In this document: positions 1-39,158 of the stretch, piece by piece
Numbering within the stretch: position 1 is the stretch's first letter
How the letters are laid out: every line of letters begins with the position of its first letter
NCBI GenBank assembly: GCA_944386635.1
Contig: CALXBV010000030.1
Coordinates: 1-39,158, forward strand
Length of the DNA stretch: 39,158 nucleotides
Direction: 5' to 3'
DNA from: an uncultured Clostridia bacterium
GTDB lineage: Bacteria; Bacillota; Clostridia; TANB77; CAG-465
Notes under the pieces: generated by a model
Told to the model about the DNA's origin: nothing
The model's database searches: none
Seen by the model: the letters and a program-made list of their open reading frames with translations, nothing else
Made by a program: the position numbers and the translations under genes

Positions 1-312
1 ACAATACTTGGAGCAATTTTAATAGGTACATCAAGAAATATAGCTGCTGAATTTACATTTTTCTTAGCTATACCTGTTATGGTAGGTGCAAGTTTATTTA
101 AACTTTTAAAATTTATAATGAGTGGAGCTGTAATAGCAGCTAATGAATATATAATATTGGCTGTTGGTATGATAACAGCATTCATAGTATCAATAATTGC
201 TATAAAATTCTTAATGAATTATATTAAGAAAAATGATTTTAAATCATTTGGAGTATATAGAATTGTATTAGGTGTGTTAGTATTAATAGCAGGATTTGTT
301 GGAATTATATAA
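1..312 (+). CDS. uppP: Undecaprenyl-diphosphatase, C-terminal part (5' truncated by window)
   Basis: The reading frame is open from base 1 to the TAA at 310-312, giving about 103 residues of the C-terminus; the start lies outside the window. The fragment begins with a [10 protein letters not shown] segment followed by [12 protein letters not shown], which matches the conserved GxSRxxAxEFxFLLAIPxM region of the BacA/UppP family of integral membrane phosphatases. These recycle undecaprenyl pyrophosphate to the monophosphate carrier used for peptidoglycan and other wall polymers. At least two further hydrophobic segments follow, ending in GIVLGVLVL-type membrane sequence near the C-terminus. A hairpin terminator follows 9 bases downstream, so transcription appears to end here. 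The Ser in the usual GATI part of the active-site loop is replaced (SRNIAA instead of SRSGAT), a divergence worth noting; family assignment is still good. Confidence 0.85.
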
Positions 313-320
313 TAAAATGT

Positions 321-350
321 AAACCTGAAATTATAAGATTTCAGGTTTTT
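321..350 (+). terminator. Rho-independent terminator after uppP
   Basis: An 11-bp perfect stem (321-331 with 338-348), a 6-base loop, and a T-run at 346-350. It lies just after the uppP stop codon. Confidence 0.85.
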
Positions 351-351
351 A

Positions 352-380
352 TTGACTTCTTAAGATTGTAGTTATAGAAT
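352..380 (+). promoter_or_regulatory. Putative sigma-A promoter for the lysozyme-dockerin gene
   Basis: TTGACT (352-357), a 17-base spacer and TAGAAT (375-380). The predicted start of transcription is about 387, leaving a very short leader before the GTG at 399. Confidence 0.5.
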
Positions 381-398
381 ATGAATTAGGTGATAAAA

Positions 399-2018
399 GT
401 GAAAAATCGAATTTTTATAGCAATTGGAGTGTTATTTATGATATGTATTGCAAATAAAAATATATATGCTAATACTAAATTTAATGTAGAGAGAAAATCA
501 ATGAAGATTTATGATAAATTAGATATATCAGATATTATTACTACAGATAGCAATAATTTAAAGTATTCATCTTCAAATAAAAATATAGCTACTATAGATG
601 AAAATGGGATTATTACAACTCATGGACTAGGTGAATTTACTATAACTGTTAGTGATGAAGATTCTACAGATTCTTGTGTATTTTCATCTGGATATTTTGT
701 AGGTATTGATGTATCTTCTTGGAATGATACAGTTGATTGGGCAAAAGTAAAATCTCAAGGTATAGATTTTGCCATGATAAGAGCAGCTTTTGGTTGGTAT
801 GATGAGGTTGCGGATGCAGATAAAGAATATGATTTCCAATATGATAAGCAATTTTTAAATAATATAAGGGGCGCTACCGAGAATAATGTTTCTTTTGGAA
901 TATATCATTATGCATATGCTACAAATGTTGAAGAGGCAAAAATGGAGGCTGAATATGTTTTAAATGCAATAAATAATTATGGATCAGAATATAAAGATAG
1001 TATGACACTTCCTATTGCATATGATATAGAAGATTAAATATTAATGGACTTAAGTAAAAAGGAAATTACAGATATAGTAATAGCTTTTTGTACAGAAATA
1101 TATAATGCTGGTTATACACCAATAGTATATTCAAATACAAATTTTCTAACAAATTATTTAGACTTAGAAAAATTAAATGCACTAGCATATAATTTTTGGT
1201 ATTCGTGGTATGTGGAAAATCCTAATTTTTCAGATAAGGTTACTATAGCTTCAACTAATATTTCGCCTTTAATTTGGCAATATTCTAATTCTGGTTTTGT
1301 AGAAGGTGCAACAAATGATCAAAATTTAACAGATTTAAATATAATGTATATGAAAGATAGAATAAAAATAGATATAGTAGAAGATGGACAAGTTATTGAT
1401 ACAATAGGTGTAGATAAAGATGATACTTTAGATAAAAAATATAATTCTTTTATGGGAAAAAAAGGATATAATTTTATAGGTTTTGAGGATGAAAATGGTA
1501 TATTAGTAGATAATAACTATGTTTTTAATAATGATTGTCAATTAATACCAATTTATGAAAGAATACCTGTAACTCAAATTATATTAGATAAACATGAATT
1601 AACGTTTACAGATATGAATTCACAATATATACAGATACAAGAGGTGTTGCCTAAAGAGGCGATTTTAAATAATAATGAGATAGCATTTAGAAGTGATGAT
1701 CAATCTGTAGCAACTGTTGATGGAAATGGAAACGTTACTCCAATATATAATGGAGTATGTAACATTATATGTTATTTAAAATCTGATAATTCAATATATG
1801 CAATTTGTAAAGTAGATGTTAGTGGCATTGAATACATAAAAGGTGATATTAACAAAGATGGATTAATAAATTCAGTAGATGCAGCTATTGTTATGAATAA
1901 ATTTAAGAATAATAACGCAATGCAAGTGGATGTAAAAATAGCAGATATGAACAATGATAATGTACTTAATTCACTTGATGCTGCTATAATAATGAATAAC
2001 TACAAAAATAATATATAA
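399..2018 (+). pseudogene. Secreted GH25 lysozyme with Big2-like, InlB-like and dockerin modules, interrupted by an in-frame TAA
   Basis: The frame is continuous from the GTG at 399 to 2018 except for one TAA at 1035-1037, after which the same frame goes on without any shift. Start choice: GTG 399 sits 7 bases after AGGTG; GTG 390 in the same frame overlaps that site. Order of modules: signal peptide (about 1-25), Big2-like segment (about 28-100), GH25 catalytic domain starting with DVSSW (D104) and reaching the catalytic YDIED (D209, E211), stop codon as residue 213, remainder of the barrel, an InlB/Listeria-Bacteroides-type repeat, a second Big2 domain, and a type I dockerin with two calcium-loop repeats (GDINKDG..., ADMNNDN...). 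GH25 enzymes cleave peptidoglycan between MurNAc and GlcNAc. The truncated product would keep the catalytic acids but lose half the barrel and the dockerin, so it is probably inactive. A downstream ATG at 1044 could only give a non-catalytic fragment. Confidence 0.8.
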
Positions 2019-2025
2019 TTATTGT

Positions 2026-2070
2026 AATAAAGTATAATAAAATTAAAAATTATACTTTATTATTTTTTTT
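2026..2070 (+). terminator. Rho-independent terminator after the lysozyme gene
   Basis: A 13-bp perfect A/T-rich stem (2026-2038 with 2049-2061), a 10-base loop, and a T-run from 2063. It lies 8 bases after the stop codon. Confidence 0.75.
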
Positions 2071-2104
2071 ATTTATTATATAATCAAATTGTGAGGTAGA
2101 ATAT

Positions 2105-3097
2105 ATGATAATATATGATGATGTAAAGAAAAATACTAAAATTGCAATTTTTTCTGAGCAAATCGATATATTAAAAGAGGTAGTAGATTTATTATTAAAT
2201 GAAAATTTTAATGTAGAAGAATATGAGCAGTTAGATGAACTTATAAAAAATGTACAAAAGATAAAGATTGTTATTTTAATAAATTGTGGTGTTGATATTT
2301 TAAGAAAAATAAGAGATAAAAGTGATAAGGTAATAATAATTGCAGTATGTAACAAGATAAGAAAATATAATAAGACTATAAGAACAGAACTAAATATTCA
2401 AAACATTACGGATATAGATGATATAAATTTAGAGTTAATGCGATATTTGCATTTGATATACCAAGAAGAAAGAGTTAAGTTTCAAAATTTTAAATCAGAT
2501 ATAGTTGCAAGTTTGGTAGATAGTATTTCCCATCAAGTACAATCTAATTTATTAATTATTGGAGCAAGTTTAGATGTTATAAAAATGATTGCAGAAGATG
2601 AAAAATTAGTTGGGAGTGGTGAGAAAAAAGATGTGCTTGAAAACTTGTACGAAAAAAATAATAAAGCTTTACAAAAAGCTAATATGCTATTACAATTAAT
2701 GTCTGATGCTACGAATGTTTCTAATGAATCAATAATGCAATATGATGATGTAGTAACTCTTATAAAATTAATATTAGATGAATATATAAAGGTAAATAAT
2801 ATAAATCTGAATATTAACGTGAAAATAAAAAAAGGTACTTATATTTGTGGACCATTAAATGATGTAATATTTATATTGTGTAATACTATAAAGCAAATTG
2901 CTAGTAAAGGTTATAAAGATATAAATTTAGATATTAAAGAAGATGAAAATAGATGGTATTTTGTAATTGATACTAATAATATTGATTTTGATAAGGAAAG
3001 TATAAGATCAATAAATAATTATTTTATATACTTAGAAGATGTTTTAGCAAAAGTCACATCTAAGAATATAATAATAGAAATAAAGAAAATAAAATAA
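2105..3097 (+). CDS. Pseudo-receiver / DHp-like / degenerate HATPase protein (unrecognised signalling protein)
   Basis: A 330-aa soluble protein, ATG 2105 preceded by GTGAGGTAG. Residues 1 to about 115 alternate beta and alpha as in a CheY-like receiver, but the strand-3 phospho-acceptor position reads VILINCG, with Asn/Cys where Asp is expected. Residues about 130-210 resemble a histidine-kinase dimerisation helix pair: SISHQVQSNL places a histidine at 143 in an H-box-like context, though the usual Pro two to three residues later is absent. The last 110 residues have an N-box-like stretch (ILCNTIKQI) but no visible glycine-rich ATP-lid motifs, so ATP binding is doubtful. By layout it recalls phosphotransferases such as Spo0B, which also combine a DHp-like hairpin with a dead ATPase fold; this is inference. 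It has its own upstream and downstream terminators, so it is monocistronic. No transmembrane segments. Confidence 0.6.
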   Translation: MIIYDDVKKNTKIAIFSEQIDILKEVVDLLLNENFNVEEYEQLDELIKNVQKIKIVILINCGVDILRKIRDKSDKVIIIAVCNKIRKYNKTIRTELNIQNITDIDDINLELMRYLHLIYQEERVKFQNFKSDIVASLVDSISHQVQSNLLIIGASLDVIKMIAEDEKLVGSGEKKDVLENLYEKNNKALQKANMLLQLMSDATNVSNESIMQYDDVVTLIKLILDEYIKVNNINLNINVKIKKGTYICGPLNDVIFILCNTIKQIASKGYKDINLDIKEDENRWYFVIDTNNIDFDKESIRSINNYFIYLEDVLAKVTSKNIIIEIKKIK

Positions 3098-3101
3098 TGA
3101 G

Positions 3102-3126
3102 GCTATGTGTACAACATAGCTTTTTT
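3102..3126 (+). terminator. Rho-independent terminator
   Basis: Stem 3102-3108 (GCTATGT) with 3114-3120 (ACATAGC), 5-base loop, then six T. It follows the stop codon at 3097. Confidence 0.9.
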
Positions 3127-3180
3127 ACGCTTTATTTGATAATATAATTACATCAATTTTACATAAATATTAAAAATGTG

Positions 3181-3209
3181 TTGCAAAAAGTAACTCCCTA
3201 TGCTATAAT
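3181..3209 (+). promoter_or_regulatory. Strong putative sigma-A promoter (extended -10) for the acidic-stalk protein
   Basis: TTGCAA (3181-3186), exactly 17 bases, TATAAT (3204-3209) with a TGC extension directly before the -10. The predicted leader is about 120 bases long. Confidence 0.7.
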
Positions 3210-3263
3210 CTTATATGTATGAAAAAGGTGAATGCTAAATAAATTTATCTAGCTTATGATTGA

Positions 3264-3283
3264 ATCAATAAAATTTTATTGAT
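3264..3283 (+). repeat. 20-bp perfect palindrome in the 5' leader of the acidic-stalk gene
   Basis: ATCAATAAAATTTTATTGAT is its own reverse complement over all 20 bases. It lies about 50 bases after the predicted transcription start and 55 before the ATG at 3339, a suitable place for a repressor site or a loop-free hairpin. Which protein would bind is unknown. Confidence 0.55.
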
Positions 3284-3338
3284 AAATTTAAAATATTCAT
3301 GCTTTTTTTCTGAAATAAAAATGTTAGGAGGGAGAAAT

Positions 3339-4574
3339 ATGAATAACTCAAAGTTTTTACAAGACTTAGTAACTACTAAAAGTTTAGTTATTAGTTTGAT
3401 ATTAGCTAATGTAATAACTATGATATGCTCAGCTTTTATAACTAATGCTATTGTACTTTTATTTATGTTACAAATTCTTTTAGTAGGATTTTTAATACTT
3501 TTTTCAAAAGTATTTAAAGGCTTAGGAAAAGTAATAACAGCGATAATAATGTTAGTAATAGTAGTAACATTAGCTGTATGCAACAATAATAAGCCTGAAG
3601 AAGCACCTCAAGACTATGCGGATATACCAACACAAGTGCAGGATGCTCAACAAGATCAAGATGATCAAAATAATGAAGAAAAAGAAGAAGAAGAGCAAAA
3701 GCAAGAAGAAAATCAAACTACTACAACTAAAAAATCATCTAGTAGTGGAAAGTATGGAACTGTAAAGAATCCAAAAGATAAAATAACAAATGTGTCATAT
3801 GGAGGAATTACTTCTAATACTAATACCAATACTGATAGTATGGCAACTGGTTCTAAGACAGAAACTACTGGATCTGATAAAACTGAGTTCGTTGGAGAAT
3901 CTACACAGCCAGATGATCCTATTGATACAACTGGTAAGGATGTAACAGAAGAAAATGAAGGAGTTGATTCTGTTACAGATATACCAACAGAAGAAGAGAA
4001 AGATGAAACTAACGGAACTAACGGATCTAAAGATGAGAATTGGGAAGAAATGCTTCCACCAAAAGATGAAAATGTATATTCTCCATCTGATGATGAAGAA
4101 GCAGATAATAATAATGATGATGATAAATTTGAAGGAGATCAAAATACACCACCAATAGAAGGTGAAGAAAATAATGATAAGGAACAAGTAGATGATACTG
4201 AAGAGAATACTGGAAATAATGATGATGTAGAGGTTCCACAACAAAAGCCAGATGATGATACTCAAGTTCCAGATCAAACACCTTCTAAAGAAGAGGAAGA
4301 TACTAATATTAAAGATGAGCTTCCAAAAGAAGATGTAAAAATAACTTCTATTGATGGAAATACAGCCTATGCTGGAGACACTGTACAATTTAAAGTTACA
4401 GGAGATGTAAAAAGTGTTGAAGGACTAGAAGGACTAGATTATACTTTTAATGATGGATGTATAACAATCAATACAGTAAAGGATGAAGCTACTGTTATTA
4501 CACTTAAAGTGACAGGCGAGAATGGTTCTACTTCATCTGCAAGCGTAACAGTTAATGTCCTAAATTTTAAATAA
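3339..4574 (+). CDS. Membrane-anchored protein with long acidic stalk and C-terminal Ig-like domain
   Basis: Not a recognised family. ATG 3339 is chosen because TAGGAGGGAG ends 5 bases before it; the frame is open further upstream but without a ribosome site. The 411-aa product has three hydrophobic segments in the first 80 residues (about 16-38, 39-57, 62-80), ending in VVTLAVC. A low-complexity stalk of about 250 residues follows, very rich in Glu, Asp, Asn, Gln and Thr. The last 75 residues (from KITSIDGNTAYAGDTV) are beta-rich and look like a bacterial Ig-like domain. With three membrane passes the stalk would be outside if the N-terminus is inside. The gene has its own strong promoter. 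The role may be a surface spacer or display of the C-terminal domain; this is inference. A cohesin was considered for the C-terminal domain but is not supported. Confidence 0.7.
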   Translation: MNNSKFLQDLVTTKSLVISLILANVITMICSAFITNAIVLLFMLQILLVGFLILFSKVFKGLGKVITAIIMLVIVVTLAVCNNNKPEEAPQDYADIPTQVQDAQQDQDDQNNEEKEEEEQKQEENQTTTTKKSSSSGKYGTVKNPKDKITNVSYGGITSNTNTNTDSMATGSKTETTGSDKTEFVGESTQPDDPIDTTGKDVTEENEGVDSVTDIPTEEEKDETNGTNGSKDENWEEMLPPKDENVYSPSDDEEADNNNDDDKFEGDQNTPPIEGEENNDKEQVDDTEENTGNNDDVEVPQQKPDDDTQVPDQTPSKEEEDTNIKDELPKEDVKITSIDGNTAYAGDTVQFKVTGDVKSVEGLEGLDYTFNDGCITINTVKDEATVITLKVTGENGSTSSASVTVNVLNFK

Positions 4575-4913
4575 AATATCCTGAATTAGAGATAGGAAGG
4601 ATATCATAGGCTAGATAATAGTATCAGATTATAAATTAATTTATCATAATCATTGATTTTATTAAATTATTATATAATTTGTTACTAATTAATATATATT
4701 AAATATATATATATTAGTTTAAAGTGGTTTGGTTAAGCTATGAGAATAGTTTAATAGATTAATATATGTATATTTATTTATATTAAAATGGATAATATTA
4801 ATAGATGATTACTATTATTAAATATAATATAATTATTATATAGTAATTTTATAATTAAAATTAATAAATATTATTATAAAAATTATTATTATCATTATTA
4901 AACTTAAAAAATA
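4575..4913. other. Gene-free, extremely A/T-rich intergenic stretch with an A/T hairpin
   Basis: About 340 bases with no plausible coding frame and no recognised RNA. The most structured element is an imperfect hairpin, 4684-4699 with 4703-4718 (14 of 16 positions pair), made only of A/T apart from its ends. It has no T-run of terminator type and lies 110 bases after the preceding stop codon. Confidence 0.5.
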
Positions 4914-4942
4914 AAAAAATCCCAATATTTTTGGGATTTTTT
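4914..4942. terminator. Bidirectional terminator between acidic-stalk gene and the Smr-domain gene
   Basis: A 12-bp perfect stem (4914-4925 with 4931-4942), a 5-base loop, T-run on one side and A-run on the other, so it can act on either strand. It ends at the stop codon of the minus-strand gene. Confidence 0.85.
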
Positions 4943-5378
4943 ATTTTAAAAATGCAATAGTTACTCCGTAGCTTCCTTCATAGTATCCGCCAAGTCTATG
5001 CTCTTTTACATAAGGGCTATTTTCTAAATATTTATGAACCTCTTTTCTTAATATTCCTCCTCTTTTTCCGTGTATAATTTTAACTATCTTTACATTATTA
5101 CATATAGCATTATCTATAAATTTATCTAAATTTTCAAGAGCTTCATCTACTGTTTGGTGTCTTAACATAATTTCATCTATTGGAGGAGAATAAATTTTTA
5201 AATTTATGTTTGTAGATGTATTTTTTGTTTGCTTAGGTTTAATTTTAGTGATATTTGAAATGTCAGTTTTTATATATTTATCGTTAGCAAAAACTATTAT
5301 TTTTTTATTTTCTATCTTTATAATTCTTCCTTCTATATTTGTGTTATTTATTTTTACATAATCATTTAATATATACAT
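4941..5378 (-). CDS. Stand-alone Smr-domain protein resembling the C-terminal tail of MutS2
   Basis: 145 aa, ATG at 5378 placed 6 bases after GGAGG; the frame continues upstream only to a TTG that overlaps the ribosome site. Residues 1-50 form a small beta-rich region (DYVKINN...GRIIKIENKKIIVF) like the KOW-type segment that precedes Smr in MutS2. Residues about 65-145 are an Smr domain with TVDEALENLDKFID, IHGKRGGILRKEVHKYL and LGGYYEGSYGVTIAFLK, all close to the MutS2 C-terminus. The MutS/ATPase part is absent, so this is either a separated nicking/nucleic-acid-binding module or an independent duplicate. The usual EIDLRG motif at the start of Smr reads EIMLRH here: the Asp and Gly are replaced but the Arg is kept. 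Transcribed away from lepA. Confidence 0.8.
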   Translation of the reverse strand: MYILNDYVKINNTNIEGRIIKIENKKIIVFANDKYIKTDISNITKIKPKQTKNTSTNINLKIYSPPIDEIMLRHQTVDEALENLDKFIDNAICNNVKIVKIIHGKRGGILRKEVHKYLENSPYVKEHRLGGYYEGSYGVTIAFLK

Positions 5379-5452
5379 TTTAACCTCCAAAATAACATAA
5401 TAATTATATCATAAAACTTATATATTTTAAATATTTGGTCATATAAAATATA

Positions 5453-5481
5453 TTGAATATATGACTTTTTTTTGGTATAAT
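5453..5481 (+). promoter_or_regulatory. Putative sigma-A promoter of lepA
   Basis: TTGAAT (5453-5458), 17 bases, TATAAT (5476-5481). Predicted leader only about 20 bases. Confidence 0.65.
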
Positions 5482-5506
5482 TTATTAGTATATGGAAGGA
5501 ATAAAT

Positions 5507-7312
5507 ATGGTAAATAAAGAGAATATTAGAAATTTTAGTATAATAGCACATATAGATCATGGTAAGTCTACACTTGCAGATAGATTATTACAACTAACAG
5601 GTTCAGTAGATAGCAGGAAGATGCAAGATCAGTTACTAGATAATATGGATATTGAAAGAGAAAGAGGAATAACAATAAAATCTCAAGCTGTCAGAATGAA
5701 GTATAAAGCAAAGGATGGCAAAGAGTATATTCTAAATCTTATTGATACTCCAGGACATGTAGACTTTAATTATGAGGTATCAAGAAGTTTAGCTGCATGT
5801 GAGGGAGCTGTACTTGTAGTAGATGCAGCTCAAGGAGTTGAGGCACAAACTTTAGCTAATGTGTATTTAGCATTAGATAATAATTTAGAAATATTACCGG
5901 TTATAAATAAAATAGATTTACCTAATGCCAGAGTAGACGAAGTAAAAAAAGAAATAGAGGATATAATAGGTCTTGATACTGAAGGAATACCTTGTATATC
6001 TGCCAAAACAGGATTAAATGTAGAGGAAGTTTTAGAACAAATTGTATCTAAGATTCCAGCGCCTAAAGGTGATGATAATGCTCCTACAAAATGTTTGATA
6101 TTTGATTCTGTATATGATAATTATGAAGGAGCTATAGCTTTTGTAAGAGTTATGGATGGAGTAGTAAGCATGGGAGATAAAATTATTACAATGTCTAATG
6201 GAAAAGAATATGATGTTGTAAATATCGGATATTTCAAACCAGGCGGATATGTTAAATCAGAAAGATTATGCGCTGGTGAGGTTGGCTTTATCGCTGCAAG
6301 TATAAAAAATTTATCTGATATAAGAGTTGGAGATACTATTACAACAAAAGATAACATGGCAGATAAACCTTTACATGGGTACAAAGAAGTAAAATCTATG
6401 GTATATGCAGGAATATTTCCAGCAGATGGATCTGACTATGAGGAACTTAAAGAGGCTATTAATAAATTAAAATTAAATGATGCATCATTACAATATGAAT
6501 TAGAATCATCATCTGCTTTAGGGCATGGAGTTAGATGTGGATTTTTAGGACTTTTACATATGGAGATAATAGTAGAGCGTCTTGAAAGAGAATACAATTT
6601 AGATATTATAACTACAGCTCCATCAGTTATATATAAAGTGTATAAAACAAATGGAGAAGTATTAGAGCTATACAATCCGTCAGATTTACCTTCTCCTCAA
6701 GAGATAAGCTATATAGAAGAGCCAATAGCAAAAACAGAAATAATAACTCCAAAAGAATATGTGGGAAATGTAATGGAATTATGCCAGCAACGTAGAGGAG
6801 AATATATAAACATGAAATATATAGATGAAAATCGCGTTATGTTAGAGTATAATATGCCATTAAATGAAATAATATATGATTTTTTCAATAGTTTAAAATC
6901 TCGAACAAGGGGATATGCGTCTTTTGATTATGAAGTTAGTAATTATAAAAGATCTAATCTAGTTAAATTGGATATTCTTTTAAATGGCCAAATAGTTGAT
7001 GCTTTGTCTTTTATTGTCAATAGGCAAAATGCTGAGTCTAGAGGTAGAAAAATGGTTGAAAAATTAAAAGAAATAATACCAAGACAGTTGTTTGAAATTC
7101 CAATTCAAGCTGCTATCGGTGGAAAAGTTATTGCAAGAGAAACAGTAAAAGCAATGAGAAAAGATGTTTTAGCTAAATGCTATGGCGGGGATATAACTAG
7201 GAAGAAAAAATTACTAGAAAAGCAAAAAGAGGGTAAAAAGAAAATGAGAAAAGTTGGCATAGTAGAACTTCCACAAGATGCCTTTATTACAGTATTAAAA
7301 TTAGATGAATAA
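5507..7312 (+). CDS. lepA: Elongation factor 4 (back-translocating GTPase LepA)
   Basis: 601 aa, the usual length for LepA. ATG 5507 is preferred to the in-frame ATG 5492 because GGAAGGA lies just before it and the product then starts [22 protein letters not shown] like other LepA proteins. GTPase motifs are complete: AHIDHGKST (P-loop), DTPGH, NKID, and the switch region with ERERGIT. The EF-G-like domains follow, and the LepA-specific C-terminal domain is present ([45 protein letters not shown]). LepA binds ribosomes and affects translocation and 30S assembly under stress. It has its own promoter and terminator, so it is transcribed alone; the hemW gene that often follows lepA in Bacillota is not here. 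Confidence 0.98.
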
Positions 7313-7342
7313 GTAGATATATATTTATATATCTACTTTTTT
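7311..7342 (+). terminator. Rho-independent terminator of lepA
   Basis: 12-bp perfect stem (7311-7322 with 7327-7338), loop ATTT, followed by T residues. Confidence 0.85.
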
Positions 7343-7353
7343 GTATAATTTTG

Positions 7354-7382
7354 TTGATTATTTTTACTAGTTAGTATACAAT
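7354..7382 (+). promoter_or_regulatory. Putative promoter of the BspA-dockerin operon
   Basis: TTGATT (7354-7359), 17 bases, TACAAT (7377-7382). Predicted start about 7389, just upstream of the ribosome site. Confidence 0.45.
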
Positions 7383-7404
7383 TATTCTTAGTAGAGGTAT
7401 GAGT

Positions 7405-10400
7405 ATGAAATTATTTAAAAAGTTTTTTATTTCTTTTGTTTGTTTTTTTGTTTTAAGTGTATTTAGCATTAATGCACAAGCGCAAACATATGATGGAGGA
7501 TTAGGAAATTCTGGTATTGAAGTTTTACCAGATACTGGTGATGATGATGAATACGGAAATCAAGCACCATCACAGACTATAACATCTGGAGACTATGTAT
7601 ATATTAAGGATACATCGGGACTGTATTTAGTGGAATATCATGGAAATGAAGATACAGTCTATGTTCCATCAAAGTTAGATGGATATAATGTAGTAGGAAT
7701 ATATACTGAAACATTTGCATTTTCACCAAATGTTAGAAAAATTGTTATACCAGAAGGTATTATATCTATATATGATGATGCATTTAGGGGTTGTAGAAAA
7801 CTTGAAGAAATAGAAGTATCAACTAACAATCAGGTGTATGCATCAGAAGATGGAATATTATATAGTAAAGATTACACATATTTAGTTGTTTGTCCTCCTG
7901 GAAAAAAAGGAGTAGTAAATGTAAATAGTTCTACTATTTATATTTGTGATTATTCTTTTTTTACATGTACTAATGTTACAGATATAAATATACCAGAATC
8001 AGTAATAGACTTAGGAATAGGTTGTTTTTATGAAATGGATTCGTTAAAAAATATAAATATATCATCAAATAATAAGTATTATGTTGAAGAAGATGGAGTA
8101 GTATATAATAAAGCAAAAACAAAATTAGTAAAATGTGTGGATAAAAAATCAGATTCTATTCAAATACCAGAAACTGTTGTAACTATTGGAGATTATGCAT
8201 TATATGAATGCAATGAGCTAAAAGGACCTTTAAAATTACCAGATAATTTAAAAGAGATTGGAGATTATGCTTTTTTTAATTGTAGTTCTTTAGATGCTAA
8301 TTTAGTATTTCCAACTACCTTAGAAAATATAGGACAATATGCTTTTTATGGATGTAAGAGCTTAAAAACTATAAAATTAAATGAAGGAATAACTAATATT
8401 CCAAGTTTTTGCTTTGCATATTGTATAGGACTAGAAGATATTACAATTCCTAATAGTGTTATAACAATAGATGATATGGCTTTTTATTATTGTACAAATG
8501 TTATAAATTTGAACTTAGGAAATGGTGTAGAAATTATAGGAAATTGGGCTTTTGATAATCTGATTTCATTAAAAGGAAACTTAATAATACCAGATAGTGT
8601 AAATACAATAGGAGATGCAGCTTTTTTTCATTGTGGTAACTTAGACGGATATATTGTTATCGGAAAAAATGTAGAAAAAATTGGAGAAAGTGCCTTCTAT
8701 GATGCAGAAAATGCAAAAGGAGTAGTATTTAAAGGAAATTTACCTACAATTAATAAAAATACATTTATAAAGCCTAATATAACATATTACCATTTAAATG
8801 ATAAATTAGGATTTGAAAGTGCACTAGAGGGTAAGGATGTAAGAGTCTACACAGAAACACCAGTTGTTAATTTTATTATAGATGGTAAAGTGTATGGATC
8901 ATTTATTTTAGATAGCTATGGACTAAATATAGACGAATTTGATGCACCACAAAAAGATGGATATGAATTTACTGGATGGTACTATGATAATTCGTACAAT
9001 ACAGAATATAGCTTTAATGATATTATTATGAATGATTGTAATTTATATGCAAAATATATTTCTAAAAATAATATTTATTTTGCAAAGAGTGAGACAACAA
9101 TAGAAAAAGGACATCAAGAGCAAATAGAATATACATATGAATTTGAAGAAGGTTTGGCTAATAGTGATATAAAATGGACTTCTTCAGATGATAGTGTAGC
9201 TGTAGTGGATAGTAATGGCAACATAACAGCTATAGAAAAGGGAGAAGCAATAATTACAGCAAGTTGTAAAAATGCAACAGCTACTATAAAGGTATATGTA
9301 TGGAAAGATGAAAATAAAATAAGTATAGTAAATGATACAATGAGTATGGTAGTTGAAGATACGTATAATTTGGATTATGATTATCATTTATTAAATGGGG
9401 CTACAAATGAAGATATTGCATGGACTTCATCTAATAAAGAGGTTGCTACAGTAGATAATAATGGAAAAGTAACAGCTGTTAGTGATGGTGTAGTTACAAT
9501 TACAGCAAGTTATCAAGAAGCGATTGATACTATAGAAATAACTGTATTAAAGAAAAATACTTTAGATATTCAAGCGACAGATTTAATAATACAAGTTGGA
9601 AAGACTTTAGATATAACTTATGGATATTATTTTAATGATGGGGCTACAGGTGAAGATATAATATGGAAATCATCTAATACAAACGTTGCAAGGGTAAATA
9701 ATGGTAAAATTACAGCAAGACTTGATGGTGATACCGTGATAACTGCTAAATATAAAGATGTTTCATCAAGTGTTAATGTTCATGTTGTAAAGCCTGATAA
9801 AATAGAATTTAAAGAAGATATCATACAATTAGACACAATGCAAAGTGGATATGAATTAGCATATGATTGGTATTCATATGATACTTTAGAAAATGAAATT
9901 ATATGGAAATCGTCTAATGAGAATGTTGCAACTGTCGAAAATGGTATATTAAGTATTTTGTCACAAGGAGAAACAATAATAACTGCAATATGTGGAGAAG
10001 CAATGGACACAATATCCTTAAATGTAGTAGCTCCTGATACGATAAGTTTTGAGTCAGACTATATGCTAATAAGATATGATAAAAATGAAAAGATAGATTT
10101 GCCAATCAATTTCTATTTTAACGATGGTGCAAATGAAGATGATATTGAGCTTTTAAGTGATAATCCATCTGTTGTAAAAATAGAGGATAATACTCCTATT
10201 CAAGTAAGTACTGGTAAAGCTAATATTACAGCAAATTATAAGAATGCTTCAGATACTATTAACATTGAAATTGTAGAAAATGATAGTATATCATTTGAAA
10301 AAATAGGATATATTATAAAACCAGAAGAAGAAATGAATATACCATATCAGTTTTATATTTATGGGGCAGATGAGGCTGAAATAAACTTTTCTTCTTCAAA

Positions 10401-10710
10401 TAAAAATGTTGCTACAATAGATAATAACGGACATTTAGTTGCATTGGCCGAAGGAGAAACAATTATAACAGCTTCTTATGGAGATATACAATCAGATTTG
10501 TATATAGTAGTAAGCAATAATGAATATAATATAGGTGATGTTAATCAAGATGGACATGTGAATTCTATAGATGCTGCCATGGCAATGAATATATATAAGA
10601 ATAATTCTACAGATACTTTGCTTAGAATTTTAGCAGATGTAAATAATGATAAGAATATAAATGTGCTTGATTCTGCTATAATTATGGATATATATAAAAA
10701 TAATAAATAA
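7405..10710 (+). CDS. Large secreted BspA-type leucine-rich-repeat protein with six Big2 domains and a dockerin
   Basis: 1101 aa from ATG 7405; the ATG at 7399 is only one base after AGAGG, whereas 7405 has normal spacing. Order: signal peptide (KLFKKFFISFVCFFVLSVFS..., cleaved near AQAQ); LRR_5/BspA repeats about 80-470 (units of the type IPxSVxxIGxxAFxxCxxL); an InlB-like repeat about 488-552 with GYEFTGWYYD; six Big2-type immunoglobulin domains about 556-1036, each with a (W/S)SSNxxVATVxxxGxxxA core; and a type I dockerin at the C-terminus (GDVNQDGHVNSIDAA, ADVNNDKNINVLDSA). BspA-like proteins of host-associated bacteria bind matrix proteins or other cells; here the dockerin implies attachment to a cohesin-bearing scaffold or cell-surface anchor. 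No LPxTG motif or C-terminal membrane anchor. Followed after 13 bases by a second, smaller BspA-dockerin gene, so the two form an operon. Confidence 0.92.
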   Translation: MKLFKKFFISFVCFFVLSVFSINAQAQTYDGGLGNSGIEVLPDTGDDDEYGNQAPSQTITSGDYVYIKDTSGLYLVEYHGNEDTVYVPSKLDGYNVVGIYTETFAFSPNVRKIVIPEGIISIYDDAFRGCRKLEEIEVSTNNQVYASEDGILYSKDYTYLVVCPPGKKGVVNVNSSTIYICDYSFFTCTNVTDINIPESVIDLGIGCFYEMDSLKNINISSNNKYYVEEDGVVYNKAKTKLVKCVDKKSDSIQIPETVVTIGDYALYECNELKGPLKLPDNLKEIGDYAFFNCSSLDANLVFPTTLENIGQYAFYGCKSLKTIKLNEGITNIPSFCFAYCIGLEDITIPNSVITIDDMAFYYCTNVINLNLGNGVEIIGNWAFDNLISLKGNLIIPDSVNTIGDAAFFHCGNLDGYIVIGKNVEKIGESAFYDAENAKGVVFKGNLPTINKNTFIKPNITYYHLNDKLGFESALEGKDVRVYTETPVVNFIIDGKVYGSFILDSYGLNIDEFDAPQKDGYEFTGWYYDNSYNTEYSFNDIIMNDCNLYAKYISKNNIYFAKSETTIEKGHQEQIEYTYEFEEGLANSDIKWTSSDDSVAVVDSNGNITAIEKGEAIITASCKNATATIKVYVWKDENKISIVNDTMSMVVEDTYNLDYDYHLLNGATNEDIAWTSSNKEVATVDNNGKVTAVSDGVVTITASYQEAIDTIEITVLKKNTLDIQATDLIIQVGKTLDITYGYYFNDGATGEDIIWKSSNTNVARVNNGKITARLDGDTVITAKYKDVSSSVNVHVVKPDKIEFKEDIIQLDTMQSGYELAYDWYSYDTLENEIIWKSSNENVATVENGILSILSQGETIITAICGEAMDTISLNVVAPDTISFESDYMLIRYDKNEKIDLPINFYFNDGANEDDIELLSDNPSVVKIEDNTPIQVSTGKANITANYKNASDTINIEIVENDSISFEKIGYIIKPEEEMNIPYQFYIYGADEAEINFSSSNKNVATIDNNGHLVALAEGETIITASYGDIQSDLYIVVSNNEYNIGDVNQDGHVNSIDAAMAMNIYKNNSTDTLLRILADVNNDKNINVLDSAIIMDIYKNNK

Positions 10711-10723
10711 GGAGGAGAATATT

Positions 10724-11605
10724 ATGAGAATAAAGAAAACTCTAGTAGTTTTGCTAATAATAAGTATTGCCTTTTTACCATTAAATATATATATGGCTAG
10801 TGAAGAAGAATATAGTGAAGAAGAAAAGCGAATAATAGAAAACTATGTGATTGAAAAGAATGATGATGGAAGTAATACATATACTATAGTATCATATGAT
10901 AGTGGTGTGTATACTAATATTATTCCTGGTGAAGTAGATGGAAAGATTATAACTAGAATAGGTGATGGAGCTTTTAAAGATTTAAAGCAGATTGCAGGTC
11001 AAATAAGTCTTCCTGATTCAATAAAGTATATTGGAGATGAAGCTTTTTCAGGTTGTACTAGTATGGTGAGAATAGAGTTTGGAGATGATTTAGAAGAAAT
11101 TGGTAATAAGTGTTTTTATGGTTGCACCAATTTAAATGATATAAGCTATAATAATAATATAAAACGTATTGGTGATAATGCATATGAAAATTGTAGAAGT
11201 TTAGAAGATACGTATATGAACATTCCTGAAAGTATAGAATATATTGGTTCTAATGCCTTTGCAAATACTGGTATCGACCTGATAATTTTTAATAGTAAAA
11301 ATGCACCAGTTATTACAGAAAATACTTTTTATAGATGTAGATCTCTAAAAATAAGAGTACCTAATAAATCCGAAGGATATATACAAGAAAATAACTGGCC
11401 TATGGACAAGGTAATATCTACGTTACTTGGTGATGCGGATGGAGATATGAATGTAAATGCAGTAGATGCAGCAATTGTTATGAATAAATTTAAAAACAAC
11501 AATTTTACAAATGATGATCTTTATAATATTGATATGAACTATGATAAAGTTATAAATTCAGTAGATGCAGCAATTATTATGAACAGATTTAAAAATAATT
11601 TATAA
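10724..11605 (+). CDS. Small secreted BspA-type leucine-rich-repeat protein with dockerin
   Basis: 293 aa, ATG 10724 behind a strong AAGGAGGAG site 13 bases after the previous stop. A signal peptide (about 1-26, ending near MAS) is followed by BspA/LRR_5 repeats over about 60-215 (DGAFKDL, DSIKYIGDEAFSGCTSM, KCFYGCTNL, NAYENCRSL, SNAFANT). The C-terminus is a type I dockerin of two repeats (GDADGDMNVNAVDAAIVMNKFKN and DMNYDKVINSVDAAIIMNRF). It lacks the Big2 domains of the upstream gene. The dockerin is closest in sequence to that of the broken lysozyme at 399-2018. Likely a secreted adhesin or recognition subunit docked to the same partner as its neighbour; the ligand cannot be read from sequence. 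Confidence 0.9.
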   Translation: MRIKKTLVVLLIISIAFLPLNIYMASEEEYSEEEKRIIENYVIEKNDDGSNTYTIVSYDSGVYTNIIPGEVDGKIITRIGDGAFKDLKQIAGQISLPDSIKYIGDEAFSGCTSMVRIEFGDDLEEIGNKCFYGCTNLNDISYNNNIKRIGDNAYENCRSLEDTYMNIPESIEYIGSNAFANTGIDLIIFNSKNAPVITENTFYRCRSLKIRVPNKSEGYIQENNWPMDKVISTLLGDADGDMNVNAVDAAIVMNKFKNNNFTNDDLYNIDMNYDKVINSVDAAIIMNRFKNNL

Positions 11606-11609
11606 ACTA

Positions 11610-11650
11610 AAGTCTTAATATGTATGTATACATATTAAGACTTATTTTTT
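11610..11650. terminator. Bidirectional terminator between convergent genes
   Basis: 16-bp perfect inverted repeat (11610-11625 with 11628-11643) followed by T-rich sequence to 11650. It overlaps the 3' end of the minus-strand flippase gene. Confidence 0.85.
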
Positions 11651-13116
11651 ATAGATAAATTTATTAAACTGGTTAAAAAAATAAATATTATAGTAAATAA
11701 AAATAGTGTAATTATTAATGATGAAAAATTGACGATTTTTATAGGTGTTAAATTTATTATACAAAATGCTGTAAATAAACATATAAGCGGCTTTATTACC
11801 CATTCTAAATATTTAAATGATATATTTGCCTTTTTTAATATTTTATTTATACTCATTAGACCGTTTATATATTCGCTTGTATATAAAACAAGAATATAGC
11901 CAAATGTACCTAAAAATGGAATACCAAAATATATTAGTGTGATTGATATTATCAGGTCAATTATATTTATTTTCATTACACTAACTTGAAGATCTAGTCC
12001 CTTTAACATACTGTCTACTATAAAATCTAGGTACATTATACAAATAATTGGAGTTAATATTTTAACATAATAAGCCACTTCATGATCGTTATATAATTTA
12101 AAGCATATAACATCAGCCGATATATATATTACAAATGAAATATATAAAGATGCAAGCAATGTTATTTTAAATATTTTTTGAGTTATATCCTGTATTTTTT
12201 TTATATTATTAGAGGCAAAGTATCTTGAGTATTCTGGTAATATAAGTGATGAAAAGCTATTTATAAAGATACTTGGCATTAGTATAAACGGTAAAGATAT
12301 CCCGTGAATTATACCATATCTAGATAGAGCATACTCATATGAATATCCAAATGCTTGAAGACGAATAGGTATTAAAGTATGTTTTAGTGTTGAAAGACCA
12401 GATCTTACAAAAGATGTAAAAGATATTGGTGCAGATATTCTAAATATATTTTTTATTATTTTTATTTTATTTTCATTTTTATTTATTTTGTATGATTTTA
12501 CATCTTTTTTGTATAATATAAATGCATAAAGAAAGGATATAAATTCAGATAAAAATATGCTTAGTGCTAGACTATTATATGTAGGAAAATTTATATATAA
12601 TAGTATGACTATTGAAAATGATTTAACTACATGAGTTAAAAACTCATAAATAACAGGTTTATTTACTTTTCTTAATGCATTAAAATATCCACAAAAGCAT
12701 GATGTTAGAGCCATGAATGGTAATGATAATGCGAGTATTATTATTATATTAGAATCAATAATATTATTTAAAAATATTGATACAAGTTTATTTTTAAATA
12801 TAATTGTGAATATACATACACTAATAGAGATAAGAGCACAAAATTTGCAAGCTATTTTTGAAGAACAAGCTATTTTTGAGTCGTTATTTAAAATATCATT
12901 TTCTGATACTATTTTAGTTATTGCAAGTGGAATACCAAATAATGATACAGTAACTAAAAAATTAAATAAATTCATAATTAGCGAATAAGATCCAAGAACA
13001 GTTGTTCCAATTTTATTAGTAATATATATATTAGTAATCATTTCAACTACATTAATAATAAGAGTAGAAGTTGTAAGTAGTAAAAAGTTCTTTAGAAATT
13101 TAGATTTTATTAGCAT
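11635..13116 (-). CDS. spoVB: SpoVB-like polysaccharide / lipid flippase (MOP superfamily)
   Basis: 493 aa polytopic membrane protein with about 13-14 hydrophobic segments. The N-terminus (FLLLTTSTLIINVVEMITNIYI, then GSYSLIMNLFNFLVTVSLFGIPLAITKIV) follows the pattern of the stage V sporulation protein B branch of the MVF/MOP flippases (GLYQLxMPxYxLFLTLxxFGIPxAISKLV). SpoVB is required for spore cortex synthesis and is thought to move lipid-linked peptidoglycan precursors. The ATG at 13116 overlaps the end of the upstream deacetylase gene by 7 bases, so translation is probably coupled. The C-terminus is lysine-rich and short. Alternative: another member of the same family such as YtgP/MurJ-like flippases; the pairing with a PdaA-type cortex deacetylase favours the spore role. 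Confidence 0.78.
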   Translation of the reverse strand: MLIKSKFLKNFLLLTTSTLIINVVEMITNIYITNKIGTTVLGSYSLIMNLFNFLVTVSLFGIPLAITKIVSENDILNNDSKIACSSKIACKFCALISISVCIFTIIFKNKLVSIFLNNIIDSNIIIILALSLPFMALTSCFCGYFNALRKVNKPVIYEFLTHVVKSFSIVILLYINFPTYNSLALSIFLSEFISFLYAFILYKKDVKSYKINKNENKIKIIKNIFRISAPISFTSFVRSGLSTLKHTLIPIRLQAFGYSYEYALSRYGIIHGISLPFILMPSIFINSFSSLILPEYSRYFASNNIKKIQDITQKIFKITLLASLYISFVIYISADVICFKLYNDHEVAYYVKILTPIICIMYLDFIVDSMLKGLDLQVSVMKINIIDLIISITLIYFGIPFLGTFGYILVLYTSEYINGLMSINKILKKANISFKYLEWVIKPLICLFTAFCIINLTPIKIVNFSSLIITLFLFTIIFIFLTSLINLSIKNKS

Positions 13117-13889
13117 AGTTGATCTAATGTGTTAAAGGTATATCCCTGGTTTTCTAATGTAGTTAAAAATTCATCTAATATTTCCATATTAGTTTTAGAT
13201 GTTGAATGAAGAAGTATTATTGCTCCATTATGAACTCTATTGAGTAGAGTAGATAAAGCTTTCTCATGTGATGGCTGATTGTCTCTTTCCCAATCTACAT
13301 AAGCAACTGACCAAAATATAGTTTTATATCCAAGACTTTGTGCATCTTGTAAATTTTGAGTGTTGTATATTCCTTGTGGTGGTCTGTAGAATTTTTGCAT
13401 TTCTTGACCAGTTATTTGTTTATATTGTTCTTCTAGTGGCTCAACTTGTGCTTTAAAATCTTCTAAAGTAGACATTTTTGACATGTCTGGATGTGTTTTT
13501 GTGTGATTTGCAACAATATGCCCTTCATCACACATTCTTTTAATAGTATCTGGGTTTGAAGAAAAATAGTTTCCTACTACAAAAAAAGCTGCTTTTACAT
13601 TATGCTTTTTTAATGTATCTAATATACTTTCTGTATATCCTGCTTCATATCCTACGTCAAAAGTAAGGTATATTTCTTTTTTTGATGTATCTCCCATAAA
13701 ATATGCATCATATTTAAGTAATTCTTCTTGTGTAGCATTTCCTCTTGGAGGTTCGTTTGCAGTACTAAAGGATAGTCCCCATGATGTATTAGATGATGCA
13801 AATACAATACAAGATATTGCAAAAGTAGATATTAAAACAACAACCATTAAAGATAAAATTAAGTTCTTTTTTGTTATAATATAATACAT
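13110..13889 (-). CDS. pdaA: PdaA-like delta-lactam-forming peptidoglycan N-deacetylase
   Basis: 259 aa, ATG 13889 after AAGGTGAT. An N-terminal hydrophobic segment (about 10-31) anchors or exports the protein. The NodB/polysaccharide deacetylase domain shows YLTFDVGYEAGYT (D78), NHTKTHPD (zinc ligands H129 and H133), RPPQG (R169), TIFWSVAYVDW and ILLHSTSKTN. The length, the TSWGLSF start of the mature part and the FWSVAYVDW segment are typical of PdaA, which deacetylates MurNAc in spore cortex as a step to muramic delta-lactam. The second Asp of the general NodB TFDDG motif is Val79 here; PdaA enzymes characteristically vary at this position, so activity is not excluded. First gene of an overlapping pair with spoVB. 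A promoter-like TTAACA-17-TATAAT lies upstream on the minus strand. Confidence 0.9.
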   Translation of the reverse strand: MYYIITKKNLILSLMVVVLISTFAISCIVFASSNTSWGLSFSTANEPPRGNATQEELLKYDAYFMGDTSKKEIYLTFDVGYEAGYTESILDTLKKHNVKAAFFVVGNYFSSNPDTIKRMCDEGHIVANHTKTHPDMSKMSTLEDFKAQVEPLEEQYKQITGQEMQKFYRPPQGIYNTQNLQDAQSLGYKTIFWSVAYVDWERDNQPSHEKALSTLLNRVHNGAIILLHSTSKTNMEILDEFLTTLENQGYTFNTLDQLC

Positions 13890-13929
13890 TTTATCACCTT
13901 AATTAATTATATTAAAAATAAAATAAAAT

Positions 13930-13958
13930 ATTATATTTAATTATAATATAATTGTTAA
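13930..13958 (-). promoter_or_regulatory. Putative promoter of pdaA-spoVB
   Basis: On the minus strand, TTAACA (complement of 13953-13958), 17 bases, TATAAT (complement of 13930-13935). The -35 overlaps the -35 of the divergent promoter at 13952-13980. Spore genes of this type are often read by sporulation sigma factors, so this call is tentative. Confidence 0.35.
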
Positions 13959-13980
13959 TTATATATATTTATGCTAAAAT
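13952..13980 (+). promoter_or_regulatory. Putative promoter of the histidine phosphatase gene
   Basis: TTGTTA (13952-13957), 17 bases, TAAAAT (13975-13980), with a TGC extension before the -10. Confidence 0.45.
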
Positions 13981-14003
13981 AATTTATGTTAGGAGGATAA
14001 GAT

Positions 14004-14537
14004 ATGTATATATATGTATTAAGACATGGGCTTACAGATTGGAATGTTCAAAAAAAATTACTATCTGTTACAGATATAGATTTGAATGAAATAGGAGTAG
14101 ATCAATGTAGAAATGCACAAAAGCTAGTTGAGAATTTGAATTATGACTTAGTATTTTGTTCACCAAAAAAAAGAACAAAACATACATTAGAAATTGTTAA
14201 TACTAAAAATAAGCCTGTAATATATGATGATAGACTGGTGGAAAGAAATGCTGGAAGTGCAGAGGGAATGAATGTAGATGATTTTGACTACAGAGCTTAT
14301 TGGACACTCGGAAAAGATAAATATAAAGATAGTGAAACTATAGAGGAATGTGAAAATAGAGTTTATGAGTTCCTAGATGAAATAAAAGAAAAATATAAGA
14401 ATAAAAATATTCTAATAGTTACACATAATGGAATTTGTAGAATTATAAATACATATTTTAATGGATTTCCTAAAAGAGGGGATATTTTTGATATTGGTCA
14501 TAAGAATGCACAACTTAAAATGTATGAGCTAAAATAA
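14004..14537 (+). CDS. Histidine phosphatase family protein (phosphoglycerate-mutase-like)
   Basis: 177 aa, ATG 14004 after TTAGGAGGAT. The phospho-acceptor motif is VLRHGLTDWN (R7-H8-G9) and the second catalytic histidine is in LIVTHNG (H141). An acidic LVERNAGSAEG segment supplies the proton donor region. The length of about 180 residues fits small broad-specificity phosphatases of this superfamily (CobC/PhoE/GpmB-like) rather than the larger glycolytic mutase. Substrate cannot be told from sequence; sugar phosphates or nucleotide-related compounds are usual. It stands alone between a divergent promoter region and a convergent terminator, so context does not point to a pathway. Confidence 0.9.
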   Translation: MYIYVLRHGLTDWNVQKKLLSVTDIDLNEIGVDQCRNAQKLVENLNYDLVFCSPKKRTKHTLEIVNTKNKPVIYDDRLVERNAGSAEGMNVDDFDYRAYWTLGKDKYKDSETIEECENRVYEFLDEIKEKYKNKNILIVTHNGICRIINTYFNGFPKRGDIFDIGHKNAQLKMYELK

Positions 14538-14542
14538 AAAAG

Positions 14543-14576
14543 AAAGGTACATTTATATATATACAATGTACCTTTT
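14543..14576. terminator. Terminator between convergent genes
   Basis: 11-bp perfect stem (14543-14553 with 14565-14575), 11-base loop; a short T-run on the plus strand and a long one on the minus strand, so it probably serves both genes. Confidence 0.75.
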
Positions 14577-15141
14577 AAATCAATATTTCTTTTTTTCTTT
14601 CACAATTTTTTCCAATATTACATAAAGAAAAGTATTCACCATTATATGTGTAACCACTAAGGTTATTATCTTTTGAACTAGATAGAGTCATCTCACTAAT
14701 CTCATTTATTTCACAGTTCCATCTATTTTTGCCAATTTTTCCATTGTAATTTTTAATACTTAGGGATAAATTAGCTCCAATATTTTGTACATTTTCTATT
14801 AAGTAATCAGCTTTTTTTATTTTATAGGTTTTATTAAAAGATAGATCTCTTTTTTTATAACTAAATATATCTGTATGTATAATTATATTTTTTCTATTTA
14901 TAAGTGCAAGTTTACCATCTATACATAAAAAAAACCACTTATCATCTGAATTGTCTAGTATTATTATACTTTCTTTATTTTTTATACTTATTGGATTTGT
15001 TTTTATATTTGTTATATATAATGTATTTTTTTCAAAGAAATTTATTATTTTATGATAGTAATCTGTATCTATAGTTTTTTTAATTTCTTTAATATATTTT
15101 TGTTTTTCATCATTACTTAATTGTTCAAAAAATTTTGTCAT
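14575..15141 (-). CDS. Unrecognised 188-aa protein
   Basis: No family recognised. The start is well supported: ATG 15141 lies 5 bases after GGGAGGT. Residues 1-40 look helical and charged (FFEQLSNDEKQKYIKEIKK...). Residues about 42-120 are beta-rich with repeated hydrophobic pairs (LYITNIK, SIIILDN, WFFLCIDGKLALINRKNIIIH). The C-terminal third contains three cysteines (one in WNCEI and two in CNIGKNCERKK). There is no signal peptide or membrane segment, so it is probably cytoplasmic. It is a single gene with its own terminator, divergent from recD2 and convergent with the histidine phosphatase gene. Base composition and codon use look like its neighbours, so there is no sign of recent transfer. 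Confidence 0.7.
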   Translation of the reverse strand: MTKFFEQLSNDEKQKYIKEIKKTIDTDYYHKIINFFEKNTLYITNIKTNPISIKNKESIIILDNSDDKWFFLCIDGKLALINRKNIIIHTDIFSYKKRDLSFNKTYKIKKADYLIENVQNIGANLSLSIKNYNGKIGKNRWNCEINEISEMTLSSSKDNNLSGYTYNGEYFSLCNIGKNCERKKEILI

Positions 15142-15225
15142 TTTTACCTCCCGTAGAGATTATATCAAATATGATTTTAAAAGTCAAATATACTGCTAAG
15201 TAGACATAAATAAAAACATATGTGC

Positions 15226-15254
15226 TTGAAATTTTATTTATATTATAATATAAT
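15226..15254 (+). promoter_or_regulatory. Putative sigma-A promoter of recD2
   Basis: TTGAAA (15226-15231), 17 bases, TATAAT (15249-15254); predicted leader about 20 bases. Confidence 0.6.
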
Positions 15255-15279
15255 AATTATATTTGAAAGGCTGGCTACT

Positions 15280-17487
15280 ATGAAGATAATTGGAAAGGTT
15301 GCAACTATAATTTTTAAAAATGAGACAAATAACTGGACAGTTTTATTATTAAAAAAAGATAATGACTATATTACATGTGTAGGAGAAACAGATGAAATAG
15401 AAGTAGAGGACGAGCTAGAACTTGAAGGAGAAATGACAGTACATAGAGTTTATGGTGAGCAATTTAAATTTGTATCATATAAAAAGGTATTACCTCAGAC
15501 TACTTCTGCACTTATATCTTATATAGCTGATAACATTGCAGGTATTGGTAAAAAAACGGCGAAGAATATAGTAGATGCATTTGGAGATGATACTGTAAAC
15601 GTTATTAGATTCTCTATGGATAAATTATATGGTATAAAAGGGTTAAATGCAGATAAGATTGAAAGGCTAAATGAATTTTTTAATTCCGAATGGGAAAAAT
15701 GGAATACAATTGAATTTTTGAGTCAGTTTCAAATATCTACTGTAATAGCTAATAGAATTTATCAGGCTGTAGGAAAAGATACTATAGATATTGTAAAAGC
15801 AAATCCATATAGTTTACTCGGATTTATAAAATCATTAGATTTTAAAGTGGTAGATGAAATTGGGAAAAAGATGGGAATTGCATTAAATAATGAGGAAAGA
15901 TTAGATAATGGCATTATTTATGCAATAAATAGAATTACCGAGTTTGGACATACATGTGTTGAAAAAGAAAATTTAGTAAGTTATTGTGAAGAACTTCTAC
16001 AAGTTGATGATGCGGATATATCTCAAGCAATTACAAGACTTGTATTGGCTGAAAAGCTTTTTATAGATAAAATAGATATGAAAGAGTATGTATTTAGACA
16101 AAGTATGTATCTTGCTGAAGAAAATATAGCAAAATGTATAATAGAGCATACAAGACTTAGTGTTGAAAAGATAGATACTAAGAAACTAATAGAAAAGGTT
16201 AATAAGGAAGCTAATATAAAACTATCTTTGGAGCAGCAGAAAGCTGTTGATGTATGTTTAAATAATATGATATCAGTTGTTACAGGTGGACCAGGTACAG
16301 GTAAAACTACAATAATAAAGTGTATAATAGATATATTAGAAGAAAAAAAGAAGAATTATGTGTTATGTGCTCCTACTGGAAGGGCAGCTAAACGTATTAC
16401 GCAGACTACTGGTAAAGAGGCAAAGACACTACATAGACTTCTTGAAATATCAAAAGTGGATGATAACGATATTGATATGTTTTATGAGTATAAAGTAAAG
16501 CAAGTAGAAGAAGAGGTTGTAATTATAGATGAAGCTTCTATGATAGATCTTATGATGATGAATAATTTAGTAAAAGGAATAAAGCCTAATACTCAGTTAA
16601 TCATAGTTGGAGATGTAAATCAGTTACCATCTGTTGGACCTGGAAATATACTTAAAGATATAATATCTTCGGATGTTGTACCTACAGTTGAGCTTAAGCA
16701 AATCTATAGGCAAAGTGCACAAAGTGATATAATAGTAAATGCCCATAGAGTCAATGATGGTTTATATCCACAATTTAAAAATAAAGACACAGATCTATTT
16801 TTTATACCTACTACAAGTATTGAACAAACTATAGATCAAATAGAATCATTAGTATCATATAGACTTGCTACTTTTGCAGATTTAGATATATTACGAGATT
16901 TACAGATACTTACGCCAATGAAAAAAACAGAACTTGGAACTGTGGAACTAAATGAGAAAATTCAAAAGATATTAAATCCTAAAAGTGACAAAAAAAATCA
17001 AATAGAATACGCATCTAAGATATTTAGAGAAAATGATAAGGTAATGCAAATTGTAAACAATTATGATAAAAAATATTCTATAGAAGGAAAGTTTTTTGAA
17101 GGAATATATAACGGAGATATTGGATATATAAAGTCTATAGATATCCAATCAGAAAAATTGTATGTTGAGTTTGATGATAACAGATTAGTGGAGTATGATT
17201 TTGATGAATTAGATCAGTTAGAACATTCATATGCAATAACAATTCATAAGTCACAAGGAAGTGAATTTGATTATGTTATTCTTCCTATATTTACCGGATA
17301 TAAGAAATTATTAACAAGAAATTTGTTATACACTGCTATGACAAGGGCTAAAAAAATGCTTGTAATAATTGGAAATAGAAATGTAGTAAATTATATGGTA
17401 GATAACTTAGATTCTAGAAATAGAAAAACAGGACTTAAAGAAAAGCTAATAAATTTATTATATGATAATAAAAAAAATAATAAGTGA
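15280..17487 (+). CDS. recD2: RecD2-type 5'-3' DNA helicase
   Basis: 735 aa from ATG 15280, which has GAAAGG upstream and gives the expected N-terminus (MKIIGKVATIIFKNETNNWTVL); the longer frame from 15220 has no ribosome site and would start inside the promoter. The N-terminal OB-like region is followed by helix-hairpin-helix motifs (IAGIGKKTAKNIVDAFG and the YGIKGLNADKIERL repeat), which mark RecD2 as opposed to RecBCD-associated RecD. Helicase motifs: TGGPGTGKTT (Walker A), VVIIDEASM (Walker B), GDVNQLPSVGPGN, YAITIHKSQGSEF and LLYTAMTRAKK (motif VI with arginine finger). RecD2 is a superfamily 1B helicase acting alone in DNA repair and replication-fork maintenance. No recB or recC is nearby. 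spoVT follows 54 bases later. Confidence 0.95.
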   Translation: MKIIGKVATIIFKNETNNWTVLLLKKDNDYITCVGETDEIEVEDELELEGEMTVHRVYGEQFKFVSYKKVLPQTTSALISYIADNIAGIGKKTAKNIVDAFGDDTVNVIRFSMDKLYGIKGLNADKIERLNEFFNSEWEKWNTIEFLSQFQISTVIANRIYQAVGKDTIDIVKANPYSLLGFIKSLDFKVVDEIGKKMGIALNNEERLDNGIIYAINRITEFGHTCVEKENLVSYCEELLQVDDADISQAITRLVLAEKLFIDKIDMKEYVFRQSMYLAEENIAKCIIEHTRLSVEKIDTKKLIEKVNKEANIKLSLEQQKAVDVCLNNMISVVTGGPGTGKTTIIKCIIDILEEKKKNYVLCAPTGRAAKRITQTTGKEAKTLHRLLEISKVDDNDIDMFYEYKVKQVEEEVVIIDEASMIDLMMMNNLVKGIKPNTQLIIVGDVNQLPSVGPGNILKDIISSDVVPTVELKQIYRQSAQSDIIVNAHRVNDGLYPQFKNKDTDLFFIPTTSIEQTIDQIESLVSYRLATFADLDILRDLQILTPMKKTELGTVELNEKIQKILNPKSDKKNQIEYASKIFRENDKVMQIVNNYDKKYSIEGKFFEGIYNGDIGYIKSIDIQSEKLYVEFDDNRLVEYDFDELDQLEHSYAITIHKSQGSEFDYVILPIFTGYKKLLTRNLLYTAMTRAKKMLVIIGNRNVVNYMVDNLDSRNRKTGLKEKLINLLYDNKKNNK

Positions 17488-17507
17488 GTATATTTTTTTA
17501 CATTTTT

Positions 17508-17532
17508 TCAAACAATAAGATTAGTTGTTTGA
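17508..17532 (+). promoter_or_regulatory. Inverted repeat touching the spoVT ribosome-binding site
   Basis: TCAAACAA (17508-17515) and TTGTTTGA (17525-17532) with a 9-base loop; the last GA is shared with the GAGGTGG ribosome site (17531-17537). There is no T-run after it, so it is not a normal terminator. It could hide the ribosome site or be a DNA operator. Confidence 0.45.
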
Positions 17533-17541
17533 GGTGGTAAT

Positions 17542-18081
17542 ATGTATTCTACTGGAATAATAAAAAAAATAGATAACTTAGGAAGAATAGTACTTCCTAA
17601 AGAAATTAGAAGGAAGCTAAAAATAAGAGAAAATGATGAGTTAGAAATATTTTTGGATAATGATGAAACTATTTTACTTAGAAAATATTCAACTATGAAA
17701 GATTTAAAAAAAGATTGCTTAATATATGCTACTATTTTAAATAAAGAAACTGATTTTAAAGTAATGTTTACAGATAAAGATAAAGTAACAGTTTGTAAAG
17801 GAAAAAATACGTCATTGTTTGTTGGAGAAGAAATATCCGAAAAATTAATTGATATAATCAATAAAAGAATGATATATAATGTAAACTTAGCCACAGATAT
17901 TAAAATATTAAAAACAGATGAAAATCTTTATCCTAAGGTTATAGTTCCTTTAATAGCAGATTCTAAGAGTATAGGATCTGTAATATTGTTTAGTGATGAT
18001 GTAAATAAGACGGTCAAAGATAAAGAGTATGAATTATTAAAATTTATATCTAGTCTTATAGCGGCTAAACTAGAAATATAA
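17542..18081 (+). CDS. spoVT: SpoVT-like AbrB-family transcription regulator
   Basis: 179 aa, ATG 17542 with GAGGTGG 4 bases upstream. Residues 1-50 are the AbrB swapped-hairpin DNA-binding domain, with TGIIKKIDNLGRIVLPKEIRR and the KIRENDELEIFLDNDE strand, almost as in Bacillus SpoVT. Residues about 55-179 form the GAF-like C-terminal domain that makes SpoVT tetrameric (VPLIADSKSIGSVILFSD is the typical core). In Bacillus, SpoVT is made in the forespore and adjusts sigma-G-dependent genes, affecting spore coat and germination. The inverted repeat over its ribosome site is a possible control element. It is followed by a hairpin terminator. Chance of being a different AbrB/GAF regulator is low. 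Confidence 0.92.
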   Translation: MYSTGIIKKIDNLGRIVLPKEIRRKLKIRENDELEIFLDNDETILLRKYSTMKDLKKDCLIYATILNKETDFKVMFTDKDKVTVCKGKNTSLFVGEEISEKLIDIINKRMIYNVNLATDIKILKTDENLYPKVIVPLIADSKSIGSVILFSDDVNKTVKDKEYELLKFISSLIAAKLEI

Positions 18082-18108
18082 ATTTAATATAAATGTCATA
18101 TATATATT

Positions 18109-18150
18109 AAAAAGAGGAAATATTTTATTAAAAATATTTCTTTTTATTTT
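18109..18150 (+). terminator. Rho-independent terminator after spoVT
   Basis: Stem core 18117-18126 with 18131-18140, extended outward by A-T and G-T pairs, loop ATTA, followed by T-rich sequence. It overlaps the region where the next gene's promoter must lie (an extended -10, TGATAAAAT, at 18157-18165). Confidence 0.7.
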
Positions 18151-18209
18151 TGCATATGATAAAATCAAGATATAGAGATTATATTTATGAAAGAGTGTTG
18201 GTAGTTAGT

Positions 18210-19430
18210 ATGGAAGAGAAAATTCAAGTAATTAAGAAAAATTTAACAGGAGATTACGATAAAGATATAGAGTTCTTAAATTCTTTATATAATCAAGAAA
18301 GTCAAGCTATTGAAGATGCTAAAGCAACAATCAATGCAATAAATATAGTAATAGAAGAGGTAAATAATCAAGAAAAAAATAAAATTAAGGAAAATGAAAG
18401 AATAAAGGAAGATAAAGTAGAAAGTAATGATTTAAAACAAGAACCAAAAGAGCAACAAGAAATAGATAATATGATAGATGAACTATTTGAGCATATGGAA
18501 CAAGAAAGTGATGATGAAGCATTAAAAAGTATAGAAAACATTATTCCTAAGATAGAAGCTCTTACAAAAAGTGATGAAAATATATTATATTGTAGTTTTA
18601 AATCTGAGTTGGAGAAAATGTTATTTACAAAGATATTTGCAGGAGAAAAGGAAGTAAGAAAAACTCCATACTCAAATGATACTATATATATAATTTATGC
18701 GGATTTACTACTTAAGAAAAAGAGAAAAGCGGCTGCTATGGAAGCGCTAGATAGAGCTATATATTGGAATTTTTTGAGTCGTGAAGCTAGAGAAAGAAAA
18801 TTAGATATATATTTTTCTAAGAAGGAAATAGTGAAATATTTAGAAAACGTTAAGCTATTGCAAATGATTTCATATACACCACAAGATATAGCTGATTGTT
18901 ATAATAAATATGGGTATATGTTTAATGAGCTTAAAGATATAAAATCTGCTTATGCTATGTATAGATTGAGCTATAGTTATTATATTAACGATAGTGTAGC
19001 AAATTTAATAGACGCTTTTGAAAAATTAGATCCTACTTTAAAGGATATGAGTGCTGATGACATATTAAATCTTGCTCAAGATAATGATGTTCTAATTGGA
19101 GTAAATAATAAGATAGTTAAAGCAGAAAGAGAGATAGCATCTGACTTGATTAGCGATGGATTGATAGATCAAGCAAAAATTTTGCTTGAAAATGATTATG
19201 CAATGACAAATGATGAAGAGATTGCTAATATATACAATAAATTAGTTGAATTACAAAAAGGTGAAAATAATGCTAATAGTGAAGTAGAAAAAGATGGAGA
19301 TAAGAGTATACAAAAGAAAAAAGGTACTGAAAAAGCTTCAACTAAAAAATCTGCTGTGAAAAATAATACTACTAAAAAGAAAGTAACAAAGAAAGCAGCT
19401 GTTAACAAAGAAAAAGTAAATATAAACTAA
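18210..19430 (+). CDS. Helical-repeat (TPR-like) protein with lysine-rich C-terminal tail
   Basis: 406 aa if it starts at ATG 18210; the frame is open upstream to a TTG at 18150, but that codon lies inside a probable promoter. The ribosome site is weak (GTTGGTAG), so the start is uncertain. Residues 1-85 are charged and coiled-coil-like (ATINAINIVIEEVNNQEKN...). Residues about 90-345 are all-helical with TPR-like packing (DTIYIIYADLLLKKKRKAAAMEALDRA; CYNKYGYMFNELKDIKSAYAMYRLS). The last 45 residues are a basic tail built from Lys, Thr and Ala (KKGTEKASTKKS..., TTKKKVTKKAAVNKEK), like the tails of histone H1-like or other nucleic-acid-binding proteins. No signal peptide. No family recognised; a scaffold that can touch DNA or RNA is the simplest reading, which is inference. 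Confidence 0.7.
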   Translation: MEEKIQVIKKNLTGDYDKDIEFLNSLYNQESQAIEDAKATINAINIVIEEVNNQEKNKIKENERIKEDKVESNDLKQEPKEQQEIDNMIDELFEHMEQESDDEALKSIENIIPKIEALTKSDENILYCSFKSELEKMLFTKIFAGEKEVRKTPYSNDTIYIIYADLLLKKKRKAAAMEALDRAIYWNFLSREARERKLDIYFSKKEIVKYLENVKLLQMISYTPQDIADCYNKYGYMFNELKDIKSAYAMYRLSYSYYINDSVANLIDAFEKLDPTLKDMSADDILNLAQDNDVLIGVNNKIVKAEREIASDLISDGLIDQAKILLENDYAMTNDEEIANIYNKLVELQKGENNANSEVEKDGDKSIQKKKGTEKASTKKSAVKNNTTKKKVTKKAAVNKEKVNIN

Positions 19431-19435
19431 TAATT

Positions 19436-19483
19436 AGATGATACCTTTATGTATATATTATACGTTTAGGATCATCTTTTTTT
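19436..19483 (+). terminator. Rho-independent terminator
   Basis: Outer stem 19436-19442 (AGATGAT) with 19471-19477 (ATCATCT), extended inward by CCT/AGG past one bulged base, then a run of seven T. Confidence 0.75.
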
Positions 19484-19528
19484 GGCAATGTAATTATAAC
19501 TGCTTTTTTAGTTATTATAGGAGGATTT

Positions 19529-20920
19529 ATGATATTTTCAAGTTTAACGTTTTTATTTTATTTTTTACCAATTGTTTTAATAATATATTATATCGTTCCT
19601 AATAAGATGAAAAATCTTATATTATTTATATCATCTTTATTTTTTTATTTTATTGGAGAGCCTAAATATGGAATTTTAATGATAATATCAATATTATCTA
19701 CTTATATACATGGATTATTAATGGATAAATATAAAAAACATAAAAAGAAGTTTTTGGTTTCTTCAATAATAATTAGTTTATCATTTTTAATATTTTTTAA
19801 ATATACAGATTTTATAATTGAAAATATAAATACAATTTTTAATGGTAAATTTGACTTATTAAATTTGGCTTTACCAATAGGCATTTCTTTTTATACTTTT
19901 AAGATGATAAGTTATATAGTAGATGTTTATGCAGGAAAGGTAGAAGTGCAAAGAAGCTTTTTGAAGCTCGCAACATATGTATCAATGTTTCCTCAATTAA
20001 TGGCTGGACCAATAGTTAGGTATTCTACGATTGAAAAAGAGTTAGATGAGAGAAAATATACTTTTTCTATTTTTTTATTTGGCGTAAGAAGATTTATAAT
20101 TGGCTTAGCTAAAAAAATACTTGTTGCCGATGTTTTAGGAGACTTAGTAAATAACTTTAGTACTGTTTCTGAAAAAACTGTATTATTTTATTGGATATAT
20201 GCTATAGCTATAACATTACAAATTTATTTTGATTTTTCCGGATATTCAGATATGGCAATAGGACTTGGAAAAATGTTTGGATTCAATTTTCCTGAAAACT
20301 TCAATTATCCATATATTTCTAAAAGTGTTACCGAATTTTGGAGAAGATGGCATATAACACTTGGGACTTGGTTTAGAGATTATGTATATATTCCTTTAGG
20401 TGGAAATAGAGTTAGTAAAATAAAATGGCTAAGAAATATTTTAATTGTTTGGCTTTTAACAGGACTTTGGCATGGTGCAGCATGGAACTTTATTTTATGG
20501 GGACTATTATATGGTTTATTACTTGTAATAGAAAAGATAGGATTATTAAAGATTTTAGATAAAATACCGTCATTTATATCAAGAATATATGTTATGTTTG
20601 TTGTAATCATAGGTTTTGTAATATTTAGTGTAAGTGGAGTGTCACAAATTAAAGAGTGTATAGGTGGGTTATTTGGAATTGGAGTAGAAAAAATTGTAAA
20701 TAAAGAGAGTATTTATTATTTGTTAAATTATGCGTCTATATTTATTATAGGTATTTTGGCATCTACACCAATTATGAAAAACATTATTTTAAAATTAAAG
20801 CAAAAATATCCAAGAGCTATAAATATATTAGAGCCTATGACTTTATCTCTACTGTTGATAGTATGTGTTAGTTATCTGGTAGATGGATCATTTAATCCAT
20901 TTTTATACTTTAGATTTTAG
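19529..20920 (+). CDS. MBOAT-family membrane-bound O-acyltransferase (AlgI/DltB/PatA type)
   Basis: 463 aa, ATG 19529 after ATAGGAGGA. About 10-12 hydrophobic segments. The MBOAT signature is complete: FFLPIVLIIYY at the start, QIYFDFSGYSDMAIG, FWRRWHITLGTWFRDYVYIPLGGN, and LTGLWHGAAWNF with the conserved catalytic histidine H315. Such proteins carry an acyl (usually acetyl) group across the membrane onto extracellular glycans, together with an SGNH-like partner that finishes the transfer. The partner is encoded 13 bases downstream (20934-22046). The exact acceptor is unknown; alginate-like exopolysaccharide, peptidoglycan or a secondary wall polymer are possible. Confidence 0.93.
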   Translation: MIFSSLTFLFYFLPIVLIIYYIVPNKMKNLILFISSLFFYFIGEPKYGILMIISILSTYIHGLLMDKYKKHKKKFLVSSIIISLSFLIFFKYTDFIIENINTIFNGKFDLLNLALPIGISFYTFKMISYIVDVYAGKVEVQRSFLKLATYVSMFPQLMAGPIVRYSTIEKELDERKYTFSIFLFGVRRFIIGLAKKILVADVLGDLVNNFSTVSEKTVLFYWIYAIAITLQIYFDFSGYSDMAIGLGKMFGFNFPENFNYPYISKSVTEFWRRWHITLGTWFRDYVYIPLGGNRVSKIKWLRNILIVWLLTGLWHGAAWNFILWGLLYGLLLVIEKIGLLKILDKIPSFISRIYVMFVVIIGFVIFSVSGVSQIKECIGGLFGIGVEKIVNKESIYYLLNYASIFIIGILASTPIMKNIILKLKQKYPRAINILEPMTLSLLLIVCVSYLVDGSFNPFLYFRF

Positions 20921-20933
20921 GAGGTAGACAGTT

Positions 20934-22046
20934 ATGAATGATAAAGTAAAAGATGTTGTTGTATCTATATTGTTTTTAATAACTATAGTTGGAGTTTTAG
21001 TAATAAATCTGATTTTAAAAGATAAAGATATATCTTATTCAGAGAGAAGAAAATTAGCTCAGTTTCCTGACATTAATATTGAAAATGTATTTAATGGTAA
21101 TTTAACAGATGAAATAGAGGAATATGCTATGGATCAATTTCCTTTAAGAGACGAGTTTAGAAGTATAAAAACATTTGTTAAATTAGATATATTAAGACAA
21201 AAAGATAATAATGGACTTTTTATTGCTGATAATAGTATATATAAGATTGAATATCCATTAGATGAAAAATCAGTTTTAAATGTAGCAGATAAGATAAATA
21301 ATATTTATAATAAATATTTAAATAATGAATTTAATGTTTTCTATTCAATTATACCAGACAAAAATTATTTCTTAGATGACAATTCTATATATCTAAAATT
21401 AGATTATAAAGCATTAGATAATATTATGAGGGAATCAATCAATTCAAACATTAAATATATAAATATATTTAACGAATTATCAAGTGAAGATTATTATAAG
21501 ACTGATACTCATTGGAAACAGCAAAATTTAACTAAAGTGGTAAATAAAATTGCAAATAAAATGGAATTTTTAGATAGAATGAATGAAGAATTTGAAGAGA
21601 AAAAATATACTAATGAATTTTATGGTACGTATTATGGGCAATTGGGTAAAAAAATTGAACCAGATCAAATATATTATTTGACAAATAGTTACATAGAGCA
21701 AGCAACTACATATAATTATGAGACGAATAAAGAGGCTAGTATATATAATATAGAAAAAGCCAATTTATCTATGGATAAATACGATTTGTTTTTATCTGGT
21801 GCAACACCAATTATTGAAATTAGAAATAGTAATGCTAAAACGGATAAAGAATTGATAATATTTAGAGATTCTTTTGGTAGCAGTTTAGCTCCATTATTTA
21901 CAGAAGCTTATAGTAAAATAATACTTATTGATATTAGATATATAAGTACTGATTTAATTTCAAAGTATATAAATTTTAATATTAATCAGGATATATTGTT
22001 TTTATATAGTACATTAGTAATAAATGATAGCGGATCATTAAAATAG
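20934..22046 (+). CDS. DHHW / AlgX-AlgJ-like SGNH acyltransferase partner
   Basis: 370 aa, ATG 20934 after GGAGGTAGA, directly downstream of the MBOAT gene. A single N-terminal membrane segment (about 8-28) leaves the rest outside. Early motif YSERRKLAQFPDI and the FPLRDEFRSIK segment are typical of the DHHW family. The catalytic signature is TDTHW (D191, H193) and FRDSFGSS (S313), in the same order as the Asp-His and Ser of AlgX/AlgJ acetyltransferases, so the active site appears intact. It probably takes the acyl group delivered by the MBOAT protein and attaches it to an extracellular polysaccharide. A terminator overlaps the stop codon and ends the operon. Confidence 0.88.
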   Translation: MNDKVKDVVVSILFLITIVGVLVINLILKDKDISYSERRKLAQFPDINIENVFNGNLTDEIEEYAMDQFPLRDEFRSIKTFVKLDILRQKDNNGLFIADNSIYKIEYPLDEKSVLNVADKINNIYNKYLNNEFNVFYSIIPDKNYFLDDNSIYLKLDYKALDNIMRESINSNIKYINIFNELSSEDYYKTDTHWKQQNLTKVVNKIANKMEFLDRMNEEFEEKKYTNEFYGTYYGQLGKKIEPDQIYYLTNSYIEQATTYNYETNKEASIYNIEKANLSMDKYDLFLSGATPIIEIRNSNAKTDKELIIFRDSFGSSLAPLFTEAYSKIILIDIRYISTDLISKYINFNINQDILFLYSTLVINDSGSLK

Positions 22047-22069
22047 AGAGGGAAATCCTCTCTATTTTT
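22041..22069. terminator. Bidirectional terminator between DHHW and SGNH genes
   Basis: 11-bp perfect stem (22041-22051 with 22057-22067), 5-base loop, T-run on plus and A-to-T run on minus. It overlaps or touches the ends of both convergent genes. Confidence 0.92.
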
Positions 22070-22868
22070 ATATTCCTGAAGTATTAATCATATTATATGC
22101 CCATTGTTTATAGTAAAATGGTCTTGGATGAACACCATCGCTTTCATATACTCTTCCATCAGGACTGTTATTTAGTATAAATGAGTTATCAATAAAAGTT
22201 ATACCTCTTGAATCACAAAGTTCTTTTAACCTAGTGTTAAATTCATTTTGATAAGTATATGCACTGTTTTTTGACATTGCTTGTTCACTTACTGGTAAAA
22301 TTGAGTTTACACATATTCTAGTGTTTGGTAAAACAGAAGAAATATAATTTAAAGTATTAGCATATGCATTTATATATCCATCTACATTTCCATTCCAACT
22401 TAGTAAGTCGTTTGCTCCATATGATAAAAAAAGTACATCTGGATTATATTCTATAGCAGGACCTATGCTTGCTGGCATATATTGAATTGTTTGTCCTCTT
22501 GTCCATATTACATTAGATGGATCTAAAATCCCATATGCAGATAATCCTTCAGCAGTCGAGTCTCCAATTACCATTGCTCTAGCATTTATAAATTCATTAG
22601 CACAGTCTCCATAAAATGTATTTGTAGTAGAATTAGATTGATCAATTGGCTCTTCATATAGTTGTGCTTGGATTAAATCTTGATTTGTAAAATTAAAATC
22701 TTTTAAAATATCGTATGATGTAATATCAATAGTTATATTTAATATATCTGATTTTTTATAATTAAGTATAAAAATTAATAAAAAAGCTAAAAATATTATA
22801 CACAAAATACTTAAAATAAAATGTACGATTTTATTCTTTTTATAATAACTTTTTGTGCCATTCCTCAT
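22068..22868 (-). CDS. Membrane-anchored SGNH/GDSL hydrolase
   Basis: 266 aa, ATG 22868 with AGAGG upstream. A basic N-terminus and a membrane segment (about 15-35) anchor it; residues about 36-90 form a linker. All four SGNH blocks are visible: GDSTAEG (S104), WTRGQT (glycine block), YGANDLLSW (N153) and SDGVHPRPFYYKQWA (D244, H247). The likely reaction is removal or transfer of an acyl group on an extracellular glycan. It lies opposite the MBOAT-DHHW pair and shares their terminator, so it may be the matching esterase or a second transferase; the link is by position only. A good promoter (TTGAAA-17-TATAAT) lies upstream on the minus strand. Confidence 0.9.
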   Translation of the reverse strand: MRNGTKSYYKKNKIVHFILSILCIIFLAFLLIFILNYKKSDILNITIDITSYDILKDFNFTNQDLIQAQLYEEPIDQSNSTTNTFYGDCANEFINARAMVIGDSTAEGLSAYGILDPSNVIWTRGQTIQYMPASIGPAIEYNPDVLFLSYGANDLLSWNGNVDGYINAYANTLNYISSVLPNTRICVNSILPVSEQAMSKNSAYTYQNEFNTRLKELCDSRGITFIDNSFILNNSPDGRVYESDGVHPRPFYYKQWAYNMINTSGI

Positions 22869-22892
22869 AAAAAAACCTCTTTTATAATTAAA

Positions 22893-22921
22893 ATTATATG
22901 ATACTATATAAATATTTTCAA
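22893..22921 (-). promoter_or_regulatory. Putative sigma-A promoter of the SGNH hydrolase
   Basis: Minus strand: TTGAAA (complement of 22916-22921), 17 bases, TATAAT (complement of 22893-22898). Confidence 0.6.
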
Positions 22922-22947
22922 CATTTATAGAAAAATTATGACAAATA

Positions 22948-22976
22948 TTTACTAAAACTATTTAGTGTGATAAAAT
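22948..22976 (+). promoter_or_regulatory. Putative promoter of the small anchored protein
   Basis: TTTACT (22948-22953), 17 bases, TAAAAT (22971-22976) with a TG one base before the -10 (extended type). Confidence 0.5.
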
Positions 22977-22996
22977 ATAGCTTGCGGAGGTGTGAT

Positions 22997-23482
22997 ATGA
23001 AAAATAAATTGTTTATAATTATTGCAGTTCTTATTGTTTTAGTTATTGCAGTTGTTGTGGGAGTTAGTTTAACAAATAAAAATAGCGTCGAAGAAAATGT
23101 AGAAGGTTCATTAGAGGACATAATGGTCAAGTTATATGAAGGTATTCCTGATGATCAAAAACCATATTTAGGAAATACTGTTGTTACTTCAGAAAATGCA
23201 GAATATTATCTAGGTACTTCAGACATTGAATATAAAGAAGCATTAGCATCTGAGCCTTTAATGAGTTCTATAGCTCATTCTGTTGTTCTTTTAAGACTTA
23301 ATTCTCAAAATGATGCAAATGCAGTAAAAGAAAAAATTAAAGGAAATATTAATCCAGCAAAATGGGTTTGTGTTGAAGTAGATAGACAAAATGTAAAAGT
23401 CGCAAGTAAAGGCGATTTAGTTGTTTTAATTATGGATAATGAATTAGCAGATAAGATATTAGAAAACTTTAACAATCTATAG
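22997..23482 (+). CDS. Small membrane-anchored extracytoplasmic protein (DUF4358-like?)
   Basis: 161 aa from ATG 22997, which follows GCGGAGGTG; the frame runs further upstream without a ribosome site and through the -10. A single hydrophobic N-terminal segment (about 4-24, no lipobox cysteine) is followed by about 135 residues of alpha/beta sequence: DDQKPYLGNTVVTSENAEYYLG, then ALASEPLMSSIAHSVVLLRL, VKEKIKGNINPAKWVCVEVD, and VKVASKGDLVVLIMDNE near the end. This pattern recalls the small clostridial DUF4358 proteins, whose function is not known; the match is from memory and uncertain. Transcribed alone: promoter upstream, strong terminator downstream. Confidence 0.75.
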   Translation: MKNKLFIIIAVLIVLVIAVVVGVSLTNKNSVEENVEGSLEDIMVKLYEGIPDDQKPYLGNTVVTSENAEYYLGTSDIEYKEALASEPLMSSIAHSVVLLRLNSQNDANAVKEKIKGNINPAKWVCVEVDRQNVKVASKGDLVVLIMDNELADKILENFNNL

Positions 23483-23528
23483 TTTTTTATTTGTAAAAAA
23501 TATTATTTAAAATAAAATGTTAATTTTT

Positions 23529-23562
23529 AAAGAGTTAGAATAAATTATTCTAACTCTTTTTT
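23529..23562 (+). terminator. Rho-independent terminator
   Basis: 13-bp perfect stem (23529-23541 with 23547-23559), 5-base loop, T-run to 23562. Confidence 0.92.
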
Positions 23563-23658
23563 AATACATTATTATCACGAAAATGGCATGCTTTTTTTAC
23601 TTTTTTAGCATAACTAATTCACAATTACTTTTTATAATTATTCAAAGAAAGGAGAAAC

Positions 23659-24372
23659 ATGGAATATCAAAAGTATTTTAAGAGAATAGAAGAAAAATAT
23701 ATATTAGATTATTATAAATATTTAGAATTAATGGAAAAAATAGAAAATAAAATTAGTGAAGATAAATATCCAAATAGTAAAATTTTAAATATATATTATG
23801 ATACTGATAGTTATAATTTAGCTATAAATTCTATACAAAAGCCAGTCTTTAAGGAAAAAATAAGGTTAAGGAGTTATAATGTGCCTAAAAATGATAATGA
23901 TTTAATTTTTCTTGAAATAAAAAGAAAATATAATGGAGTGACATATAAAAGGAGAATATCATTAAATTTGCTTCAATATAAAGAATTCTTAAAGACTGGA
24001 AAATTGCAAAGTGATGATAGCAAGCAGATAACTGAGGAATTAAGATATACATTAAATAAATATAATTTAGTTCCTAAAATAATGATAGCATATGATAGAA
24101 AATCATTTTATTTAAAGGAAAATACTAATATAAGATTAACTTTTGATTTTAACTTAAGAAGTAGAATAGATAACTTAGATTTCATATTAGCAGATGCAGG
24201 GAAAAGTTTTTTTAATGACAAGAAATGTATTTTGGAAATAAAATCTTGTGAAAATATGCCAATATGGTTAGTTAAGATATTAAATTCTTTAAAAGTTTAT
24301 CCAGTTTCGTTTTCTAAATATGGAGAGATTTATAAAGAAATGATAATTAAAAATAGTAAGAAAGGAAGATAA
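23659..24372 (+). CDS. VTC-domain protein (polyphosphate-polymerase-like, CYTH/TTM fold)
   Basis: 237 aa, ATG 23659 after AAAGGAGAAAC. Sequence fits the VTC domain that builds polyphosphate in eukaryotic vacuoles and is found as a soluble protein in many bacteria: RIEEKYIL at the N-terminus, LNIYYDTDSYNLA, EKIRLRSY (basic K-x-R-x-R tunnel strand), LIFLEIKRK, KRRISL, PKIMIAYDRKSF, and ILEIKS near the end. These alternating charged strands line a nucleotide/phosphate tunnel in the triphosphate tunnel metalloenzyme fold. First gene of a tight operon with a DUF4956 membrane protein (4-base gap) and a beta-helix surface protein (1-base overlap). Whether the bacterial protein makes polyphosphate or another nucleotide-derived product is not established here. 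Confidence 0.9.
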   Translation: MEYQKYFKRIEEKYILDYYKYLELMEKIENKISEDKYPNSKILNIYYDTDSYNLAINSIQKPVFKEKIRLRSYNVPKNDNDLIFLEIKRKYNGVTYKRRISLNLLQYKEFLKTGKLQSDDSKQITEELRYTLNKYNLVPKIMIAYDRKSFYLKENTNIRLTFDFNLRSRIDNLDFILADAGKSFFNDKKCILEIKSCENMPIWLVKILNSLKVYPVSFSKYGEIYKEMIIKNSKKGR

Positions 24373-24376
24373 TATA

Positions 24377-25051
24377 ATGTTTGAAAGTGTTTTATCAAAT
24401 GTAACGGGAACTTTAAGTGTTGGAGTTTCAATAGAATGTATAGTTGCTGCTATTATTTTAGGCTTAATAATTGCTTGTGTGCATATGTATACTAGTAATT
24501 ATAGTAAAAATTTTGTTGTTTCACTTGCTATTTTACCGATTTTAGTTCAAGTTGTAATTATGATGGTAAATGGAAATTTGGGAACATCGGTTGCAGTCCT
24601 TGGAGCTTTTAGTCTTATTAAATTTAGAAGTATACCAGGGAACTCAAAAGAAATAACAAGTGTATTTTTTGCTATGGCAATTGGACTAGCTCTTGGAATG
24701 GGACATATTTTATTTGCCACATTTATTACAATAATAGTATCTATTTTATTGATCCTATTTTATAGGATAGGATTTGGCAAAAATAAGAAAGAACAAAAAC
24801 GATTAAAAATAGTTGTTCCTGAAGATTTAGATTATACAGTTATTTTTAATGATATAATGGTTGAGTATACAGATAAAAATATAGTAGAAAAAGTAAGAAC
24901 GATAAATATGGGAAGTATGTATGAGATAACATATGTGGTTACTATTAAGGATGAAAAGAAAGAAAAAGAATTTTTAGATAAAATAAGAATAATAAATGCA
25001 AATTTAAATGTTTCACTTTGCAAATTGGAAGAAGGAGTAAATGAATTGTAA
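24377..25051 (+). CDS. DUF4956 membrane protein
   Basis: 224 aa, ATG 24377, 4 bases after the VTC stop. Hydrophobic N-terminal half with about four membrane segments (roughly 18-37, 46-62, 68-80 and 94-132) containing the family hallmark GAFSLIKFRSIPGNSKEI followed by AMAIGLALGMGH. The C-terminal 90 residues are a soluble alpha/beta domain (LDYTVIFNDIMVEYTDKNIVEKV..., MYEITYVVTIKD). DUF4956 proteins are repeatedly found next to VTC-domain genes; a role as the membrane partner or channel for the VTC product is a reasonable guess but unproven. Its stop codon overlaps the next start (TAATG), so translation is coupled. Confidence 0.9.
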   Translation: MFESVLSNVTGTLSVGVSIECIVAAIILGLIIACVHMYTSNYSKNFVVSLAILPILVQVVIMMVNGNLGTSVAVLGAFSLIKFRSIPGNSKEITSVFFAMAIGLALGMGHILFATFITIIVSILLILFYRIGFGKNKKEQKRLKIVVPEDLDYTVIFNDIMVEYTDKNIVEKVRTINMGSMYEITYVVTIKDEKKEKEFLDKIRIINANLNVSLCKLEEGVNEL

Positions 25052-26796
25052 TGAATGCAAAAAAAGTAGCTAAAATAATAGTTTTTTTAATAATTATAGT
25101 TGTAATTATAATTATTATGGTCAAAAATATAAATAATTTAGATGAGGATGTAAGTACAGTATCATCTCTAAAAAATTATGATGAAAATGATTCTTCATAT
25201 GATAAAGAGACAGCTTCATATATATATTTAGATGGTAATGAAATTTCTACTGAAGATACTAGTATAAATATTAGCAATAATGTGGCGACAATTACAAAAG
25301 AGGGAGTATATGTGTTATCTGGTCAATTAGATGGAAGTATAGTTGTAGATTCATCAAAAGATGATGTTGTAAGAATTATATTAAATAATGTTTCAATAAA
25401 AAGTACTGATGGGCCAGCAATTTATATAAAGCAAAGTGATAGAACTATAATAACACTAGATGAAGATAGTAATAATACATTAGCAGACTGTCAGACTTAT
25501 TCAGACGCAGAAGCTGATTCTACAATATATTCAAAAGATGATATATGCTTTAATGGTTATGGTAGTTTGGAAGTTTATGGAAATTACCAAGATGCAATTG
25601 TTGGAAAAGATGATTTAAAAATTGTATCTGGTACATATAATATAGTTTCAATGAATAATGGAATAAAAGGAAAAGATTCAGTAGAGATTAATGATGGCAC
25701 TTTTACAATTAATGCTCAAAATGATGGAGTAAAATCCACAAATTCAGATGATAGTGAAAAAGGATTTATAAATATAGAAAATGGAATATTTAATATAGAA
25801 GCAGAACATGATGGTATACAGGCTGAAAATTATATAAATATAGAAAATGGTACTTTTAAAATAATAAGTGGTGGAGGCAGTCAAAACTCTACTAAAGTTG
25901 GTCAGCAAACTGATATATTTATAAGAGGACAATGGAATAATACAGTTACTCAAGAAGACACAGGAAGTTATAAAGGGATAAAATCTGTAAATAGCATAAA
26001 TATACAAAACGGTGAATTTGACATAGACTCAGCAGATGATGCTATACACTGTAATAGTGATATAGAAATGAATGGAGGAAATTTTGAAATTTCATCTGGT
26101 GATGATGGGGTACATGCAGATAATAGCATATATATACATGAAAGCCAAATAAATATAACAAAATCTTATGAGGGAATAGAAGCATCTTTAATCACAATAG
26201 ATAGTGGCAATATAGAGATTGTCTCAAGTGATGATGGAATAAATATTGCAGGTGGAAATGATTCATCTTCATTTATGGGAAGACCAGGACAAAATACATT
26301 TTCTAATAATAGTGATTGTTATCTAACAATAAATGGTGGTAACATATATGTAAATGCAGGTGGTGATGGATTAGATGCTAATGGAAGTATATATATTAAT
26401 TCTGGAAATGTATATGTTGATGGACCAACTGATGGAGGAAATTCAGCTTTAGACTATGATGGTGAGTTTTTGGTTAATGGAGGAACATTAATTGCAGTTG
26501 GAAGTTCTCAAATGGCTCAGTCAATAAGTCAAGATTCATCTGTTAATGGTATAGATGTAAACTTAAATACAAGTAGTAGTGGTGCTATATCTGTAGTTAA
26601 CTCTTCTGGTGAGGAGATAATAAGTTATAGTCCATCAAAAAGCTATCAAAATATAATAATTGGGACAAATTTATTTGAAAATAATGAGACATATGAATTG
26701 TTGATAAATGGTGAGGTATATACATCATTTACAGTTTCAGATGGTATAAATAATATTGGAAATAATTTTCAAAATCAAAATATGAGAAGATTTTAA
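25051..26796 (+). CDS. Cthe_2159-type beta-helix carbohydrate-binding domain protein
   Basis: 581 aa, ATG 25051 overlapping the previous stop by one base. An N-terminal membrane segment (about 6-24) leads to an extracellular repetitive region. From about 70 to 480 there are many short repeats with the pattern (I/V)(E/N)I..G.(F/Y).I.(S/A)..DGI(K/H)A.., for example GTYNIVSMNNGIKGKDSVEI, HDGIQAENYINIENGTF and DDGVHADNSIYIH, which is the parallel beta-helix seen in the clostridial Cthe_2159 polygalacturonate-binding family. Aspartate-rich turns suggest calcium binding. The C-terminal 100 residues are less repetitive. Such proteins often lie beside VTC, DUF4956 and CotH genes. Expected at the cell surface, possibly binding acidic glycans or an anionic polymer; no catalytic residues can be assigned. 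Confidence 0.87.
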   Translation: MNAKKVAKIIVFLIIIVVIIIIMVKNINNLDEDVSTVSSLKNYDENDSSYDKETASYIYLDGNEISTEDTSINISNNVATITKEGVYVLSGQLDGSIVVDSSKDDVVRIILNNVSIKSTDGPAIYIKQSDRTIITLDEDSNNTLADCQTYSDAEADSTIYSKDDICFNGYGSLEVYGNYQDAIVGKDDLKIVSGTYNIVSMNNGIKGKDSVEINDGTFTINAQNDGVKSTNSDDSEKGFINIENGIFNIEAEHDGIQAENYINIENGTFKIISGGGSQNSTKVGQQTDIFIRGQWNNTVTQEDTGSYKGIKSVNSINIQNGEFDIDSADDAIHCNSDIEMNGGNFEISSGDDGVHADNSIYIHESQINITKSYEGIEASLITIDSGNIEIVSSDDGINIAGGNDSSSFMGRPGQNTFSNNSDCYLTINGGNIYVNAGGDGLDANGSIYINSGNVYVDGPTDGGNSALDYDGEFLVNGGTLIAVGSSQMAQSISQDSSVNGIDVNLNTSSSGAISVVNSSGEEIISYSPSKSYQNIIIGTNLFENNETYELLINGEVYTSFTVSDGINNIGNNFQNQNMRRF

Positions 26797-26817
26797 GAGC
26801 ACTTAAGAGGTGCTCTT
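26795..26817. terminator. Hairpin between convergent genes
   Basis: 8-bp stem (26795-26802 with 26810-26817) that includes the last base of the beta-helix stop codon and the stop region of dapL. T-runs are short on both sides, so termination may be weak. Confidence 0.5.
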
Positions 26818-27989
26818 TATAACTCTTTAGACATTCTTTCTATTGCTTCTTTTGTGTCTTCATAAGTTCCAAATCCTGTAAGTCTAAAATGTCCTTCTCC
26901 TGATTTTCCAAAACCTGAACCTGGTGTTCCAAGTATCATAAATTTATCTAACATGTAATAAAAAAAGTTCCAAGAATTCATATTATCTTTGCATTTTATC
27001 CATACATATGGTGAATTTACTGTAGATGAGGTGGTAATATTTTTAGATTTAAAAAAATTAACTAATAGTTTTGTATTTCTTAAATAATAATTAATGTTTT
27101 CCTGCAACTCATTAAAATTATTTGTTTTATATACATTATACATAGCAAATTCACTGAGATAGCTGGGCCCATTATATTTAGTATCTTTTAGTCGCTTAAA
27201 TAGACTATTTAATGTTACTTTGTTATTTATAACTATATCTTTTGGAACTATTGTGTATGCAAGTCTTATTGAAGTAAAACCTGCAGTTTTAGAAAAGCTT
27301 CTAAATTCTATAGCTACTTTTTTTGCATTTTCAATTTCATATATACTATGTACTGTATTTTTGTCTTGAATGAATGCTTCATATGCACTATCAAAAAATA
27401 TTAATGTATTGTTTTCTAATGCATAATCAACATATTTTTTAAGTAGCTCTTTAGATATAACTTTACCAGTTGGATTGTTTGGAAAACAAAGATAAATTAT
27501 ATCTATATGTTTTTTAGGTGGTAAAAAATTATATATATCTGTCATATATACTATATTATTTCCCTTTATTATATTTGAATCAACATAAACTGGATATACT
27601 GGATCTTGTAGAGCTACTGTTATGTTTGATTCAAAAAGATCTAACATATTACATATATCAGATTTTGAACTATCTCCTATAAATATTTCACTATTATCTA
27701 TTGATATATTTCTAGATAAATAATCATTTTTTATAATTTCATCTTTTAAAAAATTGTGTCCACTTGATGGTGGATAACCGGTAAATGTGTCTTTCTTAGA
27801 TAAATTTTGACATGCTTTTTTTATTCCTTCAATAGCAGATGGTGGAAGTGGTAGAGTTACATCACCTATACTTAAATCTATTAATTTTTTATTTTTATTA
27901 TTTTGGATATATTTTTGTTTTTCTTCAGATATTTTTGCAAATAAATAGCTTTCTTTTAGATTAAGATAATTATTATTTATATTAGCCAT
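26817..27989 (-). CDS. dapL: LL-diaminopimelate aminotransferase
   Basis: 390 aa, ATG 27989 after AAAGGAGGT. A class I/II PLP aminotransferase with the DapL pattern throughout: INNNYLNLKESYLFAKI at the N-terminus, IGDVTLPLPPSAIEGI, DPVYPVYVDSN, YLCFPNNPTGKV (N172), FFDSAYEAF (D200, Y203), IEFRSFSKTAGF (PLP lysine K234), and GTPGSGFGKSGEGHFRLTGFG. It makes LL-diaminopimelate from tetrahydrodipicolinate in one step for lysine and peptidoglycan synthesis. The substrate-site segment usually read as DGAKCD is DSSKSD here, a modest divergence that could alter specificity. Not in an operon with other lysine genes; it converges on the VTC operon and diverges from the TetR gene. Confidence 0.9.
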   Translation of the reverse strand: MANINNNYLNLKESYLFAKISEEKQKYIQNNKNKKLIDLSIGDVTLPLPPSAIEGIKKACQNLSKKDTFTGYPPSSGHNFLKDEIIKNDYLSRNISIDNSEIFIGDSSKSDICNMLDLFESNITVALQDPVYPVYVDSNIIKGNNIVYMTDIYNFLPPKKHIDIIYLCFPNNPTGKVISKELLKKYVDYALENNTLIFFDSAYEAFIQDKNTVHSIYEIENAKKVAIEFRSFSKTAGFTSIRLAYTIVPKDIVINNKVTLNSLFKRLKDTKYNGPSYLSEFAMYNVYKTNNFNELQENINYYLRNTKLLVNFFKSKNITTSSTVNSPYVWIKCKDNMNSWNFFYYMLDKFMILGTPGSGFGKSGEGHFRLTGFGTYEDTKEAIERMSKEL

Positions 27990-28063
27990 AAAAACCTCCT
28001 TTATATAAATATATTTTCTATCTTTTTAATTATGAGTTATTGCAAAATTTCACAATTTATACA

Positions 28064-28093
28064 TTGACAAAATGACACTATGTCATATATAAT
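28064..28093 (+). promoter_or_regulatory. Promoter with TetR-type operator in its spacer
   Basis: Consensus TTGACA (28064-28069), 18 bases, TATAAT (28088-28093). Within the spacer lies the perfect dyad ATGACA-CTA-TGTCAT (28072-28086). A repressor here would block RNA polymerase, which fits autoregulation by the TetR-like protein encoded next. Confidence 0.7.
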
Positions 28094-28113
28094 ATTTTCA
28101 AAGAGGTGATAAT

Positions 28114-28704
28114 ATGCCTACATCAACATTTTTTAATCTTAAAGATGAAAAGAGAAATAAGATAATTGAAGTTGTAAAAAAAGAATTTGAAAGAGTACCA
28201 TTATCTAAAATATCTATAAAAAGAATAGTGGAAGGATCATATATTGCAAGAGGTAGTTTTTACCAGTACTTTACAAGCAAGGAGGATCTTATAGAATGTA
28301 TTTTGAGGCAGGAATATATTAGAGTTAGAAGTGTTATTTTAAACTTATTAGAAAAAAATAATGGAAATATTTTTGATATGTCATATGAGTATTTAGAGCA
28401 TGTTGTAGAGAATGAAAAAAGCAAAACTAGTTATTATTTACATATTGCACAGTATTTAAAGGAAAATACAATATTACTTTTTGATACAATTGATATAGAG
28501 GATTTAAAAAAAAATTTGGATATAAGTATATTGAATTTTCAAAGTGATTATGATTTGAGAATTATGCTAAAAATTATAGCTATAACTTTACAGATGACAA
28601 AAATGGATATTTTAAATAACAATATTTCAAAAGAAGATGGAATTAAAAGATTTAAAAGAGAAATTATGATATTAAAAAAAGGAATGATGAAGGAGGAAAG
28701 ATAA
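28114..28704 (+). CDS. TetR/AcrR-family transcription regulator
   Basis: 196 aa, ATG 28114 after AAAGAGGTGA. The N-terminal helix-turn-helix domain has the TetR pattern: KIIEVVKKEFERVPLSKISIKRIVE followed by GSYIARGSFYQYFTSKEDLIECIL. The remaining 130 residues are helical, as in the ligand-binding half of the family, with no recognisable inducer class. Its ATG is 20 bases downstream of a consensus promoter that carries a 15-bp dyad between -35 and -10. Its stop codon overlaps the start of a patatin-like phospholipase gene by one base, so the regulator very likely controls that lipase and itself, perhaps in response to a fatty acid or membrane signal (inference). Confidence 0.9.
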   Translation: MPTSTFFNLKDEKRNKIIEVVKKEFERVPLSKISIKRIVEGSYIARGSFYQYFTSKEDLIECILRQEYIRVRSVILNLLEKNNGNIFDMSYEYLEHVVENEKSKTSYYLHIAQYLKENTILLFDTIDIEDLKKNLDISILNFQSDYDLRIMLKIIAITLQMTKMDILNNNISKEDGIKRFKREIMILKKGMMKEER

Positions 28705-29558
28705 TGAAAATTGGACTTGTATTAGAAGGCGGAGCAATGAGAGGAATGTATACTGCAGGCGTTTTAGATGTTTTTATGGAACAAGGTATTAATGTTGACG
28801 GTATAATCGGTGTATCGGCAGGTGCTTTATTTGGAGTAAATTATAAATCAAGACAACCTGGTAGAACTCTAAGATATAATATAAAATTTGCAAAGGATAA
28901 AAGATATATTGGATTAGAATCTTTAGTTAGAACTGGTAATATAGTAAATAAAGAATTTTGTTTTGATGAGATTCCAAATAAACTAGATATTTTTGATTAT
29001 GATACTTTTAAGAAAACAAATGAGAGATTTTATGCAGTGGTAACAAATGTAGAAACTGGTGAGCCTGAATATATTGAACTAGATGATTTGCATGATTCAA
29101 TGGAATATTTAAGAGCATCAGGTTCAATGCCTTTTGTATCTAAAATGGTTAAGATAGATGGAAAAGAGTATTTAGATGGTGGAATTTCTGATAGTATACC
29201 GGTAGAAAAAATGATAGATATGGGTTATGATAAAATAATAGTAGTTTTAACAAGACCTAAAAATTATACTAAAAAGAAAAATGATGAAAGAGTTGCTAAA
29301 ATCTTTTATAAAAAATATCCAAAATTAGTAGAAGCTATTAATACTAGATATTTAAGATATAATAATGAATTAAAAAATATAGAAAGACTTGAAAAAGATA
29401 ATAAAATATTTGTTATTAGACCTTCAAAATTAGTTAATATTAAAAGGATAGAAAAAGATGAGAAAAAATTAAAAGAAATGTATGAGTTAGGAAGAAATGA
29501 TGCGAAAGTTAGTTTAGATAAATTAAAAGAATATTTAAGTAATAATAAAATCTCTTAA
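28704..29558 (+). CDS. Patatin-like phospholipase family protein
   Basis: 284 aa, ATG 28704 overlapping the TetR stop (TAATG), with GGAGG 7 bases upstream. Cytoplasmic alpha/beta hydrolase of the patatin/RssA type: LVLEGGAMRGMYTAGVLD (oxyanion hole), GVSAGAL (nucleophile S38) and YLDGGISDSIP (catalytic D158), so the Ser-Asp dyad is complete. The segment YLRASGSMPFVSKMVKIDG is typical of the bacterial patatins of about 280-290 residues. Acts on acyl ester bonds of phospholipids or related lipids. No signal peptide or toxin-type extension, so it is more likely housekeeping lipid turnover than a secreted effector. A terminator overlaps the stop codon. Confidence 0.92.
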   Translation: MKIGLVLEGGAMRGMYTAGVLDVFMEQGINVDGIIGVSAGALFGVNYKSRQPGRTLRYNIKFAKDKRYIGLESLVRTGNIVNKEFCFDEIPNKLDIFDYDTFKKTNERFYAVVTNVETGEPEYIELDDLHDSMEYLRASGSMPFVSKMVKIDGKEYLDGGISDSIPVEKMIDMGYDKIIVVLTRPKNYTKKKNDERVAKIFYKKYPKLVEAINTRYLRYNNELKNIERLEKDNKIFVIRPSKLVNIKRIEKDEKKLKEMYELGRNDAKVSLDKLKEYLSNNKIS

Positions 29559-29578
29559 ATCAAGAGATTTTTATTTTT
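29547..29578 (+). terminator. Rho-independent terminator overlapping the patatin stop codon
   Basis: 10-bp stem (29547-29556 with 29562-29571), 5-base loop, T-rich tail. Confidence 0.85.
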
Positions 29579-29587
29579 ATAAAAATA

Positions 29588-29596
29588 TGGTATAAT
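29588..29596 (+). promoter_or_regulatory. Extended -10 promoter element for the response regulator operon
   Basis: TGG followed by TATAAT (29591-29596); the -35 region is only T-rich and lies within the preceding terminator tail. Confidence 0.45.
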
Positions 29597-29626
29597 TTCT
29601 TATCATAAAGAAAGGATATTTTTTAT

Positions 29627-30289
29627 ATGGCAAAAATTTTACTTGTAGAAGACAATAATGCAATTATAATGGGACTTGAGTTTTTATTTAAGGAAGAGGG
29701 CTATAAATTTGATGTCGCTAAAACTGAAAAAGAGGCAAATAAATTTATAAGTGAGAATAAATATGATATTGTATTGTTGGATGTTTTCTTACCTGACGGA
29801 AATGGATTTAATATATGTAAAAGGATAAAAAAAGAATATAATACACCAGTTATTTTTCTTACAGCTAAAGATGAAGAGAAAGATATTGTATATGGATTTG
29901 ATATAGGGGCAGATGATTATGTTATAAAGCCATTTAGAAATAGAGAACTTATATCTAGAATTAATAATGTATTAAGACGAAATAATAAAGGAAAACAAAT
30001 TAAATATAAAAATATAACTATAGATATATCATCTGGTAGAGTTTATAAAGATGAAGAAGAAGTTATTCTTACTAAACTTGAGTATACGATTTTACTTTGT
30101 TTGTTTCAAAATCAAAATATACTTGTTACAAGAGAAAAACTTTTAAATGATATTTGGGATGCAGCTGGTAACTTTGTTGAGGATAATACTCTTACAGTTT
30201 ATATAAAAAGGATAAGAGAAAAAATTAAAGATAATGATGGCAGTATAATTAAAACGGTAAGAGGACTTGGATATAGAGTAGGAGACTAA
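29627..30289 (+). CDS. OmpR/PhoB-family response regulator
   Basis: 220 aa, ATG 29627 after AAAGAAAGGA. Receiver domain residues 1-118: LLVEDN (acidic pocket), LLDVFLPDG with phospho-acceptor D52, FLTAKD and VIKPF. The winged-helix DNA-binding domain covers about 125-220, with LTKLEYTILLCLFQNQN, FVEDNTLTVYIKRIREKI and IKTVRGLGYRVG. The sensor kinase gene starts one base after its stop codon. The pair sits directly before an ABC exporter, whose upstream region has AGTCA repeats spaced 11 bp, the spacing expected for two OmpR-type wings; no such repeats are seen before the regulator gene itself. Confidence 0.96.
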   Translation: MAKILLVEDNNAIIMGLEFLFKEEGYKFDVAKTEKEANKFISENKYDIVLLDVFLPDGNGFNICKRIKKEYNTPVIFLTAKDEEKDIVYGFDIGADDYVIKPFRNRELISRINNVLRRNNKGKQIKYKNITIDISSGRVYKDEEEVILTKLEYTILLCLFQNQNILVTREKLLNDIWDAAGNFVEDNTLTVYIKRIREKIKDNDGSIIKTVRGLGYRVGD

Positions 30290-30290
30290 T

Positions 30291-31502
30291 ATGAAAATAC
30301 TTGAAAATAAAGAGATAAAAAGGCTATTTATATTATTTGCTTGTATATTTATTTTTTTTGTAATAATTTCCATTATAATATTAAATTATCAAAATAATAT
30401 TTATGTACAAAAAACTAATGGTATTATTGAAAATATTATTTTAAATATTGAAGAAAAATATCCAGATATTGATCAAGAAGATATTATAGAAATATTAAAT
30501 AATAATTCTTCTAATAATCAGCAAATACTATACAAATATGGAATTGACGATAAGATATCTGCAGTATTTTCACTTCAGCAGTATAAAACTGTAAGTATTA
30601 TAACTATACTTATTTTGCTTGCTATTTCTAATATTATAATTATATTTATAGTATATATGTACTTAAAACATAGAAAGAAGAAAATAGATGAGTTGATAAC
30701 TTATTTAGATAATATAAAAAATAGTAAATATCTTTTAGATGTATCAAACAATACAGAAGATGAGTTAAATAGTTTGAAAAATGAGTTATATAAGTTAACT
30801 GTTATGTTAAAAGAAAGAACAGAAGATTCTATTTCTCAAAAAGAAAATGTATATAAACTCTTATCTGATATTTCTCATCAATTAAAGACACCGCTTACTT
30901 CTATACAGATTCTACTTGATAATTTAAATGAAAGTAAAAATATGGATGAAGAAACAAGAAGAAAGTTTATTATAGAAATAACTAAAAAGGTGGAATCCAT
31001 GAATTGGCTAATAATAGCTTTACTTAAACTTTCAAGACTGGATGCGATGGCTGTTGATTTTAAAGAAGAAAATGTAGATGTTAATAAGATGATTAGAGAA
31101 GTTATAGAAAATCTGTCTATTATGGCAGAGATAAGAAATATACAAGTTGAATTTTTAAGTAAAGATAATATTTATATTAAAGCAGATTATAATTGGTATA
31201 AAGAGGCTATAAGCAATATAGTAAAAAATGCAATTGAGCATGCAAGAGAAAAAGTAACAATTAATATAAGTGAAAATAAAGTGTATACTCAAATAGCTAT
31301 AAAAGATGATGGTAAAGGGATTAGTAAAAAAGATATTAAGCATATATTTGATAGATTTTATAAATCTCAAAATTCTGATGAAAATAGTATAGGAATAGGA
31401 CTTGCGTTATCTAAGAGTATAATTGAAAAGCAAAATGGACATATATATGTAGATTCTGTAGAGAATGAATATACTCAGTTTATAATTAGATATATTAAAT
31501 AA
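30291..31502 (+). CDS. Sensor histidine kinase, partner of the upstream response regulator
   Basis: 403 aa, ATG 30291. Two membrane segments (about 11-31 and 100-122) enclose an extracytoplasmic region of about 65 residues, longer than in BceS-type kinases, which have almost none. A linker helix leads to the HisKA domain with SDISHQLKTPLTSIQILLDN (H196), then the HATPase_c domain with N-box SNIVKNAIEHA, DDGKGI, FDRFYKSQ and IGIGLALSK. All catalytic boxes are intact. The ligand of the short external domain cannot be deduced; a role in sensing envelope stress or an antimicrobial compound is suggested by the adjoining ABC transporter. A terminator overlaps the stop codon, so the transporter has its own promoter. 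Confidence 0.95.
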   Translation: MKILENKEIKRLFILFACIFIFFVIISIIILNYQNNIYVQKTNGIIENIILNIEEKYPDIDQEDIIEILNNNSSNNQQILYKYGIDDKISAVFSLQQYKTVSIITILILLAISNIIIIFIVYMYLKHRKKKIDELITYLDNIKNSKYLLDVSNNTEDELNSLKNELYKLTVMLKERTEDSISQKENVYKLLSDISHQLKTPLTSIQILLDNLNESKNMDEETRRKFIIEITKKVESMNWLIIALLKLSRLDAMAVDFKEENVDVNKMIREVIENLSIMAEIRNIQVEFLSKDNIYIKADYNWYKEAISNIVKNAIEHAREKVTINISENKVYTQIAIKDDGKGISKKDIKHIFDRFYKSQNSDENSIGIGLALSKSIIEKQNGHIYVDSVENEYTQFIIRYIK

Positions 31503-31527
31503 AAATACTTCTTTTTGAAGTATTTTT
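31501..31527 (+). terminator. Rho-independent terminator after the histidine kinase
   Basis: 11-bp perfect stem (31501-31511 with 31517-31527) overlapping the stop codon, 5-base loop; the 3' arm itself ends in five T. Confidence 0.85.
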
Positions 31528-31530
31528 ATT

Positions 31531-31565
31531 TTAGTCACTTAAAAGTCATTTTTACTATATATAAT
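31531..31565 (+). promoter_or_regulatory. ABC-exporter promoter with direct repeats for an OmpR-type regulator
   Basis: AGTCACTT (31533-31540) and AGTCATTT (31544-31551) are direct repeats starting exactly 11 bases apart. TATAAT follows at 31560-31565, and no good -35 is present: the repeats occupy its place. This is the layout of a promoter that needs an activator of the PhoB/OmpR class. Confidence 0.6.
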
Positions 31566-31586
31566 ATAGAAAAAGGAGGAAAAATT

Positions 31587-32261
31587 ATGGATGAGATATT
31601 AAAAGTAGAGAATTTAACTAAAATATATGGAAAGGGAGAAAATAGAGTCGTGGCTGTAGATAATGTATCTTTTAGTGTAAAGCGAGGGGAGTTCGTAGCT
31701 ATAGTTGGAAGTAGTGGCAGTGGAAAATCTACTATACTTCATTTAATAGGAGGTGTAGATAGACCAACAAGTGGAAAAGTATATATAGAAGGAAAGGATA
31801 TTTACTCATTAAATGAAGAGAACTTAGCAATATTTAGAAGAAGGCAGGTAGGACTTATTTATCAGTTTTATAATTTAATCCCAATTTTAAATGTTGTAGA
31901 AAATATAACATTGCCTTGTGACTTAGATGGTAAAAAAGTCGAAAAATCAAGAATTGATGAAATACTTAAAGTATTAGGACTTGAAAATAGAAAAAATAAT
32001 TTACCAAATGAACTTTCTGGTGGACAACAGCAAAGAGTATCTATAGGAAGAGCATTAATAAATAATCCGGCTATAATTTTAGCAGATGAACCAACTGGTA
32101 ATTTGGATTCTAAGTCTAGTGATGAGATTGTTGAATTGTTAAAAGTTTCAAACAAAAAGTATAATCAGACTATTATTATGATTACGCATAATCTAGAAAT
32201 AGCAAAAATTGCTGATAGAGTTATAAAGATAGAAGATGGTAAGATAGTATCGGAGGTGTAA
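31587..32261 (+). CDS. ABC transporter ATP-binding protein (MacB/LolD type)
   Basis: 224 aa from ATG 31587, chosen for AAAGGAGG directly upstream; the frame continues upstream into the promoter. All ABC motifs are present: GSSGSGKST (Walker A), IYQFYNLIP (Q-loop), LSGGQQQR (signature), AIILADEPTGNLD (Walker B and D-loop) and MITHN (H-loop). The N-terminal NLTKIYGKGENRVVAVDNVSF is typical of ATPases that partner FtsX-like permeases. Its permease follows 4 bases later. These systems do mechanical work on extracellular substrates (antimicrobial peptides, lipids) rather than ordinary import. Expression probably depends on the adjacent two-component system. Confidence 0.96.
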   Translation: MDEILKVENLTKIYGKGENRVVAVDNVSFSVKRGEFVAIVGSSGSGKSTILHLIGGVDRPTSGKVYIEGKDIYSLNEENLAIFRRRQVGLIYQFYNLIPILNVVENITLPCDLDGKKVEKSRIDEILKVLGLENRKNNLPNELSGGQQQRVSIGRALINNPAIILADEPTGNLDSKSSDEIVELLKVSNKKYNQTIIMITHNLEIAKIADRVIKIEDGKIVSEV

Positions 32262-32265
32262 TAAT

Positions 32266-34851
32266 ATGAATGTATTAAATAAACTTACAATAAAAAGTCT
32301 TCAAATGAATAAAAAGAGGACTATTGTTACAATAATAGGTATTATTCTTGCAACTTCACTTATAACAGCAGTAGCTACAATGGTAGTAAGTTTTAGAGAG
32401 ACTATGATAGAATATGAAAAAAATAGTTCTGGAAATTACCATTATATGTTTAGTGATGTTCCAAGTGAGGATTTGAAATATTTTAAAAATAATAAAAATA
32501 TTGAAAATGTATATTGTACTGAGTATATAGGATATTCTAATTTAGAAGGAGCTCAAAATGAATATAAGCCATATTTATGTCTGTGGGCATATGATAGTCA
32601 AGCACTATTAAATTCTTCTTTAAAGTTAATTGAAGGAAGAATGCCACAAAATGAAAATGAGATAGTTATCTCAGAACATATTGAAAGCATAGCAGGTGTT
32701 AAATATAATATAGGAGATAAATTGAATATAGATGTATCTAAAAGAACAGATATAGATGGAAAATATGAACTTGATCAAAATAATACATATGTTGAAGGTG
32801 AAGAAAAGCTAGAGTATATGTATACAAAAGAATATGAGATAGTTGGAATAATAGAAAGACCAAATTATGATATAGAAAGTCCTAGTGCTCCAGGGTATAC
32901 AATAGTTACTTATTTAGATGATAATAATCTAAGTGGAAATATAAATGTATATGCTTTACTTACAGATTACGGATTAAAAAATCAAGAAGAAGTGGTATCA
33001 CAAATTACTGGAATTGATAAAGATATTTTAATAGCTGTAAAAAATCAAGAACAACTTACAGATGAGCAAGTCGAAGAATATAACAATTCAAAATATGTTT
33101 ATAGTAAAAATGAGAGTCTATTACGTTATGAAAATTTTGAAGTAAGTGATTCTACATTGTCAACTGTATTAGCTCTTGCTGGAGTTGTAATAGTAATAAT
33201 TATTGTTACTAGTGTATTTTGTATAAGGAATAGTTTTGCTATATCTATTACGGAGAAAATGAGACAATATGGTATGCTTTCTTCTGTTGGTGCTACACCA
33301 AAACAAATAAGGAAAAATGTATTATATGAGGCTATGATTTTAGCTTTAATAGGTATACCAATTGGGATACTATGTGGACTTTTTGCAGATTTTATTTTAC
33401 TTAAAGTAATTGGCACTATTTTAGCTGAAGCTATGGATGATTTGGTATTTATATTTAGTGTATCATGGTTATCAGTAATATTAGCAGCTTTATTAGCGTT
33501 AGTTACTATATATTTATCTGCTATATCATCAGCCAGAAAAGCTTCTAAAGTATCACCAATTGAGGCTATAAGAAGCAATAATGATATAAAGATAAATCCT
33601 AAAAAGATAAAAACATCAAAAATAATTGAAAGATTATTTGGTGTTGGTGGTAAAATTGCAGATAAAAACTTAAAGAGAAATAAGAAAAAATATAGAACAA
33701 CAGTAATATCTATTGTTGTAAGTGTAGCAGTATTTATAGCAATGTCATCTTTTATGATATATGCTTTTAGAGCATCATCTGTATACTATAATAATACATC
33801 ATATAATATATATTTATATACAAGAGGAGATGGACTTGAAAAATATAAAGAAATAGCAGGCTTTGACGGTATTGAAGAATACTCTATTGTAAGAGAATCT
33901 AATTTTTTTGTGGATAGAGACACGTTAAAAGATAATAAGGATGCAAGAATAGAAGAGGATAGTTTAGAAGTACCTATAGCAATAGTATCACTTGGAGATG
34001 AAGAATATAAAAGATATGTAAAAGAACTCGGCTTAGATTATGGTGACTCTAAAGATAAAGCAATTTTAATAGATGATTATACACAGTATGTGGTTGATGA
34101 AAATAATAAAGGAAAATATATTATGAAAAGAACATATACATATGATAAAGGAGATGTTATTTTAGGAAGCTTTGAGGATGAAAGCAAAAAAGATGTGCCT
34201 TTAGAGATTGCTGTTGTAGCCACAACAAGACCTATGGGACTTGAAAATGTAAACAATCCATATGGATATTTAGTTGTAAGTGATGAATATTTTAATAATA
34301 ATATTAATAATACTTATATGGAAGAAATGTATATAAAATGTAAAGATGCAAATAAACTTGAGGGAGAAATAAAACAGACATATGAAAATGAACTAACAAT
34401 TAATAATATAGATAAACAAATGCAAGAAGAAAAATCCGTATATTTAGTTATATCTATCTTTCTTTATGGCTTTATAACAGTAATATCTTTAATAGGAATT
34501 ACTAATATATTTAATACAATAACTACAAATATGAATTTAAGAAGCAGAGAGTTTGCAATGTTAAAATCTATTGGAATGACTAATAAAGAATTTAATAGAA
34601 TGATAAGACTTGAAAGTATTTTATATGGATTAAAATCATTAATTATAGGAATACCTATTGGAATTATATTATCATATTTAGTATATAAAGCAGTATCTGG
34701 TGGAATAGAAATGGATTTTATATTGCCAATAAATAGTATACTTATTGCAATTGTAGTTGTATTTTTACTAATAATATGTATAATGAGATACTCATTAAAT
34801 AAGATAAATAAGCAAAATATTATAGAAACAATAAGAAAAGATAACATATAA
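32266..34851 (+). CDS. FtsX-family ABC permease with two FtsX domains and two large external domains
   Basis: 861 aa, ATG 32266 after GGAGGTG, immediately behind its ATPase. Predicted layout: membrane segment about 18-40, external domain about 41-290, three segments about 292-425 (first FtsX core with MRQYGMLSSVGATPKQIRKN), a further segment about 475-500, second external domain about 500-725, and three segments about 728-845 (second core with REFAMLKSIGMTNKEFNRM). This is two MacB-like permeases in one chain, giving 8 membrane segments; the 10-segment BceB arrangement is not seen. The external domains are divergent in sequence and likely contact the exported or removed compound. A strong terminator follows. 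Confidence 0.93.
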   Translation: MNVLNKLTIKSLQMNKKRTIVTIIGIILATSLITAVATMVVSFRETMIEYEKNSSGNYHYMFSDVPSEDLKYFKNNKNIENVYCTEYIGYSNLEGAQNEYKPYLCLWAYDSQALLNSSLKLIEGRMPQNENEIVISEHIESIAGVKYNIGDKLNIDVSKRTDIDGKYELDQNNTYVEGEEKLEYMYTKEYEIVGIIERPNYDIESPSAPGYTIVTYLDDNNLSGNINVYALLTDYGLKNQEEVVSQITGIDKDILIAVKNQEQLTDEQVEEYNNSKYVYSKNESLLRYENFEVSDSTLSTVLALAGVVIVIIIVTSVFCIRNSFAISITEKMRQYGMLSSVGATPKQIRKNVLYEAMILALIGIPIGILCGLFADFILLKVIGTILAEAMDDLVFIFSVSWLSVILAALLALVTIYLSAISSARKASKVSPIEAIRSNNDIKINPKKIKTSKIIERLFGVGGKIADKNLKRNKKKYRTTVISIVVSVAVFIAMSSFMIYAFRASSVYYNNTSYNIYLYTRGDGLEKYKEIAGFDGIEEYSIVRESNFFVDRDTLKDNKDARIEEDSLEVPIAIVSLGDEEYKRYVKELGLDYGDSKDKAILIDDYTQYVVDENNKGKYIMKRTYTYDKGDVILGSFEDESKKDVPLEIAVVATTRPMGLENVNNPYGYLVVSDEYFNNNINNTYMEEMYIKCKDANKLEGEIKQTYENELTINNIDKQMQEEKSVYLVISIFLYGFITVISLIGITNIFNTITTNMNLRSREFAMLKSIGMTNKEFNRMIRLESILYGLKSLIIGIPIGIILSYLVYKAVSGGIEMDFILPINSILIAIVVVFLLIICIMRYSLNKINKQNIIETIRKDNI

Positions 34852-34858
34852 TTAAAAG

Positions 34859-34893
34859 TACCTTACTAGATTATACTAGTAGGGTATTTTTTT
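34859..34893 (+). terminator. Rho-independent terminator after the ABC exporter
   Basis: 11-bp stem (34859-34869 with 34876-34886, one G-T pair), 6-base loop, seven T. Confidence 0.92.
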
Positions 34894-34945
34894 GTTACAA
34901 AATTATTAAATTTTTAAATATAATATGATTTTTTTACAAAAGCTA

Positions 34946-35006
34946 TTGACAGTTGAACATTCATTCACATATAATATAATTATAGTTGAATATATGTTCA
35001 ACTATA
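34946..35006 (+). promoter_or_regulatory. Promoter and twin operators of the cadC-cadA operon
   Basis: TTGACA (34946-34951), 18 bases, TATAAT (34970-34975). Operator 1: AGTTGAA (34951-34957), N6, TTCACAT (34964-34970), inside the spacer. Operator 2: a perfect dyad with 10-bp arms, 34981-34990 and 34997-35006, also containing AGTTGAA-N6-TTCAACT, placed at the predicted transcription start. Two sites with the same half-site and the same 6-bp centre strongly suggest binding by the ArsR/CadC-like protein encoded next. Confidence 0.75.
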
Positions 35007-35018
35007 AGGAGGTAATAA

Positions 35019-35381
35019 ATGTCAAAAAATGAATTTATATGTGATTGTAATGTTATACATAAAGATGTAGTAGAAAGTACTATAAAGAATATGCCTGATG
35101 CAGATATATTTAATAAACTTGCAGATTTTTTTAAGATTTTAGGTGATACAACAAGAGCCAAAATTTTATCCGCATTAGATCAAAATGAGATGTGTGTATG
35201 TGATATAGCAAATGTTTTAGGAATGAGCAAATCATCTATTTCACATCAGTTAGGAACATTAAGAAGAAGTGGAATAGTTAAATGTAGAAAACAAGGAAAA
35301 GAAGTCTTTTATATGCTAGATGATGATCATGTTCAAAAAGTATTTGAAATAGGTATGGAACATATAGAACATAGAAAGTAA
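35019..35381 (+). CDS. cadC: CadC-like ArsR-family metal-sensing repressor
   Basis: 120 aa, ATG 35019 after AAGGAGGT. Winged-helix fold with ADFFKILGDTTRAKILSAL, VCDIANVLGMSKSSISHQLGTLRRSGIV and GKEVFYMLDDDHVQ. Metal ligands of the CadC type are present: CDC at C8/C10 near the N-terminus and MCVCD at C59/C61 in the recognition region, the set that binds Cd(II), Pb(II) or Zn(II). The C-terminal helix has DDDHVQKVFEIGMEHIEH, with histidines that could form the second, alpha-5 zinc site. It starts an operon with an HMA protein and a P-type ATPase, and two AGTTGAA-N6-TTCA operators lie at its promoter, consistent with self-repression lifted by metal. Confidence 0.93.
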   Translation: MSKNEFICDCNVIHKDVVESTIKNMPDADIFNKLADFFKILGDTTRAKILSALDQNEMCVCDIANVLGMSKSSISHQLGTLRRSGIVKCRKQGKEVFYMLDDDHVQKVFEIGMEHIEHRK

Positions 35382-35398
35382 ATTAGGAGGTAATTATT

Positions 35399-35620
35399 AT
35401 GAAGAGTAAATTTAAAATAAAGGGATTAGATTGTGCAAATTGTGCTGCAGAGCTTGAAAGAGCTATACAAAAGATTGATGGAGTGCAAAATGCAAGTATT
35501 AGTTTTATGACTGAGAAATTAGTAATTGAATGTGAAGAGGCTTTAAAAGATGAAATTTATAAAAAGATAAGAAAGGTTGTAAAAAGGGAAGAGCCCGATG
35601 TAACATTAGAAGAGGCTTAG
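35399..35620 (+). CDS. Free-standing heavy-metal-associated (HMA) domain protein
   Basis: 73 aa, ATG 35399 after AGGAGGTAA. A ferredoxin-like HMA domain with GLDCANCAAELERAI (C12 and C15), followed by IDGVQNASISFMTEKLVIE. The short acidic tail (EEPDVTLEEA) has no membrane part. In most related Cd/Zn ATPases this domain is the N-terminus of the pump itself; here it ends with TAG at 35618-35620, and the pump frame continues in the same reading frame directly after it. It either delivers metal to the pump as a separate chaperone or is a split piece of it. The TAG overlaps the ribosome site of the pump gene, giving coupled translation. Confidence 0.9.
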   Translation: MKSKFKIKGLDCANCAAELERAIQKIDGVQNASISFMTEKLVIECEEALKDEIYKKIRKVVKREEPDVTLEEA

Positions 35621-35629
35621 GTGATAAAG

Positions 35630-37480
35630 ATGAAGAAAAAAGGAATTAAGATAATAATATCATTTGTATTTTTTCTAATTGCTATGATTTTTGATTTTAG
35701 TAATGAATGGATAAACAATATATTATTTATTATCTCATATATTATAGTTGGATTTGAAATAATAAGAAAGGCTTTAAGAAATATTGTTAGAGGAAAAATT
35801 TTTGATGAGAATTTTTTAATGACTGTCGCAACAATAGGTGCATTTGGGATAGGAGAGTTTCCAGAAGCTGTTGCAGTAATGTTATTTTATCAAGTGGGAG
35901 AATTATTTCAAAGCTATGCAGTGGATAAGTCTAGGAAATCTATAGCAAGTTTGATGGATATAAGACCAGATTTTGCAAATGTAGAAAAAGATGGAGAGAT
36001 TGAAAAAGTAGATCCAGATGAGGTAAAAATAGGCGATATTATTGTTGTAAAGCCCGGAGAAAAGATTCCATTAGATGGTATAGTGATAGAGGGAAAATCA
36101 AGCCTTGATACAAAAGCATTAACAGGTGAATCTTTACCAAGAGATGTTATAGATGGTGAAGAAGTATTAAGCGGTTGTATAAATTTAAATGGTGTATTAA
36201 GAATTAAAGTTACAAAAGGATATGGTGAGTCTACAGTAAGCAAAATATTAGATCTAGTAGAAAATGCAAGTAGTAAAAAATCAAAATCAGAAAACTTTAT
36301 AACAAAATTTGCAAGATATTATACACCTATAGTTGTAATAATTGCTGTAATTTTAGCTATAGTTCCACCTCTTGTAATACAAGATGCTACATTTTCAGAT
36401 TGGTTATATAGAGCTCTATCATTTCTTGTAGTATCATGCCCATGTGCCTTAGTTATATCAATACCATTAAGTTTCTTTGGTGGAATTGGTGGAGCATCTA
36501 AAATGGGTATTTTAATTAAAGGAAGTAACTATTTAGAAGCAATATCAAATGCCGAAATTGTTGTTTTGGATAAAACTGGAACTCTTACTGAAGGAAATTT
36601 TGAAGTACAAAAAATTGAGCCTATAGAAATAAGTAAAGAAGAATTAATAGAATTTGCTGCTTATGCAGAAAATTATTCAAATCATCCAATTTCTATATCT
36701 GTGGAAAAAGCATATAATAAACAAATAGATAAAACTAAGATTCAAGCTACACAAGAGTTACCAGGAATGGGAATTGAGGCTAAAGCTTTAGATAAAGATA
36801 TATTAGTTGGTAATGAAAAACTTATGAATGAGAAGAATATAAACTTTACAAAATGTGATGAAGTTGGTACAATTTTATATGTTGCTATAAATGAAAAATA
36901 TTCCGGATACATATTAATTGCAGATAAAATAAAAGATGATTCTGCAAAAGCAATACAAGAGTTGAAGAAAAATAATATAAAAGAAACAGTAATGCTTACT
37001 GGAGATAAAAAAAGTGTTGGAGAAAGTGTTGCTAAAAAACTTGGAATAGATAAAGTATATACTGAGTTGTTACCTAATGATAAAGTAGAGAAAGTGCAAG
37101 AGTTATTAAAGGAAAAAAGTGAGAAAGGTAAACTTGTATTTGTAGGAGATGGGATAAATGATGCACCTGTGCTTGCACTAGCAGATATTGGTATAGCTAT
37201 GGGAGCTTTGGGCTCAGATGCTGCGATAGAGGCAGCAGACGTTGTAATTATGACAGATGAGCCATCAAAGATAGTAAATGCTATTAAATTATCTAAAAAA
37301 ACAATGAGAATTGTTAAAGAAAATATAATATTTGCTATTTGCGTCAAAGTATTAATCTTAATTTTAAGTGCTTTTGGACTATCTACTATGTGGGAAGCTG
37401 TATTTGCAGATGTTGGAGTATCAATAATTGCAATTATAAATGCTTTAAGAGTATTAAGAGTAAAAAATAATAATATTTAA
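35630..37480 (+). CDS. cadA: Zn/Cd/Pb-exporting P1B-type ATPase
   Basis: 616 aa from ATG 35630; the GTG at 35621 in the same frame overlaps the AGGTGAT ribosome site. Motifs in order: TGESLPR (actuator), SCPCALVIS (C270-P-C272 in the transport site), DKTGTLTEG (phosphorylated D314), SNHPIS (nucleotide-binding His-Pro), and GDGINDAPVLALADIGIAMG. Two late membrane segments contain VKVLILILSAFG and AVFADVGVSI, with the Lys and Asp that mark the Zn/Cd/Pb group as opposed to the copper pumps. There is no N-terminal HMA domain in this chain; it is supplied by the preceding gene. Exports divalent soft metals from the cytoplasm under control of CadC. Ends at a strong terminator. Confidence 0.93.
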   Translation: MKKKGIKIIISFVFFLIAMIFDFSNEWINNILFIISYIIVGFEIIRKALRNIVRGKIFDENFLMTVATIGAFGIGEFPEAVAVMLFYQVGELFQSYAVDKSRKSIASLMDIRPDFANVEKDGEIEKVDPDEVKIGDIIVVKPGEKIPLDGIVIEGKSSLDTKALTGESLPRDVIDGEEVLSGCINLNGVLRIKVTKGYGESTVSKILDLVENASSKKSKSENFITKFARYYTPIVVIIAVILAIVPPLVIQDATFSDWLYRALSFLVVSCPCALVISIPLSFFGGIGGASKMGILIKGSNYLEAISNAEIVVLDKTGTLTEGNFEVQKIEPIEISKEELIEFAAYAENYSNHPISISVEKAYNKQIDKTKIQATQELPGMGIEAKALDKDILVGNEKLMNEKNINFTKCDEVGTILYVAINEKYSGYILIADKIKDDSAKAIQELKKNNIKETVMLTGDKKSVGESVAKKLGIDKVYTELLPNDKVEKVQELLKEKSEKGKLVFVGDGINDAPVLALADIGIAMGALGSDAAIEAADVVIMTDEPSKIVNAIKLSKKTMRIVKENIIFAICVKVLILILSAFGLSTMWEAVFADVGVSIIAIINALRVLRVKNNNI

Positions 37481-37481
37481 T

Positions 37482-37507
37482 AAAAAGCTACTAAAAAGTA
37501 GCTTTTT
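37482..37507 (+). terminator. Rho-independent terminator after cadA
   Basis: 11-bp perfect stem (37482-37492 with 37497-37507), loop AAAA; the 3' arm ends in five T. Confidence 0.9.
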
Positions 37508-37561
37508 ACTTGACTTTTAAATATATAGTAATATCAATAATTGTATAAATATACCCCCTTA

Positions 37562-37590
37562 TTTACAAAATACCTATAGAGGTATATAAT
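37562..37590 (+). promoter_or_regulatory. Promoter and CsoR-type operator of the copper operon
   Basis: TTTACA (37562-37567), 17 bases, TATAAT (37585-37590). The spacer holds the dyad ATACCT-ATAG-AGGTAT (37570-37585), and a half-like ATACCCCC lies upstream at 37551-37558. The ATACC...GGTAT outline resembles known CsoR operators. Confidence 0.65.
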
Positions 37591-37608
37591 AATATGTGGT
37601 GATATAAG

Positions 37609-37896
37609 ATGGAGAATAAAAAAACTTATAGAAGTGATAATGAAAAGAAAATTATTACTAATAGAATTAACCGAATAGAAGGGCAACTTCATGGCATAAA
37701 GAAAATGATAGATGAAGATACATATTGTAAAGACATTTTAGTTCAGTTATCTGCAATAGAAAATTCGGTGAAAAGTTTATCTAATCATATATTAGAAAAT
37801 CATTTATATACTTGTGTAACAACAGATATTGAAAAAGGAAATTTAGAAGTGATTGATGAGCTTGTATCTCTATTTAAAAAATTTAATAAAGCATAA
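37609..37896 (+). CDS. csoR: CsoR-family copper-sensing repressor
   Basis: 95 aa, ATG 37609 with GTGGTGAT upstream. All-helical family with ITNRINRIEGQLHGIKKMIDEDTYCKDILVQLSAI. Copper ligands are C40, H65 and C69 (YCKDIL, ENHLYTC), with the same spacing as the C-H-C set of characterised CsoR proteins (25 and 4 residues), so Cu(I) sensing is likely rather than nickel (RcnR) or sulfur (CstR). It is the first gene of a run ending in a CopZ-like chaperone and CopA, and a dyad sits in its promoter spacer. Copper binding is expected to release the DNA and switch on export. Confidence 0.93.
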   Translation: MENKKTYRSDNEKKIITNRINRIEGQLHGIKKMIDEDTYCKDILVQLSAIENSVKSLSNHILENHLYTCVTTDIEKGNLEVIDELVSLFKKFNKA

Positions 37897-37908
37897 AAGG
37901 AGGAAATT

Positions 37909-38325
37909 ATGAGTTTTGCTTATGAAAGAAAAGTTAATTATTATGAAACTGATAGAATGGGAGTTGTACATCATTCAAACTATATCAGATATATGGAAGA
38001 GGCAAGATGTGCTTGGTTAGAAAGTGTAGATATGCCGTTTTCCCTTTTAGAGGAAAATGGTATAACAATTCCAGTACTTGGAGTAAATTGTGATTATAAA
38101 TATCATGTTACTTTTGGTGATACAATAATAATTAAACCTTTTGTAAAAGAGTATACGGGAGTAAGAATGACAGTAGGCTATAATATTGAAGACAAAAAAA
38201 CTGGAAAAACAGTTCTTGTTGGAGAGACTAAGCATTGTTTTACTGATAGAAATTTAAAGCCAATTAGTTTAAAAAAGTATGCTCCCGAATTTAATAATAA
38301 GTTTCATAATTTATTAGAAAAATAA
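37909..38325 (+). CDS. Acyl-CoA thioesterase (YbgC/FadM, 4-hydroxybenzoyl-CoA thioesterase family)
   Basis: 138 aa, ATG 37909 after AAAGGAGGA. A single hot-dog domain with the family motif YYETDRMGVVHHSNYIRYMEEAR, in which Asp and the following His/Asn-Tyr segment form the active site, followed by WLESVDMPF and the strand GVNCDYKYHVTFGD. Hydrolyses acyl-CoA or acyl carrier thioesters; the true substrate is unknown. It is placed 12 bases after csoR and about 30 bases before the CopZ-like gene with no terminator between, so it is likely co-transcribed and copper-induced. Thioesterases are not part of standard cop operons. Confidence 0.93.
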   Translation: MSFAYERKVNYYETDRMGVVHHSNYIRYMEEARCAWLESVDMPFSLLEENGITIPVLGVNCDYKYHVTFGDTIIIKPFVKEYTGVRMTVGYNIEDKKTGKTVLVGETKHCFTDRNLKPISLKKYAPEFNNKFHNLLEK

Positions 38326-38355
38326 TATTAGAAGAAAGAAAGGAAGATGAATAAT

Positions 38356-38568
38356 ATGAAAGAGATGGAAATTAAAGTAAATGGAATGGTATGTGGAGGA
38401 TGTGAAAATAGAATAAAAAATGCTTTATCTACAATAGATGGTGTAAAAAATGTAGAAGCAGATCATAATACAGGAGTCATGAAAGTTTCTTGTGAAGATA
38501 GTGTAAATAGAGAAGTTATTGAGGAAAAAATAGATGATATAGGTTTTGAAGTTGTAAAGGAAGATTAA
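38356..38568 (+). CDS. copZ: CopZ-like copper chaperone (HMA domain)
   Basis: 70 aa from ATG 38356; an in-frame ATG at 38347 lies only two bases after AGGA, so the later start has better spacing, but both are possible. A single HMA domain with GMVCGGCENRIKNAL (Cys-x-x-Cys), then IDGVKNVEADHNTGVMKVSCE and IDDIGFEVVKE. Carries Cu(I) to CopA or to CsoR. The next gene, copA, starts one base after its stop codon. A third cysteine is in the VSCED strand. The CGGC form of the metal loop is less common than CxAC/CxHC loops of classic CopZ but is known in HMA proteins. Confidence 0.85.
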   Translation: MKEMEIKVNGMVCGGCENRIKNALSTIDGVKNVEADHNTGVMKVSCEDSVNREVIEEKIDDIGFEVVKED

Positions 38569-38569
38569 A

Positions 38570-39158
38570 ATGAAAAAGATAATTTTATCAATAGATGGTA
38601 TGACTTGTTCTGCATGCTCCAATGGTCTAGAAAAGTATTTAAATAAGCAGAATGGAATAATACAGGCTAATGTAAATTTAGTTATGGCAAATGCTACTAT
38701 AATTTATGATGAGAATATTTTAGACGTAGAAAAATTGAATGAGTTTGTAAAACAGGCTGGATTTAAAAGTTTAGGTGAATTTAAACAAATAAATCTAGAG
38801 AAGAAAAATAAAAACGAAAAAATAAAGTTTATTGTATTTACAATACTTGCTATCATATTAATGTATATATCAATGGGACATATGTTTAATTTACCTATAT
38901 TTGAATTTTTAGATATAAATATAAATCCTATAAATTATGCATTATGTCTATTTATATTTGCTATAGTGTTTTTAATTTATGGATTTGATATATTAAAAAA
39001 TGGATACAAAAATTTAATACATAAAACTCCTAATATGGATACCTTAGTTGGAATAGGTGTACTTAGTAGTTTTTTATATAGCGTGTATAGTATGATTATG
39101 GTATTTAGAGGACATACGGAAAGTATACATAATTTGTATTTCGAATCTACAGCAATTG
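38570..39158 (+). CDS. copA: Copper-exporting P1B-type ATPase, N-terminal part (3' truncated by window)
   Basis: ATG 38570 follows AAAGGAAG inside the end of the previous gene; 196 codons are visible and the frame runs off the window end. Residues 1-70 are one HMA domain with IDGMTCSACSNGL (C13, C16). Then comes the first membrane region of CopA, with MYISMGHMFNLP, FIFAIVFLIYGFDIL, the YKNLIHKTPNMDTLVGIGVLSSFLYSVY block and LYFES, all diagnostic of copper pumps. The transport CPC motif and the ATPase core would lie beyond the window. Its place after csoR and copZ fits Cu(I) efflux. Confidence 0.93.
   Translation, partial: MKKIILSIDGMTCSACSNGLEKYLNKQNGIIQANVNLVMANATIIYDENILDVEKLNEFVKQAGFKSLGEFKQINLEKKNKNEKIKFIVFTILAIILMYISMGHMFNLPIFEFLDININPINYALCLFIFAIVFLIYGFDILKNGYKNLIHKTPNMDTLVGIGVLSSFLYSVYSMIMVFRGHTESIHNLYFESTAI

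Follow-up and report, generated by a model that had tools for sequence, protein, structure and literature searches.

A probable decayed hybrid response regulator with a pseudokinase output in a family of Clostridia

What is the function of a protein that combines a receiver-like domain without its phospho-acceptor, a DHp-like hairpin and an ATPase-like domain without ATP lids? The question is raised by an open reading frame (ORF) of 330 amino acids at positions 2105–3097 of the window, the whole 39,158-nucleotide stretch of DNA analyzed here, which represents one entire contig of a 1.46-Mb metagenome-assembled genome (77% complete) from an uncultured Clostridia bacterium. A first-pass annotation placed the ORF at the same coordinates and proposed a phosphorelay protein laid out like Spo0B with an added receiver-like domain. 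The ORF is a genuine gene, not a chance one, because it has a full-length orthologue in 35 of the 36 genomes of the window's bacterial family and a dN/dS well below 1. Searches of Pfam, NCBIfam and the PDB with the protein sequence alone returned chance matches only (DUF2605, FosG), and a limited literature search found no paper on this protein family, which is no proof of absence. The gene, its parts and its flanks are as follows.

2029–2068, plus strand: terminator-like element, a perfect 10-bp inverted repeat (TAAAGTATAA...TTATACTTTA) with a T-rich run after it (sequence, by eye)
2093–2096, plus strand: ribosome-binding site core GAGG, 8 nt 5' of the ATG (sequence; orthologues have the same start and a similar site)
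2105–3097, plus strand: gene for a hybrid-response-regulator-like pseudokinase of 330 amino acids (sequence; orthologues in the family)
2105–2413, plus strand: pseudo-receiver domain, residues 1–103 (predicted structure; Pfam Response_reg matches in 22 of 35 orthologues, none in the pseudo-receiver clade)
2153–2161, plus strand: residues 17–19, SEQ, the metal-binding DDD in intact orthologues (alignment)
2279–2281, plus strand: residue 59, Ile, the phospho-acceptor Asp in intact orthologues (alignment)
2414–2596, plus strand: linker and DHp-like helix 1, residues 104–164 (models; alignment to true kinases)
2531–2533, plus strand: codon of H143, CAT here, replaced by AAT (Asn) in G005 and by CAA/CAG, among other codons, in the intact branch (codon comparison)
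2618–2710, plus strand: DHp-like helix 2, residues 172–202 (models)
2720–3094, plus strand: CA-like domain, residues 206–330, lacking the N-box Asn pair and the G1/F/G2 boxes (models, alignment)
3102–3126, plus strand: probable terminator, hairpin GCTATGT..ACATAGC followed by TTTTTT (sequence, by eye)

The inverted repeat at 2029–2068 lies between an upstream GH25 gene and the pseudokinase gene and is absent from the automatic hairpin scan, being too A+T-rich; the stem at 3102–3120 was reported by that scan, but on the minus strand. With these two elements flanking the gene, its earlier description as monocistronic is plausible. A role linked to the cell-wall neighbors (PBP1A, UppP, NAGPA) was considered and rejected: most members share the gene order, the exceptions being G021, G023, G016 and the genera g2 and g4. 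We claim no operon link with these genes, since the neighborhood is not universal and the window gene lies between terminator-like hairpins.

The fold was modeled with AlphaFold2 for the full-length window protein, using the family alignment (pLDDT 83.8, pTM 0.67). The model consists of a CheY-like fold, a long hairpin (residues 104–164 and 172–202) and a CA-like α/β domain (residues 209–327). Its receiver part matches known receivers (Z 14.5, rmsd 2.3 over 114 residues, with residues 9–122 aligned), and the C-terminal half, modeled separately (pLDDT 82, pTM 0.74), matches HK853 (Z 14.1, rmsd 7.2, 181 residues), while for the CA-like part the matches are kinase CA domains, the one from LvrB (Z 13.2) among them. 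LvrB is also the top full-length PDB match (E 1.9e-13), and the window protein has the LvrB-type order of receiver, DHp and CA in one soluble protein. The model and the structure matches thus bear out the domain composition read from the letters at first pass, namely a receiver-like domain, a DHp-like hairpin and a degenerate ATPase.

The orthologues, one per genome and spread over five genera, comprise 22 with an intact receiver and 13 with a pseudo-receiver, the window protein among the latter. The pseudo-receiver proteins form a monophyletic clade (100/100) that is nested inside a genus in the whole-protein tree (96/76) on a stem branch of 2.65 changes per column; a separate tree of the REC-HD-GYP protein places the same clade as sister to G002 and G024 (100/99). 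All 13 ORFs of the clade are intact, with lengths of 311–332 amino acids. G006 is the sole family genome without the gene. It was rejected as a case of gene loss, as the neighboring NAGPA gene is also missing from its assembly (with G003 and G004 as positive controls) and UppP was not found there either; the pseudokinase locus is probably missing from this assembly.

In the intact-receiver orthologues, the DDD, the phospho-acceptor Asp and the Thr are invariant (22/22), and the Lys lies within a DK motif. The window protein retains the CheY-like (βα)5 fold and none of these catalytic residues: SEQ replaces DDD, I59 occupies the position of the Asp, whose loss had already been noticed at first pass, and the Thr and Lys are absent as well. 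The receiver has decayed in all 13 members of the clade, and six species, about half of them, have also lost about 20 residues around α4. The Pfam model Response_reg (PF00072) accordingly separates the two groups, its best match among the 22 being 1.7e-18. PorX, the best NCBIfam model for the intact branch, was discarded as a guide to the family because it reflects the receiver alone.

The C-terminal half has the fold of a kinase core, but the first-pass annotation was mistaken in thinking that an N-box-like stretch is kept. In the N-x3-N-A motif, the first Asn corresponds to N262 of the window protein and the second is a Gln; within the pseudo-receiver clade, N262 itself is confined to the window protein and the two members most closely related to it. 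The glycine-rich ATP lids were rightly reported as missing, and alignment to true kinases reveals that the G1/F/G2 region is deleted outright, not merely mutated. Across the family orthologues, the N and G boxes are kept in none, and neither a conserved phospho-His nor the set of N, G1, F and G2 boxes expected of a histidine kinase is present. Judged by established kinase motifs, no family member should bind ATP, and the kinase output appears dead throughout the family. The CA-like domain has invariant residues of its own (G249, E279, W284 and K328). With its receiver site lost and its ATP-binding boxes gone, the window protein is, as first proposed, not an ordinary hybrid kinase.

This leaves the histidine on which the phosphorelay proposal hinged. 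H143 lies in SISHQ, in agreement with the SxSHQ context given earlier, and in an alignment to true kinases it falls on their phospho-His. Conservation of this residue among orthologues, which the first-pass annotation had itself made decisive for its proposal, does not hold: each of the 22 intact-receiver members has Gln, Glu, Lys, Leu, Ser or Thr at position 143, and His is found in 12 of the 13 pseudo-receiver members, the exception being an Asn in G005, whose protein is 83% identical to that of the window. His is therefore present in 12 and absent from 23 of the 35 family members. Since the pseudo-receiver clade is nested within non-His members in the tree, H143 is most simply read as a secondary replacement of a non-His residue and not as a phospho-acceptor retained from a kinase; the change from Gln requires a single base (CAA to CAT). 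The receiver Asp and the His at position 143 are mutually exclusive, no member having both. The Spo0B-like reading is thus unsupported on two counts, as H143 is not conserved and the nearest solved full-length architecture is LvrB, not Spo0B. The suggested co-occurrence with spo0A is likewise not specific, as spo0A is near-ubiquitous in the order (92 of 95 genomes), where the pseudokinase gene is missing from most genomes. The window protein has no Pfam match to the Spo0B or ChpT families at E values up to 10, and these families are not among the 25 commonest Pfam families over the 35 members at E values up to 1. Spo0B itself is absent among the structure matches listed, an absence that excludes nothing.

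A probable phosphate donor for the receiver is encoded in genomes of the intact branch. In many family genomes, a diverged relative of a sister-family kinase lies directly downstream of an NRPS gene. This NRPS-linked kinase is present in 20 of the 22 intact-receiver genomes (E 1e-31 or better), and in a 21st, G029, it is cut by the contig end; in G033, the NRPS lies on a contig fragment. None of the 13 pseudo-receiver genomes has it, the best matches there being other kinases (E 8e-12 or weaker); for the window genome, which is only 77% complete, the absence leans on the 12 other clade members. A search with the C-terminal profile had reported no relative of the parental kinase type in the family, a result that was discarded when direct search found the NRPS-linked kinase in 20 genomes. 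Loss of the NRPS falls on the same branch as the kinase loss and the receiver decay. However, G014 and G016, without NRPS condensation domains, still have the kinase together with an intact receiver; the state of the receiver thus goes with the kinase and not with the NRPS. The association between kinase absence and receiver decay suggests, rather than proves, that kinase and receiver are paired, and it counts as one event, not 13 independent ones, because the 13 genomes form a single clade. The NRPS-linked kinase is probably the lost phosphate donor of the family receiver. The kinase and REC-pseudokinase genes are not neighbors in any locus read.

The origin of the protein can be approached through the same kinase type. 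When 287 genomes of the order were searched with the C-terminal profile, those of sister families usually yielded just one kinase each (E mostly 1e-8 to 1e-18), whose gene in the loci read often adjoins those of an NRPS and of REC-HD-GYP. Phylogenetically, the C-terminal half clusters with this NRPS-linked sister-family kinase type (93/85) and the receiver with REC-HD-GYP receivers; these are the nearest sequence relatives found for the two halves, respectively. The pseudokinase protein is therefore likely a fusion of two neighboring signaling partners, on moderate support only because long branches separate the family from its presumed parents (3.02 changes per column in the C-terminal tree and 1.83 in the receiver tree). 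In the sister families, kinase and REC-HD-GYP are not fused; the former has intact H/N/G boxes and the latter keeps the receiver Asp. The phospho-site of REC-HD-GYP is Asp in 10 of 10 sister-family proteins and Asn in all 31 readable family members (e.g., L074:3455–4471). A search in branch lengths for co-evolution of the pseudokinase protein with REC-HD-GYP found none, as no matching acceleration of REC-HD-GYP occurs in the pseudo-receiver clade.

Selection acts very differently on the parts of the protein. By the Nei–Gojobori method on close pairs, for which some dS values are near saturation, dN/dS in the pseudo-receiver clade is 0.18–0.78 for REC, 0.05–0.09 for DHp and 0.06–0.19 for CA, and the receiver of intact-receiver pairs has values of 0.00–0.10. 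The receiver has a mean identity of 41% in the clade and 65% in the intact branch; for the H-box helix the means are 71% and 53%, respectively. Constraint is greatest on the surface of DHp helix 1. Constraint has shifted from the receiver to the DHp-like module in the pseudo-receiver clade, and the receiver became relaxed after the kinase was lost, while the DHp-like part stayed constrained. Separately, dS in the clade is 0.30–0.72 in the receiver part (window 2105–2413), below the 0.74–1.47 of the rest of the gene, at similar GC3.

We consider it likely that the window protein is a decayed hybrid response regulator with a pseudokinase output, which would act by protein binding independently of phosphorylation. 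An ancestor would have joined a REC-HD-GYP-like receiver to the DHp-CA core of the kinase encoded alongside, and the phospho-His and ATP lid of the kinase half would already have been gone when the family radiated. Most species have an intact receiver that is probably phosphorylated by the orphan NRPS-linked kinase, and this phosphorylation would switch the DHp-like dimer, which in turn would bind another protein. In the window's clade, where the kinase and NRPS are gone and the receiver has decayed, the protein would work independently of phosphorylation through its conserved DHp-like surface. The fold, the missing catalytic residues, the distribution, the nesting of the clade and the pattern of selection are read from sequence or models. 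Three elements of this reading, namely the kinase–receiver pairing, the protein-binding mode and the partner, we infer; the REC-HD-GYP protein is the leading candidate for the partner because it is encoded beside the parental kinase type in sister families.

The same data can be read in other ways. If function had been regained after receiver loss, H143 might relay phosphate between response regulators as in Spo0B or ChpT; the histidine stands exactly at the kinase phospho-His position, a catalytic role is conceivable given its retention in all but one clade member, constraint in the protein is strongest on the DHp helices, and Spo0B and ChpT likewise have a dead CA domain, with ChpT (4fpp) among the Foldseek matches (E 7.7e-8). 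We regard this as unlikely, as G005 carries an Asn in an otherwise unremarkable protein, no intact-receiver member has the His, the Pfam families of Spo0B and ChpT are not matched, and a one-base change may be drift. Quite unlikely, too, is the scenario in which that one-base change gave the dead kinase half a phosphorylatable His again and made it a new Spo0B/ChpT-like phosphotransferase, one phosphorylation site being traded for the other.

Two further readings concern the receiver decay itself. Once the kinase had disappeared, the whole protein might be drifting towards loss, and divergence is indeed 5.3 times that of REC-HD-GYP from the same genomes in the pseudo-receiver clade, versus 1.2 times in the intact branch, with a relaxed receiver shortened around α4 in six species. 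But every ORF of the clade is intact, dN/dS is low in DHp and CA, the H-box helix is conserved, and G006, the only genome without the gene, probably lacks the locus in its assembly. The selection pattern mostly refutes such drift, and DHp constraint largely excludes it, so that we rate it as very unlikely. Alternatively, the pseudo-receiver could be an input domain for a ligand or partner, newly evolved in the clade by adaptive and not relaxed change, in keeping with the very long stem branch, a receiver dN/dS that is still below 1 and a fold predicted to be kept. The clade's receiver, however, has no conserved pocket-like motif, its α4 region is deleted in about half of the members and its identity is only 41%, which makes adaptive origin rather improbable.

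A decayed hybrid response regulator can be placed among known systems. LvrB of Leptospira (PDB 8vc9; PMC5863495) shares the N-terminal receiver followed by a DHp-CA core, with no DNA-binding domain and no sensor; it is an ATP-dependent autokinase whose Asp56 and His161 both function, and takes phosphate from a partner kinase (PMC5863495). In the family described here, by comparison, the kinase core appears dead throughout, and the receiver is dead too in the window's clade, its phosphorylation residues being present in the 22 sister orthologues. Spo0B and ChpT have in common with the window protein a DHp hairpin and a CA-like domain unable to bind ATP, which for the window protein is predicted from the models and alignment; however, the His is their defining residue and they have no receiver, whereas here the His is missing from most members, a receiver is present and no sequence-family match exists. 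DivL of Caulobacter is a sensor-type protein in which a Tyr replaces the His. Its kinase core has become a protein-binding module (PDB 4q20; PMC4211667), to which the window protein may be likened (structural match with Z 13.1, rmsd 11.6, 185 residues), and it offers a precedent for the repurposing of a kinase core, although DivL is without an N-terminal receiver of the kind seen here.

Hybrid response regulators with a kinase output are already known; what is new is the family-wide pseudokinase output and the kinase-linked decay of the receiver. How pseudo-receivers arise and work was called a mystery in a recent review (PMC12632262), and matched intact and decayed homologues are now available for testing this. 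The window's clade amounts to a natural experiment, in which the probable donor kinase is gone, the receiver has decayed and the pseudokinase half is under strong selection. It suggests that a dead kinase core can be the very part of a signaling protein that selection keeps, and it gives the NRPS-linked kinase, otherwise an orphan, a likely regulator.

Several features of the surrounding loci were also observed. NRPS genes (about 1,400–2,480 amino acids) followed by a membrane histidine kinase gene recur across the order (L101–L114; L155–L170), and in sister families REC-HD-GYP often comes next, making up a recurrent NRPS-plus-signaling locus in small-genome Clostridia. In the window, the upstream GH25-plus-dockerin-like gene (390–2018) is broken by an in-frame TAA into ORFs 390–1037 and 1044–2018 of the same frame; its homologues are single ORFs of about 540 amino acids, and the split gene is a pseudogene or an assembly error. 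In most genomes, a BacA-type UppP gene occupies the slot immediately upstream of the pseudokinase gene, or one gene further, and in G003, G004, G010 and G017 (L043, L085, L086, L088) this slot is filled by a PAP2-type phosphatase gene, an apparent swap of one undecaprenyl-phosphate phosphatase type for another.
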